Below are positions 1-64,000 of a stretch of DNA of 64,000 nucleotides, piece by piece. This DNA comes from Solibacillus sp. FSL R7-0668 (GTDB taxonomy: Bacteria > Bacillota > Bacilli > Bacillales_A > Planococcaceae). Position numbers and translations under genes: made by a program. Position 1 is the first letter of the stretch; every line of letters begins with the position of its first letter. The stretch covers positions 312,001 through 376,000 of the forward strand of contig NZ_JBBOUU010000001.1 in the NCBI RefSeq assembly GCF_038006205.1, in the 5' to 3' direction. The notes below the pieces were generated by a model that searched no databases, had not been told where the DNA came from, and saw nothing but the letters and a program-made list of their open reading frames with translations.

Positions 1-870
1 TCTAGCTCGGGGGATACGTTAGCTGTTTTACCGTTAGCTGAAGAGTACGAGAAAATTATGATAGTTGAGCCAGCAGTAGCGGATAGTATTACAGGTTCAG
101 AATTCAATCCCTATATTTTCCGAACTGCACGTAACTCTTCACAGGATGCCTACGCAGCGGCGGCAGCCATTGCGGGAGACGGCGTGAAGATTGCAACATT
201 CGCACCGGACTATTCATTTGGTTGGGATGGGGTGTCAGCGTTCAAAACGGCAGCAGAAGAATTAGGGGCTGAAATCGTTTTAGAGGAATATGCAGATCCA
301 GCGGCAACCGATTTTACATCGAACTTACAAAAAATTATTGATGCCAAACCAGACTTTTTATTTGTTGTTTGGGCAGGAGCGAACTCTCCATGGAATCAAA
401 TTGCCGATTTAAAGCTTCAAGAAAAGGGCATTAAAATTTCGACAGGTGCGCCTGACATTATCGCACTTCAATTTATGGAGCCATTAATTGGTATGGAAGG
501 CTTCACTGTGTATCACCATACATTACCAAAAAATGAGGTCAATGATTGGTTAGTAAAAGAACACAAAGCACGCTTTAATGGCGAAGTGCCTGATTTATTT
601 ACACCAGGTGGATTCTCGGCAGCAGTAGCGGTTGTAGAGGCTCTGAAAAAATCAGGTGGCGATGCGGATGGCAATACCTTAATTCCATTAATGGAAGGCA
701 TGTCATTTGATACGCCAAAAGGCACAATGACTTTCCGTAAAGAAGACCACCAAGCATTACAGCCGATGTATGCCATTAAATTAGAAAAAGTCGCAGAGTT
801 TGATTACCCGATTCCGGTGCTAATTCGCGAACTATCACCAGAAGAAACAGAGCCACCGATTATGAATTAA
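1..870 (+). CDS. LIV-type ABC transporter substrate-binding protein (5' truncated)
   Basis: Periplasmic-binding-protein type I fold of the branched-chain amino acid/amide (LivJ-like) family, the extracytoplasmic receptor of the importer encoded downstream. The reading frame is open from base 1, so the signal peptide and first lobe lie outside the window; an internal ATG at 58 is not the true start. Visible family features are the alternating alpha/beta segments (for example FLFVVWAGAN and GFTVYHHTLP) and a C-terminal region that closes with IPVLIRELSPEE. The two ATPases and two permeases follow at 966-4335. The substrate cannot be read from the sequence; the catabolic genes after the transporter suggest something other than a simple amino acid. 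Confidence 0.88.
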   Translation, partial: SSSGDTLAVLPLAEEYEKIMIVEPAVADSITGSEFNPYIFRTARNSSQDAYAAAAAIAGDGVKIATFAPDYSFGWDGVSAFKTAAEELGAEIVLEEYADPAATDFTSNLQKIIDAKPDFLFVVWAGANSPWNQIADLKLQEKGIKISTGAPDIIALQFMEPLIGMEGFTVYHHTLPKNEVNDWLVKEHKARFNGEVPDLFTPGGFSAAVAVVEALKKSGGDADGNTLIPLMEGMSFDTPKGTMTFRKEDHQALQPMYAIKLEKVAEFDYPIPVLIRELSPEETEPPIMN

Positions 871-904
871 ACTGGCAAATACGAACAGATGACAGGGGTG
901 TCGT

Positions 905-954
905 CTGTTCTTCTTAACCACCTTCGATAAGAGGAAGGTGGCTAAGAAGAACAG
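905..954 (+). promoter_or_regulatory. Long intercistronic hairpin between binding protein and ATPase genes
   Basis: A 20-bp stem (905-924 with 935-954, one mismatch) and 10-base loop. No U-run follows; the ribosome binding site of the next gene starts directly after it. It therefore looks like an mRNA-stabilising or processing hairpin rather than a full terminator, which would let the binding protein be made in excess over the membrane parts. Confidence 0.7.
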
Positions 955-965
955 GAAGGAGTGAG

Positions 966-1727
966 ATGATGGAACCTATTTTAAAAACAACAAATCTATC
1001 AATAAAATTCGGTGAACATAAGGCTGTAGACAGTGTGAACTTTGAAATGCCGGCTAAACATTTCAAATCAATTATTGGTCCTAATGGTGCAGGGAAGACG
1101 ACCTTTTTTAACTTAATTAGCGGGGAGCTTGAACCTACTGAAGGCGATGTATTCTTAAAAGGGGCATCATTAAAGAAAAAGTCCTCTGTTGATCGCACGC
1201 GCTTAGGAATTGGGCGTTCGTTTCAAATCACCAATGTATTTCCTAATTTAACAGTTTTAGAAAATGTACGCTTAGCAGTACAGTCCAAACGTAAAATTCG
1301 CTTTGATATGTTCCGCCATTTTTTACAATACAAAAACATTACAGCAGAGGCGGAGCAGATTTTACAGCAAGTGCTTTTAAAGGACAAAATGCATCAAGTA
1401 GCCAATCAGCTATCACATGGAGAAAAACGCAAGCTCGAAATCGGTATGCTTTTAGCGCTAGATACAGAGATTTTACTATTAGATGAACCGACTGCTGGCA
1501 TGTCATTGGAAGAAGTACCTGCCATTTTAGAGGTGATCCGTTCGATTAAAGAGCGCGGTGACAAAACAATTTTATTAATTGAACACAAAATGGATATGAT
1601 TATTGATTTGTCGGATTCCATCATGGTGTTATTTAACGGGACATTGCTGGCAGATGGGACGCCGAAAGAAATTATGGACAATGAAACGGTGCAACAGGCG
1701 TACTTAGGGGGGCTTGCGTATGAATGA
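966..1727 (+). CDS. LIV-type ABC transporter ATP-binding protein (LivG-like)
   Basis: Cytoplasmic ATPase that powers import through the LivH/LivM-type channel. The 253-aa product has Walker A GPNGAGKTT (about residues 38-46), a signature region LSHGEKRKLEIG and Walker B ILLLDEPTAGM, followed by the switch histidine in LLIEHKMD. Length and the LSHGEKR form of the signature are typical of the LivG branch. Two adjacent ATGs (966, 969) follow an AGGAAGGAG ribosome binding site. The 3' end overlaps the next ATPase gene, as usual for LivG-LivF pairs. Confidence 0.93.
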   Translation: MMEPILKTTNLSIKFGEHKAVDSVNFEMPAKHFKSIIGPNGAGKTTFFNLISGELEPTEGDVFLKGASLKKKSSVDRTRLGIGRSFQITNVFPNLTVLENVRLAVQSKRKIRFDMFRHFLQYKNITAEAEQILQQVLLKDKMHQVANQLSHGEKRKLEIGMLLALDTEILLLDEPTAGMSLEEVPAILEVIRSIKERGDKTILLIEHKMDMIIDLSDSIMVLFNGTLLADGTPKEIMDNETVQQAYLGGLAYE

Positions 1728-2427
1728 TATTTTAAAGCTAGATCAGGTAGAGACTTATATTTCGCAATACCATATTTTACAGGGGATTTCGTTTGAAGCG
1801 AAGGTCGGGGCGGTATCGGTGTTATTAGGCCGAAATGGCGCCGGAAAAACGACGACGCTTCGTACAATTATGGGATTAACGCCGGCTGCAAAAGGCTCGA
1901 TTGTCTTTGATGGCAAGGATATTTCAAAGTTGACGCCATACGAAATTGCCAATCATGGAATCGGCTATGTACCAGAGGATCAAGGGATATTTGCACAACT
2001 AACCGTAGAAGAAAATATGCGTGTAGCCATTCGTAAGGAAACCGAATCCGTTATGCAAAAGCAAGAGTATATATTAGAGCTCTTCCCTGATTTAAAAAAG
2101 TTTTGGAAAAAGCATGGTGGCAATTTATCGGGTGGTCAAAAGCAGATGCTGGCAATGGCGAGAGCGTTTGTGAATGACAGCAAGCTACTACTCATTGATG
2201 AGCCATCTAAGGGGCTAGCGCCAATCGTAATTGAGAAAGTAATGGAAGCAATTACAGAAATGAAAAAGCATACATCGATTTTACTTGTCGAGCAAAACTT
2301 TATGATGGCCAGTCGAATTGGTGACACGTATACATTAATTGATGATGGGTGCACAGTGCAATCCGGTACGATGAAAATGCTGATTGAAGACGAACAATTG
2401 AAACGTAAATATTTGGGGATTGGTTAA
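1720..2427 (+). CDS. LIV-type ABC transporter ATP-binding protein (LivF-like)
   Basis: Second ATPase of the importer, 235 aa. Walker A GRNGAGKTT (about 37-45), signature LSGGQKQ, Walker B LLLIDEPSKGL and a switch histidine-region replaced by VEQNFMMA as in other LivF proteins. I chose the ATG at 1720, which overlaps the stop of the LivG-like gene by 8 bases and sits 7 bases after a G-rich ribosome binding site; a TTG at 1714 is in frame but too close to that site. Confidence 0.93.
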   Translation: MNDILKLDQVETYISQYHILQGISFEAKVGAVSVLLGRNGAGKTTTLRTIMGLTPAAKGSIVFDGKDISKLTPYEIANHGIGYVPEDQGIFAQLTVEENMRVAIRKETESVMQKQEYILELFPDLKKFWKKHGGNLSGGQKQMLAMARAFVNDSKLLLIDEPSKGLAPIVIEKVMEAITEMKKHTSILLVEQNFMMASRIGDTYTLIDDGCTVQSGTMKMLIEDEQLKRKYLGIG

Positions 2428-2441
2428 AGGAGGAGTTGGCA

Positions 2442-3305
2442 ATGGAGTTAATTATCAGTTTGACAATCAATGGTTTGGCAACCGGTATGCTTATTTTCTT
2501 ATTAGCAGCAGGGCTAACACTGATCTTTGGCTTAATGGATGTATTGAATTTTGCGCATGGCGGCTTATTTGTGTGGGGCGCTTATACAGGGGTGTTCACT
2601 TATGCATGGAGTGAGAGTTTCATAGTAGGAATTATCGCCGCCATTGTTACTGGTCTTGTACTTGGCTTTGTTACGGAAAAGCTCATTATTACCCCGGTTT
2701 ATGGCAATCATGTGCAACAAATTCTCATCACATTAGGGTTTATGCTCGTGCTTCAAGAAATGATTAAGGTTGTATTTGGTCCGAATGGTGTGCCAGTAAA
2801 GGTGCCGCATTATTTAGCGGGAAGCTGGGAAATCGGTGAACTAACGATTATTAAGTATCGCGTCTTTATTATTGTTGTCGGCTTTGCTTTATTTGGAATA
2901 CTGCAATTTATTTTAAAGCGTACGAAAGTCGGGTTAATTGTACGTGCCGGAGTGATGAATAAGGAAATGACACAAGCATTAGGAATTAATATTAAACGTG
3001 TGTTCCTACTTGTATTTATGTGTGGCGCGGCGCTTGCTGCTTTAGGCGGTATGCTAATGGCTCCTTATTCAGGAATTGTCTATGCCGAGATGGGGATGGA
3101 ATATGCCATTTTAGGCTTTATCGTCGTTGTAATTGGCGGAATGGGCAGCTTCCAAGGCTCTTTAATGGCCGCAATATTAGTTGGTCTTGCTGGGAGCTTC
3201 ATGGCGTATTATGTCCCGTTTTTATCGGTTGCGGTCAATATGATTTTAATGGCAATCGTGTTAATTTTCCGTCCTCAAGGCCTATTTTCAGTAGCGAAAG
3301 GGTGA
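2442..3305 (+). CDS. LIV-type ABC transporter permease (LivH-like)
   Basis: Integral membrane channel subunit, 287 aa, almost entirely hydrophobic with about eight predicted membrane segments. The N-terminal GLTLIFGLMDVLNFAHGG stretch is the hallmark of LivH/BPD_transp_2 permeases, and GGMGSFQGSLMAA near the C-terminus is the ATPase-contact loop. The ATG at 2442 lies 8 bases after AAAGGAGG; the in-frame TTG at 2436 is too close to that site. It lies 14 bases after the LivF-like gene. Confidence 0.92.
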   Translation: MELIISLTINGLATGMLIFLLAAGLTLIFGLMDVLNFAHGGLFVWGAYTGVFTYAWSESFIVGIIAAIVTGLVLGFVTEKLIITPVYGNHVQQILITLGFMLVLQEMIKVVFGPNGVPVKVPHYLAGSWEIGELTIIKYRVFIIVVGFALFGILQFILKRTKVGLIVRAGVMNKEMTQALGINIKRVFLLVFMCGAALAALGGMLMAPYSGIVYAEMGMEYAILGFIVVVIGGMGSFQGSLMAAILVGLAGSFMAYYVPFLSVAVNMILMAIVLIFRPQGLFSVAKG

Positions 3306-3309
3306 GCAT

Positions 3310-4335
3310 ATGATCAAGCAACCATCAATTTTATCAAAAACAAATGTCTTTTATACGCTGATCGTTGGCGTGATGATTGCGTTACCATTTGTGATGGATT
3401 CCAGAACCTTAACGATTTTGTTAACGCAGTTTTGTATTTTTGCCATTTTAGCGATGAGCTATGATATTTTATTAGGCTACACGGGAATTATTTCATTTGG
3501 TCACGCGATGTTTTTTGGAGTGGGCGCTTATTCAACGGCGATTATGCTCAGTGATTATGGACCATCTATGGGGATTTTTATCGCTTCAATGGCTGTTGGT
3601 GTGGTGCTATCGGTCTTAATTAGCATCGTTAGTGGCGCGCTTACATTGCGACTAAAAAATCACTTTTATGCGATGTTTACGATGGCGATTTCGGGTTTAT
3701 TCTTAGTTGTTGCAGAAAAATGGCGTACGGTGACGAAAGGCAATGACGGGTTTACATTTCGAGCACCAGAGTTATTCCGTGAGCGTCTCTATTTCTATTT
3801 ATTCGTCGTGATTTGTTTAGTTGTTGTCTTTATTTTACTGAAACGATTTGTCGCTTCTCCGTTTGGAAAGGTGCTTGTTGCGATTCGGGAAAATGAGCAA
3901 CGCACTCGTTCATTAGGCTTTAAAACATTAGGGTATAAAATTGTGGCCTCTGTTGTAGCTGGCGCCGTCGCAAGTGTAGCGGGCTCGTTGTATGCGGTGT
4001 CATTACGATTTGTAAATACGAGTGTCATGACAATGGATATTACATTGGATGCGCTCATGATGACGATTATCGGTGGTGTCGGAACATTAATTGGACCGAT
4101 CATTGGCGCGGGTGTGATTGAGTTTGCACAGCATTATTTATCGGGGCTGGCACGAGATTATCCGATTTTTGAACGTTGGATTATTTTCTTCGGCATTTTA
4201 TACATTTTGGCAGTGATTTTCTTCCCTCGAGGAATTGTTGGGACGGTTCAATTAAAATATCGCGAATGGACCGTGATGAAGCAGCGTAAGTCGACACCTA
4301 CAATAGTGATGGAAGAAAAGGAGGGACATCAATGA
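3310..4335 (+). CDS. LIV-type ABC transporter permease (LivM-like)
   Basis: Second channel subunit, 341 aa, polytopic. Family marks are SYDILLGYTGIISFGHAMFFG in the first half and the cytoplasmic loop with VAIRENEQRTRSLGF followed by GGVGTLIGPIIGAGVI. It starts 4 bases after the LivH-like stop. The last four bases overlap the ATG of the FabH-like gene, so the transporter and the enzyme genes are translationally coupled, which argues that the enzymes act on the imported substrate. Confidence 0.92.
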   Translation: MIKQPSILSKTNVFYTLIVGVMIALPFVMDSRTLTILLTQFCIFAILAMSYDILLGYTGIISFGHAMFFGVGAYSTAIMLSDYGPSMGIFIASMAVGVVLSVLISIVSGALTLRLKNHFYAMFTMAISGLFLVVAEKWRTVTKGNDGFTFRAPELFRERLYFYLFVVICLVVVFILLKRFVASPFGKVLVAIRENEQRTRSLGFKTLGYKIVASVVAGAVASVAGSLYAVSLRFVNTSVMTMDITLDALMMTIIGGVGTLIGPIIGAGVIEFAQHYLSGLARDYPIFERWIIFFGILYILAVIFFPRGIVGTVQLKYREWTVMKQRKSTPTIVMEEKEGHQ

Positions 4336-5342
4336 TTGGAATGACGGGGCTTGGGGTGTATTTGCCAAAAGGACGTATGACAGCAGAAGAAATTGCAACG
4401 CGAGCAAACATCCCAAAAGCGGTAGTAGAAGCCAAAATGGGCATTATCGAAAAGGTTGTCGCAGGACCAACTGATCATCCGGTTGAAATGAGCATTAAAG
4501 CGGCGCGCAATGCCATTTCAGAGGCGCGAATCGATGCAAAGGAAATTGATGTCGTGATTTATATCGGCGAGGAGCATAAGGAATATCCGCTTTGGACGGC
4601 AGCGATAAAAATTCAAGAAGAAGTGGGCGCTGTGAATGCGTGGGCCTTTGATGTACAGCTAAGATGTGGGACGGCCATCATGGCGATGAAGGTGGCAAAA
4701 AGCTTAATGCAGGCAGATGAATCCATTCGTACGGTGTTATTGGCGGGCGGCTATCGCAATCATGATTTTATTGATTATCAAAATGAGCGTACCCGGTTTA
4801 TGTTTAATTTAGGCGCGGGTGCAGGCGCAATGGTTTTACAAAAAAATGCAGGTGGTCATGAAGTGCTTGAAACAGAGCTCATTACAGATGGCTCCTTTTC
4901 AGAAGATGTGGTCGTCCCTGTTGGCGGAACGAGGGAGCCTTTAACGCCAGAACACTTACAGCAAGGCAAATATATGTTAGATGTATTAGATCCTGAAGGC
5001 ATGAAGCTTCGTTTAGAGCAAAAATCATTGGAAAACTTTTTAAAGGTAATCCGTCGTTCTTTGGAGAAAAGTGGTTATAACGAGCGGGATTTGAGCTATG
5101 TGGCGATGTTACATATGAAAAAATCTGCGCATGATTATGTTTTAGGGGAGCTTGGATTGACGGAGGATCATTCCATCTACTTATCGCATTATGGGCATAT
5201 TGGCCAAATCGATCAAATTTTATCGCTCTATCTTGCAAGAGAAGCAGGGATGCTCCAACAAGGGAATATCGTTTCTCTAGTGAGCGCAGGGATTGGTTAT
5301 GCGTGGGGCGCAATTACTGTTAAATGGGAGGCTTCAATATGA
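4332..5342 (+). CDS. FabH/thiolase-fold 3-oxoacyl synthase-like protein
   Basis: Thiolase-superfamily protein of the 3-oxoacyl-ACP synthase III type, 336 aa. The nucleophilic cysteine is at C112 (LRCGTA), exactly the FabH position, and the family histidine appears as H261 (MLHMKK). The third catalytic residue, Asn in FabH (YGN), is replaced by H289 (HYGHIGQ). The usual glycine-rich C-terminus is kept (SAGIGYAWGA). It therefore probably is not a housekeeping fatty-acid initiator; condensation or retro-Claisen cleavage of an acyl-CoA fits its place between an importer and a hydrolase/reductase/ligase set. That role is inference. It overlaps both neighbours by 4 bases (ATGA). Confidence 0.8.
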   Translation: MIGMTGLGVYLPKGRMTAEEIATRANIPKAVVEAKMGIIEKVVAGPTDHPVEMSIKAARNAISEARIDAKEIDVVIYIGEEHKEYPLWTAAIKIQEEVGAVNAWAFDVQLRCGTAIMAMKVAKSLMQADESIRTVLLAGGYRNHDFIDYQNERTRFMFNLGAGAGAMVLQKNAGGHEVLETELITDGSFSEDVVVPVGGTREPLTPEHLQQGKYMLDVLDPEGMKLRLEQKSLENFLKVIRRSLEKSGYNERDLSYVAMLHMKKSAHDYVLGELGLTEDHSIYLSHYGHIGQIDQILSLYLAREAGMLQQGNIVSLVSAGIGYAWGAITVKWEASI

Positions 5343-6238
5343 ATCAAGTAGATACTTTACACAAAGTTGAATTATCCAATGGTGAAACATTATCTTATCG
5401 TAAGCGTGATGGTGGTGCGGAGGTCGTTGTGCTAATTCATGGCAATATGACATCCTCCAAGCATTGGGATTTATTAATGGAAGCACTTGATGAGCGTCTT
5501 ACCATTTACGCAGTCGATATGCGTGGCTTTGGTGAATCGACGTACCATCAGCGAATTACAGCCATTAAAGATTTTAGTGAAGATATCAAGCTATGGGTGG
5601 ATGCGTTACAGCTAAAGGATTTTACCCTTATTGGCTGGTCAACGGGTGGCAATGTGGCGATGCAGTATTGCGCAGATTACCCAAATGACAGTAAAAACCT
5701 CGTACTTTTTGCATCAGGCTCAACGCGTGGCTACCCATTTTATAGCTCAAATGCAGATGGCACACCGAATGTAGCGGATCGCCTTGTGACGCTTGAGCAA
5801 ATCGAGCAAGATGTGGTGAAAACGATTCCAATGCAGCAAATGTATGATACAAAAAATCGCGATGGCTTAAAATTTGTTTGGAATAGTGCCATCTATACGC
5901 ACAACCAGCCAGATGAAATGCGCTACGAGCAATATGTGGATGATATGCTGACACAGCGCAATTTAGCGGATGTTTATCATGCACTTAATACCTTTAATAT
6001 GAGCGCGGTTGATAATGAAGTAGCAAAAGGAAAAAATCAAGTGAGCGCCATTCAAATCCCGACGTTGATATTGTATGGTGACCGGGATTTTGTCGTAATC
6101 GAGGCCATGACCAATGAAATTATTGAAGACTTCGAGGGACGAGCACACGTAAAAAAACTACAAAATTGTGGACATTCGCCACTAATTGATTGTTTAGACG
6201 AAACAAAGGAAAGCATTGAACGATTTATTTTTATATAA
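5339..6238 (+). CDS. Alpha/beta hydrolase
   Basis: Cytosolic alpha/beta-hydrolase-fold enzyme of 299 aa with a complete catalytic triad: oxyanion motif HGN (34-36), nucleophile S101 in GWSTGG, an aspartate in YGDRD (D248/D250) and H279 in CGHSP. No signal peptide. Likely an esterase, thioesterase or C-C hydrolase; the substrate is unknown. I chose the ATG at 5339, which overlaps the previous stop (ATGA) and lies 7 bases after GGGAGG, rather than the in-frame ATG at 5324. The tight coupling places it in the same pathway as the FabH-like protein. Confidence 0.85.
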   Translation: MNQVDTLHKVELSNGETLSYRKRDGGAEVVVLIHGNMTSSKHWDLLMEALDERLTIYAVDMRGFGESTYHQRITAIKDFSEDIKLWVDALQLKDFTLIGWSTGGNVAMQYCADYPNDSKNLVLFASGSTRGYPFYSSNADGTPNVADRLVTLEQIEQDVVKTIPMQQMYDTKNRDGLKFVWNSAIYTHNQPDEMRYEQYVDDMLTQRNLADVYHALNTFNMSAVDNEVAKGKNQVSAIQIPTLILYGDRDFVVIEAMTNEIIEDFEGRAHVKKLQNCGHSPLIDCLDETKESIERFIFI

Positions 6239-6252
6239 AAGGGGATGAGAGA

Positions 6253-6984
6253 ATGCGTTTAGAAAATAAAGTAGCCGTCATTACCGGTGGTGCAGGAGGC
6301 ATTGGTTATGCAGCGGTCAAGCGCTTTTTACAAGAGGGGGCAAAAGTGGCGATTGTGGATTATGATCAAGCGCTAGGCGAAAAAGTGGTCGCTGAATTAG
6401 GAGACAATGTCGCCTTTTATGCTGTTGATATATCGGTATTAGCGCAAGTTCAAGAAATGGTCCAAAAGGTTGTCGCACATTTTGGGAAAATAGATATTTT
6501 AGTTAACAATGCGGGCATTACACGAGATGCAACATTAGTGAAAATGAGTGAAGTGGACTTTGAAAGGGTCATCCAAATTAATTTAAATGGGGTGTATTAC
6601 TGCACGCAGGCTGTCGCGCCACATATGATTGCACAGGGATCAGGGAAAATTATCAGTACCTCCTCTGTAAGTGGTGTTTACGGAAATTTTGGACAAACGA
6701 ACTATGCGGCCACAAAAGCGGCGATTATCGGCATGACAAAAACCTGGGCGAAGGAGCTTGGGCGTAAAGGGATAAATGTGAATGCCGTAGCACCGGGCTT
6801 TACCGCTACACAAATGGTAGAAAAGATGCCCGAAAAGGTACTACAGCAAATGGAAGGCATTACGAGCTTGCAACGTTTGGGGAAACCTGAGGATATTGCA
6901 AATGCGTATTTATTTTTAGCATCAGAAGAATCAAATTACATTACAGGTCATGTCCTGCATGTAGATGGTGGAATTATGATGTAA
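6253..6984 (+). CDS. SDR family 3-oxoacyl reductase / 3-hydroxyacyl-CoA dehydrogenase (FabG-like)
   Basis: Classical short-chain dehydrogenase of 243 aa. The Rossmann motif TGGAGGIG (11-18) and NNAG (85-88) are present, and the catalytic set is S138, Y151, K155 (YAATK). The PGFTATQM loop and C-terminal HVDGGIMM match the FabG group. It likely interconverts 3-oxo and 3-hydroxy acyl thioesters. Position among a FabH-like protein, a hydrolase and an acyl-CoA synthetase suggests a catabolic role, so I do not assign fabG. It starts 14 bases after the hydrolase. Confidence 0.87.
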   Translation: MRLENKVAVITGGAGGIGYAAVKRFLQEGAKVAIVDYDQALGEKVVAELGDNVAFYAVDISVLAQVQEMVQKVVAHFGKIDILVNNAGITRDATLVKMSEVDFERVIQINLNGVYYCTQAVAPHMIAQGSGKIISTSSVSGVYGNFGQTNYAATKAAIIGMTKTWAKELGRKGINVNAVAPGFTATQMVEKMPEKVLQQMEGITSLQRLGKPEDIANAYLFLASEESNYITGHVLHVDGGIMM

Positions 6985-6999
6985 AAGGTGGGAAGGCGA

Positions 7000-8484
7000 A
7001 TGCAACAACTCGATTTTTGGATTGCTAAACGTGCATGCCAATCACCAAATAAGACGGCCTTAATTCAAATGGAAACCGGTGAATCCTGGACATATGAACA
7101 GCTCATGCAGCATGTAAATGGTTGGAGTACATGGTTTTCTCACCAAGCATTTCAAAAAGGGGATCGAATTGCCGTATGCATGGAAAACACGATACACAGC
7201 TTTGCGATTATATTTGCTTGTCGTCTGAATGAGCTGATATATGTTCCGTTAAATACAAAGCTGTCCAATGCTGAGTTGGGCGCTGTGCTAGCGGATTGTA
7301 CACCGGTACAAATAATTTGCGATCAAGTTCATGAGGCACGAGCAAAGCTTCTTATGCCGGGGCGAACATCGCGAGTAGAGCAGTGCAAACCAGCGCAACA
7401 TTCTCCATATGAATGGCAAGATCAGCCAACATTACCGTGGCTGATAATCTATACAGGTGGGACAACGGGAAAATCTAAAGGGGTAGTACTATCCTATGAA
7501 GCAGTGACAGCCAATGCGATGAATACAGTGATTAGTTGGGGATTAAATGACCAAGATTGTACGCTAAATTTTATGCCATTATTTCATACAGGTGGCATTA
7601 ATGCCCTAGCATTGCCGATTCTTCTTGCCGGGGGTACCGTTGTCATCGGTCAAAAATTCGATCCGGAGCTAGCTATTCGCGCTCTTAATGATTACCGAAC
7701 AACGATTTCACTCTTTGTACCGACGATGTATCAATTGATGACAGACACATCCTATTTCAAGGAATCTCCTTTCCCAACCGTGAAAGTATTTTTGTCTGGC
7801 GGTGCTCCCTGTCCGAAACCGATTTATGACCGTTTTAAAAAGCGTGGCTTGTTATTTAAGGAAGGCTATGGCTTAACAGAAGCTGGTCCAAATAATTTTG
7901 TCATCGATGCAGAAATCGCCATGATTAAACAAGGCGCTATAGGTAAAGGCATGCTATTTAATGAAGTCCAAATTATGAATGATGCTGGTGAAGCATGTGC
8001 CCCAAATGAGGTGGGCGAGCTTTGTTTAAAAGGAAGCCATGTTTTCTCGAACTATTGGAATAATGAGGAGGAGACGGCCAAGGCATTTCGAAATGGCTGG
8101 CTAAAAACGGGTGATCTAGCAAAGAGGGATGAAGATGGCGACTATTATATTGTTGGTCGAAAAAAAGAAATGATTATTACCGGTGGCGAAAATGTCTATC
8201 CACAAGAAGTGGAACAATGTTTAATCGCAGAGCAGTACGTAGATGAAGTATCCGTCATTGGTATCCCGAATGATAAATGGGGAGAGTGTGTTGTGGCATT
8301 TATTGTAGCAAAGCAGCCAACCGAAGCGCTAGCACACGCATTGAAAAAGGTGTGTAAGGAGCGGCTGGCGAATTATAAAGTACCGAAGCGATTTTATTTT
8401 TTATCCGAGCTTCCAAAAACAGTCGTTGGGAAGATTGATAAAAAACAATTAGCTAATTATGCGATAACAGAAAATGGAAGTTGA
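7000..8484 (+). CDS. Acyl-CoA synthetase (AMP-forming)
   Basis: ANL-superfamily ligase, 494 aa, which activates a carboxylic acid through an acyl-adenylate and transfers it to CoA. The AMP-binding motif YTGGTTGKSKG, the YGLTEAGP motif, the TGDLAKRDEDGDYYIVGR hinge region and the C-terminal catalytic lysine in VVGKIDKK are all present. Last gene of the operon, followed by a terminator. Start at ATG 7000, 15 bases after the SDR stop and behind GGGAAGG; a GTG at 6988 is in frame but has no site of its own. The acid that is activated cannot be told from sequence. Confidence 0.86.
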   Translation: MQQLDFWIAKRACQSPNKTALIQMETGESWTYEQLMQHVNGWSTWFSHQAFQKGDRIAVCMENTIHSFAIIFACRLNELIYVPLNTKLSNAELGAVLADCTPVQIICDQVHEARAKLLMPGRTSRVEQCKPAQHSPYEWQDQPTLPWLIIYTGGTTGKSKGVVLSYEAVTANAMNTVISWGLNDQDCTLNFMPLFHTGGINALALPILLAGGTVVIGQKFDPELAIRALNDYRTTISLFVPTMYQLMTDTSYFKESPFPTVKVFLSGGAPCPKPIYDRFKKRGLLFKEGYGLTEAGPNNFVIDAEIAMIKQGAIGKGMLFNEVQIMNDAGEACAPNEVGELCLKGSHVFSNYWNNEEETAKAFRNGWLKTGDLAKRDEDGDYYIVGRKKEMIITGGENVYPQEVEQCLIAEQYVDEVSVIGIPNDKWGECVVAFIVAKQPTEALAHALKKVCKERLANYKVPKRFYFLSELPKTVVGKIDKKQLANYAITENGS

Positions 8485-8505
8485 ATAAAAGTGAAATTAA
8501 AGTGC

Positions 8506-8550
8506 AAAGGGAATGTACCAGAATTTTTTCTGTGACATTCCTTTTTGTTT
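8506..8550 (+). terminator. Intrinsic terminator of the LIV/catabolic operon
   Basis: Stem AAAGGGAATGT (8506-8516) pairs with ACATTCCTTT (8535-8544); the loop contains a second short pairing (CAGAA/TTCTG). A T-run follows to 8550. Confidence 0.85.
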
Positions 8551-8575
8551 GAAGAAAGCAAAAAATATTATATTC

Positions 8576-8611
8576 AAAGTTTATATAAAGTTTATATTCC
8601 TTTTTTATAAT
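8576..8611 (+). promoter_or_regulatory. MMPL promoter with 11-bp tandem repeat
   Basis: A perfect tandem duplication AAAGTTTATAT occupies 8576-8586 and 8587-8597, right where the -35 region should be. A consensus -10 TATAAT is at 8606-8611 but no good -35 hexamer is present at 17 bp. Adjacent direct repeats with 11-bp period are the usual shape of OmpR-family response-regulator sites, and such a regulator is encoded at 10807. Confidence 0.55.
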
Positions 8612-8637
8612 CGAAACGTAACAAAAAGGAGGAACTT

Positions 8638-10740
8638 ATGAATAAATTATTACATCCGATTACGGACTGGGTATCAACAAAGCGTGGTGCTTGGATTACG
8701 TTAATTATTTGGCTTGTTCTAATGATTGGTTTAAGTGCTGGTCCAAAGCTAAGCGAATATAAAACATCAAATTTCCAATCACTACCGGATGATGCAAAGT
8801 CAATTATCGCAGAAAATAAATTAACCGAATACTTCCCGAATGAACAGGGAACACCAGGGATTCTCGTTTTCCATAATGAAAAGGGCGACATTAATGCTGA
8901 AAGTGTAACAGCGATAGTAAATGCAATTATTGCTGAAAGTATTGAAGGCATTGACCAAATTATCGATATATCACAGCTACCACCGCAAGCATTAGAAGGC
9001 TTCATATCAGAAGATCAATCGACAATGATTATACCAATGACACTTGAAAAAGGACTTGGTAATGCAGCTTACGAACAAATCAACGACCATGCTTCTGAAA
9101 TAGGAAATGAAGCAGCGAAAGCGACAGGCGACACGAAATTCTACATTACAGGTCCAGCTGGGATTGCTGGAGATACAATTAAGCTGTTTGAACAAGCAGA
9201 CTTCCAGTTATTATTTGCGACAGTCTTTATTATTTTAATTTTATTAATCATTATTTACCGTTCCCCATTACTAGCGATTATTCCATTACTTGCAACAGTT
9301 ATCGTGTATCAAGTAGCCAACCAAACGATTGCATTAATGGGGGCTGCTGGCTTAGAAATTAACAATTCAACGACTTCAATTATGAGTATATTATTATTCG
9401 CAGCGGTAATTGATTACTCATTATTCGTGTTCTCACGCTATCGTGAAGAGTTAAACCATTATGCAGATAAATACGAGGCGATGAAGCATGCGATGCGTGC
9501 AACAGGTGAACCAGTATTTTTTGCGGGTGGTACCGTTTTAGCAGCGATGCTTGTGTTATTCTTCGCTGATTTCCGTGATTATCAAAACTTCGCGCCAATC
9601 TTTGGTATGGCAGTATTCATCATCATGCTCGGTTCAGTAACATTAGTACCGGCGTTATTCGCATTATTTGGACGTAAAGCATTCTGGCCAAAAGTACCGA
9701 AATATGGCGAAATTAAAGAAGTAAAGCACGGTATTTGGGGACCAATCGCCAAATTTGTTGTGAACAAACCGTATATTTCAGGTGGTTTAGTATTAGTGTT
9801 CATGATTATTACATCGCTAAACGTTCTTAACTTAAAGTATGAATTTGATACGGTAAAATCATTCCCAGACGATTTACCTTCACGTGTTGGCTATGAAATC
9901 GTGGAGTCCCGCTTTGATAAAGGGGAGCTTGCACCAACGTCTCTACTTGTAGAAAGTAAAGAAGCGATTACAGAGCAGCAACAGCAAGCATTAACAGCAA
10001 GCTTGTTAGCGGATGAGCTGATTGCTTCAGTTCGTCCATCAGCGGTGTCTGAAGATGGCACAAAAGTAAAGCTATCAATGGCATTCAACTTAAATCCATA
10101 CTCTCCAGAAGCAATTGAAAAGCTAGAAAATATGCGTGACAATAGCGCAGACTACTTAAAAGAGGCTGGCATTGACGGCGAATTATTATTTGCAGGCACA
10201 ACAGCGAAATTAGTAGATGAACGTAATGTGAATAACGCAGATATTTATAAAATTGTTTTACTAGAAACATTATTAATTTTAGGATTATTATTCGTATTAA
10301 CACGTTCTTGGAAAATGCCAATTTATATGATGGCAACAATTTTAGTGTCGTACTTATCGGCATTAGGCTTAGGGTTATTCTTAGTGGATGTATTATTCGG
10401 CTATGAAGCAATTAGTACACGTGTACCGGTATATGCGTTCATCTTCCTGGTAGCGCTTGGAATCGACTACAACATTATATTAGTATCACGTTTCCTTGAA
10501 GAACGTAAAACTCATAGAGTGAAAGAAGCGCTTGAAATTGCAATTCGCAATACAGGTGGTGTGATTTCATCGGCTGGTGTGATTTTAGCAGCAACATTTG
10601 CAGCACTTATGACAATGCCAATTGCTGATTTATTCGTATTCGGTTTCATGGTAGCGGTCGGAATCATTATCGACACCTTCCTGGTACGCGGTATGCTATT
10701 ACCGATGCTCATACTAACATTTGAAAAAGAGAAGAAATAA
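8638..10740 (+). CDS. MMPL/RND family transporter
   Basis: Large inner-membrane exporter of 700 aa, related to YdfJ/MmpL proteins. It has the duplicated RND layout: one membrane helix, an extracytoplasmic loop (about residues 40-190), five or six helices, then a second helix (near 380), second loop and final helix bundle. The paired motifs AAVIDYSLFVFSRYREE and VALGIDYNIILVSRFLEE are the two symmetrical proton-relay regions with their Asp-Tyr pairs. ATG lies 6 bases after AAAAAGGAGG. A two-component system follows, so export of a lipid or antimicrobial in response to a membrane signal is plausible but unproven. Confidence 0.88.
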   Translation: MNKLLHPITDWVSTKRGAWITLIIWLVLMIGLSAGPKLSEYKTSNFQSLPDDAKSIIAENKLTEYFPNEQGTPGILVFHNEKGDINAESVTAIVNAIIAESIEGIDQIIDISQLPPQALEGFISEDQSTMIIPMTLEKGLGNAAYEQINDHASEIGNEAAKATGDTKFYITGPAGIAGDTIKLFEQADFQLLFATVFIILILLIIIYRSPLLAIIPLLATVIVYQVANQTIALMGAAGLEINNSTTSIMSILLFAAVIDYSLFVFSRYREELNHYADKYEAMKHAMRATGEPVFFAGGTVLAAMLVLFFADFRDYQNFAPIFGMAVFIIMLGSVTLVPALFALFGRKAFWPKVPKYGEIKEVKHGIWGPIAKFVVNKPYISGGLVLVFMIITSLNVLNLKYEFDTVKSFPDDLPSRVGYEIVESRFDKGELAPTSLLVESKEAITEQQQQALTASLLADELIASVRPSAVSEDGTKVKLSMAFNLNPYSPEAIEKLENMRDNSADYLKEAGIDGELLFAGTTAKLVDERNVNNADIYKIVLLETLLILGLLFVLTRSWKMPIYMMATILVSYLSALGLGLFLVDVLFGYEAISTRVPVYAFIFLVALGIDYNIILVSRFLEERKTHRVKEALEIAIRNTGGVISSAGVILAATFAALMTMPIADLFVFGFMVAVGIIIDTFLVRGMLLPMLILTFEKEKK

Positions 10741-10753
10741 CGAGTAATATGAT

Positions 10754-10784
10754 GAGGGATCGAGTAAATCGATGCCTCTTTTTA
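10754..10784 (+). terminator. Terminator or attenuator after the MMPL gene
   Basis: Stem GAGGGATCGA (10754-10763) with TCGATGCCTC (10769-10778), one mismatch, followed by TTTTT. It lies 23 bases before the response-regulator gene, so read-through is probably needed for its expression unless a separate promoter exists. Confidence 0.7.
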
Positions 10785-10806
10785 AACTATAAAAGTAGGT
10801 GAACGC

Positions 10807-11475
10807 ATGCAAATTTTAGTGGTAGATGATGATGCATTTATTCGGAAATTAATTGGCATTCATCTTAAGAAAGAAGGCTACACTGCACATTTTGCAAGTG
10901 ATGGTATAGAGGCACTGATATTGCTTTCAGAACATGATTTTGATTTAGCAATCGTCGATGTGATGATGCCAAAAATGGACGGTATTCAATTAACAAAGCG
11001 TTTGACTGAACAGGATATACCTGTGTTAATGCTAACGGCGAAAGCAACATTAGATGATAAAGAAAAAGGCTTTTTAGCAGGAGCCGATGATTATATGATC
11101 AAACCGTTTGAACCTAAAGAGCTCTTGTTTCGAGTGCGTGCCATATTACGCCGCTTTCAAAAAATGGAGCGGGGCATAACAAAAATTGCGAATATGATGA
11201 TTGACCGTCAAACATTTGAGGTGAAGGTAGGGGAGCAGGGGTTACTGTTACCGTTAAAGGAGTTTGAATTATTAAGTATTTTATGTAGTCGTCCAGAAGT
11301 TGTGTTTTCACGCAATCAGCTAATGGAGCATGTGTGGGGGTATGATTATGATGGAGATGATTTTACCCTGACAACGCATATTAAGCGTCTACGTACCCGT
11401 TTAGAAGAGGTAAACGCGAACGTAAAAATTCAAACGGTGCGCGGTATTGGTTATAAGGTTGAAGAAATAAAATGA
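10807..11475 (+). CDS. OmpR-family response regulator
   Basis: DNA-binding response regulator, 222 aa. The receiver domain (1-115) has the acidic pair DDD at 7-9, phospho-acceptor Asp in VDVMMPKMDG, Thr in MLTAKA and Lys in MIKPFEP. The C-terminal winged helix (about 125-222) ends in the usual TVRGIGYKVE. It overlaps the sensor kinase gene by 4 bases (ATGA). Together they form a two-component system, most likely controlling the MMPL exporter just upstream. Confidence 0.92.
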   Translation: MQILVVDDDAFIRKLIGIHLKKEGYTAHFASDGIEALILLSEHDFDLAIVDVMMPKMDGIQLTKRLTEQDIPVLMLTAKATLDDKEKGFLAGADDYMIKPFEPKELLFRVRAILRRFQKMERGITKIANMMIDRQTFEVKVGEQGLLLPLKEFELLSILCSRPEVVFSRNQLMEHVWGYDYDGDDFTLTTHIKRLRTRLEEVNANVKIQTVRGIGYKVEEIK

Positions 11476-12842
11476 AAACATTATATAAGCAGTATATTAT
11501 TGTGACACTAGTGGTCATTGTAGCAAGCATTACACTGTCAATGCTATTGCTTGGCCAAATTTATAATGCGCAAATACGTCCTGATACGGATGAGGAAAAC
11601 TTTGAAGTGGCGCAAGAAGTAAAGCAAATCTTAAATGCTATGCCAGAGGAAAGCTACGACGCATATTTCCAGGCAGTTGCCAAGTTAGGATATCAAGTAA
11701 CGATTGCAAACGAATCGGGGCAAATGACACATTACGGGTCAGCGTTTAAAAAAAATGAATTGAATAGAGCGATGCGTGCAATTATCGGTACAGAAAATGT
11801 TTATCACGGCATTCAAGGGTATAAGGAAAGATTTTTCTTTATGAACCATTTTGCGAATGATGTGCAAAATACAATTGGTGTTTCGATTTCATTGAGTGGA
11901 GAGCCTCATGCGCTATTTATTCGTCAAGATAATGCGACATTGTTTTCAGAAATGCATTTTTTAATTGTTGGCGTGATTATCATTAGTGGGATTATTATTT
12001 TAGGCACGATGATTTTTTTAGCGCGACAGCTTGTACAGCCGCTAAAGCAATTACAAAAGGCAACGGAACAAATCGCGCAAGAAAACTATGATATTCAGTT
12101 AACTATTGAACGTGATGATGAACTTGGAATGCTTGCCACTCAGTTTCAAAAGATGGCAAAGCGTCTAGCGGAAAATGATCAGACAAAAAAGGATTTCATA
12201 AATAATGTGTCACATGATTTTCAATCGCCGCTGCTCAACATTCAAGGCTATGCTAATGTGTTGAAGGATGGGGAGAACACCGAGGAAGAGCGAGTTCAAT
12301 ACTTAGGAATTATAGAGCAGGAAACGAAGCGATTATCGGCGCTAACGAAGCAACTTCTATTATTAAGCTCGCTTGATCAAAAAAGCTTACCGATTGATAA
12401 AACGTATTTTTCACTTGATCAACAGTTGAAGGAACGTTTATTTTCGAAGCGTTGGAAATTGGAAGATAAGCAATTGGAGCTGATTTATGAATTAGAGCCG
12501 GTTGAAATTTATGCAGATCAGCATTTACTTGAGCAAGTATGGGATAATTTGTTATCCAATGCGATTCGTTATAGTGAGGGGGGCAGTAAAATTGCTGTAA
12601 CGTGCAGTAAAAAAGAGGGTTTTGTGCAAGTCGTCATTCAAGATAACGGCATCGGTATTCCTAAAGAAGCGCTCGAAAAGGTAAAGGAGCGTTTTTACAG
12701 AGTTGATCCATCACGTTCTAGTCAAAGTAGTGGTTTAGGACTTGCAATCGTCACGGAAATTGTGAAGCGTCATGACGGAGAGTTTATTATTGAAAGTAAG
12801 CTGGGAAAAGGCACGAAAGTAACAGTGCGCTTTAAACATTAA
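11472..12842 (+). CDS. Sensor histidine kinase
   Basis: Membrane sensor of 456 aa: helix at about 8-28, extracytoplasmic sensor region to about 160, second helix (about 162-184), HAMP linker, dimerisation domain with phospho-accepting H248 (NVSHDFQSP), and the ATPase domain with N-box NLLSNAIRYS and G-boxes DNGIGIP and SSGLGLAI. The residue after the histidine pair is the common D-F rather than E-L-R. Coupled by a 4-base overlap to its response regulator; the ligand is unknown. Confidence 0.92.
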   Translation: MKTLYKQYIIVTLVVIVASITLSMLLLGQIYNAQIRPDTDEENFEVAQEVKQILNAMPEESYDAYFQAVAKLGYQVTIANESGQMTHYGSAFKKNELNRAMRAIIGTENVYHGIQGYKERFFFMNHFANDVQNTIGVSISLSGEPHALFIRQDNATLFSEMHFLIVGVIIISGIIILGTMIFLARQLVQPLKQLQKATEQIAQENYDIQLTIERDDELGMLATQFQKMAKRLAENDQTKKDFINNVSHDFQSPLLNIQGYANVLKDGENTEEERVQYLGIIEQETKRLSALTKQLLLLSSLDQKSLPIDKTYFSLDQQLKERLFSKRWKLEDKQLELIYELEPVEIYADQHLLEQVWDNLLSNAIRYSEGGSKIAVTCSKKEGFVQVVIQDNGIGIPKEALEKVKERFYRVDPSRSSQSSGLGLAIVTEIVKRHDGEFIIESKLGKGTKVTVRFKH

Positions 12843-12931
12843 TAATCCGCTTTATGTCGGTGCTATTGCTGTGGAAAAATAGCGAATGAAAAACGTCTAA
12901 CATCGTACAGGCCTCATTTCTCAACATATAG

Positions 12932-12969
12932 GAACTATCCAGAGAGGGCTTTCTGGATAGTTCTTTATT
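12932..12969 (+). terminator. Terminator between convergent genes
   Basis: Perfect 12-bp stem GAACTATCCAGA (12932-12943) with TCTGGATAGTTC (12952-12963), followed on the + strand by TTTATTTTT. It ends the MMPL/two-component operon. Confidence 0.88.
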
Positions 12970-12970
12970 T

Positions 12971-13915
12971 TTACATTATTTTCGCTTCTTCTAATGTAGG
13001 GAGTGCTTTGATTGCGCCTACCTTTTCACAAACTTTAGCGCCCACACGGTTTGCAAATTCAATAATGGCTACCCATTCTTCTTGGGAAAGCGTCGCTGTG
13101 TCACGCTTCGCCAGTTCATACAAGACAGCGCCAACAAAGGCATCACCCGCTCCTGTTGCATCAATCGCGTTGACCGCAATGGAAGGAATCGTCGTAATGC
13201 GCCCATTTTGGATAAATAATGTACCTGCTGCCCCCTGTGTAATGGCGATGGCTTTATTTTTGAATGGCGTTGCCCATTTTAATGCTTCCTCAAAACTATC
13301 TGTACCCGCGAATAATAGCAGTTCCTCGCTACTCATTTTAATAAAATGCGCGGCATCGATAAACGGTATACATTTTTCGATAAAGCGCTCTGTATCACCT
13401 TTCCATAGATTGGCGCGGTAATTCGGATCAAATGAAATAAAATGATTTTGCATGAGCAATGTTTGCATCAACTGCTCGTAGGTTTTACTAAAAGGCTCAC
13501 TAAGTAGTGCCGTAGCAGAACCGAAGTGAATAATATCCATGGCCATGAGCTTTTGTAAATGCAAGTCTTCAATGCGTAGCAGCTCATCAGCCCCACGATT
13601 AAAAATAAAGTCGCGCTCGCCACCGATTTCGCGCGAGACAAAAGCAAGTGTTGTTGGTGCAGAAGAGTCAAAAATGAGCTGTTCCGTGCAAACGCCTGCC
13701 TGTTGCAAGGTTTGTTGTAAAAAGTGACCAAACGCATCATCGCCTACTTTACCGCAAAAGTAAGCGTTTCCACCGAGCTTGGCAATAGCTGCTGCGACAT
13801 TTGCTGGAGCTCCACCTGCCTGTTTTTCAAACGTTGTTGCTTCTATAAGAGATTGCTGAATTTCAGTCGTAAAAAAATCGATTAATAATTCGCCAATGCA
13901 AAGAATTTTTTTCAA
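12971..13915 (-). CDS. PfkB-family carbohydrate kinase (fructokinase-like)
   Basis: Ribokinase-family sugar kinase of 314 aa. Signature 1 is seen as GGAPANVAAAIAKLGG near residue 34, and signature 2 with the catalytic Asp as DATGAGDAFVGA near 250. The N-terminal MKKILCIGELLIDFF is the usual opening. Fructokinase is the best guess from the overall sequence, but ribokinase- or gluconate-type substrates are possible. The start is a TTG (13915) 8 bases downstream of a perfect AGGAGG; no ATG lies nearby. No transporter or other sugar gene adjoins it. Confidence 0.85.
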   Translation of the reverse strand: MKKILCIGELLIDFFTTEIQQSLIEATTFEKQAGGAPANVAAAIAKLGGNAYFCGKVGDDAFGHFLQQTLQQAGVCTEQLIFDSSAPTTLAFVSREIGGERDFIFNRGADELLRIEDLHLQKLMAMDIIHFGSATALLSEPFSKTYEQLMQTLLMQNHFISFDPNYRANLWKGDTERFIEKCIPFIDAAHFIKMSSEELLLFAGTDSFEEALKWATPFKNKAIAITQGAAGTLFIQNGRITTIPSIAVNAIDATGAGDAFVGAVLYELAKRDTATLSQEEWVAIIEFANRVGAKVCEKVGAIKALPTLEEAKIM

Positions 13916-14067
13916 AAGAGAGTCCTCCTAATTATCATCATCCTTTAAATTTTGGCATAAACACAACTAAATTAAAAATAATTACGCTGACATTGCGTTA
14001 TAAAATGTATAAAAATAACAATAATGTGTCGGCTTACTAGGTTGTTATCCACTGAAATACAAAAACA
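13916..14067 (-). other. Leader region of the PfkB kinase
   Basis: Intergenic stretch between the RNA terminator (14068) and the kinase start. AT-rich; the ribosome binding site is at 13922-13927. I see no convincing promoter or riboswitch in it. Confidence 0.4.
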
Positions 14068-14098
14068 CCTTCACAATGAAGTGAAGGTGTTCAAAAGC
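14068..14098 (-). terminator. Terminator of the candidate RNA
   Basis: Stem 14069-14079 (AACACCTTCAC on +) with the complementary arm ending near 14096, 6-base loop; the minus-strand continuation is TTTTTGTATTT. Confidence 0.8.
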
Positions 14099-14262
14099 TC
14101 AATATTAGCTAGCATGCTTATGTAAGCAGCCACATTGCCGTAGTTATTATAGAAAGTTTTAAACCACCACTCCTCAAAGTGGGTGTTCGCAAATGTTATC
14201 TTGTCTATCCCAGAGTCAAAAGAGTCCGGGCACGCCATTCCAACATCGATGTAAAACTCCCT
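14068..14262 (-). ncRNA. Candidate structured non-coding RNA, about 195 nt
   Basis: No ORF covers this region. On the minus strand it opens after a -10-like TATACT (14268-14273) and ends in a perfect 11-bp hairpin AACACCTTCAC/GTGAAGGTGTT followed by a T-rich tail. In between are several local hairpins (for example CCACT/AGTGG around 14165-14185, GCTTA/TAAGC near 14114-14133). Base composition is richer in G and C than the surrounding intergenic DNA. Size and self-contained layout would suit a 6S-like RNA, but I could not build the long closing helix by eye, so the class is open. Confidence 0.45.
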
Positions 14263-14389
14263 GTATAAGTATAAAGGTTAAAACTTAATATTCGTACGTA
14301 CAACGTAGCCTTATTGTTATCATATAGTAAGTGTTTGTGCATTGCAAGAAAGTATGTTTTCGAAAAAAAGTCAAATAATTTGAATGCAT

Positions 14390-15103
14390 TTATTGAATAT
14401 CGTGTACCGTAATTTCTGAATTCGCTTGGAATTGTAGGCTATATTTTCTTTGGTAGTAGATGTCAGCATAGCCTTCCTTTTTACCGTCGCGATTATCGAC
14501 TTTTTCGTCCATATAAATGAAAACCGAGTCATAGCGAAGTTCATCTGCATCAAGTGCAGCTTGAATCTCCTTTACCGTCTTTAAAAAAGCTTCCTTCGAT
14601 TCACCTTTATACAAAGCAAATTCAATCGTGATCGAAGGGGCGACAGGTACATCAACAGTCGGTGTCCATTCTTTTTGTGGGAACTGTTTTGGCACCTCAA
14701 TAGAATAGCTGACACCACCGCTAAAAACGTCTGCTAATAATTTTTTTACGTAGCTGGACCCTTGCACACTCCATAGAGATGACATGCCTTCATCCTTCGA
14801 GTCGTAATGGAGCGTTGCTGTTTCTATGGATATTGGGCTATATTTTGGTCCAATTTCAATTGAATAAGTCCAATTGTTTGGCGGCTCATAAAAAGTGACA
14901 TCAAACATATACGTGCCCGATTTAAAATTATAGCCACCTTTTTCTATTTGAACATTTGTATCGGTATAGGTTTCGGTTAAATGCTTCTTCAACGTAGATT
15001 TGGCGATTTGTTTGGATATAAAATTGCCGTTAAATTCATTATAGCCAAAAAGTACAAAGCCCGTAATGATGAGTGCAGGTATAATAAAAAGCCATTTTTT
15101 CAT
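14390..15103 (-). CDS. Membrane-anchored protein of the ECF sigma operon (YfjL-like)
   Basis: 237-aa protein with one N-terminal membrane helix (about 4-22) and a large extracytoplasmic domain with many beta-prone segments; no catalytic motif seen. It resembles YfjL-type hypothetical proteins. Its ATG overlaps the stop of the anti-sigma gene by 4 bases, making it the third gene of the sigma operon. A role as sensor or modulator of the anti-sigma factor is possible but is inferred from position only. Confidence 0.65.
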   Translation of the reverse strand: MKKWLFIIPALIITGFVLFGYNEFNGNFISKQIAKSTLKKHLTETYTDTNVQIEKGGYNFKSGTYMFDVTFYEPPNNWTYSIEIGPKYSPISIETATLHYDSKDEGMSSLWSVQGSSYVKKLLADVFSGGVSYSIEVPKQFPQKEWTPTVDVPVAPSITIEFALYKGESKEAFLKTVKEIQAALDADELRYDSVFIYMDEKVDNRDGKKEGYADIYYQRKYSLQFQANSEITVHDIQ

Positions 15104-15690
15104 GAGGCATCCTCCTTTTTAAATGCTTGAATAAGTAGTTTTACAACAATGACACCGAGTATCGTAAATAGGGTATGGATGAAGGCTGTGAAGATACAAC
15201 CCCAAACGGTATTCAGAACTAATGACAACGCAGAGGAATAATGCTCAATTTGCTGTGTATACCAATTCGAATAGGAGCCGAAAGATTGAATCGTTGCATA
15301 AATAGACCAAATCAAGATTGGTAAAAATGAGAGTAACAGCGTCAGCAGTACATGGCGATAAAAATAAAATGTAACAGCGCCTAAAATGAAATAAGACAAA
15401 ATAAAGGCAAAGCTCTCATTTAATAAAGACGTATTGATGGCAAAAACAAAGGATAGCACAACGAATAGGAGCTGATAAATCGTCAGTTTCACTTGGACAT
15501 GCTTCATCATTGCGGAAGCAGATTTTTTAGGTGGTATTAATTGTGGCATTGCTTCCATCACATTAGAAGTAAGGTTTCGGCAGTTGGTACAGTTTGATAA
15601 ATGCTGCTTGATCCATTGCTCCGTTTCCTGGTGCACGAGTTTTTCTTCATATAAAGGCAATAAATCTTCGACGATTTTACAGGCATTCAT
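15100..15690 (-). CDS. Anti-sigma factor with zinc-finger N-terminus
   Basis: 196-aa membrane protein. Residues 1-45 carry a zf-HC2/ZAS domain (C4, then H29 and the CTNC pair), the module that holds an ECF sigma factor inactive. About four membrane helices follow (near 70-190). It overlaps the sigma gene at its start and the YfjL-like gene at its end by 4 bases each, so sigma, anti-sigma and third protein are made in step. Confidence 0.8.
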   Translation of the reverse strand: MNACKIVEDLLPLYEEKLVHQETEQWIKQHLSNCTNCRNLTSNVMEAMPQLIPPKKSASAMMKHVQVKLTIYQLLFVVLSFVFAINTSLLNESFAFILSYFILGAVTFYFYRHVLLTLLLSFLPILIWSIYATIQSFGSYSNWYTQQIEHYSSALSLVLNTVWGCIFTAFIHTLFTILGVIVVKLLIQAFKKEDAS

Positions 15691-16178
15691 GATATATCCT
15701 CCTCTCGCTGTAACTTGATTTTTTGTCGGTGAAAATTGACACGTACATAGTTTTCGCTGAGCTCAAGCAAATCGCCAATTTCCTTAAAGCTGAGTTCGCC
15801 AAAAATTCGGAGTAGCACAATGTCCTTAAATGGAGGGGCGAGCTGCTCGATTTTGAGTAACAGCCGTTTCGATTCCTCTTTTAGTTCAACCAATTGCTCG
15901 ATCGTAAACAATGGTACGGCTGGCTGTAATTCGATTTTAGTTAATAAGTTTTTTTCATAGTTCTTTTTGCGATAATGTTTTTTTAATAAATTGTTGGCGA
16001 TCTTAAATAACCAAGTCGAAAGGGCAGCTTCTCCGCGATATGTATGAATCGATTTTGTAGCTTCGTAAAAAACATCCTGCGTTAAATCTTCAGCGATGGC
16101 TGAGTTAGACGTTTTAATATAGAAGAAAGCGTAAAGCTTTGGCTGTAACTCCCGATAAATTTGCGCTAACGCATCCAC
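15687..16178 (-). CDS. ECF-type RNA polymerase sigma factor
   Basis: Sigma-70 family protein of 163 aa with region 2 (about 8-75: AEDLTQDVFYEATKSIHTY, then STWLFKIANNLL) and region 4 (about 105-160: LLRIFGELSFKEIGDLLELS). There is no region 1.1 or 3, as expected of group IV sigmas. The start is GTG at 16178, 6 bases after GAGGTG. Heads the operon with its anti-sigma factor; an ECF-like promoter lies upstream, suggesting autoregulation. Target genes cannot be named. Confidence 0.88.
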   Translation of the reverse strand: MDALAQIYRELQPKLYAFFYIKTSNSAIAEDLTQDVFYEATKSIHTYRGEAALSTWLFKIANNLLKKHYRKKNYEKNLLTKIELQPAVPLFTIEQLVELKEESKRLLLKIEQLAPPFKDIVLLRIFGELSFKEIGDLLELSENYVRVNFHRQKIKLQREEDIS

Positions 16179-16214
16179 TCAGTTCACCTCTCAAAATGAT
16201 CTTCACTAGTATAG

Positions 16215-16239
16215 TACCTTCAATGGAGGTTTCGTTACA
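16215..16239 (-). promoter_or_regulatory. Possible autoregulatory ECF promoter
   Basis: On the minus strand TGTAAC (16239-16234) is followed after 15 bases by GGTA (16218-16215). This resembles the TGAAAC/TGTAAC...CGTA or CGTC layout of Bacillus ECF promoters, though the -10 is one base off. Confidence 0.35.
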
Positions 16240-16256
16240 AAAAAGTCAAAATAAAA

Positions 16257-16283
16257 AAGCCTTCCTGCCATTTCGGAAGCCTT
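16257..16283 (-). terminator. Terminator of the HD hydrolase gene
   Basis: Minus-strand stem AAGGCTTCC/GGAAGGCTT (16283-16275 with 16265-16257), one internal mismatch, followed by TTTTTTATTTT. Confidence 0.75.
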
Positions 16284-16288
16284 TGTAG

Positions 16289-16933
16289 TTAGTCTATATG
16301 CTGTTTTAAAATGCTTTCAGTGAGCTCTGCAATATCGATGACCGTTTTTTCAGCGACTGCATCCGTTAAAATTTCGTTGCGGAAGTATTGGACACTTGTT
16401 GGTAAGTTGATGAGCAGCAGCTTAGATAATGCAATTTGGTACATATGAACAAATTCTTGGTCTGTATTGCCACGCTTTAATTCTGCGAACGACTCGTAAA
16501 ACTGATCCAGCTTATCGGCAAATTCGAGTAAACGGCCTTCGATTGTGCCATCCTTACCTTCTTTCATCCGCTCAAAAAAGATGGCTTGCAGGTCTTCTGG
16601 GATTTCTTGGACAATAAATTTCTCCATCATCTTTTCTTCAACATGAGAGAGCATTTGCTTTAACTCCACGCTTGCATGTTTGACGGGTGTTTTAATATCG
16701 CCGATGAATACTTCTGCAAAATCGTGGTTAATTGTTTTTTCATATAACGATTTCCAATTAATTTCGTTACCTGCACGCTCCTCAAGAGTGGCAAAAAACA
16801 ACGCATACTGTGAAACCTTCCAAGAATGTGCTGCTACATTATGCTCTTCAAATTTAAAGCGCCCAGGACAGCGAATAATGCGTTCAAGATCATTTAAGCT
16901 CGTAAAAAATGTGTGGATTCCGATAATGATCAC
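16289..16933 (-). CDS. HD-domain phosphohydrolase (YfbR-like 5'-nucleotidase family)
   Basis: 214-aa metal-dependent HD-superfamily protein. The first metal ligand region is EEHNVAAHSWKVSQ and the HD pair is in TINHDFAEVFIGD; a later Asp lies in LLEFADKLDQ. This order fits the YfbR/YGK1-type deoxynucleotide 5'-phosphatases. The start is unusual: the longest frame opens with GTG at 16933, but that codon overlaps the AAAAGGAG ribosome binding site. The real start is more likely ATT (16927) or ATC (16924), 5 and 8 bases after it; no ATG or TTG exists near. Confidence 0.75.
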   Translation of the reverse strand: MIIIGIHTFFTSLNDLERIIRCPGRFKFEEHNVAAHSWKVSQYALFFATLEERAGNEINWKSLYEKTINHDFAEVFIGDIKTPVKHASVELKQMLSHVEEKMMEKFIVQEIPEDLQAIFFERMKEGKDGTIEGRLLEFADKLDQFYESFAELKRGNTDQEFVHMYQIALSKLLLINLPTSVQYFRNEILTDAVAEKTVIDIAELTESILKQHID

Positions 16934-17039
16934 TCCTTTTGATTGATTACTTATATTTTACTACTTGTTATACCCGAAAAATGTTTTTTTAAAAGTTCTT
17001 TAAAAAACTTTAACAAGACATTTACAAAATGGCAATATA

Positions 17040-17060
17040 GACACCCACAATGTGAGTGTC
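17040..17060 (-). terminator. Hairpin after the YjfB-like gene
   Basis: Minus-strand stem GACACTCAC/GTGGGTGTC with a 3-base loop and one G-U pair; only a weak T-rich tail follows. Confidence 0.55.
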
Positions 17061-17070
17061 CATAAAACAG

Positions 17071-17259
17071 TTAAATCTGGATATCGATTGCTTGCCCTTT
17101 GTATGGGTGGGCTGCAGGCGCCGCTTGTTGTTGTGGAAGGTTCTCCATCATTTCAACGACACCAGCTGCACCGGTAGTCATGGCCTTGTCTAAAATACTC
17201 ATTTGCAATGTTTGTTGAAGAGAAGCAAGTTGAGCAGACATCATCGCGTTCAATTCCAT
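17071..17259 (-). CDS. yjfB: YjfB-family putative motility protein
   Basis: 62-aa protein matching the YjfB_motility family: N-terminal MELNAMMSAQLASLQQ, amphipathic helix with LDKAMTTGAAGVVEMMEN, and a short proline/alanine tail. In Bacillus subtilis the homolog belongs to the motility regulon; its molecular function is unknown. I start it at ATG 17259, 7 bases after GGAGGGG; a longer frame to 17301 has no ribosome binding site. No flagellar genes lie nearby. Confidence 0.75.
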   Translation of the reverse strand: MELNAMMSAQLASLQQTLQMSILDKAMTTGAAGVVEMMENLPQQQAAPAAHPYKGQAIDIQI

Positions 17260-17532
17260 TTTGATCCCCTCCTTTTTTATTTTTATCGACATCTTCCTCA
17301 AAAATTCGAATGGTTATTGATGTATTTATTATGTAAAAACACTTAAATTTCCAATTTTTATCGAAAAAAGTGCCTACTGATGGTTAAAATACCGAAAAAC
17401 TGCGAATGCTGATAGTAAATTTATGATATTTATCCATAAATTTTGCCAAGTTTTTGTAGCGCGTCGTCGTGGGAGCAGTGTCATTAATAGGGACATTGCA
17501 ATTATTCAAAAGAAACGGGAGGAACGTGAACA

Positions 17533-18321
17533 TTGAGTAGTAAAAAGATACTTGCATTAGCATTAGCATTAGCTGTGGCATTAACCACAGGTGGACTTTT
17601 GGCAAAAGAGGTAGCGGCAGAAACGTATACGATTCAACCTGGTGATACACTGTATTCAATCAGTCAGCAATTCAATACAACCGTTGAATCGTTGATGGAA
17701 CTCAATCAATTATCAAGTGATTTAATTTATGCGGATGATACGATTGAAATCAGTTCAGAGGACGAGTTATACATGATCGAATCGGGCGATACATTATTTG
17801 AAATTGCCATTGCCTACAATACATCTGTCAAGCAATTACAGGCATGGAATGGCTTAAACACAGATTTGATTTATGCAGGTGAAGCATTGGCTGTTTCGGG
17901 ACCTATACAAGTAAAGGACGAAGCAATAAATCAAATGAGTACATCAAATGAAGCGCCTGTTGTAAAGAGTGATCCAACAGAAGCTACCACATCTCAGCGT
18001 GTTGAGACATCTGCGCCAACATCGGATGTCGAGCGTACGATGACAGTGGAAGCGACAGCCTATACAGCCTATTGTAATGGCTGCTCAGGTACGACGGCGA
18101 ACGGTACAGATTTACGGGCAAACCCACATTTAAAAGTAATTGCGGTAGATCCTCGTGTGATTCCATTAGGAACAAAAGTATGGGTTGAAGGCTACGGGGA
18201 GGCAGTGGCAGCAGATACAGGTGGCGCGATTAAAGGGAATAAAATCGATGTATTTATTCCGAATAAATCAGGTGCTTATGAATGGGGTCGCCGAACGGTA
18301 ACAATTAAGATTTTAGATTAA
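17533..18321 (+). CDS. LysM and 3D-domain cell-wall protein (YocH-like)
   Basis: Secreted 262-aa protein: signal peptide (about 1-30, LALALALAVALTTGG), two LysM repeats (about 33-76 and 79-121, each with GDTL and N-x-L cores) for peptidoglycan binding, a Ser/Thr-rich linker, and a C-terminal 3D domain (about 170-262) with the three aspartates in AVDPRVI, AADTGG and KIDVF. 3D domains are lytic-transglycosylase-like and YocH acts in wall turnover. Start is TTG 17533 behind GGGAGGA at 10 bases; no ATG fits. A strong terminator follows. Confidence 0.88.
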   Translation: MSSKKILALALALAVALTTGGLLAKEVAAETYTIQPGDTLYSISQQFNTTVESLMELNQLSSDLIYADDTIEISSEDELYMIESGDTLFEIAIAYNTSVKQLQAWNGLNTDLIYAGEALAVSGPIQVKDEAINQMSTSNEAPVVKSDPTEATTSQRVETSAPTSDVERTMTVEATAYTAYCNGCSGTTANGTDLRANPHLKVIAVDPRVIPLGTKVWVEGYGEAVAADTGGAIKGNKIDVFIPNKSGAYEWGRRTVTIKILD

Positions 18322-18334
18322 TGAATTCAGTCAA

Positions 18335-18372
18335 AAATGCCATCTTCTACGTACAGAAGATGGCATTTTTTT
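18335..18372 (+). terminator. Intrinsic terminator of the LysM-3D gene
   Basis: Perfect 14-bp stem AAATGCCATCTTCT (18335-18348) with AGAAGATGGCATTT (18355-18368), then a T-run. Confidence 0.93.
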
Positions 18373-18425
18373 CTTGGCATAGCTTTTTAAAAATGTGAAA
18401 TACTACTGCATAAAGGAGTGGTGAT

Positions 18426-18965
18426 ATGCGGAAAGTATGGATTTTTAGTTGTGTGATGCTATTATCAGGCTGCAATTATTTTCAATCCGAAAAAATTCCA
18501 GTAAGTACTTCAGAAGCTCAATCGGCTAAAGCATTGATGTATAATACGAAGAATGAATCAATTGGCGAAATCACATTTAAAGAAACCGATGAGGGAGTGG
18601 AGTTAACGACTAATTTAGAAAATTTGAAGCCTGGAAAGCATGGGATACACCTACATGAGGTTGGTAAATGTCAAGCTCCCACATTTGAAACAGCAGGTGC
18701 GCATTTTAATCCGACAAAAAAACAGCATGGTATCGATAATCCATTAGGCCCACATAAGGGAGATTTGCCAAATATAGAGGTAGATCAAGCAGGAAAAGTG
18801 CAAGTGAGTTTTGTAACCGCCGATTTTACATTGAAAAAAGGTCAGCCAACGTCAATTTTTGATGCGGATGGTACGTCGATTGTAATACATGAAAATATAG
18901 ATGACTATAAAACAGATCCTTCTGGAAATTCAGGTGCGCGAATTGCATGTGGGGTCATCGAGTAA
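18426..18965 (+). CDS. sodC: Cu/Zn superoxide dismutase family lipoprotein
   Basis: 179-aa lipoprotein (lipobox LSGC, C16) with a SodC domain. All metal ligands are visible: copper H75, H77, H93, H155; zinc H93, H101, H110, D113. The disulfide pair C82/C175 and the active-site arginine R172 are kept. It should dismutate superoxide at the outer face of the membrane. From memory of the literature, the B. subtilis homolog YojM has lost copper ligands, so this complete set is notable. Single-gene unit with its own terminator. Confidence 0.88.
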   Translation: MRKVWIFSCVMLLSGCNYFQSEKIPVSTSEAQSAKALMYNTKNESIGEITFKETDEGVELTTNLENLKPGKHGIHLHEVGKCQAPTFETAGAHFNPTKKQHGIDNPLGPHKGDLPNIEVDQAGKVQVSFVTADFTLKKGQPTSIFDADGTSIVIHENIDDYKTDPSGNSGARIACGVIE

Positions 18966-18998
18966 ACTGTATTCTTATTGGAGTACAGTTTTTATTTT
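18964..18998 (+). terminator. Terminator of sodC
   Basis: Stem AAACTGTATTC (18964-18974) with GAGTACAGTTT (18981-18991), one G-U pair, followed by TTTATTTTG. Confidence 0.85.
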
Positions 18999-19197
18999 GT
19001 ATCAAATAAAAATTTGATATTGATTCCGTTGAAAGATCGAGTAGTGAATTGATTTATACAAAAAATATGCATTTTTCCGTTGGTAGAGACTAATTTTTGT
19101 ATAGATTATAAAAGAGTTTTTGCGAAAATAGTAGAAAATAAAAGTTTATTAGAGTTATATGTTAATTGTCGAATATAAAAAAATATTAATATAATTA

Positions 19198-19227
19198 TTG
19201 ACTTTAGAATAATTATGTATGTAAAAT
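19198..19227 (+). promoter_or_regulatory. Sigma-A-type promoter of the TAXI-TRAP operon
   Basis: TTGACT (19198-19203), 18-base spacer, TAAAAT (19222-19227), about 35 bases before the binding-protein ATG. The rest of 18999-19261 is AT-rich and holds nothing else I can name. Confidence 0.6.
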
Positions 19228-19261
19228 GGAGCCATAGTAAAGTACAAGGGGGATATTTTAC

Positions 19262-20278
19262 ATGTTTAAATCTAAAAATATGTTATTCATGTTTATTTTA
19301 AGCGCTTTCATTTTAGTGTTAGCAGCATGTGGTGGAGATGATAAAACTTCAACAGATTCTGGCACTTCAGATTCGGGTACAGATAAAGAAACAGAAACAA
19401 CGGGAACAGATTATAGCGGCGAGTTTTTAAGTATTTTAACAGGTGGTACACAAGGAACTTACTATCCATTAGGTGGAACGTTCGCTGACTTAATTACTTC
19501 AGAAACAGGCGCAAAAGTAACAGCTGAGGTTTCACAAGCATCTGCTGCCAATATGACAGCTCTTGATGCAGGTGAAGGTGATGTAGCATTCGTACAAACG
19601 GATATCGCGTACTATGCAACAAACGGCACGATGATGTTTGATGGACAAAAAATCGAATCGGTTTCTGCATTAGGTGCATTATATCCAGAAACAATTCAAT
19701 TAGTAACATTAGCAGATTCAGGCATTAAATCATATGCAGATTTAAAAGGTAAAAAGGTATCTGTAGGTGCACCAGGCTCTGGTACATTTGCAAACGCAGA
19801 ACAATTATTAGAAATCCATGGTTTATCAATGGATGATATTAAAGCACAAAACTTAGATTTCGGTGAATCAACAGATGGTATTCAATCTGGTCAAATCGAT
19901 GCGGCATTCATTACAGCAGGTTATCCTACAGGTGCTGTAGAGGCATTAAATGCTACAAAAGGTGTATTTATCGTACCGGTTGAAGCAGCAAAAGCAGAAG
20001 AGTTAATTGCGAAATATCCATACTATGCAGTGGATAATATTCCAGCAGGCACATATGGCTTAGAAGCAGACACACCAGCTGTTTCAGTTGGCGCGATGTT
20101 AGCAGTTAAGAAAGATTTACCAGAAGATTTAGTATATGCAATGACAAAGGCGATTTATGATAATACAGATAAAATCAGCCATGCAAAAGGTGCGTTCATT
20201 AAAGCTGAAACGGGCTTAGATGGAATCGGTATTGATGTTCACCCAGGTGCACAAAAATACTTTGATGAAGTGAAGTAG
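19262..20278 (+). CDS. TAXI-family TRAP transporter solute-binding lipoprotein
   Basis: 338-aa extracytoplasmic receptor. Lipobox LAAC with the lipidated Cys at about residue 22, then an acidic/Thr-rich linker. The mature part opens with FLSILTGGTQGTYYPLGG, the signature of TRAP-associated extracytoplasmic immunogenic (TAXI) proteins, and contains KKVSVGAPGSGT and VDVHPGA-like stretches typical of them. TAXI receptors usually bind glutamate or other small carboxylates; the ligand here is not known. Followed by an attenuator-like hairpin, the DUF1850 gene and the fused permease. Confidence 0.9.
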   Translation: MFKSKNMLFMFILSAFILVLAACGGDDKTSTDSGTSDSGTDKETETTGTDYSGEFLSILTGGTQGTYYPLGGTFADLITSETGAKVTAEVSQASAANMTALDAGEGDVAFVQTDIAYYATNGTMMFDGQKIESVSALGALYPETIQLVTLADSGIKSYADLKGKKVSVGAPGSGTFANAEQLLEIHGLSMDDIKAQNLDFGESTDGIQSGQIDAAFITAGYPTGAVEALNATKGVFIVPVEAAKAEELIAKYPYYAVDNIPAGTYGLEADTPAVSVGAMLAVKKDLPEDLVYAMTKAIYDNTDKISHAKGAFIKAETGLDGIGIDVHPGAQKYFDEVK

Positions 20279-20291
20279 TATCGGAAAGTAG

Positions 20292-20326
20292 AGGCCTCTG
20301 GTGCAATTAGCTCAGAGGTCTTTTTT
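20292..20326 (+). terminator. Partial terminator between TAXI receptor and permease genes
   Basis: Stem AGGCCTCTG (20292-20300) with CAGAGGTCT (20313-20321), one G-U pair, then TTTTTT. It would reduce transcription into the permease genes relative to the receptor. Confidence 0.75.
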
Positions 20327-20409
20327 AGTGGGGTGGGACACCGTGTTTGAATAAAGGCCACGTTTTTCCCTCCTCATTATGAAAGCTTTTGAAACTGCAG
20401 GTGATAACG

Positions 20410-20916
20410 ATGAAGAAATGGTTAGCCCTTATCATTCTAGTGCTTAGTGTAGTAATGGTATTTATTCCATATGAGCGCAGCATAACGTTTACAGAAACAC
20501 GGACGGAGCAGCCTGTTATGTTTTATTTGCCATTGGATAAGGAATATAATTTTCAAATTATCTTTACACACTCCATCCATTTAACAGATGTAATCGAAAG
20601 CTATCAGGTGCTGCCAACGAATGAACTACAGCTATTGTCTATGCAATACGAAGATGTCGCAATTGGCATGCCAAGCTCAGCAGAAGCGGGGCAAACCTTA
20701 ACGTATGAAAATGGTCGATACATCCTGCGTTATGACGATGCTAAACTAGAGGAATTTACGCTACATATTGGCGATGTAGATTATAAACTAAATCTGCAGC
20801 ATAACAATGAAGTAATACCATTAAAGGAAAAACTAACACGTGGAAAATCCTACGTACTAAAAATTGAAAAACTATCATTTTATCAAAAAATGAAAGGAGT
20901 CGAATTAGATGAGTAA
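20410..20916 (+). CDS. DUF1850 protein of a TAXI-TRAP operon
   Basis: 168-aa protein with one N-terminal membrane helix (about 5-21) and an extracytoplasmic domain with the DUF1850 core (FTHSIHLTDVIESYQV, then a Tyr/Glu-rich beta region). DUF1850 genes commonly sit between a TAXI receptor and a fused TRAP permease, as here, but their function is undefined. I use the ATG at 20410 behind AGGTGAT; the in-frame TTG at 20389 lacks a site. It overlaps the permease gene by 8 bases. Confidence 0.78.
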   Translation: MKKWLALIILVLSVVMVFIPYERSITFTETRTEQPVMFYLPLDKEYNFQIIFTHSIHLTDVIESYQVLPTNELQLLSMQYEDVAIGMPSSAEAGQTLTYENGRYILRYDDAKLEEFTLHIGDVDYKLNLQHNNEVIPLKEKLTRGKSYVLKIEKLSFYQKMKGVELDE

Positions 20917-22921
20917 GGAACAAACAATTAACCCAGAAGAGCTACATGAAAGCTTATCGCTTGAAAAACAGCAAGAATTACTTGAAAAATTTGATATCGA
21001 ATCGAATCAACGTGATCCACAAAACATTATGAAATATGTTATTTATTTTGGCCTTTTAGCATTTACATTATTCCAATTGTATACTGCTATTTTCGGTCAG
21101 TTTCCAGCACAAATTCAACGTACGGTTCACTTAGGATTCGCATTGGTATTTATTTTCCTGCTTTTCCCGGCAGTGCGTAAATTATCGAAAAAGGGCATAC
21201 CGTTTTACGATTATTTATTAGCGCTCGTTTCGATTTTTGTGGGGAGTTATTGGGTATTAAATTATGAACGTCTTGTACAAAGTCTAGGGAAATTAGAAAC
21301 ACTAGACTTTTATGTCGGGCTTTTGGCGATTATTTTAGTTTTAGAAGCAGCAAGACGAGCGGTAGGATTACCGATTGCGATCATTGCGGTACTATTTTTA
21401 CTGTACGCTTTCTATGGCCGGTACATGCCTGATTTCATGGCACACCGTGGTCAAAGCTTAGAAGGTATCGTCAATTTAATGTACTACTCGACAGACGGGA
21501 TTTTGGGGACACCGTTAGCGGTATCTTCTACATTTATTTTCGCCTTCCTCTTATTCGGTGCATTTTTAGTGAAAACAGGCGTTGGTCAATATTTCAATGA
21601 TTTGGCGATTTCGGTTGCTGGTAAGCTAGTAGGTGGTCCAGCGAAAGTTGCGATTTTCTCGTCTGCTTTACAAGGAACGATTTCAGGAAGTTCTGTAGCG
21701 AACGTCGTAACATCTGGTTCCTATACGATTCCAATGATGAAACGACTTGGCTATAATAAAAACTTTGCTGGTGCGGTAGAAGCCTCTGCCTCAACAGGAG
21801 GACAGTTAATGCCACCGATTATGGGGGCGGCTGCCTTTTTAATGGTTGAATTTATCGGTCGTAATATTACGTATTGGGATGTAGCGAAAGCAGCAGCGAT
21901 TCCTGCATTGCTTTACTTTGTAGGGATTTGGATTATGACTCATTTTGAAGCGAAGCGTTTAGGCTTACGTGGCTTAAAAGATGAGGAAATGCCGGATCGT
22001 TCACATGTATTTAAAAAGATCTATTTATTAATTCCGATTGTATTAATTATTGTGTTGATGGTATCAGGAGTACCTGTTATTCATGCAGCATTATACGGGA
22101 TTATTTCTTGTGTTGTTGTTGGAATTATTAATCCAGATGTTAAATTTGGAGTGAAAGAATTTGTTGACGCATTAGTAGATGGTGCCCGTTCGGCATTAGC
22201 GGTAGCAGCAGCAACGGCATGTGCGGGTATTATTGTAGGTGTTGTTGTTAAAACGGGCTTAGGTTTATCTTTAGCGAATAGCTTAGTGAAACTTGCGGGT
22301 GGTAGCATTTTATTAACATTATTCTTCGTCATGATTGCATCGCTAATTTTAGGGATGGGTGCACCAACAACGGCGAACTATGTTATTACATCAACAATTG
22401 CTGCGCCAGCGATTATTGCATTGCTTGCACCTGATGTACCAGCAAGTGCTGCACCAATTGTCATTGTATTATCAGCACACTTCTTTGTGTTTTACTTCGG
22501 GATTATTGCAGATATTACACCACCTGTCGCACTCGCCGCCTTTGCTGCCTCTGGTATTTCAGGCGGAGATCCGATTCGTACAGGTGTAAACTCTGCAAAA
22601 CTAGCCATTGCGGCATTTATTATTCCGTATATGATTGTATTCTCACCAGCTTTGTTAATGATTGATGTGTCCATTGGTGAAATTGTGTGGGTTGTATTTT
22701 CAGCGGTAATGGGAATGATTGCGATTGGCGCGGGTGTTATCGGCTATTGGTACCGAAAAGTGAACGTAATTGAACGTCTCGTATTAATAGCAGCCGGCTT
22801 AGCGATGATTTACCCAGAGTCTTTATCAGATACAATTGGTTTAATTGTCTTCGCGGTTATGTTTGTTATTCAGTGGATGACGAGAAATAAAGATGAAGGC
22901 CCAAAAGTGGCTACTTCATAA
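20909..22921 (+). CDS. TRAP transporter fused permease (4TM + 12TM)
   Basis: 670-aa polytopic protein in which the small (DctQ-like, about residues 45-160) and large (DctM-like, about 165-640) TRAP subunits are fused, the usual form in TAXI systems. DctM marks include QGTISGSSVANVVTSGSYTIPMM, SASTGGQLMPPIMGAAAFLM and GMGAPTTANYVITS. It imports the receptor-delivered solute with an ion gradient. ATG 20909 follows AAAGGAG at 9 bases. Confidence 0.93.
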   Translation: MSKEQTINPEELHESLSLEKQQELLEKFDIESNQRDPQNIMKYVIYFGLLAFTLFQLYTAIFGQFPAQIQRTVHLGFALVFIFLLFPAVRKLSKKGIPFYDYLLALVSIFVGSYWVLNYERLVQSLGKLETLDFYVGLLAIILVLEAARRAVGLPIAIIAVLFLLYAFYGRYMPDFMAHRGQSLEGIVNLMYYSTDGILGTPLAVSSTFIFAFLLFGAFLVKTGVGQYFNDLAISVAGKLVGGPAKVAIFSSALQGTISGSSVANVVTSGSYTIPMMKRLGYNKNFAGAVEASASTGGQLMPPIMGAAAFLMVEFIGRNITYWDVAKAAAIPALLYFVGIWIMTHFEAKRLGLRGLKDEEMPDRSHVFKKIYLLIPIVLIIVLMVSGVPVIHAALYGIISCVVVGIINPDVKFGVKEFVDALVDGARSALAVAAATACAGIIVGVVVKTGLGLSLANSLVKLAGGSILLTLFFVMIASLILGMGAPTTANYVITSTIAAPAIIALLAPDVPASAAPIVIVLSAHFFVFYFGIIADITPPVALAAFAASGISGGDPIRTGVNSAKLAIAAFIIPYMIVFSPALLMIDVSIGEIVWVVFSAVMGMIAIGAGVIGYWYRKVNVIERLVLIAAGLAMIYPESLSDTIGLIVFAVMFVIQWMTRNKDEGPKVATS

Positions 22922-22924
22922 ATG

Positions 22925-22966
22925 AAAGCTACATTGAGAATGCATTTTCTCGGTGTAGCTTTTTTA
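22925..22966 (+). terminator. Terminator of the TAXI-TRAP operon
   Basis: 16-base arms AAAGCTACATTGAGAA (22925-22940) and TTCTCGGTGTAGCTTT (22947-22962) with one G-U pair, then a T-run. Confidence 0.93.
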
Positions 22967-23027
22967 ATTAATCGTTCTCAAAATGAGATAGGTTTTATAG
23001 TTTTTTAGCATACATTGTGTTTAATCA

Positions 23028-23056
23028 TTGAATTTCGCTGTATTATACGATATTAT
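23028..23056 (+). promoter_or_regulatory. Sigma-A promoter of the small-peptide transcript
   Basis: TTGAAT (23028-23033), exactly 17 bases, TATTAT (23051-23056). It points at the 47-codon ORF. Confidence 0.7.
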
Positions 23057-23099
23057 TTAAAATAATTAAAAATTCAAATAATTGAAAGGGTGGATGAAA

Positions 23100-23243
23100 A
23101 TGAAACATGCAACATTGTTAAATTCAACGTTAGAAACGTATTTATTGGATGAGGAATTGGAGTTTGAAGCGCTAGAGCTAGAAGAAACGGAACAGGTAGA
23201 ACAGCGTACACAATACCCAAGCGGCTTCTTTTCAAGCTTATAA
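23100..23243 (+). CDS. 47-aa acidic peptide of unknown function
   Basis: A short ORF with its own promoter (23028), a ribosome binding site (AAAGGGTGG, 6 bases before the ATG at 23100) and its own terminator (23279). The peptide begins MKHATLLNSTLETYLLDEEL, continues with a run of about ten Glu/Leu residues, and ends YPSGFFSSL after an Arg. There is no signal peptide or membrane helix. An acidic leader followed by a short neutral, aromatic tail is a layout seen in some modified-peptide or signalling-peptide precursors, but no processing enzyme lies nearby and I do not assign a function. An upstream in-frame ATG at 23094 is too close to the ribosome binding site. Confidence 0.6.
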   Translation: MKHATLLNSTLETYLLDEELEFEALELEETEQVEQRTQYPSGFFSSL

Positions 23244-23256
23244 GGAGTATAGAATC

Positions 23257-23280
23257 ATGACACAACTCAATTCAATGTAG
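23257..23280 (+). CDS. Possible 7-aa micro-ORF overlapping a terminator
   Basis: AAGGAG at 23243-23248 is followed 8 bases later by ATG and seven sense codons (MTQLNSM), with the stop TAG forming the first bases of the terminator stem. Translation would place a ribosome on the hairpin. It may be only a chance ORF. Confidence 0.3.
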   Translation: MTQLNSM

Positions 23281-23312
23281 CAGCACCTATCATACATAGC
23301 GTGCTGCTTTTA
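23279..23312 (+). terminator. Terminator of the small-peptide transcript
   Basis: Stem AGCAGCAC (23279-23286) with GTGCTGCT (23301-23308), 14-base loop, then TTTTAAT. Confidence 0.8.
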
Positions 23313-23399
23313 ATATGCCTTCTATTAGGCAACAATACTGCGGCATACGAAGTTTTTGCTGTATACTAGTAATAATAAATTTAATTCGAGGTGCAATAC

Positions 23400-24512
23400 A
23401 TGTTGGCGGTAAAATCGAGTGAACAAATGATATTTGATTGGTTTCAGCATTTCCATGCAAATCCGGAAGTTAGCTGGAAAGAAGTGAAGACAACTGCGAG
23501 ATTAGCGGAAATTTTAAGTGGCATGGGTGTAGCCTTCAAACGTTTTGATGATGTGACAGGCATAGTCGCAGAAATTGGCACAGGTAACGATGTAATTGCG
23601 GTTCGTGCGGATATTGATGCACTTTGGCAAGAGGTAGACGGTATGATGCAGGCCAACCATTCTTGTGGTCATGATGCCAATATTTCGATGGTATTAGGCG
23701 CACTTCACGCATTAAAAGATGAAAAATTAACAAAACGCATTCGCTTTATTTTTCAACCGGCTGAAGAAACAGGTGGTGGTGCGCTAGCGATGGTTGAGCG
23801 CGGGGTGATGAAGGATGTAACGCATTTATTTGGGGTGCATTTGCGACCGCAAGAGGAGCTGCCACTTGGTAAAGTCGCACCGGCCATTTATCACGGGGCT
23901 GCTGCATTTTTAGGTGGTACCATTTCCGGAGCAGATGCACATGGAGCGCGTCCGCATCAGGGGAATAACGCTATTGATGTAGTCGTTGCGATTCAGCACA
24001 TGTTAAAAAACATTCATATCGATCCGTTTGAAGTGTATTCGGCGAAGTTAACGAAAATTGTTGCAGATGGCGGCAGTGTAAACATTATTCCAGGGAATGC
24101 TAGCTTTTCAATCGATGTACGTGCACAAAAAAATGAAATACTCGCGCAAGTACAGCGATATGTAGACAAAGGGCTAAAGCAAATTTCTGACATGTTCGAG
24201 ATTGACATTGCTTGGGATTGGCAAGATGTGACACCGGGTGCGGAAGTGTCAATAGAAGCGGCAGCAATAGCGGAGCGTGCGATTGTGGAAGCGTTAGGGG
24301 AGTCGTATTTAGCACCAGCAGTCGTAACGCCTGGTAGTGATGACTTCCACTTTTATACGATTAAAAATCCGCAATTAAAAGCGGCGATGATCGGTATTGG
24401 TGCAAATCTAGGACCGGGGTTACATCACCCTAAAATGACATTTGATGCCCAAGCGTTGTTAGACGGCGCCAAAGTAATAGCTACCACATTAAAAATGATG
24501 GCAACAAAATAA
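23400..24512 (+). CDS. M20-family amidohydrolase/peptidase
   Basis: 370-aa metal-dependent hydrolase of the M20D/IAA-amino-acid-hydrolase group. Metal-binding motifs are CGHDAN (about residue 86), the PAEETGGGA pair with the catalytic Glu, the VHLRPQ histidine and a C-terminal GLHHP. It likely removes an acyl group from an N-acylated amino acid; the exact substrate is not readable. I chose ATG 23400, 6 bases after GAGGTG, over the GTG at 23391, which overlaps that site. A -10-like TATACT lies at 23362-23367. Confidence 0.87.
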   Translation: MLAVKSSEQMIFDWFQHFHANPEVSWKEVKTTARLAEILSGMGVAFKRFDDVTGIVAEIGTGNDVIAVRADIDALWQEVDGMMQANHSCGHDANISMVLGALHALKDEKLTKRIRFIFQPAEETGGGALAMVERGVMKDVTHLFGVHLRPQEELPLGKVAPAIYHGAAAFLGGTISGADAHGARPHQGNNAIDVVVAIQHMLKNIHIDPFEVYSAKLTKIVADGGSVNIIPGNASFSIDVRAQKNEILAQVQRYVDKGLKQISDMFEIDIAWDWQDVTPGAEVSIEAAAIAERAIVEALGESYLAPAVVTPGSDDFHFYTIKNPQLKAAMIGIGANLGPGLHHPKMTFDAQALLDGAKVIATTLKMMATK

Positions 24513-24519
24513 TAGAATG

Positions 24520-24556
24520 AAAAACGATGCTACCTATTCAGCGTAGCATCGTTTTT
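24520..24556. terminator. Bidirectional terminator
   Basis: AAAACGATGCTAC (24521-24533) pairs with GTAGCATCGTTTT (24543-24555); A-run before and T-run after let it serve both the M20 gene and the convergent FhuF-like gene. Confidence 0.9.
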
Positions 24557-24557
24557 C

Positions 24558-25265
24558 TTATTTAATTGGGCAAAAGCCACAAGCGATTAAGCCGGGAATA
24601 TCTTTTGAAAAGCAGCAGCTTTTACGGACAGGTTGATTGATTAGCGCAGATGGACTTTGACCACCTGTGTAATTTAGGAATAATGATTTGTCTGAGAAAT
24701 GACGCCATACATGTTTATCCTCGAGCATATCTAAATCCTCAAATGCGCGGTCTGCTAATGCAGGGTTTGCAAGTAAAGTATGGAAATGCCAGAGCATATA
24801 GCCGAAAATATTCTCCCATAATGTTAGAGGGGAAATGGATGTTGTTTTGCGCAATTGGCCAATGATTACGGACGTTTTATACAAAAGGTCGGTCATAACA
24901 CGCTCACGCTCATCATCCTCTACATAGCGGAAATCATTTGGATTAATGTACATCCCTAATGTATGAATACCGAATTCTGGAACCATCGCAAAGCGTAAGT
25001 CTTCTGGCTTTCCATCCCAAATTTCATCATAGGTTGTGAGCATATAAAATTGCATGGCCACAAACATACCGTAGCGGCGTCCAAAGTGAGAAATCGCAGC
25101 TGCCTCTGTTGCAGCATTCGTAATGCCCATCATTAAATTGCGAAAATCGGTTAAATAAAAATCCTTATGCAAATTCGCTAATGTAAAAAGTGGACGCTGT
25201 GGCTCTTCTGTAAAAATACTATAGGAATTTAATTGGCGTACTTGATCGTATGAAAGTGCAGGCAT
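24558..25265 (-). CDS. fhuF: FhuF-like siderophore-iron reductase
   Basis: 235-aa cytoplasmic protein whose C-terminus carries the FhuF [2Fe-2S] pattern C-C-x10-C-x2-C (SCCFSKDIPGLIACGFCP). FhuF reduces ferric siderophores after import to release iron. The body has the family's conserved Trp/His-rich helical segments (YMLWHFHTLLANPALADRAFEDL). I start at ATG 25265 behind AAAAGGTGA; a GTG at 25274 overlaps that site. It is divergent from the DUF4395 gene and about 550 bases from a Fur box. No siderophore importer lies beside it. Confidence 0.78.
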   Translation of the reverse strand: MPALSYDQVRQLNSYSIFTEEPQRPLFTLANLHKDFYLTDFRNLMMGITNAATEAAAISHFGRRYGMFVAMQFYMLTTYDEIWDGKPEDLRFAMVPEFGIHTLGMYINPNDFRYVEDDERERVMTDLLYKTSVIIGQLRKTTSISPLTLWENIFGYMLWHFHTLLANPALADRAFEDLDMLEDKHVWRHFSDKSLFLNYTGGQSPSALINQPVRKSCCFSKDIPGLIACGFCPIK

Positions 25266-25285
25266 TGAAATCACCTTTTCTAAAA

Positions 25286-25344
25286 TTAGTTTAACTTTAC
25301 TATAACATTTCTCTTCACAAACGCGTAAAAAAACGTTAAACTAA
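25286..25344. promoter_or_regulatory. Pair of inverted 10-mers in a divergent promoter region
   Basis: TTAGTTTAAC (25286-25295) and its exact reverse complement GTTAAACTAA (25335-25344) flank the fhuF/DUF4395 divergent start region. The first lies just downstream of a minus-strand TATAGT (-10 of fhuF, 25304-25299); the second covers a possible plus-strand -10. They may be operator half-sites. Confidence 0.35.
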
Positions 25345-25373
25345 ATAAAACTTATCAGAAAGGTTGGTTTTAG

Positions 25374-25802
25374 ATGACGAAACCGATTTCTATTCCGAGG
25401 CCTTTAGTGCGCGTCAATCAATGGACAATTTTTCTTTCCGTTATTTTAACGTGGGTTACAGGGCAGTACGGGCTTATAGCGATTCCTTTAGTGGCAAATC
25501 TACTAGGTGTTTTAACTGGGTTTAATCCCATCATGCGTTTTGCGAAGCTTTTTTTAACGAAGGATATAAAAGCATATATTCCTGAAGATGTCGGACAGCA
25601 AAAGTTCAATGCGACTATTGCCTGTGTATGTTTAGCGGGAGGGCTTGTAGGATTTGTGCTAAATATTTCAGTGTTAGCTTATAGTTTTACATTCATGGTT
25701 GCACTTGCTTCATTTATTGCGCTTCTAGGATTTTGCATTGGATGCTTCCTACATTTTCAATTGAAGCAATTTCAATACCGTAATTCGTTGAAAAATTCTT
25801 AA
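25374..25802 (+). CDS. DUF4395 membrane protein
   Basis: 142-aa membrane protein with about four helices, opening RPLVRVNQW and closing with GFCIGCFLHFQLKQFQ; both are DUF4395 marks, including the CxxC pair inside the last helix. Members are often found near rhodanese or thioredoxin-like genes, but none adjoins here. Function unknown; the CxxC suggests a redox or sulfur role. Shares an upstream region with fhuF. Confidence 0.75.
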   Translation: MTKPISIPRPLVRVNQWTIFLSVILTWVTGQYGLIAIPLVANLLGVLTGFNPIMRFAKLFLTKDIKAYIPEDVGQQKFNATIACVCLAGGLVGFVLNISVLAYSFTFMVALASFIALLGFCIGCFLHFQLKQFQYRNSLKNS

Positions 25803-25810
25803 AATAAATA

Positions 25811-25839
25811 TTGACAATGATAGTGATAATCATTATCAT
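25811..25839 (+). promoter_or_regulatory. Promoter overlapped by a near-perfect Fur box
   Basis: TTGACA (25811-25816), 17 bases, TATCAT (25834-25839). The 19-bp sequence at 25819-25837, GATAGTGATAATCATTATC, differs from the classical Fur box GATAATGATAATCATTATC at one position and covers the spacer and -10. Transcription should be blocked by Fe-Fur and open under iron limitation, reading into a region without a gene. Confidence 0.85.
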
Positions 25840-25844
25840 ATAAA

Positions 25845-25972
25845 TTGTAGCAAGAGCTTATTTGTAATTCAGTACAAGTAAGTCCTGAGCAAACCTACTT
25901 TTCTCCAGGAGTAGGTTCGCTCAGGTATTGCATTCTAAACCCCCTCAATTTAGAATGTAGTTTGACTTTTTC
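25845..25972 (+). ncRNA. Candidate Fur-regulated small RNA (FsrA-like by logic)
   Basis: Downstream of the Fur-box promoter there is no ORF with a ribosome binding site. The predicted RNA has a 16-bp hairpin (25884-25899 with 25910-25925, one mismatch) and a second perfect 9-bp hairpin (25931-25939 with 25949-25957) whose loop is CCCCCTCAA. A T-rich stretch follows at 25965-25971. C-rich unpaired segments are how the Bacillus iron-sparing RNA FsrA contacts ribosome binding sites, so an iron-sparing antisense RNA is a reasonable inference. If it reads through, the next terminator is at 26019. Confidence 0.6.
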
Positions 25973-26018
25973 AGACATGAGTTTTTCACCCTTTATGTTT
26001 TTCTTCAAAGTTGTACTT

Positions 26019-26047
26019 CCCGTATCATGCGTAGATGCGGGTTTTTT
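26019..26047 (+). terminator. Terminator downstream of the Fur-regulated transcript
   Basis: CCCGTATC and GATGCGGG pair with one G-U and a 7-base loop, followed by TTTTTT. Confidence 0.8.
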
Positions 26048-26056
26048 CATTTGGTC

Positions 26057-26093
26057 AAAAAACGGATGACACGATTATGTGTGATCCGTTTTT
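26057..26093 (-). terminator. Terminator overlapping the 3' end of the DMT gene
   Basis: AAAAAACGGATGACAC (26057-26072) pairs with GTGTGATCCGTTTTT (26079-26093), one mismatch. On the minus strand the first arm encodes the last residues KTDHT and stop of the exporter; the T-run follows. Confidence 0.85.
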
Positions 26094-27046
26094 GTTAGGG
26101 AAAGCTGCTTTCTACTGGCGAGCATTGTATGGTAGCTATGTAGTAACATGCCGATAATGATGACGGCTAAGCCTGCTAACGCAATAGGCTGTGGTAAAGG
26201 AACGCTTAGTAATACCATTTCACCAATCATCGCAAACAGCACCTCAGTTGATTGGGTTGCTTCAACGGCTGCTAATTTCCCTTGGTCGTGGCGCACGCGA
26301 TCGGTGGCGATGAAAAACAATACCGTCGCAATTACTCCTGAAGACACGGCAACGAGTAATGACTGAAATACTTGGTTCGAGGAGGGCATACCTACTGTAA
26401 ATGCTGCGTAAATAGCAAGAATAATCCAAGCAGGTAGGGAAGCAATCGTCATACCAAGCACTCGCTGAAATGGATCGACGCGCCCACCACAAAGCTCCAT
26501 CATTTTACGATTCCCTAGCGGATACGCAAAAGCCGCAATGACGACTGGTAAAATGCCAAGCAGCAAACTTTTAGTTGAAACACTTTGGGCTTGTGGGATT
26601 TGAATCATTAAGATGCCGATTAAAATAATGCTCGATATACCAAGTGAAATGAGCGGGATTTTGGCACGAATAGGTTGACCAGATGTGACGGTCACAAAAA
26701 GTGGGGCAAGTAGCACACCCGCTACAATTGTGAATTGCCATGTGCCTGAAACGAGCCAGCCCGGACCGAATGCGGCTGCGAATGTTAATGGTGCATAAAA
26801 CAAAACAAAGCCGACAAAGCTCCAAATGACCCAAGCTCCTGGATGTTGCTTCATTTCTGAAGTCATGATGCGAAAGCCACCCTTTCCGCGAATCGCAACG
26901 ATAGCGATTAAAAACGGGAGCATAAAGAAATAGCGAAGTGACGAGCTCCAGAGCCAGCTGCCACCTTCTAGCTCCATGGAATGATTTAACACAAATGTGA
27001 CAGCGAAAAAGAGCGCTGCTAAAATACCGATTAATAATTCCTTCAT
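26075..27046 (-). CDS. DMT-superfamily multidrug efflux transporter
   Basis: 323-aa integral membrane protein with about ten helices, of the putative multidrug resistance efflux (EmrE-like, 10-TM) family. The opening LLIGILAALFFAVTFVLNHSME and the segment SLRYFFMLPF with GAWVIWSFVGFVLFYAPLTFAA fit that family. Substrate unknown. I start at ATG 27046, which follows GAGGTG at 7 bases; the longer frame to 27121 runs over the pepT terminator and has no ribosome binding site. Confidence 0.8.
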   Translation of the reverse strand: MKELLIGILAALFFAVTFVLNHSMELEGGSWLWSSSLRYFFMLPFLIAIVAIRGKGGFRIMTSEMKQHPGAWVIWSFVGFVLFYAPLTFAAAFGPGWLVSGTWQFTIVAGVLLAPLFVTVTSGQPIRAKIPLISLGISSIILIGILMIQIPQAQSVSTKSLLLGILPVVIAAFAYPLGNRKMMELCGGRVDPFQRVLGMTIASLPAWIILAIYAAFTVGMPSSNQVFQSLLVAVSSGVIATVLFFIATDRVRHDQGKLAAVEATQSTEVLFAMIGEMVLLSVPLPQPIALAGLAVIIIGMLLHSYHTMLASRKQLSLTKTDHT

Positions 27047-27103
27047 ATGACACCTCACTTTATTTTGGATTAAGAATTTTCTGATAATATTGTACGAAAA
27101 AAT

Positions 27104-27125
27104 CGAGGTGAACGGAATCACCTCG
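27104..27125 (-). terminator. Terminator of pepT
   Basis: Perfect 8-bp stem CGAGGTGA/TCACCTCG with 6-base loop; the minus-strand tail is ATTTTTTCG. Confidence 0.88.
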
Positions 27126-27141
27126 ATAAAATTTTTTTATT

Positions 27142-28368
27142 CTAGTTACGTTTTTCAAATAACTGAACAATTTCAATAATCACTTCAGTTGCCTTTTCCA
27201 TCGTTTCGCCTGATACGAATTCATATTTACCGTGCATGTTTTCGCCACCAGCGAAGATGTTTGGTGTTGGTAAGCCCATGTATGAAAGTTGAGAGCCGTC
27301 AGTACCACCACGAATTGGTTCAACGATTGGCATAATATCGAATTTCGCAAATGCTTCTTTTACGATATCCACAATTTCCATCACAGGTTCGATTTTTTCG
27401 CCCATATTGTAATATTGATCGTCAATTTGTACGGTAATCGCGTCTTCACCGTATTTTGCTTGCATATCTTGTCCGACCTTTGCCATGAATGCTTTTTTCT
27501 CTTCGAATTTCGTGCGGTCATGGTCGCGGATAATGTAAGACATTGTTGATTCTTCGATGCCACCTTCAAAGTGCATTAAGTGAATGAAGCCTTCGTAGCC
27601 GTCTGTTTTTTCAGGAACGGCGTCTTTTGGCATTTCGTTTTGGAATTCGATTGCTTTTGTAATCGAGTTGACCATCTTATCCTTGGCAGAGCCTGGGTGA
27701 ATATTCGTGCCGCGTGTTGTGACTTTTACGCCAGCTGCATTAAAGCTTTCGAATTGTAATTCACCAAGTGGGCCGCCATCCATTGTGTACGCGTAGTCAG
27801 CGCCAAATTGTGCGACGTCAAATTTATGTGGGCCACGACCGATTTCTTCATCTGGTGTAAAGGCAACGCGGATTTTACCATGCTTAATTTCGGGATTGTT
27901 CACTAGGAACTCCATAGCTGTCATAATTTCAGCGATCCCAGCTTTGTCATCTGCACCGAGTAATGTGTTGCCGTCTGTTGTAATTAGTGTTTGTCCCACA
28001 TAATTTTTTAAGTTCGGGAAGTAGTCAGGTGACATAACTAAGCCATTTTTTAATGTAATTGCTTCACCGTCATAGTTGTCGATTCGTTGAGGCTGGACAT
28101 TTGTACCTGTGTAATCAGTTGTTGTATCCACATGCGCTAAAAAGCCGATTGTTGGTACGTCTTTATCTGTGTTTGCTTCTAATGTTGCGAAAAGGTAGCC
28201 GTTTTCATCTAATGTAATGTCTGTTAAACCGATTTCAGCTAATTCGTCTTTTAAAACATGCAATAGATCAAATTGCTTCATTGTTGAGGGGGTTGTTTCT
28301 GAGTTGAAATCAGATTGTGTGTCGATTTTCGCATAGCGTACTAAGCGTTCAATAACTTTTTCTTTCAT
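27142..28368 (-). CDS. pepT: Peptidase T (tripeptide aminopeptidase)
   Basis: 408-aa M20B zinc aminopeptidase that removes the N-terminal residue of tripeptides in the cytoplasm. Visible marks are [17 protein letters not shown] (first zinc His and Asp), [20 protein letters not shown] (bridging Asp), [14 protein letters not shown] (catalytic Glu pair), [20 protein letters not shown] and the C-terminal [16 protein letters not shown] histidine. Length and motif order are those of PepT. Single-gene unit with its own terminator. Confidence 0.96.
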
Positions 28369-28414
28369 GGGGAAATGCCTCCTAATTAAATACGTTGCTT
28401 ATATTGTACACTCT

Positions 28415-29062
28415 TTATTTCGGTTTTTGAACTATTTTGAAGTATTGCGTAATGCTAAGCATAAACAAAAATTGTGCGCCGTAATACGTTGACATAATCA
28501 GCTCATGTGAATAAGCTACGGGGAACATAAATTTGTTGATGGCTAAAATGGAATCCGACGCAATAAACAGCAGTGCCCCCGCAATCGCTAGCGAGCTACC
28601 TGTACGAAATGATGTCCAGCCCATCATTAAAATGACCGACATGTACGCGACAACAGCAACCGCTAATATCGTATCGCCACTTTTGAAGACAGAACCAGCC
28701 ACCCACACCAGCATAAAAAGTCCATATGCAACTAAAAGGATTTTTACGTAGGTGGGTGTTGTGCTGACATTGGTGGATTGAAAGGCAAAAATATAAAAAA
28801 CATGCCCAATTAAGAAAAAGCTGAGCCCGATAATAAACCATTGCAACGTATAGTCGCCAATCGCACAAAAAATGAGTCCGATCGAAATAAGCCAGTAATA
28901 AGGCGCTTTTATAGGTACTTTTGTCGAAAAGGCAAGCCCGATGAGCAGCAACATTGGAATGAGCTTAAATACCATCTTTAATGAAGCATCGATGGAGTCA
29001 AAAAAGAATACATAATAGAAGCCGAAGCCTAAAAAGAATAAAATAAGTAGTTTTCTTGTCAT
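28415..29062 (-). CDS. Lysoplasmalogenase (YhhN family)
   Basis: 215-aa membrane protein with about eight helices of the YhhN/TMEM86 family, some members of which hydrolyse the vinyl-ether bond of lysoplasmalogens. Family marks are the aspartates in FCAIGDYTLQW and LFIASDSILAINKF, likely catalytic. The ATG at 29062 follows AGGAGG. The substrate in this organism is not known. Confidence 0.82.
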   Translation of the reverse strand: MTRKLLILFFLGFGFYYVFFFDSIDASLKMVFKLIPMLLLIGLAFSTKVPIKAPYYWLISIGLIFCAIGDYTLQWFIIGLSFFLIGHVFYIFAFQSTNVSTTPTYVKILLVAYGLFMLVWVAGSVFKSGDTILAVAVVAYMSVILMMGWTSFRTGSSLAIAGALLFIASDSILAINKFMFPVAYSHELIMSTYYGAQFLFMLSITQYFKIVQKPK

Positions 29063-29152
29063 ACTATTCCTCCTGTTAATCCTAATTTTCTATTGTTTAT
29101 GAATCTTTTTTTCTAGTTATTCGTAAATAATACAGAAGAGAGGATGATTCCA

Positions 29153-30829
29153 ATGGGACAATTATTTTTGCTAACCGCAATTGGCTCACTAATCATGACG
29201 CTACTATTAGTGCCATTTTCGAAAAAAATCCGCAATAAAGAGTTATCGACTAAGGCCGTTTTGATTAGTGCGGTCATTGTATTTATTGTAAGTTTTATTT
29301 CGATATTTGTAACGATTTATATTTCAAATCTTGATTTATCATGGACAATTTTTTTATATGTGTTGCCGGTAGTGGCATTATGTGGTGCAATCATTGCAGT
29401 CGGTATGGAGCAAAAAATGAAGTCGTTTATCGTTTTAGTAGGAATTATCGGCATTGGCTATTTAGTATCTGCGCCATTTTTAAATGCGGAAGATAAGTAT
29501 AATTCTGCTGAAATGCAAGAACAAACGGAAATTGCGCCGTTTGATGAAACGAAAACGCCAGCGAGTGTACCACCACAATTTGTGAAAAATAAAATGAAAA
29601 AAGCGTTTGGTCAAGTACCGAATACAAGTTATTATGAGTTAGGGAATTTACAAATTCAAAAGGTAAACGGGGCGTATGTATATATTGCGCCGGTTGAATT
29701 TTCGGGCTTTTTTAAATGGTTCAATGGTAAAACAACACCGGGTTACTTTACGATGAGCGCAACGGATTCTAGTGATAATCCAAAGTTTATTAAACAAGAG
29801 ATGCGCTATATTCCGTCTGCTTTTTTAAATAAAAATTTAGAGCGTCATATGCGTTTGCAGCATCCAACGTTAATTTTCAATGGGGAACCACAACTCGAAA
29901 TTGATGAGGATGGGAAACCTTATTACATCCGCTCTTATGGTGAATTTATTTCAGCCCGTAATGGTTTTGATGTAAAAGGGATTGTATTAGTAGATGCTGC
30001 TTCAGGGAAAACAGAAAAACTCGCATTAGCGGATGTGCCAGAATTTATTGACGGCGCGGTATCACCAGAAACGGTTAGTCTACAAAATAGCTATTATGGG
30101 AATTATGTGCACGGTTTCTGGAATAGCTTAGTTGGCAAAAAGGATGTAAAAGTGCCAAGCGATGAAGGAACAGAGGCCAATGTAAGTCCAATCTTTATGG
30201 AAGACGGCGAAATGTATTACTTCACGGATTTCACGAGTCCAAAAGAGGGCGTGGATTCGATGCTAGGTTACGCGCTGACAAATGCGCGTACAGGGCAGGC
30301 AACGTACTATACAGGGAACTTAGAGGAGTCTTACATGGATTCACAGGGAGCGCTTGACATCATCGAGAAGAAGTTCGTGGAAAAAGAATGGGAAGGCGAA
30401 ATGCCGATTCTCTATAATTTCTATGGGGAAGCGAGCTGGCTATCTGCTGTATTAGATGCGAATGGCTTCTTGCAAAACTATTTCATTGTATCCGCTGCTA
30501 ATCCTGAGATTTCTGCGTATGGTACGACACCAAACGAAGCGTTAAAGCTATATAAAACAGCGCTTAGCCGCGGAGGCAGTACAGTGGATGGGACGTCAAA
30601 TGCAGAGGAAGCAAAGGCCACTGTGGAGGTAGTACGTGTGTATAAAGAGCGTGTGGGGGATTTCACCATCGTATCCTTCCTAACGACAACAGGTGAAAAC
30701 TTTATCGTCAGCTCAGAGGTTGTGCCGTTTGCGATTTATTTACAAGAGGGTGATCAGGTAGCAATCACCTACGCCAAAACTGGAGAGACCTTCCAGCCGA
30801 TAAAAGCATTGCAAATTAAAGGCTTATAG
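29153..30829 (+). CDS. Large membrane protein of unknown function
   Basis: 558 aa. Three or four N-terminal membrane helices (about residues 4-20, 36-60, 66-90, 97-113) are followed by about 440 residues of apparently extracytoplasmic, beta-rich sequence with repeated Gly/Tyr/Asn-rich segments (for example YYIRSYGEFISARNGFDVKG, MYYFTDFTSPKEGVDSMLGY). A C-terminal part of about 60 residues resembles an OB-type fold. I do not recognise a family. Start at ATG 29153, 9 bases after AGAGAGG; the ATG at 29144 is too close. Stands alone, divergent from the YhhN gene. Confidence 0.75.
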   Translation: MGQLFLLTAIGSLIMTLLLVPFSKKIRNKELSTKAVLISAVIVFIVSFISIFVTIYISNLDLSWTIFLYVLPVVALCGAIIAVGMEQKMKSFIVLVGIIGIGYLVSAPFLNAEDKYNSAEMQEQTEIAPFDETKTPASVPPQFVKNKMKKAFGQVPNTSYYELGNLQIQKVNGAYVYIAPVEFSGFFKWFNGKTTPGYFTMSATDSSDNPKFIKQEMRYIPSAFLNKNLERHMRLQHPTLIFNGEPQLEIDEDGKPYYIRSYGEFISARNGFDVKGIVLVDAASGKTEKLALADVPEFIDGAVSPETVSLQNSYYGNYVHGFWNSLVGKKDVKVPSDEGTEANVSPIFMEDGEMYYFTDFTSPKEGVDSMLGYALTNARTGQATYYTGNLEESYMDSQGALDIIEKKFVEKEWEGEMPILYNFYGEASWLSAVLDANGFLQNYFIVSAANPEISAYGTTPNEALKLYKTALSRGGSTVDGTSNAEEAKATVEVVRVYKERVGDFTIVSFLTTTGENFIVSSEVVPFAIYLQEGDQVAITYAKTGETFQPIKALQIKGL

Positions 30830-30831
30830 CA

Positions 30832-30870
30832 AAAAGGAGAGCGCGATTTTAGCGTTCTCCTTTTATTTTT
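30832..30870. terminator. Bidirectional terminator
   Basis: AAAAGGAGAGCGC (30832-30844) pairs with GCGTTCTCCTTTT (30852-30864), one G-U, then TATTTTT. It serves the large membrane protein and overlaps the stop region of the convergent gene. Confidence 0.85.
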
Positions 30871-31283
30871 TCAAAATCCCTTATATAATCAAGCATTTTC
30901 TTGCGACGCATTTCGATATGCTCGTTTGAATACAACGTAATCTTTAAGAACTTTTGACGTTGTTCAGCCAACACTTTACGGGCATGTTGGTATAACTCGG
31001 CAGGCTCATGATCTAATATGTATTTTAAATGGAACAGCTGCATCAATGCGACTTCGGGATCTTCTAAATTGCAGACAAATTTGATGTTCCAAATATGTGT
31101 GTGTGAAATATATTGATTTACATAGGTAGTGGCTGCTTCGTATTTTATGTCATCGATATGCGGTGCGAGCTGCTGATGGATGTCCTTTAGCGCGGTGTTA
31201 ATATCGACAATTTGTAAGGATAGCTTGCGTACAGATTTTAAGTGCTGACGCTCCATTGATTTCGCTACAAAATTTGAACTCAT
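30849..31283 (-). CDS. Uncharacterized protein, tandem paralog A
   Basis: 144-aa mostly helical soluble protein, no signal peptide. It is clearly homologous to the next gene (31401-31823): both share QYISHTHIWN, the acidic (E/D)PEVALMQ(L/I)FHLK and YSNE(H/Q) segments and a C-terminal DYI-x2-(F/Y)E end. The conserved His-x-His and surrounding acidic residues could bind a metal or ligand, but no family is recognised. The two genes are 117 bases apart on the same strand and arose by tandem duplication. Confidence 0.7.
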   Translation of the reverse strand: MSSNFVAKSMERQHLKSVRKLSLQIVDINTALKDIHQQLAPHIDDIKYEAATTYVNQYISHTHIWNIKFVCNLEDPEVALMQLFHLKYILDHEPAELYQHARKVLAEQRQKFLKITLYSNEHIEMRRKKMLDYIRDFEKIKGER

Positions 31284-31400
31284 TTGAAATCCTCCTGACA
31301 GTTTCCTAACAATATTCTACCAAAAATAGTACTAGTGGTTTTAGGTACAATAGATTGATTTTTTTACTAAATTTTCTTGTTACAAGATTCCATTGGATGC

Positions 31401-31823
31401 TTAATGCTTATTATTTTGCTGCTCATAGTTATGGATATAGTCACGTATCTTACCTTCACGTAAGATTAACTGCTCATTTGAGTAAAGCATCATATGATGA
31501 AATTTATTCGTTAACTCCTCTAAATTGGAGCGAATGGATGTGTGTAGGTGAGCAGGCTCAGCAAGTAAAATGAATTTTAGATGGAAAATCTGCATCAAGG
31601 CCACTTCAGGGTTTTCGAGATTATTGTAGAATTTGAGATTCCAAATATGCGTATGCGAGATATATTGGTTGGCATAGGAGGAAATGGCTTCGTATTTTGA
31701 TGCATCGATATGTGGTGCGATTTGATCATGCAGCACTTTCAAATTTTCATTGAGCGTTGCGATCTGTAGAGGATATCGGCGTATCGTTTTTAAATGTGAT
31801 TTGGATGTAATCGTGATGCTCAT
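31401..31823 (-). CDS. Uncharacterized protein, tandem paralog B
   Basis: 140-aa helical soluble protein, paralog of the 144-aa gene at 30849. Shared blocks are SHLKTIRRYPLQI versus QHLKSVRKLSLQI, APHID-x2-KYEA, QYISHTHIWN, the PEVALMQIFHLK core and MLYSNEQ. Identity by eye is roughly half, so the duplication is not recent. The ATG at 31823 lies behind AAAGGAAT. Function unknown. Confidence 0.7.
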   Translation of the reverse strand: MSITITSKSHLKTIRRYPLQIATLNENLKVLHDQIAPHIDASKYEAISSYANQYISHTHIWNLKFYNNLENPEVALMQIFHLKFILLAEPAHLHTSIRSNLEELTNKFHHMMLYSNEQLILREGKIRDYIHNYEQQNNKH

Positions 31824-31968
31824 TTTAAATCATTCCTTTATTTTTATGTTAAGCTATTTCGTAAAACAGACCAAATCTCCATAGAAATAATAAATGCTTT
31901 TAGTTCTATTATCCTGTTGCTATTATAGGCATATATTAAAATAGAATCAAATTTTTTAAAAACAAAAA

Positions 31969-32000
31969 AGATACACCGCTTTAGTTTAAAGGGTGTATCT
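31969..32000 (-). terminator. Terminator of the nitroreductase gene
   Basis: AGATACACC (31969-31977) with GGTGTATCT (31992-32000); minus-strand tail CTTTTTTGTTTTT. Confidence 0.85.
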
Positions 32001-32008
32001 TATAATTA

Positions 32009-32743
32009 TTATTTCCAAGTAAAGCCTTGTGATGCTAAGAAGTCTTTAATGAACGGACGTTTTTGATCAATGAGGAAATCGGCCATTTGCTTTGTCCAAG
32101 TAGCTAGCTTTTGATTGGATGAACGGCTTGCGTAGTAGCTTTCCATTGTCGCATCATATTCAGCAAGTAATGTATCATATTTTTCCACATCATAGCTGTT
32201 TTCATGTAGGACGGCTGCTACCGGCAAACGCGGCTTTGTTTCGTTGCGTTTCGTTGGTGTACCGATAGTCATCGCAAACAGAGGGAACACATATTCAGGT
32301 AAATTGAATAGCTCGCTAATTTCTTTTGGATTTGTACGTGCACCGCCAATATAGCAAATGCCGTAGCCCATCGACTCTGCTGCGATAACAAAGTTTTGTG
32401 CGAATAATGATACATCCGCAACCCCAACAAGTACGTTTTCAGCAGAATCCGCTACGATGTCGACACCATGCATTTTCCCAGCCACATGTAGTCGCTTGAA
32501 GTCTACGCAAAATAGGAATGATGCGCCCGCTGTTCCAAATTGAAATTCATTTTTTGATAGTTCGCCAAGCTGTTTCTTTTTCTCTTCATCTGTTACCCAA
32601 ATGACGCTATAGGCTTGTACGAAATGTGAGCTTGCGGCCATTTGAGCGGTTTCGATTAAGTCGATAACGGTTTCCTTTGAAATTTCCTCGCCTGTATATT
32701 TCCGAACAGATGAGTGACTACGTAATAATTCTCTAGTTTCCAC
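32009..32743 (-). CDS. NfrA-type NAD(P)H flavin oxidoreductase / nitroreductase
   Basis: 244-aa FMN-dependent oxidoreductase of the nitroreductase family, NfrA/Frp branch. FMN-contact segments are LRSHSSVRKYTGEEIS near the start, AASSHFVQAYSVI, and GYGICYIGGARTNP, with IGTPTKRNETKPRLP in the second half. It reduces quinones, nitro compounds or flavin. The start is GTG 32743, 7 bases after GGGAGA. Single gene; terminator at 31969. Confidence 0.9.
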   Translation of the reverse strand: METRELLRSHSSVRKYTGEEISKETVIDLIETAQMAASSHFVQAYSVIWVTDEEKKKQLGELSKNEFQFGTAGASFLFCVDFKRLHVAGKMHGVDIVADSAENVLVGVADVSLFAQNFVIAAESMGYGICYIGGARTNPKEISELFNLPEYVFPLFAMTIGTPTKRNETKPRLPVAAVLHENSYDVEKYDTLLAEYDATMESYYASRSSNQKLATWTKQMADFLIDQKRPFIKDFLASQGFTWK

Positions 32744-32778
32744 GTGAACATCTCCCTTGTATGTATTGCTAATAAAAA

Positions 32779-32806
32779 AAGCTTAAAGGATTTCTCCTTT
32801 AAGCTT
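32779..32806 (-). terminator. Terminator of the DASS transporter gene
   Basis: Perfect 12-bp stem AAGCTTAAAGGA/TCCTTTAAGCTT with 4-base loop; the minus-strand tail is TTTTTTTATTAG. Confidence 0.95.
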
Positions 32807-32835
32807 ATTTTAGTCAATTTTCGGATTGAAGTCGA

Positions 32836-34335
32836 TTACAATAATCCGAGCCATTTCCAATAAGTTGCACTGAAAATGATAATTAAGATAAAGCCGAAAA
32901 TGGTTAATGGAATCCCTGATTTTAAGAAATCCTTTGTTGTGAATGCACCGGTACCATAAGCGAGCATGTTTTGTGGCGCACTTACAGGTAATAAGAAACC
33001 GAAGCAAATGACGAATTGCTGAATCAGAACGAAGCCAATTTGGTTTTCAACCGGTATTGGTAAGCTTAAGGCTAATGCGATAAATACCGGAATTAGCGCC
33101 GAAGCTAAACTTGTTGCGGATGCGAAGCCTAAGTGAATCACGATGTTAAAGATTGTGACTAATGCGATTGTTGCTAAAATCGGCATTGTATCTAGGCCAA
33201 GTGAGCCGAAAATCGTATCGGATAACCAAGCGGCCCCTTTTGTGTTTAATAATGTAGTACCTAATGAAATCCCTACCGCAAAGACAATTAATGTACCCCA
33301 GTCAATACGGCTAGAAGCTTCTTGCCAGTTGAACACGCCTACTTTAGGAGCTAATAAAAAGGCAATCGCGATAATTGTTACGGTTGTTGTATCGAATGGA
33401 TGTACTTTACCTTCTGTTGCCCAGAAGAATAAAAGGACTAATGTTGTAATGATTAATGTTATTTCTTTGCGTTTTAATGGGCCAAGCTCTGTTAACTGCT
33501 TGCGGATGACATCTTTACCGCTTGAAATATTATCTGTTTCCGGTTTGATTAATTTGATCATGACGAAGAATAAAACAACGGACATGATGGCAGAAAATGG
33601 CGCAGCATACATGAACCACTCGCCCCATGTAATATCGATACCGAATTCTGTTTTAATGAAGCCAAGTGCAATTAAGTTTTGTGCTGCTGCTGTTTTAATC
33701 CCGATATTCCAAATCGAAACAGCCTGTGCTGCGGTAATGACTAATAATGCGGCAAGCTTACTTTCCTTAGTTAAACCAAATGCCGCGACAATTCCTAATA
33801 AAATCGGTACAACTGCACCCGCTCGAGCTGTTGCACTTGGTACAACGAATGCTAAAACGATTGCGACTAAAATCGCACCAAATACTAATGCATTTGTTTT
33901 TGTTCCAACTAATGATAATACCCAAAGTGCGATTCGTTTATGTAAATTAGTAATTTGCATCGCAGCTGCTAAAAAGAGCGCCATCCCAACAAGTGCGACC
34001 GCCGAGCTACTAAAACCACCTAATGCTAATTTTAGTGCACTGCTTGTCCCCATTTGAACAGATGGATCTTCCATACTTGGTGCCAAACCAAGGAGCACAG
34101 CGATTAATGCTAAAATCATGGCTGAGCTAACCGGGTATGCTACCGCTTCAGTTACCCATAAAATAACGGCAAATGCTAAAATCGCTAAGGCTCGTTGACC
34201 AGCAACAGGTAAATCACCGTCATTTGGTAAGAGCGTAATCGTAATGAGTGCGGCAAATGCAAGTAAAATCCAAAGCGGCTTTAAATTACGTTTTTGTTCA
34301 GTGGAACTTGAATTTTTTTCACTGATTGCTGCCAT
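32836..34335 (-). CDS. DASS-family sodium/dicarboxylate transporter
   Basis: 499-aa polytopic protein of the divalent anion:Na+ symporter family (SdcS/CitT type). The two symmetrical Ser-Asn-Thr style hairpin motifs are seen in degenerate form (VPSATARAGAVVPILLGI and PVSAPQNMLAYGTGAFTTKDFLKSG), the latter typical of DASS proteins. Probable substrates are C4 dicarboxylates or sulfate. The ATG at 34335 follows AAGGAGG. No adjacent regulator or metabolic gene points to the substrate. Confidence 0.88.
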   Translation of the reverse strand: MAAISEKNSSSTEQKRNLKPLWILLAFAALITITLLPNDGDLPVAGQRALAILAFAVILWVTEAVAYPVSSAMILALIAVLLGLAPSMEDPSVQMGTSSALKLALGGFSSSAVALVGMALFLAAAMQITNLHKRIALWVLSLVGTKTNALVFGAILVAIVLAFVVPSATARAGAVVPILLGIVAAFGLTKESKLAALLVITAAQAVSIWNIGIKTAAAQNLIALGFIKTEFGIDITWGEWFMYAAPFSAIMSVVLFFVMIKLIKPETDNISSGKDVIRKQLTELGPLKRKEITLIITTLVLLFFWATEGKVHPFDTTTVTIIAIAFLLAPKVGVFNWQEASSRIDWGTLIVFAVGISLGTTLLNTKGAAWLSDTIFGSLGLDTMPILATIALVTIFNIVIHLGFASATSLASALIPVFIALALSLPIPVENQIGFVLIQQFVICFGFLLPVSAPQNMLAYGTGAFTTKDFLKSGIPLTIFGFILIIIFSATYWKWLGLL

Positions 34336-34690
34336 TATAATAGCCTCCTTTTCACTCTATAAAGTTTTGTTTTGTATAATAATTTGGGTGAAGACATTTT
34401 CTAGAGATAAAGATATGACAAGATGACTTGTATAAGTATCAATGTGTTATCTCAACAAAGATATGTAAAATAAAGTATTTGTCATTGTTTATTATAGCAA
34501 TAAATGGAGATTCCTGATGTTAATATTTAGTGAATTTTATTGTTTTAAAATAAATAAATTACTAGCTAGATTAAAGGAGAAAGATAGAAATATTTAAGTT
34601 AAAATAGAAAAATATGCGTTTTTTACTTGGTTGGATTGAGTGTTCAGAAAAAGAGAAAAAATAAATTTCAGAAAATTTATGAATTTCATA
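34336..34690. other. AT-rich intergenic region without recognisable gene
   Basis: Lies between the divergent DASS transporter and the metY promoter. It should hold the transporter promoter on the minus strand; I see no ORF with a ribosome binding site and no convincing structure. Confidence 0.4.
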
Positions 34691-34720
34691 TTGACGAATG
34701 GAAATGTTCTGTTTTATACT
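34691..34720 (+). promoter_or_regulatory. metY promoter
   Basis: TTGACG (34691-34696), then TATACT (34715-34720) at 18 bases (TTATAC at 17). About 30 bases upstream of the riboswitch aptamer. Confidence 0.75.
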
Positions 34721-34751
34721 GTGAAACAACGATGGAACATAAATCACATAT

Positions 34752-34867
34752 CTCTTATCAAGAGCGGCTGAGGGAATAGGCCCTATGAAAGCCCAGCAAC
34801 CAGTGAGTGATGAACTGACTAAGGTGCTACGTCCTACAAAATGAACAATCATTTTGGCAGATAAGAG
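34752..34867 (+). promoter_or_regulatory. SAM-I riboswitch (S-box) aptamer
   Basis: Closing helix P1 CTCTTATC/GATAAGAG (34752-34759 with 34860-34867). Inside are the invariant S-box elements: the AAGAGCGGCTGAGGGA block, GGCCCTATGAAGCCC-type stem, the CAGCAACC segment and the AAGGTGCTA segment. It binds S-adenosylmethionine and, with the terminator at 34889, turns off metY when SAM is abundant. Confidence 0.97.
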
Positions 34868-34888
34868 GAGGTTAACTTGCTCATATGC

Positions 34889-34928
34889 GGGGGACGCTCT
34901 TCTTAACTGAAGAGGGTCTCCCTTTTTT
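34889..34928 (+). terminator. Riboswitch-controlled terminator
   Basis: GGGGGACGCTCTTC (34889-34902) pairs with GAAGAGGGTCTCCC (34909-34922), then TTTTTT. The 5' arm CTCTTCTTA can instead pair with the 3' side of P1 (TAAGAGGAG), giving the antiterminator expected when SAM is absent. Confidence 0.93.
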
Positions 34929-34996
34929 CATTTAAAAATGGACCCTCCTCAAAATAACACCGATTTCACCATCGATTAATTTTAGGAGGCAATATA

Positions 34997-36289
34997 ATGA
35001 CAAACTTACGACCAGAAACATTATTACTACATGGAGGTCAAAAGCCAGATCCAGTAACAGGTGCGATTGCTGTCCCGATTTACCGCTCGACGGCTTATGC
35101 ATTTAAGGACACTGCTCATGCGCAACGTCTTTTTGCATTAGAAGAGCCGGGGAATATTTATTCACGCATTATGAACCCAACTGTAGGTGCTTTTGAAGAG
35201 CGCGTGGCGTTATTAGAAGGCGGAACAGCGGCAGTAGCACTTTCATCTGGTGCAGCGGCAGTAGCGTTTTCAATCTTAAACTTAGCGGGCGCGGGCGATG
35301 AAATCGTGGCAGCGGGTTCACTTTATGGTGGTACGTATAATTTATTTGCGACAACATTACCTCGCTACGGTATTACAGTGAAATTTGTGGATGAATCCGA
35401 TCCAGAAAACTTCCGTGCAGCGATTACTGACAAGACAAAAGCAGTATACGCAGAAATTATTGGTAACCCGAGCTTAAAGGTATTAGATATTGAAGCGGTA
35501 GCAAATATCGCGCATGATAACGGTCTACCATTATTAATCGATAGCACATTTGCTTCGCCATATGGTAGTAACCCAATTGAGTTTGGCGCGGATGTTGTCA
35601 TTCACTCTGCAACAAAATGGATTGGCGGTCACGGTACTACAATTGGTGGTGTCGTAGTAGATGCCGGTAAATTTGATTGGACACAGGGCAAGCACCCAGG
35701 CTATACAGAGCCAGACGCTTCTTATCACGGAATTCGTTATGGAATTGACACTCGTGCTGCAGCATTTGCCACAAAGCTTCGTGTACAATTACTACGCGAT
35801 TTTGGTCCGACTTTATCAGCAGACGCAGCATTTAACTTCTTACAAGGGCTAGAAACGCTTCATTTGCGTATTGTCCGTCATAATGAAAACACACAAAAAG
35901 TAGCCGAGTATTTAAAAAACCACCCATTCGTGGAATACGTCAACTACAATGGCTTTGAAGATTTTGCTACACATGACTTAGCGAAAAAGTATTTAAAAAA
36001 TGGCTTCGGCTCAATCATTACATTCGGTATTAAAGGTGGACGTGAAGCAGGGCGTCAAGTCATTGATAATGTGCAATTATTCTCACACGTAGCAAACGTA
36101 GGGGATGCGCGTTCGTTAATTATTCACCCAGCAAGTACAACACACCAACAGCTATCTGTGGAAGAATTGAAAATTGCAGGCGTATCAGAGGAGCTCATTC
36201 GCTTATCGATCGGCCTAGAAGCAGCAGAAGATATTATTGCAGATTTAGAACAAGCATTAGCTAAGGTAGCAACAGCTATAAACGCTTAA
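34997..36289 (+). CDS. metY: O-acetylhomoserine aminocarboxypropyltransferase (sulfhydrylase)
   Basis: 430-aa PLP enzyme of the Cys/Met metabolism family that makes homocysteine directly from O-acetylhomoserine and sulfide. PLP lysine K207 (SATKWIGGHG), the YSRIMNPTVGAFEERVALLEGG opening and the FPGL-free C-terminus HPASTTHQQLS are as in MetY; the 430-aa length separates it from shorter cystathionine synthases (about 380 aa). Preceded by a SAM-I riboswitch, which fits a methionine role. Confidence 0.93.
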   Translation: MTNLRPETLLLHGGQKPDPVTGAIAVPIYRSTAYAFKDTAHAQRLFALEEPGNIYSRIMNPTVGAFEERVALLEGGTAAVALSSGAAAVAFSILNLAGAGDEIVAAGSLYGGTYNLFATTLPRYGITVKFVDESDPENFRAAITDKTKAVYAEIIGNPSLKVLDIEAVANIAHDNGLPLLIDSTFASPYGSNPIEFGADVVIHSATKWIGGHGTTIGGVVVDAGKFDWTQGKHPGYTEPDASYHGIRYGIDTRAAAFATKLRVQLLRDFGPTLSADAAFNFLQGLETLHLRIVRHNENTQKVAEYLKNHPFVEYVNYNGFEDFATHDLAKKYLKNGFGSIITFGIKGGREAGRQVIDNVQLFSHVANVGDARSLIIHPASTTHQQLSVEELKIAGVSEELIRLSIGLEAAEDIIADLEQALAKVATAINA

Positions 36290-36304
36290 TATAATAGAAG
36301 AAAC

Positions 36305-36345
36305 TCGCTTGTAAGTTCCCATTCGAAATACAAGCGAATTTTCTA
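36305..36345 (+). terminator. Probable terminator of metY
   Basis: TCGCTTGTA (36305-36313) pairs with TACAAGCGA (36330-36338), then ATTTTCT. Confidence 0.7.
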
Positions 36346-36454
36346 ATAATTAATCCCTAGTATTTTAATGAGTTTTATTGACAACCTTAAAACCAAGTAA
36401 TACAATAGGAATATAAGTTGATATTCACAAATAAACGAAAAGGAGTTGTTCAAC

Positions 36455-36853
36455 ATGGGAAAAGTTTATAGCGCACAAAACGTTGCTGCTTACATCATCT
36501 ATGAATTAAATGAAGAAAAGGAATTCGTGAACGCTTGTTCAATCCAACAAATTTTGGCGGATGTGAATGCGATGTGGCACAGCGTTTTTGGACACCATGC
36601 TTTCTCAGAAACAACTCATGATTTTCTCAAATTTGGCTACACGGTACAAGAAGTAGCAGATGAATATAAAGAGCATGGTACAGCACATATTTTAGAACCT
36701 GCAAAAGAATGGTTTTTAAAATATGGTGAATTTCAATTAGTGCAACGCCCATACGCAGTGCCTAATTTTTCAGTGAAAGAAGAAATTGTGATGCATAAAA
36801 TTTTAACTGCCTACCGTTTACGTACCTATAATTTAGTAAATGTGGCCGTTTGA
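36455..36853 (+). CDS. Uncharacterized protein, possibly DUF4065/Panacea-like
   Basis: 132-aa soluble protein. The order of short motifs (VAAYIIYEL near the start, a helical AMWHSVFGHHAFSE segment, FLKFGYTVQEVADEYKEHG) follows the layout of the DUF4065 (Panacea/SocA-like) antitoxin domain, where VA-YII, a Leu-rich helix ending in F-E, and YGPV-x-EVY-x-YK-x-G occur in that order. The resemblance is remote and no toxin gene lies next to it. ATG 36455 follows AAAAGGAG at 9 bases; a TTG at 36446 overlaps that site. Confidence 0.5.
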   Translation: MGKVYSAQNVAAYIIYELNEEKEFVNACSIQQILADVNAMWHSVFGHHAFSETTHDFLKFGYTVQEVADEYKEHGTAHILEPAKEWFLKYGEFQLVQRPYAVPNFSVKEEIVMHKILTAYRLRTYNLVNVAV

Positions 36854-36860
36854 AATATTT

Positions 36861-36896
36861 CTCAAGCACTGGTAAGTCCCCCTTGCCGGTGCTTTT
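36861..36896 (+). terminator. Terminator after the 132-aa gene
   Basis: AAGCACTGGTAAG pairs with CTTGCCGGTGCTT (one mismatch and one G-U), followed by TTTTGC. Confidence 0.75.
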
Positions 36897-37104
36897 TGCT
36901 ATTTTATAATAAGATTTGAATGATTAATGACTTTTTACAGAAAACAAATGTCTTTCTAGGAGAGATTTTTCTTGTTTTCGTGTATTATATAGGATAGAAT
37001 TTTCTTTAAGATAAATTATTTGAATTATTTATTAATTTCTCGGACGCAATTACGCCGAGGTGAAATTGAATATCGTTTGTTTTTTGAATTTGGAGGAGAA
37101 AGGC

Positions 37105-38091
37105 ATGGCAACAATCAAGGCAGCCATTTTAGGATTTGGCACAGTAGGTCAGGGGATTTACCATATTTTAAATGAGAAGAGGCAGGAGCTCCGCGAAAAG
37201 TTAGGCGTTGAGCTAGAGGTCGCAAAGATTTTGGTAACAGATGCGAGCCGTGAGCGTGTACCGGGCACAAAGCATTTAATGACAGAGTCAATGGACGAGG
37301 TTTTAGCAGAGAAGGGCCTACAAGTCGTGTTTGAGGCGATCGTCAATGAAGAGCCAGCATTTGGCTATTTAAAACGTGCGGTGGAAGCAAAATGCCACGT
37401 GATAACAGCAAACAAAGTAATGTTTGCGAAGCGTGGAGAAGAATTAGAGGCTTTAGCAAAGGCAAACGGTGTGTTCGTAGGGTTCGAAGCATCCGTAGCT
37501 GGCGGTGTGCCGATCATTAAAACAATGAAAAATATTTTACTTGTTAATGATGTGAGTCGCGTACAAGGTATTTTAAACGGAACGACAAATTATATTCTTA
37601 CAAAAATGCGTGCAGAGGGCTGGAGCTTTGAGCAGGCATTACAGGAGGCACAGCGCTTAGGCTATGCAGAGGCGGACCCATTCAATGATGTGTCAGGTCA
37701 GGATGCCTTTAAAAAATTGATGATTTTATCGAGCCTAGCATTTGGTGAGCAGCCAAATTGGTCAGATGTAGAAGTCATTGGAATTGATACAATTTCTTCA
37801 GAGCAAGTGGCAGACGCAACGGCAAAAGGCTTACGCTATCGCCATGTTGCTGAAGTAGAAAAGTTAACAGATGGCACAATTCAAGCAAAAGTTGCACCAT
37901 TATTAGTGGATAAAGATCATCCGCTTTATCCGGTTGATGATGTGTTCAATGCGGTTGCGATGGAAACAAATTATATCGGGACACTGTCGATTACGGGACC
38001 GGGTGCAGGAATGTATCCAACAGCGAGTGTGATGGTAGAGGACTACGCAGAAATCATCGGAAAGCGTGCGGGATTTACAGTGACAATCTAA
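37105..38091 (+). CDS. hom: Homoserine dehydrogenase, short form without ACT domain
   Basis: 328-aa NAD(P)-dependent oxidoreductase converting aspartate semialdehyde to homoserine. Nucleotide motif GFGTVG (10-15), the HVITANKVMFAKRGEEL segment, and the hallmark GILNGTTNYILTKM with EAQRLGYAEADPFNDVSGQDA-type catalytic region are present. Typical Bacillus enzymes are about 430 aa with a C-terminal ACT domain for threonine feedback; that domain is absent here. ATG 37105 lies behind GGAGGAGAAAGG; an in-frame GTG at 37060 has no site. A small hairpin CTCGG/CCGAG lies at 37038-37058 in the leader. Confidence 0.87.
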   Translation: MATIKAAILGFGTVGQGIYHILNEKRQELREKLGVELEVAKILVTDASRERVPGTKHLMTESMDEVLAEKGLQVVFEAIVNEEPAFGYLKRAVEAKCHVITANKVMFAKRGEELEALAKANGVFVGFEASVAGGVPIIKTMKNILLVNDVSRVQGILNGTTNYILTKMRAEGWSFEQALQEAQRLGYAEADPFNDVSGQDAFKKLMILSSLAFGEQPNWSDVEVIGIDTISSEQVADATAKGLRYRHVAEVEKLTDGTIQAKVAPLLVDKDHPLYPVDDVFNAVAMETNYIGTLSITGPGAGMYPTASVMVEDYAEIIGKRAGFTVTI

Positions 38092-38096
38092 AAAAC

Positions 38097-38130
38097 AAGC
38101 GAACTCAATAGGTTGAGTTCGCTTTTTTCA
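38097..38130. terminator. Bidirectional terminator
   Basis: Perfect 12-bp stem AAGCGAACTCAA/TTGAGTTCGCTT (38097-38108, 38113-38124), T-run after and A-run before; serves hom and the convergent HTH gene. Confidence 0.95.
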
Positions 38131-38140
38131 TGTTTTTTTA

Positions 38141-38371
38141 TTAATCCTCGTCCTTCACGTCCATATCCTCAGGAATCGGTGTGTTGCGCCAGATTTCGAT
38201 TTCCTCTTTAATGCGTTCTAATTGTTCGTGGTAGGTGTCAAACTGCGCGCTATTAATTAAAAAGCTCTCCCCATCATGAACAGCTTTAATACGCCCCTCA
38301 TAAATGTATTTTATAATTTGATGCTCGGGCATACCGATATCCTTAGCTGTTTCTTCAATTGATTTAAACAT
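38141..38371 (-). CDS. Small helix-turn-helix protein (excisionase/MerR-like)
   Basis: 76-aa protein. The first 50 residues have the HTH_17 look: SIEETAKDIGMPEHQIIKYI, then an EGRIKAVHDGESFLINSAQF wing, as in excisionase-type DNA binders. The C-terminal 25 residues are strongly acidic. It may bind DNA or act on another regulator; no recombinase or phage gene is near, so a true excisionase role is unlikely. ATG 38371 follows AAGGAGGAG. Confidence 0.7.
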   Translation of the reverse strand: MFKSIEETAKDIGMPEHQIIKYIYEGRIKAVHDGESFLINSAQFDTYHEQLERIKEEIEIWRNTPIPEDMDVKDED

Positions 38372-38475
38372 GTGATGGTCTCCTCCTTTTAATTGTTGTT
38401 AGTATTCATTATAATCGCATTTAAAGTAAACTGCATCTCGATATGTAATGGCAAATGAATAGAAATCTTCAGAAT

Positions 38476-38508
38476 TTCTTAAGAATTTCCATAGCCAGTT
38501 ATTAAGAA
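38476..38508 (+). promoter_or_regulatory. Palindrome upstream of the second two-component operon
   Basis: TTCTTAAGAA at 38476-38485 and a further TTAAGAA at 38502-38508, in front of a CTGTAAC...TATAAAA stretch that may be the promoter. The same 10-bp palindrome occurs at 52553 upstream of the MacB-type ABC operon. Confidence 0.4.
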
Positions 38509-38555
38509 CTGTAACTTATTATAAAACTATAAGAAAAAGTAGTGAGGTGAGCTTG

Positions 38556-39239
38556 ATGAGTCAGCTGACAGTGTTAGTAACGGATGATGATAAAGACATT
38601 CGTGATGGTATTGAAATTTATTTGAAAAATGAAGGGTATCATGTATTGAAAGCAGCGGATGGGCTTGAAGCGATCGAGCTGTTAGAGAAAAACGAAGTAC
38701 ATTTAATTATTTTAGATATTATGATGCCGAAAATGGACGGCATTACGGCAACCTTTAAAATTCGAGCAGAGCGCAATATTCCCATTATTATGCTGAGTGC
38801 AAAGGCCGAGCAAACGGACAAGATTCATGGCCTTTCTGTTGGGGCGGATGATTATATTACAAAACCATTCCACCCATTAGAGCTGATGGCACGCGTCAAA
38901 TCGCAGTTGCGCCGCTATGTCAATTTGGGGAATTTTGGGGATGCAGCGCAAGTGGATGGGCTAGAGCTTGATGTAGCTGCGCGTGAAGTACGGGTGGACG
39001 GTGAGCCTGTGAAATTAACGCCAACCGAATATAAAATTACCGAGCTGTTACTAAAAAATGCTGGACGTGTCTTTTCCATCGGTGAGATTTACGAGCTTGT
39101 GTGGAATGAGCCAGCGTATAATGCCGAAAATATTGTGGCTGTCCATATCCGAAAAATCCGAGAAAAAATTGAAGCCGATCCGAAAAATCCACGCTATTTA
39201 AAAGTTGTGTGGGGCTTAGGTTATAAAATTGAAAAATAA
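38556..39239 (+). CDS. OmpR-family response regulator (VanR-like)
   Basis: 227-aa response regulator. Receiver domain with DDDKD, phospho-acceptor Asp in LDIMMPKMDG, Thr/Ser in MLSAKA and Lys in ITKPFHP; C-terminal winged helix ending KVVWGLGYKIEK, a VanR-type ending. I start at ATG 38556 behind GAGGTGA; GTG 38547 overlaps that site. Its last 11 bases overlap the start of a 44-codon ORF, followed by the sensor kinase. Confidence 0.92.
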   Translation: MSQLTVLVTDDDKDIRDGIEIYLKNEGYHVLKAADGLEAIELLEKNEVHLIILDIMMPKMDGITATFKIRAERNIPIIMLSAKAEQTDKIHGLSVGADDYITKPFHPLELMARVKSQLRRYVNLGNFGDAAQVDGLELDVAAREVRVDGEPVKLTPTEYKITELLLKNAGRVFSIGEIYELVWNEPAYNAENIVAVHIRKIREKIEADPKNPRYLKVVWGLGYKIEK

Positions 39240-39363
39240 AGCATTGTCTTGGATTGGTGGCATCGCGGCAGTGGTTGGTGTGTATTATCTCGGCACGTAT
39301 TTTATGGATTATTTAACAGAACGCTTCGTCCCCTTAGTGAAGCAATTTCTATACTTTTTATAA
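39229..39363 (+). CDS. 44-aa single-span membrane protein between regulator and kinase
   Basis: TTG at 39229 overlaps the last codons of the response regulator, and the ORF ends one base before the kinase ribosome binding site. The peptide has a Lys-rich start (MKNK), one membrane helix (about residues 6-27, WIGGIAAVVGVYYLGTYF), a DYLTER charged stretch and an amphipathic tail. There is no separate ribosome binding site, so it would depend on translational coupling. Small membrane proteins in this position often modulate the sensor kinase; here that is inference. Confidence 0.6.
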   Translation: MKNKALSWIGGIAAVVGVYYLGTYFMDYLTERFVPLVKQFLYFL

Positions 39364-39376
39364 GGAGGAATGGTAA

Positions 39377-41572
39377 ATGAAAAACAAAAAAACCCATCTC
39401 CAACTTTTTCTTATGTTTGTTGTGGTGTTTGCGATTATGGTTGTCTTCGTACAAGGGAATCGCTATTTTGGAAAAAACTATTTCGAGTCCAATTCATTCG
39501 ATTCGGAAGCAGAGCAATTTGCGTTAGCTGTTGCGCGCTATGAAATAAACCCGTTAACAAAAGAAGATTTTTCGGAGGTTTTAGAGGTAACAAAAGATGA
39601 AATCCAGCGTTATCGTTTGTATTACGGTACTTTAGCAGAGCAAATTCAAAATATTAAAGACCAATATGCGGATGATATTAATAACGCACAGGATGAGGAT
39701 GTACTACAGGCATTAAAAAATGAACGTGACGCAAAGGTGGCAGATATTCAAAAAAACTTTGCAGATGATGCCTATGTAGCGGATAAAATTAAAGTCATAA
39801 AAGAAAATGTCGTCAATGAAATTTTAGAAGACGAAAAGCAAAAGGAACAGGCATTCTTTGCTGAGAACAAGCAATTTGCCTATGAGTTAAAGGATAATCA
39901 ATCTGAGTTAACATTCAAAAAAGGGGATGTTAATGCCGCAAAAGTCTTTGAGGAATCCATTAACAATAATGATTTCGGTACACATACGAAATCGGTTAAT
40001 TTATACGAATATGAGCAAGCCGGTTATTTAGATAAAACGTATACCATTGAAAAAGACTATTCGACCATTTCAGGGACGGTGACGATTCCTAAATCCATGC
40101 TGTCAAAAACAGAATTTGGTCATGATTTGCAGGCATTTACAACGGCGAAATATATTTACTATAGCTTTATCCTTGCAGGTATTGTGAGTTTGATCCTGTT
40201 ACTAAAGGTTTTTCCATTCCGTCCAGAAGAAATGAACATTCAGAGTATGCTACGCGATGAAATAAATCGCTTACCAATCGATCTAAATGCATTCATTGTC
40301 GGGTTCGTGGCCTATCTTACATTAAGGATTATAGGCAACATGACGTATGTTGGGCAATCTATTGCGTATTATTTCCAAGGTCAAAATTATTATATGAACT
40401 TTATTGAAAATCTATTTAGCATGGTTGTAGCCTGCGCGATGTTTGTATTAAGTGTTCACCTGCTCGTTTGGATATGGGCACGTATGAAAGCATATAAAAC
40501 GGATGATAAAATATGGGAAAATACATTCCTATCAAAGCTTGTGAAGACCTGTATCGCGGTGTTTGAAAACCGTTCGATGGGCATACAATCCCTTATTTTA
40601 TTACTGGTGATTTTCCTTGGGGGCTTTGGTGTACCGGTCGTTATGATGACGGGGTCGTTTGGTGTTTTACTATTTTATATGTTCCTATTTGCTGTATTCT
40701 TCATTCCGGCGCTGTATATTTTCTTGCGTCGTATTGGCTACTTAAACCGCATTATGAAGCATACGGACGATATGGCGCATGGTCGCTTAACAGAGGATTT
40801 GAAGGTCAAAGGGAAATCACCATTAGCGAAGCATGCACAGAACTTGAATGGTCTACGTGAAGGGGTTCGCACAAGCTTAAATGAGCAAGCAAAGAGTGAA
40901 CGCTTAAAAACGGAGCTCATTACGAATGTTAGTCATGATTTACGCACACCGTTAACATCGATTATTACGTACACAGATCTCCTGAAAAATCCAGATATTA
41001 CAGAGGAAGAGCGTAAAAAATATATTGATATACTAGATGCAAAATCAGGTCGCTTAAAAACATTAATTGAAGATTTATTTGAAGTGTCGAAGATGGCAAG
41101 TGGCAATATTGAAATTTCGAAGCAACGTGTTGATCTTGTTCAGCTATTGCAGCAGGCTGTGGGCGAGCATGAAGAGGACTTTGTGAAAGCAAATTTAGAT
41201 ATGCGTGTTACCATTAGTGAACAACCGATTTTTGCTTACGTGGATGGGCAAAAATGGTGGCGTGTTATTGATAATTTAATCGTCAATGCCCGCAAGTATT
41301 CATTAGAAGGTACGCGTGTCTATGTGAACTTAAAAGTGAATAATGGCAATGCCGAGTTAACTGTAAAAAATGTGGCGAAATACGAGCTAAATGAAGATGC
41401 AGGGGAATTAATCGAGCGCTTTAAACGTTCTGATACATCGCGCCATACAGAGGGCTCTGGTTTGGGGTTAGCCATTGCCCAATCAATTGTTGATCTACAT
41501 GGCGGTCAATTAGATATTGCTGTGGATGGTGATTTATTTAAAGTTACAGTATTTGTACGCGCGGAGAGATAG
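39377..41572 (+). CDS. Multi-span sensor histidine kinase (VanS-like core)
   Basis: 731-aa kinase with an N-terminal helix (about 10-25), a long charged coiled-coil extracytoplasmic region (about 45-255, rich in Lys/Glu/Asp), about seven membrane helices (259-450), HAMP-like linker, phospho-accepting H520 (NVSHDLRTPLTS), N-box DNLIVNARKYS and G-box GSGLGLAIAQ. The classical second Gly box (DxGxG) is missing: the corresponding part reads VKNVAKYELNEDAGEL, which is seen in some VanS-type kinases. ATG 39377 is 8 bases after AAGGAGG. Confidence 0.9.
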   Translation: MKNKKTHLQLFLMFVVVFAIMVVFVQGNRYFGKNYFESNSFDSEAEQFALAVARYEINPLTKEDFSEVLEVTKDEIQRYRLYYGTLAEQIQNIKDQYADDINNAQDEDVLQALKNERDAKVADIQKNFADDAYVADKIKVIKENVVNEILEDEKQKEQAFFAENKQFAYELKDNQSELTFKKGDVNAAKVFEESINNNDFGTHTKSVNLYEYEQAGYLDKTYTIEKDYSTISGTVTIPKSMLSKTEFGHDLQAFTTAKYIYYSFILAGIVSLILLLKVFPFRPEEMNIQSMLRDEINRLPIDLNAFIVGFVAYLTLRIIGNMTYVGQSIAYYFQGQNYYMNFIENLFSMVVACAMFVLSVHLLVWIWARMKAYKTDDKIWENTFLSKLVKTCIAVFENRSMGIQSLILLLVIFLGGFGVPVVMMTGSFGVLLFYMFLFAVFFIPALYIFLRRIGYLNRIMKHTDDMAHGRLTEDLKVKGKSPLAKHAQNLNGLREGVRTSLNEQAKSERLKTELITNVSHDLRTPLTSIITYTDLLKNPDITEEERKKYIDILDAKSGRLKTLIEDLFEVSKMASGNIEISKQRVDLVQLLQQAVGEHEEDFVKANLDMRVTISEQPIFAYVDGQKWWRVIDNLIVNARKYSLEGTRVYVNLKVNNGNAELTVKNVAKYELNEDAGELIERFKRSDTSRHTEGSGLGLAIAQSIVDLHGGQLDIAVDGDLFKVTVFVRAER

Positions 41573-41579
41573 CATAATG

Positions 41580-41621
41580 GGATGTGTTAAAGGGTTTTTT
41601 ACCTTTAGCACATCCTTTTTT
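41580..41621 (+). terminator. Terminator of the second two-component operon
   Basis: GGATGTGTTAAAGG (41580-41593) pairs with CCTTTAGCACATCC (41602-41615), one G-U, then a T-run. Confidence 0.93.
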
Positions 41622-41694
41622 AATGCGGTACATTCTTAATCTATAGTAAAATAGCAGTTAACTAAAAATAACAACAACGATAGGAGCAAACATT

Positions 41695-42765
41695 ATGCGG
41701 GTAGTAGTTGGCATCATGGCGATAGCAATCTATAGTGGTATCACGATCTATCTTGGCTGGAATATGCGCGCGTGGCTTTTATCGATGCAGGCATATCGTT
41801 GGCCGTATTTATTTTGGGGCGTATTATTTGTCATTGCTTTTGGCTATTTGATTGGAAAAATGCATAAAGTGTTAACACCGTTTAGTGTGCTCGGAAGCTA
41901 CTGGATGTTCGTTTTACAATATGGGCTGATGCTCTGTATTTTGGGCAACCTCATTGTTTTATTGACACCCCTTTCTGTAAAGGTCGTGGGCACGGGTGTT
42001 ATTGGGATCCTGCTTGTCCTCTTGATAGCGGGTACTTATTTTGCCTATACACCAGTCGTGCGTCATGCGACAATAGAAATGAAGAAGCCGGGGGAAGATA
42101 TGCGTGTTGTAGTGGGGTCGGATTTTCATTTGGGCTTGCTAGCTGGGAAGGGACATTTAGCAAAATTTGTAGCATTATCGAATGAACAGCAGCCGGATTT
42201 GGTGTTACTCGCAGGGGATATTGTCGATGATAGCCCGCAGCGTTTTATTGATAAAGGTATGGGAGATGTCATGAAAAATTTGCAGTCTACATATGGTGTT
42301 TATGGCGTGCTCGGCAATCATGAGTACTACGGCAAAGAAATTCCAGCATTTAAGAAGGCAATGCAAGAGGCGCATGTGCAAATTTTGATGGATGAAACTA
42401 TTTTGGTTGCAAACCGTTTGTATTTAACAGGAAGAGAAGACGTAACAAATAAACAGCGCTTGCCAATCCGTGCTTTGCAACCGGACGAAAAAGAGTTACC
42501 ATGGCTTATGATGAATCATACACCAAATGATTTGGATGAACCGGCGAATGCGGGAGTAGATCTCCATATATCAGGTCATACGCATAAAGGGCAAATGTGG
42601 CCCAATCATTATATTACGCAAAAGGTATTTGAGCTCGATTATGGCTATCGTCAAAAGGGAGCGATGCATGCACTTGTATCCAGTGGCTTTGGTTTTTGGG
42701 GGCCACCCACGCGCATTGGGAGTCAATCTGAATTGTGGGTAATTGATATAACATTTGGTAAGTAA
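41695..42765 (+). CDS. Membrane-anchored metallophosphoesterase (YaeI/YkuE-like)
   Basis: 356 aa. About four N-terminal membrane helices (about residues 4-120) precede a calcineurin-like phosphoesterase domain with all metal motifs: GSDFHLG, AGDIVDD, GNHEYYG, MNHTP and SGHTHKGQ. Related proteins act on lipid-linked pyrophosphates or UDP-diacylglucosamine, but the substrate is open. The next gene, uppP, starts 25 bases later and also handles an isoprenoid pyrophosphate, so a link to envelope lipid metabolism is possible. Confidence 0.88.
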   Translation: MRVVVGIMAIAIYSGITIYLGWNMRAWLLSMQAYRWPYLFWGVLFVIAFGYLIGKMHKVLTPFSVLGSYWMFVLQYGLMLCILGNLIVLLTPLSVKVVGTGVIGILLVLLIAGTYFAYTPVVRHATIEMKKPGEDMRVVVGSDFHLGLLAGKGHLAKFVALSNEQQPDLVLLAGDIVDDSPQRFIDKGMGDVMKNLQSTYGVYGVLGNHEYYGKEIPAFKKAMQEAHVQILMDETILVANRLYLTGREDVTNKQRLPIRALQPDEKELPWLMMNHTPNDLDEPANAGVDLHISGHTHKGQMWPNHYITQKVFELDYGYRQKGAMHALVSSGFGFWGPPTRIGSQSELWVIDITFGK

Positions 42766-42790
42766 TTTATGGGGAAAAGGAGATTTCTTG

Positions 42791-43615
42791 ATGGAGTGGT
42801 TTGAGTTATTAAAGGCGTTAATATTAGGGTTTGTAGAGGGGATGACAGAATTTGCCCCGGTATCGTCTACAGGACATATGATTATTGTAGATGATATGTG
42901 GCTGCAAACGAAGGAATTTCTAGGCTCGGGCTCGGCGAATACATTTAAAATTGTCATTCAGCTCGGTTCGATTTTAGCAGTTGTTGTCGTCATGTGGAAA
43001 CGTATTTTAAGTATCGTAGGCTTGTATAAAATGGAAGGCCAACAATCGCAGCGCTTTAATTTAGGGCATGTAATCGTGGGGATTATTCCTGCAGGTGTGT
43101 TCGGTGTTCTGTTTGAAGATTTTATCGATGAAAATTTATTTAGTATTAATACGGTTATTGTTGGTTTGATTATCGGGGCGATTTTTATGATTATTGCCGA
43201 CAAGTTTGGACCTAAGAGACCAGCGATTACATCATTGGATGAAATTTCATATAGTAAAGCATTAAAAATCGGCTTGATTCAATGTTTATCATTATGGCCA
43301 GGCTTTTCACGTTCGGGCTCAACGATTTCGGGTGGTGTTTTATTAGGGTTAGACCATAAAACGGCGGCTGACTTTACATTTATTATGGCAGTACCGATTA
43401 TGGCAGGGGCAAGTGGCTTATCGCTGGTGAAGAACTGGGATCAAATCAATATCGATCACCTATCATTCTATGTAGTGGGCTTTGTTAGTGCCTTTATCTT
43501 TGCATTATTGTCAATTAAATTCTTCTTGAAATTAATTTCAAAAGTAAAGCTAATGCCATTTGCCATTTATCGAATTGTACTTGCTTTAGTGTTGATTTTC
43601 GTTATATTTGTATAA
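42791..43615 (+). CDS. uppP: Undecaprenyl-diphosphate phosphatase
   Basis: 274-aa polytopic BacA-family enzyme that recycles the lipid carrier of peptidoglycan synthesis (undecaprenyl-PP to undecaprenyl-P) and can give bacitracin tolerance. Both catalytic motifs are complete: EGMTEFAPVSSTGHMI near the start, and PGFSRSGSTISGG near residue 170. ATG 42791 lies 8 bases after AAAAGGAG; a longer in-frame start at 42755 would lie inside the previous gene and lacks a site. Confidence 0.95.
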   Translation: MEWFELLKALILGFVEGMTEFAPVSSTGHMIIVDDMWLQTKEFLGSGSANTFKIVIQLGSILAVVVVMWKRILSIVGLYKMEGQQSQRFNLGHVIVGIIPAGVFGVLFEDFIDENLFSINTVIVGLIIGAIFMIIADKFGPKRPAITSLDEISYSKALKIGLIQCLSLWPGFSRSGSTISGGVLLGLDHKTAADFTFIMAVPIMAGASGLSLVKNWDQINIDHLSFYVVGFVSAFIFALLSIKFFLKLISKVKLMPFAIYRIVLALVLIFVIFV

Positions 43616-43623
43616 TTTTTAAG

Positions 43624-43660
43624 AGACGTCAAATTGTTGTCAAAATTTGGCGTTTTTTTA
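43624..43660 (+). terminator. Terminator of uppP
   Basis: GACGTCAAATT pairs with AATTTGGCGTT (one G-U), followed by TTTTTTT. Confidence 0.85.
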
Positions 43661-43756
43661 TTACCCTTTTCTCCGTGTTTTCTTGTAATAAATGGATGTA
43701 TAGCCTATATTGGATTATAAAATGACTGAATAATATGGAAAAAGAGGGGGGAAATC

Positions 43757-45049
43757 GTGTTTTCTTTTAAAAAAAAGTCGACTGTTGCTAAGTTGGAAAA
43801 AGTAGATTTTCAAAATGTAGGCATCTTTATTACGAATCCAGATCGACTTGCACAAATGCAAATTATTGGATTAAATATGGAGGATTTGAAATTATTAAGA
43901 ACGATTAAACCATTTGTCGAAGTGCGGATTTTAGAGGTGGTACAGGCATTTTATTCGACAATCGAAGCAGTTCCTCAGTTTAAAGACATTATTACTAAAA
44001 ATAGTACATCTGAACGTTTACGCCAAACGCTGCGTCACCATATTGTTGAAATGCTGGAGGGCAGAATTGATGATAAGTACTTAGAAAATCGACGTAAAGT
44101 ATCACTTATGCATGTGCGAATTGGGCTTTCGACAAAGTGGTATTTAGCCTCTTTTCAAAAGCTAGAGGCCAGCTTACGTCAAATTGTCTATTCACTTGAT
44201 GTGGAATCTGAGCAAAAGCAAAAAATGATTGATGCCATTGGGCGCGCCTGTAATTTTGAGCAGCAGCTCGTATTGGAAGAATATGAACTTGTTTCAGCCG
44301 GGATTCAACAGCAGCAACAAGAACAAATTAAACAAGAAGTGAAATCGATAGTCGGTACTATTTCACAGGATTTAGAGCGTCAATCCCGCGATACGAATGA
44401 GACCGTATTGACCATGATGGAGCATACGAAAGCAGTGGATCAATATGTACATAACAGTATCGAGGCTGCAACGGATACGAAAATGGCTTCCAAAGAGGGC
44501 TATGAGCAGATGGTACTAATGACGAAGCAATCGAATGAAATTAATGAAAAAACGGTCGAAATGTCGCGCATGGTGGAGGCGTTGAACAATTCTTCGACAG
44601 AAATTTATGCAGTTATTGAAATTGTGAAGGGGATTGCGGGTCAAACGAATTTACTCGCATTGAATTCGGCCATTGAAGCAGCACGTGCAGGCGAGCATGG
44701 GAAGGGCTTTGCAGTTGTTGCCGATGAGGTACGGAAGCTAGCGGATCAAACGAAAACATCTGTAGAGCAAATTGCGGGGTTAATTGCCGTTTCGGGAAAT
44801 GTGACCAATGAAGTGATTGAAGCCATTCACCATATTCAAGAGCTTGTACAAAACGGCATTTCACAAAATGAGCACTCCATCCGTGCGTTCGACAAAATTA
44901 CTACGGCAGTCGATGGAACGATAGATGACTTCGAACATGTCGGTAAGCAAGTACGTGAGCTGAAGCATGTCGTTGAAACCATTGGCGAATCGACCAAATC
45001 GCTTGAGTATGCAGCCAGTAAGCTAGAGGAAACGATTCAAACATTTTAA
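43757..45049 (+). CDS. hemAT: HemAT-type globin-coupled aerotaxis transducer
   Basis: 430-aa soluble methyl-accepting protein. The N-terminal globin sensor (about 20-180) has the proximal heme histidine H119 in [17 protein letters not shown], closely matching the B. subtilis HemAT region, and lacks membrane helices. The C-terminal coiled-coil ends in the MCP hairpin ([20 protein letters not shown], then [12 protein letters not shown]), which contacts CheA/CheW. It senses oxygen for chemotaxis. Start is GTG 43757 behind GAGGGGGG. Other chemotaxis genes are elsewhere. Confidence 0.95.
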
Positions 45050-45050
45050 A

Positions 45051-45096
45051 AAAGCGCGGAAACCGTTACGAAATGTAATGGCTCCGTGCTTTTTTG
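45051..45096 (+). terminator. Terminator of hemAT
   Basis: AAAAGCGCGGA (45051-45061) pairs with TCCGTGCTTTT (45083-45093); an inner stem CCGTTAC/GTAATGG extends it. T-run follows. Confidence 0.9.
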
Positions 45097-45164
45097 TTTG
45101 TTAAGAAAATTATAGATATTCGCATTGTGTATAACTTTTTAGCAAAGATTTGCTTTACGTCTAG

Positions 45165-45274
45165 GCTAAAGCGCCAGCCCCTCGGTCATTTCGAACCCTC
45201 CTGCAAAAGTGGTGGAGCGTTTACTTTTGCGTCGGGCCCTCCAATGCCTGTCGGAGCTGGACGGGCGCTTTAGC
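45165..45274. repeat. Intergenic palindromic repeat element
   Basis: Terminal inverted repeat GCTAAAGCGCC (45165-45175) and GGCGCTTTAGC (45264-45274) enclose about 90 bases with an inner pairing (TGCAAAAGT with ACTTTTGC) and CCCTCGG/GGGCCCTCC-type blocks. It is far richer in G and C than flanking DNA. From memory, related elements (AGCGCC...AGCCCCTCG...GGCGCT) are scattered between genes in many Bacillaceae genomes. Non-coding; may also act as a terminator between the convergent hemAT and AIM24 genes. Confidence 0.7.
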
Positions 45275-45291
45275 GCTTTTGTTCTATCAAA

Positions 45292-46089
45292 TTATTTATT
45301 GAACATATCGAACAGTCCGCCAATACCGCCTTCACCTGAGTTTTGACCGCCACCGCCTTGGGAAACCGGAGCTGCTGCGAATACACGGCTTGCTAGACGG
45401 CTAAATGGTAATGACTGTACCCAAACCGTTCCTGGACCAGATAATGTAGCGAAGAATAAGCCCTCACCGCCAAATAGCGCTGTTTTAACGCCGCTAACCA
45501 TTTCGATATTATAATGAACATCCTGCGTCATGGCGACTAAGCAGCCCGTATCGATACGTAATGTTTCGCCTGGCTGTAATTGGCGTTCATAAATGGTACC
45601 ACCAGCGTGCACGAAAGCCATCCCATCACCTTCAAGCTTTTGCATGATGAATCCTTCACCACCAAAGAATCCTGTGCCTAGTTTTTTCTGCAGCTCGATG
45701 CCGACAGAAACACCCTTTGCTGCTGCTAAAAAGGCATCCTTTTGACAGATGATTTTGCCGTTGAGCTTACTTAAATCCATTGGAATGATTTTACCTGGAT
45801 AAGGCGCTGCAAAATAAACTTTTCGCTTGTCGTGCCCTTCGTTTGTAAAGGTTGTCATAAATAAGCTTTCGCCTGTAATAAGACGTTTACCTGCACCGAG
45901 TAATTTTCCCATAATGCCAGAGCCTTGGTTGCTCGATGCGTCTCCAAAGACCGTTTCCATGCGAATGCGGTCGTCCATCATCATTAAGCTCCCGGCCTCA
46001 GCAATTACCGTTTCCTGCGGGTCTAATTCTACTTCAACGAACTGCATGTCATCTCCGTGCAATACATAATCGATTTCATGATTTTTCAT
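45292..46089 (-). CDS. AIM24/TIGR00266 family protein
   Basis: 265-aa protein of the AIM24 (TIGR00266) beta-sandwich family. Typical marks are the [22 protein letters not shown] opening, a Gly-rich [19 protein letters not shown], the [17 protein letters not shown] repeat of that motif, and [28 protein letters not shown] near the end. The C-terminal tail is Gly-rich ([16 protein letters not shown]). Cellular role is unclear in bacteria. Single gene, convergent with hemAT. Confidence 0.88.
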
Positions 46090-46292
46090 GTTTTTTGTCC
46101 CCTTTAAATAAACTATTTCTATAAGTTACGTTTTGTTGCACGAGAAGTTTCAGAAAAAAACGATTTAGTAGCTCATTTTTTATAATTGTCAATTAATCTC
46201 GGTTTATATGAATAATGTTTTAGAGAAAAAAAGGGTATAAGTGAGAAAATGTCGAATATTAAAAGATAAATATGAGTTTGTGAGGTGGCGAA

Positions 46293-47774
46293 ATGGAACT
46301 GTTAAATTTTATTGGTGGTCAATGGATTGAAAATGAAAAATTACAGGAAATCCCTGTTGTAAACCCAGCAAATGGGGAGCAAATAGGAACGGTCCCGCTT
46401 TCAACAAAAGAGCAAGTCGATTTAGCTGTACAAAAAGCAAAGGCTGCACAAAAAGAGTGGGCGCTCATTCCAGCCCCAAAGCGTGCAGATTATTTATATG
46501 AAATTGCGTTTAAATTAAAGGAGAAAAAAGAGTACTTAGCGCAAATGCTCACAAAAGAAATGGGCAAAGTGATTGAAGAGGCACGTGGCGAAGTACAAGA
46601 AGGGATTGATATGGCGCTGTATATGGCAGCAGAGGGTAGACGACTCTTTGGTGAAACGGTGCCATCTGAATTGCCCAATAAATTTGCGATGAGCGTACGT
46701 GCGCCGATTGGGGTAGCGGGGCTCATTACACCGTGGAATTTCCCGATTGCCATTGCGACGTGGAAGGCATTTCCTGCGCTCGTTGCAGGTAATGCTGTTG
46801 TGTGGAAGCCGTCCAACGAAACCCCTATTATGGCCTATGAACTCGCAAAAATTTGTGAGGAAGTCGGGTTGCCAGCAGGTGTGTTAAATGTTGTATTTGG
46901 CTCAGGTCCGACAGTAGGGACGGCGATGATTGAGCATCCAGATATTCGCATTATTTCTTTTACAGGCTCTACTGTTACAGGAAGTAAGGTGGCTGAGCTT
47001 GGCGGCAAGCATTTAAAGAAGGTATCACTTGAAATGGGTGGTAAGAATGCAGTCATTGTGATGGATGATGCGGATTTAGATTTGGCGCTAGAAGGCATTT
47101 TATGGAGTGCTTTTGGGACAGCGGGTCAGCGTTGTACAGCATGTAGCCGTGTGATTGTGCATAAAGATGTAAAACAGGAGCTTGAGCAGCGTTTAGTGGC
47201 GTTAACGAAAGAATTACTTGTTGGGGATGGCTTAAATCCAGCGACAAAGGTTGGACCCGTCATCAATAAGGCAGCGCTCGAAAAAATCAATCATTATGTT
47301 CAAATCGGTAAGCAGCAAGGGGCAATCTTACTAACAGGCGGCAATATTTTAAATGAGGGCGACCTCGCGAATGGCTACTATTTTGAGCCGACTATTTTTA
47401 CGAATGTAGAGGCTACAAGTATTTTAGCGCAGGAGGAAATTTTTGGTCCGGTCATTAGCATTATTGAAGTTGCGAATTTAGATGAAGCGATTGAGGTGAA
47501 CAACGGGGTGAAGTTTGGCTTATCGAGCTCGATCTTCTCGCAAAATGTGAATACTATTTTCAAAGCACAGCAGCTACTGGATACAGGGATTGTTTATGTG
47601 AATGCTGGTACGACGGGCGCGGAAATTCACTTGCCGTTTGGTGGTACGAAGGGTACGGGGAACGGCCATCGTGATTCTGGCCAAGCAGCACTTGATGTTT
47701 ACACGGAATGGAAAAGTATATACGTAGACTATAGTGGCAAATTACAGCGCGCACAAATCGATAACAATGCATGA
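46293..47774 (+). CDS. Aldehyde dehydrogenase, likely alpha-aminoadipate semialdehyde dehydrogenase
   Basis: 493-aa NAD(P)-dependent aldehyde dehydrogenase with catalytic C281 (GQRCTACS), general base E247 (LEMGGKN), cofactor segment TPWNFPIAIATWK and GSTVTGSKVAELGG. First gene of a three-gene operon whose second product is a lysine 6-dehydrogenase, so the natural substrate is probably allysine (alpha-aminoadipate 6-semialdehyde), giving alpha-aminoadipate. The enzyme family itself is broad, so this assignment rests on context. ATG 46293 follows GAGGTGG. Confidence 0.85.
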   Translation: MELLNFIGGQWIENEKLQEIPVVNPANGEQIGTVPLSTKEQVDLAVQKAKAAQKEWALIPAPKRADYLYEIAFKLKEKKEYLAQMLTKEMGKVIEEARGEVQEGIDMALYMAAEGRRLFGETVPSELPNKFAMSVRAPIGVAGLITPWNFPIAIATWKAFPALVAGNAVVWKPSNETPIMAYELAKICEEVGLPAGVLNVVFGSGPTVGTAMIEHPDIRIISFTGSTVTGSKVAELGGKHLKKVSLEMGGKNAVIVMDDADLDLALEGILWSAFGTAGQRCTACSRVIVHKDVKQELEQRLVALTKELLVGDGLNPATKVGPVINKAALEKINHYVQIGKQQGAILLTGGNILNEGDLANGYYFEPTIFTNVEATSILAQEEIFGPVISIIEVANLDEAIEVNNGVKFGLSSSIFSQNVNTIFKAQQLLDTGIVYVNAGTTGAEIHLPFGGTKGTGNGHRDSGQAALDVYTEWKSIYVDYSGKLQRAQIDNNA

Positions 47775-47837
47775 AGTCCGCGATTGCGGGTGTCATAGAT
47801 TACATTTACTTATTCTACAAACAAAGGGGATGTTTAT

Positions 47838-49010
47838 ATGAAGGTAGTAGTGTTAGGTGCAGGTTTAATGGGGAAAGAAGTTGCACGCGATTTAGTGAAC
47901 AGTCATGATGTCGAAAACGTATTATTAGCGGATGTATCAATCGAAAAAGCGCAGGCATTCGTGGATACACTGAATACGAATAAAGTGGAAGTAGTACAGC
48001 TAGATGCGGATAGCGATAAGGACTTACGCGATGTCATTTCGCGTGGGGATATTGTCGTCAATGCACTCTTTTATACATTTAATGAGCGAGTAGCACGTGC
48101 AGCGATTGATGTAGGGGTGCATGCGGTTGATTTAGGTGGTCATATTGGTGGGGTGACGGAGGCTGTTTTACAGTTAAATGATCTAGCCGTGGCTAAAGGG
48201 GTTACAATTGTGCCAGATTTAGGCGTTGCGCCGGGCATGATCAATATTTTGGCGGGCTATGGTGTGACAAAATTAGATGAAGTCGATTCGATTAAGTTGT
48301 ACGTAGGGGGGATTCCGACAGAGCCGAAGCCGCCACTCCATTATACGCAGGTATTTTCATTAGATGGTGTATTCGATCACTACACAGAGCCTTCAAAAAT
48401 GATTCAAAAGGGTGTGCTGTCAGAGGTGCAATCATTGACAGGCATTGAGCCAATTTATTTCGATGAATTTGGTGTGTTAGAAGCGTTCTATACGTCAGGT
48501 GGCATTTCGACATTATACAAAACCTTCCCCGATGTCAAAACATTAGAATACAAAACAATTCGCTATAAAGGACATGCTGAAAAGTTCCAGCTGCTTGCGG
48601 AGTTAGGTTTTTTAGACAAAGGGAATGTTGTCGAAGCAGGTGGGCATGAGGTCAATGTTCGTGAAGTCACACGTGAAGTTTTAAAGAAAAAGCTAGATTT
48701 AGGGAAGAAGGTTGACGCGGTATTATTACGTGCGATTATTTCTGGTGAAAAATCAGAAGAGCAAATTACGTATGAATATGAAATGGTTGTACGGAAGGAT
48801 TTAGAGAACAATGTGACAGCAATGGCGCGTGCAACCGCCAATACGATTTCAGTTGTCGCACAAATGATTGGTAAAGGCTCCATTATTGCACGTGGTGTAT
48901 TTGCACCAGAAACCGTTGTACCAGGTAGAGAGTTTATTCAGGAGATGGCTAAGCGTGGTGTTGTAATTAAAGAAACATCACATCGTTCATCCATGATTGT
49001 AAAATGGTAG
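47838..49010 (+). CDS. L-lysine 6-dehydrogenase (saccharopine dehydrogenase family)
   Basis: 390-aa NAD(P)-dependent enzyme oxidatively deaminating L-lysine at the epsilon carbon to allysine. GAGLMG nucleotide motif at residues 7-12. The segments VVNALFYTFNE, VHAVDLGGHIGGVTE, IVPDLGVAPGMINILAGYG, LYVGGIP and TSGGISTLYKTFP correspond closely, from memory, to the Geobacillus stearothermophilus lysine 6-dehydrogenase. A saccharopine-forming role is less likely because no second saccharopine enzyme is present. Sits 63 bases after the aldehyde dehydrogenase and 10 before the acyl-CoA dehydrogenase. Confidence 0.85.
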   Translation: MKVVVLGAGLMGKEVARDLVNSHDVENVLLADVSIEKAQAFVDTLNTNKVEVVQLDADSDKDLRDVISRGDIVVNALFYTFNERVARAAIDVGVHAVDLGGHIGGVTEAVLQLNDLAVAKGVTIVPDLGVAPGMINILAGYGVTKLDEVDSIKLYVGGIPTEPKPPLHYTQVFSLDGVFDHYTEPSKMIQKGVLSEVQSLTGIEPIYFDEFGVLEAFYTSGGISTLYKTFPDVKTLEYKTIRYKGHAEKFQLLAELGFLDKGNVVEAGGHEVNVREVTREVLKKKLDLGKKVDAVLLRAIISGEKSEEQITYEYEMVVRKDLENNVTAMARATANTISVVAQMIGKGSIIARGVFAPETVVPGREFIQEMAKRGVVIKETSHRSSMIVKW

Positions 49011-49020
49011 GAGTGATCAT

Positions 49021-50211
49021 ATGAACTTCGAATATACAGCAGAACAAACGCTTTTACGACAAACCGTACGCCAATTTGTGGATGCCGAAATCATGCCAAA
49101 TATTGCGCAGTGGGATGCACAGGGCGGCTTTGATCAAGGGATTTGGAAGCGTTTAGCGGAACTAGGGTTGATGGGGGTATGTGTACCTGAAAAGTACGGC
49201 GGTGCAGGGATGGATTACAACTCACTGGCGATTGTATGTGAGGAGCTAGAGCGTGGGGATACGGCGTTTCGTACAGCGGTTTCTGTGCATATTGGGCTAA
49301 ATAGTATGACGCTCATGCAATGGGGGACAGAGGCACAAAAGCAAAAGTATTTAACACCTCAGGCAAAGGGAGAAAAAATCGGTGCGTTTGGGTTAACAGA
49401 GCCAGGAGCGGGTTCGGATGTGGCGGCCATGAGCTCCTATGCAAAGCGTGAAGGGGATTACTACATTTTAAATGGTCAAAAAACGTGGATTTCACTTTGC
49501 GACGTAGCGGACCATTTCATTGTTTTTGCTTATACGAATAAAGAAAAACGACATTATGGGATTTCAGCCTTTATCGTTGAACGTGACTGGGTAGGCTTTA
49601 GCTCGAAGGCCATTAAAGGGAAGTACGGAATTCGTGCGGGCAATACAGGTGAATTATTTTTCGAGGATGTAAAAATTCCTGCCGAAAACTTGCTCGGTGA
49701 AGAAGGAGAGGGCTTTAAAATTGCGATGTCAGCGCTGGATAATGGACGATTTACGGTAGCTGCAGGCGCGGTGGGCTTAATGCAGGCGTGTATTGAGGCA
49801 AGTGTGAAATATTGTAAGGAACGCGAAACCTTTGGCAAGCCGATTGGAGAACACCAGCTTGTAGGGCAAATGCTCGCAAAGATGGAAGCCGGCTACGAAA
49901 TGAGCCGTTTACTTGTATACCGCGTTGGCGAGCTAAAAAATGCAGGTGTACGCAACACGCGCGAAACATCGCTTGCAAAATGGCAGGCCTGTGATTTTGC
50001 GAACAAGGCAGCAGATGATGCGATGCAAATTCATGGGGCATATGGCTATTCCGATGATTATCCAGTGGCACGCTATTTGCGTAACTCAAAAGCGCCGGTG
50101 ATTTATGAAGGGACGCGTGAAATTCATACGATTATGCAGGCGGATTATGTGCTAGGAAAGCGTGAAGATAAAAAGCTGCGCTGTATGCTACCAAGCTGGC
50201 CATTTGAATAA
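49021..50211 (+). CDS. Acyl-CoA dehydrogenase, possibly glutaryl-CoA type
   Basis: 396-aa FAD-dependent dehydrogenase. Catalytic Glu E363 lies in IYEGTREIH; other marks are GLTEPGAGSDVAAM, QKTWISL, the GRFTVAAGAVGLMQACIE segment and QIHGAYGYS. The late position of the Glu in YEGT is that of short/branched-chain and glutaryl-CoA enzymes. In lysine degradation the pathway runs from aminoadipate to glutaryl-CoA, so a glutaryl-CoA dehydrogenase role fits the operon, but substrate residues were not checked. Third gene of the lysine operon, followed by a terminator. Confidence 0.83.
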   Translation: MNFEYTAEQTLLRQTVRQFVDAEIMPNIAQWDAQGGFDQGIWKRLAELGLMGVCVPEKYGGAGMDYNSLAIVCEELERGDTAFRTAVSVHIGLNSMTLMQWGTEAQKQKYLTPQAKGEKIGAFGLTEPGAGSDVAAMSSYAKREGDYYILNGQKTWISLCDVADHFIVFAYTNKEKRHYGISAFIVERDWVGFSSKAIKGKYGIRAGNTGELFFEDVKIPAENLLGEEGEGFKIAMSALDNGRFTVAAGAVGLMQACIEASVKYCKERETFGKPIGEHQLVGQMLAKMEAGYEMSRLLVYRVGELKNAGVRNTRETSLAKWQACDFANKAADDAMQIHGAYGYSDDYPVARYLRNSKAPVIYEGTREIHTIMQADYVLGKREDKKLRCMLPSWPFE

Positions 50212-50222
50212 TTTTTTGCGAT

Positions 50223-50258
50223 AAAACGAGATGGAATGATAAATTTCTCTCGTTTTTC
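50223..50258 (+). terminator. Terminator of the lysine operon
   Basis: AAAACGAGA (50223-50231) pairs with TCTCGTTTT (50248-50256), followed by TTC and a T-rich stretch. Confidence 0.8.
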
Positions 50259-50362
50259 GTTTGAGCAAAATATTTTTAATAAAATAAAGAAAATTCTGTA
50301 ACTTTATCATTAGTCGCAAGTCTAATTGAGTATATATCGTAAAAAATGAAGGAGGGGTAATA

Positions 50363-52498
50363 ATGAAGAAGGGCAAGATTTTCGGAATAGGCATTGCATT
50401 AGCATTAATGGCGATTGTCGGGTTGTCATCGCTGTTTTATGTTACAAAGGATACAGCCTATGCAAATGGCGTCATCTTTGAAGGGGAAGCGTATACCGTA
50501 CAGCTCCCAAATGCATTGACGAAGGACAGTGTCACAAACGGGGCGGTAATTGTAAAAGATGCGAATGGGAAAGTAGTACAGGCAACACTTACGCTGGATA
50601 CTACGGCAAAAGTGTTGACGGTAGAGAATTTGAAGGCTGGACAATACGAGGTAATCATTAAGAAAAATGCCTATGCCAAAGCATCAAAATTTGTGCGTGA
50701 GCAAAGCATTCCGCTAGATGTGATTCAAAAGGTGAGTGCCCTGAAAACAGAGGCGGATTTACAGGCTTATTTTAAAGGGTATCTTGCGGCTGAAAATGCG
50801 CGCTATCAAGGGCGCGGGGAGGAAAGTACACAGGAGTTTTCAAGTGCTGAGAGTGAGAATAGTTCAAGTGATAAAGCAAGCGGTGGTCAGAGCTATTCAA
50901 CGACAAACAACCAAGTGGAAGGTATTGAAGAAGGCGACATTACGATTACAGATGGGAAATACATTTACACAATTGTCGATAATAAAATTATGATTGTGGA
51001 TGCGAAATCTTTAAAAATGGTGAAGCGTTTAACGGTTGGTAAAGAGATTTATCCCACACATTTAATGCTGCATAATGAGCTATTAGTTGTTGGTTATACA
51101 GCCTATGTGGAAACACAAAAAGAATCCTATTACGATTCGAAATCGGTAACAAAAGTGGCATTTTATAATGTCAAAGATGCCGCAAATCCAACGCTTGTGC
51201 GTGAGGTAGGGCAAGATGGTGACCTTACGAATATTCGTAAATTAGGGAACTATTTATATGTAGTTTCAAGCAAAACACCAAATTACTGGATGCTGCCAGA
51301 AAATCAAGAGGTGGAATTACGCCCTGCAACCTATGATGGCGGTAAAGAAAAGCTCTTACCGGTTGATCAAATTCGTCTTTTACCTGAAAGCAATCAACCG
51401 AGCTATTTAATGGTTTCGGCGATGGATATCAGCAATATTAAATCCAATGAATGGAAAACCGTGAGCTTTTTAGGGAACAGCGGGCAAATGTACATGTCTG
51501 AAAACGCGATTTACATTGCATCGATGAACAATCAATTCTGGCCAACAGTTGATATTGCGGTCGATTCCACAGAGAGAGCCAGTGTACCTGTACAAAGTAA
51601 AAATGAAACGACGCTTTATAAAATTGCCATTGCGAAAACAAATATCCGCTTGGCAACAGAAGGTAAGGTGAAAGGTTCGGTATTAAATCAGTTTTCGATG
51701 GATGAGCATAACGGCTATATTCGCATTGCAACGACAGAGGGCAATGCTTGGGGTACGGATGCCAATTCGAAAAATCATCTCTTTATTTTAGACGAGAACT
51801 TAAAGCAGGTCGGTGCAGTCCATGATTTAGCGCCAGGAGAACGTATTTATTCGGCACGTTTCATCGGTGACAAGGCGTATTTAGTAACGTTTAAAGAAAC
51901 GGACCCACTATTTGTCATTGATACGAAAGATCCAAAAGCACCGAAAGTATTAGGGGAGCTTAAAATTCCAGGCTTTAGTAATTATTTACACCCGATCGAT
52001 GAAAACCATTTACTAGGTATCGGCTATGATACAGAGGTGCGAATGGAGCCAGGTGTGAAGGAGCCAATCGTGCTAACAAAAGGTATGAAGTTAAGCCTAT
52101 TTGATGTATCTGACTTGAAAAATCCGAAAGAAAAGCAAGCAGTAGTAATTGGTGGGCGTGGTACGTATTCATCGGTGCAACATGACCATAAAGCGCTATT
52201 TAGAGACCCACGAAATCATTTATACGGCTTCCCGGTGACAGTCTATTCAGAAACGGATGAACAAGACCGCCTGAAATACGAGGGAACGGGTGCCCAAATT
52301 TATCAAGTAACCACTTCGGGCATTAAATTAGTGGGGAATTTATTGGAGCAAGCGCGCCCAGGGGAGCAATATGAGGATGCATACAATGTCGTACAGCGTA
52401 TGCTTTATGTTGAGGATGAGCTATACGCGGTATCTCGCTCGAAGGTGACGAGCTATAACGGCAAAACCTATAAAAAGCAACAAACGCTTGGATTTTAA
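50363..52498 (+). CDS. Secreted beta-propeller domain protein
   Basis: 711-aa exported protein: membrane helix/signal (about 7-27), a beta domain (about 30-110), a Ser/Glu-rich linker (about 150-180), then a large C-terminal beta-propeller (about 190-700) of the Beta_propel family, marked by NNQVEGIEEGDITITDGKYIY and repeated blade ends such as DAKSLKMVKRL and DTKDPKAPKVLGELKIPGFS. The role of this family is unknown; it may bind a wall or protein partner at the cell surface. ATG 50363 follows GGAGGGG. It stands 136 bases before a MacB-type ABC pair. Confidence 0.85.
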   Translation: MKKGKIFGIGIALALMAIVGLSSLFYVTKDTAYANGVIFEGEAYTVQLPNALTKDSVTNGAVIVKDANGKVVQATLTLDTTAKVLTVENLKAGQYEVIIKKNAYAKASKFVREQSIPLDVIQKVSALKTEADLQAYFKGYLAAENARYQGRGEESTQEFSSAESENSSSDKASGGQSYSTTNNQVEGIEEGDITITDGKYIYTIVDNKIMIVDAKSLKMVKRLTVGKEIYPTHLMLHNELLVVGYTAYVETQKESYYDSKSVTKVAFYNVKDAANPTLVREVGQDGDLTNIRKLGNYLYVVSSKTPNYWMLPENQEVELRPATYDGGKEKLLPVDQIRLLPESNQPSYLMVSAMDISNIKSNEWKTVSFLGNSGQMYMSENAIYIASMNNQFWPTVDIAVDSTERASVPVQSKNETTLYKIAIAKTNIRLATEGKVKGSVLNQFSMDEHNGYIRIATTEGNAWGTDANSKNHLFILDENLKQVGAVHDLAPGERIYSARFIGDKAYLVTFKETDPLFVIDTKDPKAPKVLGELKIPGFSNYLHPIDENHLLGIGYDTEVRMEPGVKEPIVLTKGMKLSLFDVSDLKNPKEKQAVVIGGRGTYSSVQHDHKALFRDPRNHLYGFPVTVYSETDEQDRLKYEGTGAQIYQVTTSGIKLVGNLLEQARPGEQYEDAYNVVQRMLYVEDELYAVSRSKVTSYNGKTYKKQQTLGF

Positions 52499-52552
52499 GG
52501 AGTAACTAAAAATCTGTGTCAGGGCAAATGTTCTGATGCAGATTTTTTTCAT

Positions 52553-52596
52553 TTCTTAAGAATATCTTCATTTTTGTCATGCGAAAACCTTAAGAT
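52553..52596 (+). promoter_or_regulatory. TTCTTAAGAA palindrome upstream of the ABC operon
   Basis: TTCTTAAGAA (52553-52562) and a related CTTAAGAT (52589-52596), followed by CTTTACACTGTAAGTATAAA, which may hold the promoter. The same palindrome stands before the response regulator at 38556. Confidence 0.4.
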
Positions 52597-52634
52597 TTAA
52601 CCTTTACACTGTAAGTATAAAGGAGTGGAGAGCG

Positions 52635-53333
52635 ATGATTGAAGTGAAAAATGTCCAGCATACGTTTTTAATTGGGAAAAAGGGGAAGGAAAAGCGCGTG
52701 CCTGTATTGCGCAATGTTTCATTAGAGGTGCCATCAGGCGATATTATTGCGGTCGTCGGGAAAAGTGGCTCGGGGAAATCGACGCTGCTGCAAATATTGG
52801 CGGGTTTTATGAAGCCTGAACATGGCTCGATATGTGTCAACGGTCAGGAAATTGCGGCCTTTACCGAGGCACAGAGCGCGGCCTTTCGTCTCAAAAATTT
52901 CGGTTTTATCTTTCAAAATTTTCAATTGATGCCAAGTTTGACCGCGTTTGAAAATATTGAACTACCGCTTAAATTACAGGGCATCAGTCCAGCCATTCGC
53001 AAAAGCCGTGTCGAAGAAATAATGGCGCGTGTGGGGTTAGTGGAGGTGAGCGACCACTTTCCAAATGAATTATCAGGTGGTCAGCAGCAGCGTGTGAGTA
53101 TTGCGCGTGCATTAGTTACGAAAGCGCCGATTTTACTTGCGGATGAGCCAACAGGGAGCTTAGATTCTGAAACCGAGCAAGAAATTTTAGCATTGATAGA
53201 GCAGCTCAATCGAGACTTAAATTTAACATTTGTCATTATTACGCATGATGAGGAAGTGGCGAATATTGCCGATCAGCGTTACCGCATGCATGATGGGGCG
53301 TTAGTGAAAGAAGGTGTCGTTCATGCGATTTAA
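52635..53333 (+). CDS. ABC transporter ATP-binding protein (MacB/LolD type)
   Basis: 232-aa ATPase. Walker A GKSGSGKST (42-50), Q-loop FQNFQLMPSLTAFENIELPL, signature LSGGQQQR, Walker B ILLADEPTGSLD and switch histidine ITHDEEV. The LPL-x-LQG stretch and the overall sequence place it in the MacB/LolD/BceA exporter group. It overlaps its permease partner by 11 bases. No dedicated two-component system adjoins it, but a shared upstream palindrome links it to the one at 38556. Confidence 0.92.
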   Translation: MIEVKNVQHTFLIGKKGKEKRVPVLRNVSLEVPSGDIIAVVGKSGSGKSTLLQILAGFMKPEHGSICVNGQEIAAFTEAQSAAFRLKNFGFIFQNFQLMPSLTAFENIELPLKLQGISPAIRKSRVEEIMARVGLVEVSDHFPNELSGGQQQRVSIARALVTKAPILLADEPTGSLDSETEQEILALIEQLNRDLNLTFVIITHDEEVANIADQRYRMHDGALVKEGVVHAI

Positions 53334-54639
53334 AGATCAACTTGATTTTGTTATGCAGCATATTAAGAAAAATAAATTACGTGTTTTTATGACGGTGTTA
53401 GCTGCAACGATGGGCTGTGCGTTTTTAATCGTATTAGCATCAGTTGGCTTTGGCTTACAGGCATCGATTGAAAAGGATATTTTATCGAATGATAGTGTGA
53501 CAAAAATAGAAGTACAAAGCAGCCAATCCCAGTTTACCGAGGAAGAAGTGGCTGAAATTCAAGCGGTAGAACATGTACAAACCGTGCTAAAAATAACAAA
53601 TATGAATACAGAAGCGCAAAGCTTTTTTGAAGATCGGGATACAATCGGTAGTGTATCGTTAACGAATTTTAACGATTTACAGCAAGTAGCCGATGATTTA
53701 TCGACGGGTGTGTATCCAACAAATGCAAACGAGATTTTAGTCGGCTATCATTTCGCACAAACGCTGTTAAATGACGCGGATCGGAAACGAATCGAAGAAA
53801 AATCATTAGAAGCACAGGCAAATGGTGATTATTATGATGGTTCTGAAGAGGGTTATAAAGAGTCCCTTCTAGGTAAAGAAATCGAAGTGGCATTCCGTTC
53901 TTATGAGGATGTCTCGAAACAAACCGAGCGTCAAAAATTCAAGATTGTTGGTGTGCTTGCGAAGCCTAGCTATGAATGGGCGATTGATAATAAAATGTAT
54001 CTATCTGATGCAGTGGCACCAAAGCTAGAAGAAAGCTTTGGACAAGCGTTCCCAGAGCAACAAGAAGCGCTTTATTTTGATCGTTTTGAAATTTATGCAA
54101 CAAGCTTAGAGTATGTGAAGCCGATATTAGAGGAATTACGCGATAAAGGTTTTGGTGTCTATTCGGTAACGGAGCAATTAGAGGAGCTCAATGTCTTTTT
54201 CTTAGTATTAAAGGCAGGACTTATTTTTGTAGGGACCATTGCGGTACTCATTGCATCGATTGGGATTTTCAATACGATGACGATGGCTGTAACCGAACGT
54301 ACGCGTGAAATTGGGGTGTTAAAGGCAATTGGCGCAAGTCCGAAGCTGATTCAACGATTATTCTTAATGGAGAGCATGTTTATTGGTGTCATTGGAACGG
54401 TCATTGCTGTTGCGATTTCTTATGCGGTAAGCTTTGCATCCAATGCGTTGCTACCAGTTGTATTAAAGGCAGCAACAGGTGAGGAAAGCTTTGATGGTAT
54501 TCAGTTTTCTGCAATTCCGTGGCAGCTCGTTGTCATTGCGGCAGCGATTAGTATCGGGGTAGCGATTATTTCAGGTGTGCGCCCTGCACGAAAAGCGACA
54601 AAAATTGAAGTGATGCAAGCCTTGCGTCAAGAAGCATGA
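53323..54639 (+). CDS. ABC transporter permease (FtsX/MacB type)
   Basis: 438-aa permease with one N-terminal helix (about 20-42), a large extracytoplasmic domain (about 43-285) and three C-terminal helices, the MacB topology. The NTMTMAVTERTREIGVLKAIGAS stretch after the second helix is the FtsX-family mark, and the end GVRPARKATKIEVMQALRQE is the usual coupling tail. Such systems move peptides or lipoprotein-like cargo or act mechanically. ATG 53323 sits behind AAGGTG; GTG 53314 is in frame but too close. Confidence 0.9.
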   Translation: MRFKDQLDFVMQHIKKNKLRVFMTVLAATMGCAFLIVLASVGFGLQASIEKDILSNDSVTKIEVQSSQSQFTEEEVAEIQAVEHVQTVLKITNMNTEAQSFFEDRDTIGSVSLTNFNDLQQVADDLSTGVYPTNANEILVGYHFAQTLLNDADRKRIEEKSLEAQANGDYYDGSEEGYKESLLGKEIEVAFRSYEDVSKQTERQKFKIVGVLAKPSYEWAIDNKMYLSDAVAPKLEESFGQAFPEQQEALYFDRFEIYATSLEYVKPILEELRDKGFGVYSVTEQLEELNVFFLVLKAGLIFVGTIAVLIASIGIFNTMTMAVTERTREIGVLKAIGASPKLIQRLFLMESMFIGVIGTVIAVAISYAVSFASNALLPVVLKAATGEESFDGIQFSAIPWQLVVIAAAISIGVAIISGVRPARKATKIEVMQALRQEA

Positions 54640-54641
54640 TG

Positions 54642-54684
54642 AAAATGAGGTATCCGAGAGCATATTCTTGGGTACCTCATTTTT
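54642..54684. terminator. Bidirectional terminator
   Basis: AAAATGAGGTATCC (54642-54655) pairs with GGTACCTCATTTTT (54671-54684) with one unpaired base; between convergent ABC permease and pxpC genes. Confidence 0.9.
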
Positions 54685-55613
54685 CAATTGGCTACTAATA
54701 ATTCAAGGAGTCGTAATTGCCTCTGATGTTCCAGATAGGCTTGCTCTGCCTGCTGTAAGGTCACCAATTCAAATGTAAGACTTTGCTTTGGCGTGAGCTG
54801 TGCAGCGTAGGGTAAATCTGCGGCAATGACTTGAGCGATTTTTGGATAGCCGCCCGTTGTTTGATGATCCGCCATTAATAAAATCGGTTGACCACTAGCA
54901 GGAAGCTGAATGGTACCGAATGTGACAGCTTCGGATAATAGCTGTGACGTGTTGGCTGCTGCGATCGGTTGCTCACTTTCTAAGCGATAGCCCATGCGAT
55001 CTGAGTTAATAGAAATGGTGTAGGGTTGCTGTAAAAATAGTTGCTGTGCTTGCTCACTAAAATAAGGCCATTCCGTTCCTTGTAAAATGCGAACAGGCCG
55101 CGCTTTATAGAAATTGTGTGTGTAAACCTGTAGAGGCTTAAAGCGTTGTGCTGTACGTTCATAAGGAATCGCGTCGCCTGTTTGTAAGGGCCGCCCTTGA
55201 AAACCACCGAAGCCTACCTTTATATAGGTGCTCGTGCTATTTAAAATGGGTTTAATGGTAAATCCACCTGAGATACTTAGATAGCTGCGTGCGCCTTGTA
55301 CAATCGGACCGCATGTTAACAGATCATTTGGCTGGATTGGGATGGCCCGGTTCATCGGGATATCTTTGCCGTTGAGCTTAGCTTGCATCATACCACCTGT
55401 TAAGGCGATGGTCGTTTCCTTTGTAAATTGAAATTGTCCACCAATAAGCGTCATTTCCAAGGCAGGTTTGTTGTGCTGTTGGAGTAAAGCATTGCCGATG
55501 CGATAAGCAATCATGTCCATGGCGCCGCTTGTAATGACGCCGTATTGCTGATAGCCGAAGCGTCCAGCATCTTGAATGACTGAAAAAATACCGGGCTTAA
55601 TGATAATTAGCAT
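54684..55613 (-). CDS. pxpC: 5-oxoprolinase subunit PxpC (KipA-like)
   Basis: 309-aa subunit of the ATP-dependent 5-oxoprolinase, which opens pyroglutamate to glutamate; KipA/AHS2 domain. Typical segments: GIFSVIQDAGRFGYQQYGVITSGAMD at the start, ALEMTLIGGQFQF, YLSISGGF, SDRMGYRLE and LLMADHQTTGGYPKIAQVIAADL. The ATG overlaps the pxpB stop by 7 bases. With pxpB and pxpA the set is complete. Confidence 0.93.
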   Translation of the reverse strand: MLIIIKPGIFSVIQDAGRFGYQQYGVITSGAMDMIAYRIGNALLQQHNKPALEMTLIGGQFQFTKETTIALTGGMMQAKLNGKDIPMNRAIPIQPNDLLTCGPIVQGARSYLSISGGFTIKPILNSTSTYIKVGFGGFQGRPLQTGDAIPYERTAQRFKPLQVYTHNFYKARPVRILQGTEWPYFSEQAQQLFLQQPYTISINSDRMGYRLESEQPIAAANTSQLLSEAVTFGTIQLPASGQPILLMADHQTTGGYPKIAQVIAADLPYAAQLTPKQSLTFELVTLQQAEQAYLEHQRQLRLLELLVAN

Positions 55614-56302
55614 GACGAGTCCTCCTTAACGGCGATGAAGCGCACCCGATCGCCGGCTTGTAATAATGACGGTGGCTGTTGTTGGAGTGAAAAGAGCGCT
55701 GTCATCGTGCGCCCAATAATTTGCCAACCACCCGGAGTTGCAAACGGATAAATCCCGGTTTGTGTGCCGCCAATACCAACTGAGCCTGCCGCGATTTCGA
55801 GGCGTGGTATTGCGCGGCGCGGTGTGGCGATTCGTTCATCAAGTCCGCCTAAATAAGGAAATCCCGGTGCAAAGCCGAGCATATAGACAAGGTAATCGCG
55901 CGATGTATGGCGTTTGATGACCTCCTCTGTCGTTAGCTGATTGTAGTCGGCCACTTCTTGTAAATCGGGTCCGTAGTCACCCCCATAAATGACGGGGATT
56001 TCAATGATGCGCCTTTTAATGGCTGAGATTTGCTCCTCTGTAGAGAAAAGGGGCGTGACGTAATTTTGTACTTGTTGTGCAATAGTACTTGCATATGGTA
56101 ATCGTTTTTGCACGATGAAAGGATCGTAGTAAATACAAAAGTTCGTGTAGCTTGGCACGATTTCAATGAGTCCGGGAAAGGGCTGTTGAAGTAATGCGTT
56201 CATCGCGTGCTGAATTTGATTTTGTATTTGGTCGTTCATAATGGAACCAAATTGAACAAACAGTGCTTGTTCGCTCAATTGTTTGAATTGAATGGTTTGC
56301 AT
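55607..56302 (-). CDS. pxpB: 5-oxoprolinase subunit PxpB (KipI-like)
   Basis: 231-aa KipI/AHS1-domain protein, partner of PxpC. Marks are the IVPSYTNFCIYYDP region, IPVIYGGDYGPDLQEVA, YMLGFAPGFPYLGGLDERIATPRR and the GSVGIGGTQTGIYPFATPGGWQIIGRT cyclophilin-like core. In B. subtilis KipI also inhibits KinA, but with PxpA and PxpC present the metabolic role is primary. ATG 56302 is behind GAGGTGAAT. The gene is divergent from pxpA, with 88 bases between the starts. Confidence 0.93.
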   Translation of the reverse strand: MQTIQFKQLSEQALFVQFGSIMNDQIQNQIQHAMNALLQQPFPGLIEIVPSYTNFCIYYDPFIVQKRLPYASTIAQQVQNYVTPLFSTEEQISAIKRRIIEIPVIYGGDYGPDLQEVADYNQLTTEEVIKRHTSRDYLVYMLGFAPGFPYLGGLDERIATPRRAIPRLEIAAGSVGIGGTQTGIYPFATPGGWQIIGRTMTALFSLQQQPPSLLQAGDRVRFIAVKEDSSC

Positions 56303-56390
56303 ACATTCACCTCGTTATTGGAATCGTGCTTATTGTATGGCATGATAATAGCATAGTTGTTGGAAAATTCCAAAAAGGCAGGGGACGCTG

Positions 56391-57167
56391 TTGTTAAAGG
56401 TAGATATGAACTGTGACTTAGGTGAAAGCTTTGGGCGCTATAGGCTTGGCGAGCAAGAGGCCATTTTACAATATGTGACGAGTGCGAATATTGCATGTGG
56501 CTTTCATGCGGGCGATCCATCGGTTATGCGGGAAACGGTCGAGCTTGCTTTGAAGTACGATGTAGCGATTGGTGCGCATCCGGGGCTACCGGATTTAAAT
56601 GGCTTCGGTCGTAGAGAAATGGCGATTTCTGCACAGGAGGCCTATGATTTAGTCGTCTATCAAATTGGCGCGCTGCAAGGCTTTTTAACGACTAAAGGGG
56701 TGGTGATGCAGCATGTCAAACCACATGGCGCTCTTTATAATATGGCCGCGAAAAATCGTGAGCTGGCACAGGCGATTGCGCAAGCGGTGTATGATGTTTC
56801 CCCAAAGCTTCGGTTGTATGGTTTGGCAGCGAGTGAGTCAACGGCAGCTGCGGAGCGTATTGGGTTAAAGGCAGTGCATGAGGTGTTTGCTGACCGCACC
56901 TATCAAGCAAACGGTGCATTGACGTCACGCCGTGAAAAAAATGCCCTTATTACCGAGGAGGCACAAGCTATTGCGCAAATAATTGAAATGGTAAAAGAAG
57001 GTACCGTAACCTCCGTCCAACAAACAAAGGTGCCAATACGCGCAGATAGTATTTGTATCCATGGGGATGGGGCGCATGCGGTGGCATTTGCAAAAGTAGC
57101 ACGCACACAGCTAGAAGCACAGGGAATTCGCATACAAGCATTCGAAAAAAAGGGAGCGTCCGAATAA
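56391..57167 (+). CDS. pxpA: 5-oxoprolinase subunit PxpA (LamB/YcsF family)
   Basis: 258-aa TIM-barrel-like YcsF protein, third component of the 5-oxoprolinase. The opening [60 protein letters not shown] and [11 protein letters not shown] are all family marks. The start is a TTG at 56391, giving the standard MLKVDMN opening; the next ATG (56406) would remove it. Unusually it is transcribed away from pxpB and pxpC. Confidence 0.94.
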
Positions 57168-57190
57168 ATGGACACTCCCTTTCATTTTAA
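57149..57190. terminator. Terminator between pxpA and the deacetylase gene
   Basis: AAAGGGAGCGTCC (57149-57161) pairs with GGACACTCCCTTT (57170-57182), one mismatch; the left arm overlaps the pxpA 3' end. Confidence 0.8.
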
Positions 57191-58584
57191 TAATAAGGTA
57201 ACACTTCAGAAACGGTTACAAATTCATAGCCCTCGCTTTGTAAATATTGGAGCACGGGCTCAAGTCCATCTGCTGTTGATTGGTGGATATCATGCATTAA
57301 GACAATGGCGTTATTATGTAATGATTTTTGAATCATCGGTAATAGCTTTGCTGGGTCATGGTGCTTCCAATCGAGCGTATCAATCGTCCAGTTCACAGAT
57401 CTACGTGGAATGAGTGCGCGCACGGAGTCGTTAATGGCTCCATATGGTGGACGGAAAAAGGCTGACGGCTGACCGATTGCCGCTTTGATCGCTTGCTCGG
57501 TTGTTTCGTATTCCTTTTTAATAGCCGCGGCCGACATTTTCGTCAGTACGGGATGTGTCCAAGTATGATTCCCAATTTCGTGCCCCGCAACCCGGACTTC
57601 TTGTACGAGACTAGGATAATATTGGACACGGCTACCAAGCATGAAAAACGTTGCCTTGGCCTCATACTTCTGTAACAGCGCCAGGATTTGCTTCGTTACT
57701 TCAGGGTGCGGGCCATCATCGAAGGTTAAAGCAATTCGCTTATGTGATGGGTCTGTATTTTGTGTTGGTGCAGTCGTGTCCTCTGCTTCCATTGCGATTT
57801 GAAAGTTGGATGCAAGCAATGGATTAATGGATGATAATGAAATTTCTACATTTGGTAAACCCACTTCGACAGGGGCGATTTCCCCTTCATTGAAGTAGAC
57901 AACAAGGGTGTCCTCTTTTAATGCAAAGCGCTCAAAGGCTTCCCAGTTTGGCTGTGTGGCTGCAACAAGCTTATCTTTGTTTAGCGCATCAGCGAATTCA
58001 GGGTTTTTTGCCATTTCGGATTGGACATGATTTGCGAAGGATTTTAAGCTTGCTTCATTATGATTGAGCAAGGTTTGCATATTGAAGGTTTCGCCTGTTT
58101 TATTGTCGATTAAAAATGTTGTAACGGTTGTTTCATGTTCGGTATTACTTAAAATGGTTTTATTAGTAAGGACAAATGAATAATACTGTTCATGTGCAAA
58201 GGTTTGGAGACTAATATTTAGCTCACCTGTTAAGTCATGCACATTTTGTTGAAGGCGCATCATGCTTATGTAGTAATCTTTTGCCTCATTTATGTACGAT
58301 AACACGGTATTGTTGAACGTTTCGTGTTCAGTTAATGGGTATTGAATCGCAAAGGGCATTTGTTCGTCATTGGAAATGTCTGTAACAATGCGTACCCCCG
58401 GGAAGCTTGATTTTTCCTCTGAAATATTGGATGGGGTATCCTTTGCGCTCTGTTCTTCTGTTTGAAAAATAGGTTCATCATTTAAGACAGTTAAATACAC
58501 AATAGCTGAGCCGAGTAATGCGATTGTTGAGATGAGTAGTAAGTCAATCCAAATACCACGGCGTTTGCGGTAAGGCGTTTTCAT
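57187..58584 (-). CDS. pdaC: Polysaccharide/peptidoglycan deacetylase (PdaC-like)
   Basis: 465-aa membrane-anchored protein: Arg/Lys-rich start, one helix (about 11-31), a DUF4163/DUF3298-type region (about 70-250), and a C-terminal NodB domain (about 265-455) with TFDDGPHPE (catalytic Asp and metal Asp), the GNHTWTHPVLTK metal histidines, RPPYGA and LMHDIH. Layout and length match B. subtilis PdaC, which de-N-acetylates peptidoglycan. I start at ATG 58584; SD AAAGGA is 13 bases away, rather far. A TTG at 58605 lacks any site. Confidence 0.85.
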   Translation of the reverse strand: MKTPYRKRRGIWIDLLLISTIALLGSAIVYLTVLNDEPIFQTEEQSAKDTPSNISEEKSSFPGVRIVTDISNDEQMPFAIQYPLTEHETFNNTVLSYINEAKDYYISMMRLQQNVHDLTGELNISLQTFAHEQYYSFVLTNKTILSNTEHETTVTTFLIDNKTGETFNMQTLLNHNEASLKSFANHVQSEMAKNPEFADALNKDKLVAATQPNWEAFERFALKEDTLVVYFNEGEIAPVEVGLPNVEISLSSINPLLASNFQIAMEAEDTTAPTQNTDPSHKRIALTFDDGPHPEVTKQILALLQKYEAKATFFMLGSRVQYYPSLVQEVRVAGHEIGNHTWTHPVLTKMSAAAIKKEYETTEQAIKAAIGQPSAFFRPPYGAINDSVRALIPRRSVNWTIDTLDWKHHDPAKLLPMIQKSLHNNAIVLMHDIHQSTADGLEPVLQYLQSEGYEFVTVSEVLPYY

Positions 58585-58766
58585 GTTGTATCGGGTTCCT
58601 TTCAAAAAAATAGGGTAATAAATGGTTCTATTATAGATGGTTTTCGGCTAGAAATAAGTTAAGGAAATACATCATTATGTAAGCATAAATTGTCCGAAAA
58701 AAGACTATGATTTTGACGAAGCTTCAAGTAATATGAGCTAAGAAGTGAAAAGGAGGTCCATCCCCT

Positions 58767-59513
58767 ATGAATGCTGAACATAATGAAATGGCGCTTGAAT
58801 GCTTTTTATTAGCAGGTCGCATCATGATGGAAAGTGGTGCAGAAACGTATCGTGTAGAAGATACGATGCTAAGAATGGCACGATCTCAAAATATGGTGGA
58901 CGCGCAAAGCTATGTAACGCCAACAGGGATTATTTTCTCACTTGGTAAAACACAGCCGACAAGAATTACATCAATTTCCACGAGGATAACAGATTTACAC
59001 AGAATTGTTCTTGTTAACAATGTTTCCCGTAAACTTACATCTCAAATCATAACATTAGAACAAGCTTATGACGAGTTAAAGAAGATTGAAACGACGAATT
59101 ATTTTTTACCAATTATTATTCAAGTATTAGCGGCGAGTATCGCGAGCAGCTGCTTTTTACTGATGTTTAAAGGGGTATTTACAGATATTCCAGCAGCATT
59201 TGTAGCTGGCGGACTCGGGCTCTATATTGTGACAGTGATACATCAATCTACACGTGTTAAGTTTTTCTCGGAGTTTTTGGCAGCATTGGCTGTTGGATTT
59301 GTCGCATTGATGGCGGTACATGTTGGGTTTGGGACTGAGGTAGATAAAATTATCATTGGTTCGGTGATGCCACTCGTACCAGGACTGCTGATTACGAATG
59401 CGGTGCGTGATTTAATGGCGGGGCATTTTACAGCGGGTATGGCAAAAGGAGCAGAGGCATTTTTAACAGCTTTTGCGATTGGCTCGGGTATCGCGGTTGT
59501 TTTATCCTTCTAG
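58767..59513 (+). CDS. Threonine/serine exporter, ThrE N-terminal part
   Basis: 248-aa ThrE/DUF1212 protein. The cytoplasmic head (about 1-110) has the family opening LAGRIMMESGAETYRVEDTM; five helices follow, with PLVPGLLITNAVRDLMAGHF as the pore mark. It needs the ThrE_2 partner encoded 16 bases downstream. Together they probably export threonine/serine or related small metabolites by proton exchange. ATG 58767 follows AAAGGAGG. Confidence 0.9.
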   Translation: MNAEHNEMALECFLLAGRIMMESGAETYRVEDTMLRMARSQNMVDAQSYVTPTGIIFSLGKTQPTRITSISTRITDLHRIVLVNNVSRKLTSQIITLEQAYDELKKIETTNYFLPIIIQVLAASIASSCFLLMFKGVFTDIPAAFVAGGLGLYIVTVIHQSTRVKFFSEFLAALAVGFVALMAVHVGFGTEVDKIIIGSVMPLVPGLLITNAVRDLMAGHFTAGMAKGAEAFLTAFAIGSGIAVVLSF

Positions 59514-59529
59514 ATAAAGGGGTTTGTTT

Positions 59530-60024
59530 ATGATTGATAGTCTATGGTTTCAACTGATAATTAGTTTTTTTGCGACAGCTTGCTTTGGGGTCATTTTTAA
59601 TGCGCCGACGAAGGCAATCCCAGCTTGTGGATTTGTTGGTGCAATTGGTTGGGGAATTTACTATTTCTTATACAATAATGGGTTAGATGAAGTGCGTGCC
59701 TCGTTTATTGGTGCATTTGTTGTATCCTTAGTGGCCCATTTTGCGGCGCGCAAGTTTAGTATGCCCATGATTGTTTTTAGTGTGTCGGGTATTATTCCAC
59801 TTGTGCCTGGTGGTATTGCGTACAATACGATGCGCAATATTATGGAGCTGGATTATTTGATGGGTCTACAAAATGGGATGCGTGCCTTTATGATTTCGGG
59901 TGCGATTGCGATGGGCTTAGTTTTTGCTGAAGTCATTATGCAAATCATCCTACGCTCGATGTCTCAAGGAAAAACATCGATTGATTCCTTTATTAAAGCA
60001 AAAAAAAGAAGCTCAAAAAGCTAG
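59530..60024 (+). CDS. Threonine/serine exporter, ThrE C-terminal part (ThrE_2/DUF3815)
   Basis: 164-aa membrane protein with about five helices; ThrE_2 marks are FNAPTKAIPACGFVGAIGW, FVVSLVAHFAARKFSMPMIVF and GIIPLVPGGIAYNTMRNIM. In Corynebacterium ThrE both parts are one polypeptide; in Firmicutes they are often split as here. ATG 59530 is 8 bases after AAAGGGG; a TTG at 59524 overlaps the spacing. The tail is Lys/Ser-rich. Confidence 0.9.
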   Translation: MIDSLWFQLIISFFATACFGVIFNAPTKAIPACGFVGAIGWGIYYFLYNNGLDEVRASFIGAFVVSLVAHFAARKFSMPMIVFSVSGIIPLVPGGIAYNTMRNIMELDYLMGLQNGMRAFMISGAIAMGLVFAEVIMQIILRSMSQGKTSIDSFIKAKKRSSKS

Positions 60025-60052
60025 GAAATCTAGGCTTTTTGAGCTTTTTGAA
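60009..60052. terminator. Bidirectional terminator
   Basis: AAGCTCAAAAAGCTAG (60009-60024) pairs with CTAGGCTTTTTGAGCTT (60030-60046) with one bulged base; the left arm encodes the last residues of the ThrE_2 protein. A- and T-runs flank it. Confidence 0.92.
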
Positions 60053-62053
60053 TTAGATTAAATTTGAAATTTCGCTGCTCGTTACAGGTTTGCTAATGTA
60101 GAAGCCTTGTACAGCATCGCAGCCGAAGCTTGTTAGGAGTTGCTGCTGCTCTTCGGTTTCAACACCTTCTGCGACAACGCGAAGATTCATCGATTTGCCG
60201 AGTTGAACCATCCCGTTTACAAGCAGCTGTGTTTTTTCGGATTTTAATGCAGATGTAAACGTTTGGTCAATTTTCACGATGGAAATCGGTAATAGCTGCA
60301 TGTAACGGAATGAACCGTAGCCTGTACCAAAATCGTCTAACGCGAAGAGGATGCCTTCGTTTTCAAGTGTACGCATTTGCTTAATGATGCTATTTTCAGC
60401 CTCTGCTTCAAGTGCGAACTTTTCTGTAATTTCAATTTGAAGTAAGTTTGCTGGGCAGCCCGTGCGCTCTAATGTATCTAAAATTGATTTTGCCATGTTT
60501 TTATCGCGGAACTCACGTACAGAGGAGTTGATGCTCACTTTTATATTGTGACCTGCCTTTTTCCATGCGGCAGCTTGCTCACATGCACGTTCAAGCATGA
60601 AGGAGCCGATATTGTTAATGAGCCCTGTTTCTTCAGCGATTGGGATGAGCTCGTCTGGTGAGACAACCCCGATTTCTTCATCATCCCAACGTACGAGCGC
60701 CTCAACAGCAGTAACGGTACCTGATTGTATATCTAATTGTGGCTGGTAAAGCACATGTAAATTTTTTTGATCGAGCGCCTGTAATAAGCGTCTTTCAACG
60801 ATTGATTTACGGTTAATCGCTGCATGTGATGATTTGGATAATGAAACAATGCGATCACCACCAGCCTCACGCACCGTTGCAATGGTTGCAAGAGACGCTT
60901 TCATTAGCTGTGAAAAGGTTGTTTGGTCTTCAGGGTAGCGCGTCATTCCCCCACTTATTGATAATGGTACGGCGACATTGCCATTATAAATAGGATTTTG
61001 CTGCAAGTACGTTAAGAAGCCTTGTGTAAACCATTCAGGTAATGGTGTAATGACAACGAATTCATTTTCATTAATACGCGCCATTGTGCTGTCTTGGAAA
61101 TACATTTTCATGCGTTTCGTAAACTCCACCACTAAAGAACTATCGTCCAAATCATGGTGTAAATCTTTAATTGTATAGAATTTGTCGATGCTTAAATAGA
61201 CAAATGAAAAATGACGTTTTTCCTCAATCATTGCAGTAATAATTTGGGCCAAACGGTGAACGTTGATCATGCCTGTTTCTGGGTCGATATAGGCAATTTT
61301 TTCGAGCTGGAATTGTATGCTCTTGTCTTTTGTAATATCGCGCTCGATTAAGAGGTATTGATTTTGCTCGGGCGTCGGACCAAATAGCGGGATGGCTGTT
61401 AAGTGCACCCAATATAGCTGCTCATCCTTCGTTATCTTCTGGACGTCCCCTTGCCAAATTTGCCCGCCATGCACAGTTTTCCAAATGTCTTGTGTGACTT
61501 TTTCAGATGCCTCTGTTGACGGAAATAGCTGCCAAAATGTTTTGCCAATTACGCGCTTTGGTGTCCAATGACTTGTTTTTAAAAAGGCTTGGTTCGTTTG
61601 GATAATAAAGCCGTCTTGATCTAGTGTGACAGTCATAAATGATTGGTGAATCCCGTTTTTTAAATCCGATAAATGCTGCTGTTCGGCATCGATTGAACGC
61701 ATTTCGTCTGTCGGTACGCATAAAACATACGTAGCCTCTTGCTCATTCATTGTGATTGGTTTGGTATAGAGTGTGACAGATGTGATTGCTTGGTGCTTTG
61801 TTGTTATCGCGATTTCTTGTAAGCGGAGTGGCACGGTACTTGAGACAATTGATTCGATCATCGCATTATCGACTGCTGCAAAAAGTGTGTCTTCAATCGA
61901 TATTTCTTTTAAACGCTCGATATCTTCCGTTGAATAGTCAAAATGTTCTAGATTCCCTTTGGCGATTGTTCCATTGGGTAAAAGAATGAAGGACGGGAAA
62001 GGAGTTACCAGCAATGTGTCCATTTCGGTTGAATAGAGTTGCTCTTTTGTCAT
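60053..62053 (-). CDS. PAS-GGDEF-EAL protein, probable c-di-GMP phosphodiesterase
   Basis: 666 aa, no membrane helix. A PAS-like N-terminus (about 10-120), a PAS/PAC domain (about 130-240, ending LLIERDITKDKS), a GGDEF domain (about 250-410) and an EAL domain (about 418-665). The GGDEF active site is degenerate (RINENEF, residues 326-332), so it is unlikely to make c-di-GMP and may bind GTP as an allosteric part. The EAL domain keeps EALVRW (451-456), ITEKFALE, DDFGTGYGS and KIDQTF, so it should hydrolyse c-di-GMP. ATG 62053 follows GGAGAAATG. Confidence 0.9.
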   Translation of the reverse strand: MTKEQLYSTEMDTLLVTPFPSFILLPNGTIAKGNLEHFDYSTEDIERLKEISIEDTLFAAVDNAMIESIVSSTVPLRLQEIAITTKHQAITSVTLYTKPITMNEQEATYVLCVPTDEMRSIDAEQQHLSDLKNGIHQSFMTVTLDQDGFIIQTNQAFLKTSHWTPKRVIGKTFWQLFPSTEASEKVTQDIWKTVHGGQIWQGDVQKITKDEQLYWVHLTAIPLFGPTPEQNQYLLIERDITKDKSIQFQLEKIAYIDPETGMINVHRLAQIITAMIEEKRHFSFVYLSIDKFYTIKDLHHDLDDSSLVVEFTKRMKMYFQDSTMARINENEFVVITPLPEWFTQGFLTYLQQNPIYNGNVAVPLSISGGMTRYPEDQTTFSQLMKASLATIATVREAGGDRIVSLSKSSHAAINRKSIVERRLLQALDQKNLHVLYQPQLDIQSGTVTAVEALVRWDDEEIGVVSPDELIPIAEETGLINNIGSFMLERACEQAAAWKKAGHNIKVSINSSVREFRDKNMAKSILDTLERTGCPANLLQIEITEKFALEAEAENSIIKQMRTLENEGILFALDDFGTGYGSFRYMQLLPISIVKIDQTFTSALKSEKTQLLVNGMVQLGKSMNLRVVAEGVETEEQQQLLTSFGCDAVQGFYISKPVTSSEISNLI

Positions 62054-62425
62054 ATATCATTTCTCCTCAATGCGTAAAATAATACTATTATTATAATTAA
62101 AAAATGCCCATTAGTCACTAAATATTAAAGTAGATTATTATAAAATTAAGGAATTATAGTATTATTATACCCGTTATTGTGAATATAAAATAAATAAGGC
62201 TAGTGAAATTACTTGATTTTAGTAGTATAAGGTGGAAAGGAATATAGTTTTAGTTCTTTAGGTAATAGTATGGCTTTAGTCTTTGAATGTAAAAAGTAAT
62301 GAAGCTATTTCAAATGTAACGAGTGAAACCGTAATTATCATATACCCCATTCGTTAGAAAATAATAGATTACTGAGGGCAGTTTTCTAAAAATATGAAAT
62401 AAATTATCGTAAAAGTTTTCGGGAG
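62054..62425. other. AT-rich intergenic region with no recognisable gene
   Basis: I find no ORF with a ribosome binding site and no strong hairpin here. It should contain the promoter of the EAL-protein gene on the minus strand. Confidence 0.4.
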
Positions 62426-62454
62426 TTGCGTTACTAGGATTGCTTGACTAAAAT
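62426..62454 (+). promoter_or_regulatory. Promoter of the GNAT gene
   Basis: TTGCGT (62426-62431), 17 bases, TAAAAT (62449-62454), 38 bases before the ATG. Confidence 0.5.
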
Positions 62455-62492
62455 AATAGCATGATGAAGTTGAAGGAATTGGAGTAGAAAGA

Positions 62493-63359
62493 ATGAATTT
62501 ATCGGCAATAACAGTGTCGCTTCCACTAGATGAAGAAACATATGAAGAACTGCAAAATTTATGTGAAGTCGCGGAATGTGATGGGCATATTTATACGCAA
62601 GTCATGAATTTACCAATCGCGCGTAGCTATGAATCACGCGGATTTTATGTGTTGGTTTATGATGATGATAAAAACGAGCTGATTGGTGCGGGAACGGCGA
62701 TTGATATAATGGGCTTAAATACCTTTGAATGGTCGGTGTTAGTGGCACCGATGTATCGTCAACTAGGTGTAGGCGGTGCGATTGTGAATGTATTAAAGGA
62801 TGGAATGGCGGCACGCGGAAGTGAAGGCGAACTGGCGTTAACAATCGAAGGATCTCACTTTGGCAAGGAGTTTTTAAGTAAGCTAGGCTATTTATATAGC
62901 TTTTCAGAGGCGACTTTAGAAGCGAAGGCAGAGGTATTACAGCAGCCGGGAGCAGTCAAGCTTCGTCCATTTATGCAAAAGGATACGGAGGCACTTGTAA
63001 CCATTTTTAGTGAGGCTTTTGGGGATATACGTGAGGAATCACTAGAGCTTATTGAATTTAACACGACAACGGAAGGGCTTGTCATGTGGACGGCGGAAGT
63101 GGGAGAGGAAGTAGTCGGAACGGTGACCACTCGTAAAGAGGGTGAAGTCGAGTGGATTACGGCCTTTGCGGTGGCGCCAAACAAGCAGGGGCAAGGGATT
63201 GGCACGCAAATTTTAAACATCGTCAAAGATTATGCGATTCGCCAGGATGAAAAAACGATACTATTAGACGTTGAAATCGAAAATGCCAGCGCATTACGCG
63301 TCTATGAAAAAGCAGGCTTCATGAAATCGATGCAGCTCGATTATTATATTTGTTTGTAA
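62493..63359 (+). CDS. Double GNAT-domain N-acetyltransferase
   Basis: 288 aa with two GCN5-type domains. The first (about 1-145) has the acetyl-CoA loop in degenerate form (VAPMYRQLGVGGAIVNVL). The second (about 152-288) is canonical: VKLRPFMQKDTEAL opening, FAVAPNKQGQGIGTQIL pyrophosphate loop and NASALRVYEKAGF. It should acetylate an amine; the substrate is unknown. ATG 62493 is behind TTGGAGTAGAAAG. Confidence 0.88.
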   Translation: MNLSAITVSLPLDEETYEELQNLCEVAECDGHIYTQVMNLPIARSYESRGFYVLVYDDDKNELIGAGTAIDIMGLNTFEWSVLVAPMYRQLGVGGAIVNVLKDGMAARGSEGELALTIEGSHFGKEFLSKLGYLYSFSEATLEAKAEVLQQPGAVKLRPFMQKDTEALVTIFSEAFGDIREESLELIEFNTTTEGLVMWTAEVGEEVVGTVTTRKEGEVEWITAFAVAPNKQGQGIGTQILNIVKDYAIRQDEKTILLDVEIENASALRVYEKAGFMKSMQLDYYICL

Positions 63360-63388
63360 AGGTTGAAGAGTATGTAGCAATAAAGAAA

Positions 63389-63427
63389 AGGTCAAAACCC
63401 TTAATAGGAGGGGTTTTGACCTTTTTC
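63389..63427. terminator. Bidirectional terminator
   Basis: Perfect 12-bp stem AGGTCAAAACCC (63389-63400) with GGGTTTTGACCT (63411-63422), 10-base loop, T-run after, A-rich before. Confidence 0.95.
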
Positions 63428-63435
63428 TATTGCCT

Positions 63436-64000
63436 TCACATCAAAAATGCTTCTTTTGAAGGACCGATTATATACAGCTCGTGCATTGCGCGGGTGAGGG
63501 CGACATAGAGGAGCTTGCGGTCGATTGAATTGTCGTAATAGGGTGCCTCAAATGATGCGATGATGACCGCATCAAACTCCAGCCCTTTTGCTAAGTGACT
63601 AGGCACGACGAGGAGCTTCTGCTGATCAATCGCCGAATTTTCGTCCAATATTTGTGCGGGAAACTCGGCCTTTTCCAGCTGCTTCACAATTGATTTCGCT
63701 TCTTTTGTCGTTTTGCAAATGAGTGCGATAGACTGATGGTTGCTTGCTTTAATTTGCTCGACAATTTGGGTAATGGTTTTGACATTTAGGGCTTGTTGTT
63801 CGATAAATTGAGGCTGCTTACCATGTCTTACAACGGGTTCGACAAGTGGTAGGTCCTCGTCCATTTGCATGAGAATGTCATTGGCTACTTCCATAATTTC
63901 AATCGTTGTGCGGTAGCTTTTTTGCAGTGTCGCATAGGTGGCGCGTGGGAATAGATCAAGCACGGGCTGCCAATCCGTTAAGGAACGATAGCTGTGGATG
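63436..64000 (-). CDS. helD: HelD-type UvrD-like helicase / RNA polymerase recycling factor (5' part outside window)
   Basis: C-terminal 187 residues of a superfamily 1 helicase; the frame is open to the window edge, with IHSYRSLTDWQPVLDLF before the internal GTG at 63963. Motif IV-VI landmarks are QKSYRTTIEIMEVANDI, VVPSHLAKGLEFDAVII and YVALTRAMHELYIIG. The SYRTT-x-EIM form and the short C-terminus fit HelD, which removes stalled RNA polymerase from DNA, better than UvrD or PcrA. The N-terminal coiled-coil that would confirm it lies outside the window. Confidence 0.78.
   Translation of the reverse strand, partial: IHSYRSLTDWQPVLDLFPRATYATLQKSYRTTIEIMEVANDILMQMDEDLPLVEPVVRHGKQPQFIEQQALNVKTITQIVEQIKASNHQSIALICKTTKEAKSIVKQLEKAEFPAQILDENSAIDQQKLLVVPSHLAKGLEFDAVIIASFEAPYYDNSIDRKLLYVALTRAMHELYIIGPSKEAFLM

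Follow-up and report, generated by a model that had tools for sequence, protein, structure and literature searches.

What is a promoter with a Fur box across it for, when no gene follows it in the same direction? The window, by which we mean the whole 64-kb stretch of Solibacillus DNA analysed here, holds such a site, and the initial annotation read the hairpin-rich RNA expected behind it as an iron-sparing RNA, either a diverged FsrA or a separate one. The FsrA model of Rfam (RF02273) is positive in 4 of 299 genomes of the class, and these four belong to a single genus outside the family; passages of PMC9410917 describe IsrR as an RNA of staphylococci. RNA-based rationing of iron in other Bacilli is thus little charted. 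For much of one family, an RNA that is conserved downstream of a Fur box and whose structure covaries, with targets predicted for it, makes the matter testable; it would also be a further likely example of convergence, in which RNAs of separate origin act on the same enzymes. As argued below from sequence comparison, positions 25846–26047 probably specify a trans-acting, iron-sparing small RNA repressed by Fur-Fe(II), the loop of whose third hairpin (H3) would block translation of iron enzymes. It is probably a member of an undescribed small RNA family of a known functional kind, the Fur-repressed iron-sparing RNAs.

The promoter, the Fur box and the RNA body

The features of the locus are given below in the order of their coordinates.

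24558–25274, minus strand: gene for an FhuF-like ferric-siderophore reductase, divergent to the RNA, a conserved neighbour
25374–25802, plus strand: DUF4395 gene (PF14340, E 1.5e-28), stopping 9 bp upstream of the −35 hexamer
25811–25839, plus strand: promoter TTGACA-17-TATCAT, promoter score 11/12
25819–25837, no strand assigned: predicted Fur box, between −35 and −10
25846–26047, plus strand: predicted small RNA of ~200 nt, its start placed 7 nt past the −10 hexamer and its end placed by the terminator
25856–25883, plus strand: H1, an 11-bp hairpin with the hexaloop AUUCAG, from the fold and a covarying stem
25884–25925, plus strand: H2, a long hairpin with the tetraloop CUCC (25903–25906) in UUUCUCCA
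25930–25958, plus strand: H3, a hairpin whose loop CCCCCUCAA (25940–25948) is the predicted seed, from covariation and pairing energies
25960–25976, plus strand: H4, a small hairpin GUUUGA/UCAGAC, from the fold, gapped in 19–23 of the 47 rows of the family alignment
25978–26005, plus strand: unpaired tail UUUUUCACCC...UUUUUCUUC, a third C-containing stretch
26019–26047, plus strand: likely intrinsic terminator CCCGTATC...GATGCGGG TTTTTT, a terminator-like site (26019–26041) followed by the T-run
26075–27121, minus strand: gene for an EmrE-type transporter, the next gene downstream, convergent to the RNA

Both the promoter and the overlapping Fur box are where the initial annotation had placed them. 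Scored against the classical 19-mer consensus, the box agrees at 18 of 19 positions and is the sole site of at least 16/19 in the window; 20 simulated 64-kb windows contained none. The promoter ranks first of 14 promoter-like sites in 24000–28000, a stretch in which their total does not exceed chance (14 observed vs 10.7 expected, sd 3.2).

The fold of positions 25846–25980 is far more stable than that of 200 shuffled sequences (z = −8.45). The two hairpins that had been described are real: the 16-bp one is an inverted repeat at 25884–25899/25910–25925 (16 nt, 94%) and the 9-bp one an inverted repeat at 25931–25939/25949–25957 (100%). H1, however, had been overlooked, the T-run reported to adjoin the 9-bp stem is absent, and the RNA is longer than had been thought. 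Because no T-run directly follows its stem, H3 is ruled out as the terminator. Since conservation within the window's genus runs beyond 25972 through UUUUUCACCC to the terminator hairpin further downstream, the RNA probably spans some 200 nt. By eye, a like hairpin is present in 15 of the 16 copies of this genus; terminator-like sites as a class number 6 against 3.9 expected. The tail, UUUUUCACCCUUUAU-UUUUUCUUC, is conserved and unpaired in the window's genus and similar in two others (L045–L052), and in other genera a terminator comes after H3.

Conservation, covariation and distribution in the family

The initial annotation had proposed that relatives be searched for the pair of promoter and RNA, and a DNA search finds both in every one of the 16 genomes available for the window's genus. 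The −35 and −10 hexamers, identical in all 16 copies, and the loops of H2 and H3 are almost invariant there, and the Fur box scores 17 or 18 of 19 throughout. For the wider family we used two models, neither of which includes the promoter: a covariance model (R1) and a sequence profile built from 49 copies (R2), the latter made from sequence only because RNAalifold, applied to a MAFFT alignment of the 49 sequences in which the arms of H1 were misaligned, yielded zero pairs. R1 has matches in 68 of 261 family genomes and 9 of 19 genera, R2 in 110 genomes and 16 genera, and three genera (g2, g5, g16) are without any R2 match. All 20 loci fetched from the 42 genomes added by R2 (genera g7, g12, g14, g18 and g19, the inspection covering 20 of the 42) carry a Fur box of 17–19/19 and a properly spaced promoter just upstream, and, by eye, a T-run hairpin downstream. 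The presence of the RNA is thus well supported for thirteen genera; the R2 matches in g4, g13 and g17, with E 8e-4 to 0.008, are candidates. Outside the family, R2 gave five matches among the 299 class genomes, and no Fur box was found in the four of them that were fetched as loci, the best scores being only 10–12/19.

The 49 copies were drawn from the 79 matches of R1, as the loci fetched minus the near-duplicates L029, L047 and L056, and minus L044, which is the same place as L077. TTG-17-TATCAT precedes every one of them, across nine genera, and 45 have a Fur box of at least 17/19, the other four being tandem copies within one genus, probably Caryophanon. The tandem loci L061, L062 and L063 (~3970–4420) each hold a pair of copies ~240 bp apart, with a weak Fur box of 12–14/19 on each downstream copy and, in L061, on the upstream copy too. 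At a contig start (L110/L204), an intact copy is preceded by one that has the promoter and the CUCC loop, without a C-run within 70 bases; it is apparently a decaying duplicate.

We also scanned 84,980 species genomes for a loose Fur box followed 40–68 bases on by CTTTTCTCCA, which gave 81 matches in 80 loci, from 100 matching stretches. Promoter and downstream C-run are both present in 50 of the matches, the promoter only in 1, and neither in 30. All 51 promoter-bearing matches fall within this family (Lysinibacillus, Viridibacillus, Psychrobacillus, Caryophanon, Paenisporosarcina, Ureibacillus, Rummeliibacillus, Kurthia, Metasolibacillus and "Bacillus" ndiopicus); the 30 without a promoter lie outside it, ranging from Chloroflexi to Lachnospiraceae and including one Pseudalkalibacillus and one Gemella.

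Evidence for the structure itself comes from 47 rows fitted to R1, in which 93.2% of the cells pair and 35 of 44 pairs show change on both sides. Compensatory cells number 321; shuffling leaves 92.4, and sliding the partner leaves no more than 75. These counts come from the R1-fitted alignment A6, which is biased toward the R1 structure. The loops hardly vary: the CUCC tetraloop of H2 and CCCCU within the loop of H3 are found in 49 of 49 copies, and, while both motifs doubled as alignment anchors, no copy was dropped for want of either. Of the 49 automatic stem calls, 34 give AUACAG, AAACAG or AUUCAG as the loop of H1; the procedure lost or misplaced H1 in 11 of the 49 copies.

Could the transcript nevertheless be something other than a regulatory RNA? 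Let us consider that it is a short mRNA for a Fur-controlled small peptide. Fur-regulated small proteins do exist, FbpABC being the example, and single copies contain ORFs of up to 36 codons. The longest ORF per copy, however, ranges from 5 to 36 codons in the 23 of 27 copies checked, and neither place nor frame is common to these 23; the window's own longest, of 35 codons with a TTG start, runs across the terminator. The compensatory changes in the stems, together with length differences of single bases, fit an RNA structure instead. We rejected a peptide gene on this lack of a common ORF and regard such an mRNA as very improbable; the earlier statement that no translatable ORF is present is narrowed to the lack of a common one, and a conserved ORF starting after the Fur box, which it was said would speak against the RNA, was looked for in the same 23 copies and not found. 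A folded RNA in the interval from a promoter to the gene that comes next might also be a leader of that gene, or its hairpins might be due to chance, and to this we give even less credence: the neighbour at 26075–27121 is convergent in the window, on which ground a leader was rejected, with the terminator-like site lying between, and conservation and covariation exclude chance hairpins.

Of 71 loci searched by tblastn with the five window neighbours, a set in which one place is counted twice (L044 = L077), 65 have the FhuF-like gene in divergent orientation to the RNA. The gene lies 23–323 bp from the −35 hexamer of the RNA, or farther where the DUF4395 gene intervenes, which is so only in part of the family; in the close-spaced loci the RNA and the FhuF-like gene could share a single Fur box. 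The six loci without a divergent FhuF-like gene comprise one contig end and five second copies, the position of which, away from fhuF, fits a role in trans. These second copies (L069, L072–L075) are in genus g8 (probably Lysinibacillus) and have no FhuF-like gene in ~4 kb on each side. The reductase neighbour named in the initial annotation is real though diverged: in the window the protein scores 45.7 bits against TIGR03951 (E 7.3e-12, below the cut-off of 63.85) and 16 bits against Pfam FhuF (cut-off 25.2), and it ends at its C-terminus in CC-x10-C-x2-C, which we take to be the FhuF cluster motif.

Predicted pairing with ribosome sites of iron-enzyme genes

The scheme we consider for the action of the RNA is as follows. 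Fur-Fe(II) would repress it, and scarcity of iron would allow it to be made, displaying the loops of H2 (CUCC) and H3 (CCCCC-UCA), both complementary to ribosome-binding sites. The H3 loop would then pair with the G-run Shine-Dalgarno sequences of the ilvD, gltB, sdhC, acnA, lutA-like and perhaps qcrA mRNAs, and with these ribosome sites paired, translation would be blocked and iron spared. What the sequence itself displays is the promoter, the Fur box, a conserved RNA structure with covarying stems and constant loops, the synteny with the FhuF-like gene and the excess of complementarity of the iron genes as a group; transcription, Fur binding, repression of the targets and a role of H1 we infer.

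Pairing energies, which ignore mRNA structure, were compared with a background of 373 genes at ribosome sites sampled from 424 kb of the window's own genome, these genes being self-called ORFs of at least 100 codons with the start picked by Shine-Dalgarno score. Pairing with ribosome sites of iron enzymes, predicted earlier for the C-rich loop, shows up as an excess of the group, leuC being an exception: for six iron genes fetched by family the Mann-Whitney P of the H3-loop energies is 6e-4, and with gltB and qcrA added (8 genes) it is 3e-5. The six-gene value is given separately because gltB and qcrA first came from the pattern scan. A control with the anti-Shine-Dalgarno sequence is borderline (P 0.053), so that ribosome sites may be G-rich for reasons other than pairing with this RNA; H3 minus control gives P 1e-4. 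For the H2 loop and the tail, P is 0.13 and 0.15 with six genes and 0.043 and 0.072 with eight, an enrichment that is at most weak.

Gene by gene, the strongest candidate is ilvD, for which pairing with H3 exceeds that of all 373 background genes. Its site, UUGAGGGG-C-GUUUA, would form 13 pairs, interrupted by a single bulge, with UAAACCCCCUCAA of H3, and against each genome's own H3 the energy lies between −15.4 and −22.3 kcal/mol in 16 of 16. The gltB and qcrA genes rank at 0.5% and 1.3%, respectively, while the rank fractions of sdhC (0.048), acnA (0.072) and the lutA-like and CCG oxidoreductase genes (0.083 each) are modest singly; H3 pairing was not found for leuC (rank fraction 0.42), the start codons of which are ambiguous. 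Molybdopterin enzymes, considered as targets, gave none in the own genome. The window's tail reaches −20.5 kcal/mol against the acnA leaders of some relatives; with the acnA leader of the own genome the value is no better than −14.7.

GGGGG stands at the ribosome site of sdhC in 16 of 16 genomes and of acnA in 14 of 14 fetched loci, and in the own genome also at gltB, qcrA, the lutA-like gene and the gene of a CCG-type Fe-S oxidoreductase. G-run sites are not specific to iron genes, being frequent elsewhere too: GGGGG is found at 36 of the 373 background ribosome sites, and iron-sulfur domains were seen in 2 of the 2 such background genes searched. A scan for GAGGGGG fetched 57 stretches, from which 37 ORFs of at least 50 codons were kept, leaving out the RNA's own antisense match and repeated matches that we took for rRNA; among the 8 ORFs run against Pfam, only GltB and QcrA bind iron, CcdC being linked to cytochrome c by its name. 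The gene at 19262–20278 (plus strand) in the window, which looks to us like one for a TRAP/TAXI solute-binding protein, has a G-run ribosome site, AAGGGGGATATTTTAC. Passages of PMC11257911 list DctP as a target of FsrA. They also list citB, sdhCAB, gltAB and LutABC, which sdhC, acnA, gltB and the lutA-like gene, all with GGGGG sites here, match.

Relation to FsrA and other iron-sparing RNAs

FsrA, which acts with FbpA, FbpB and FbpC, is closest to the window's RNA in its promoter: including the Fur box, the promoter of the window is nearly identical to those of four fsrA loci, over 27/29 to 29/30 nucleotides. Behind the promoter the two part company. RF02273 gave no match in any of the 16 genomes of the window's genus, with B. 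subtilis as positive control, and is absent among the Rfam matches up to E 10 for 25780–26080. The RNA bodies match at chance level only (best E 1.8), and none of the five window neighbours lies within 1.5 kb of the four fsrA loci. FsrA is 83–84 nt long, passages of PMC12871923 giving 84 nt. Its fold consists of a 5′ hairpin, a single-stranded C-rich linker and a terminator, in contrast to three covarying hairpins in an RNA that we place at ~200 nt; the C-rich segment thus lies in the linker of FsrA and in the H3 loop of the window's RNA, although it is unpaired in both, and the predicted targets of the two overlap. On these grounds (no model match, chance-level similarity of the body, no common neighbours) we rejected orthology with FsrA, and the "diverged FsrA" of the initial annotation is not supported.

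One may still imagine a true orthologue, descended from the same ancestral gene, in which the body was rewritten beyond recognition. Such a history would be compatible with an iron-sparing role, and the promoter identity, the unpaired C-rich segments and the overlapping targets would all follow from it; but considering that the FsrA model has no match in the 16 genomes of the window's genus and among 299 class genomes is positive in a single genus of another family, that body and gene position differ, and that the C-run sits inside a third hairpin rather than in a single-stranded linker, we consider it improbable. The FsrA-like promoter sequence may simply be the product of common Fur and sigma sites. 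Only slightly less improbable, in our estimate, is an RNA under Fur control whose principal job is not iron sparing, such as the control of siderophore use or the binding of a protein via H1 or H2. The linkage to the FhuF-like gene, the conserved H1 loop, which has no obvious target, and the many G-run sites in non-iron genes would suit such a job. The group excess of pairing at iron genes, including several of the targets reported for FsrA in passages of PMC11257911, argues against it, and so do the five second copies away from fhuF. The reading we prefer, the separate iron-sparing RNA that was the other half of the original proposal, is supported by the Fur promoter, the covarying stems, the fixed loops, the lack of a common ORF, the convergent orientation of the gene downstream and the group excess of pairing. 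Going further, we are inclined to think that the Caryophanaceae (Planococcaceae) have an iron-sparing RNA of their own, which would go back to an ancestor of much of the family and have originated next to the FhuF-like gene under the same Fur control. It would have evolved separately from FsrA, IsrR and RyhB and come by convergence to act on the same targets, its CUCC loop pairing with ribosome sites in general and its C-run with those that have a G-run, and it would have been duplicated in Caryophanon and Lysinibacillus.

How does this RNA compare with other known ones? No Rfam 15 model scores above threshold at the locus, and none of the titles and abstracts found among open-licence articles in PMC reports such an RNA from these bacteria. 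(Two other RNAs in the window do exceed their Rfam gathering scores, a 6S RNA at 14123–14314 on the minus strand and a SAM riboswitch at 34752–34867 on the plus strand.) The best bacterial match at the locus is rli22, full-length but weak (23.5 bits, E 0.088, gathering score 80), and it is outscored by a microRNA model on the opposite strand (29.7 bits, gathering score 90), owing to the long stem of H2. LhrC/rli22 of Listeria (clan CL00114) likewise has C-rich motifs thought to bind ribosome sites, but the match at the locus stays far below the gathering score. RyhB and PrrF of proteobacteria are Fur-controlled iron-sparing RNAs too; the PrrF model gives a sub-threshold match across the promoter (15.9 bits, gathering score 90), and the tandem copies in one genus here recall PrrF1/F2. 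Both are named beside IsrR in PMC9410917, passages of which describe IsrR as a Fur-repressed RNA, conserved in its genus, that targets mRNAs of Fe-S enzymes and has three stem-loops, a terminator and two Fur boxes. Compared by that description, the window's RNA is similar in plan, with predicted Fur repression, three stem-loops and a terminator, C-rich loops, conservation through a genus and predicted targets among mRNAs of Fe-S enzymes. The placement of the motifs is unlike, however: IsrR carries CRR1 in the loop of H1, CRR2 at the foot of H2 and CRR3 in the loop of H2 (PMC9410917), whereas the RNA described here has A[AU][AU]CAG in the loop of H1, CUCC in that of H2 and the C-run in that of H3.
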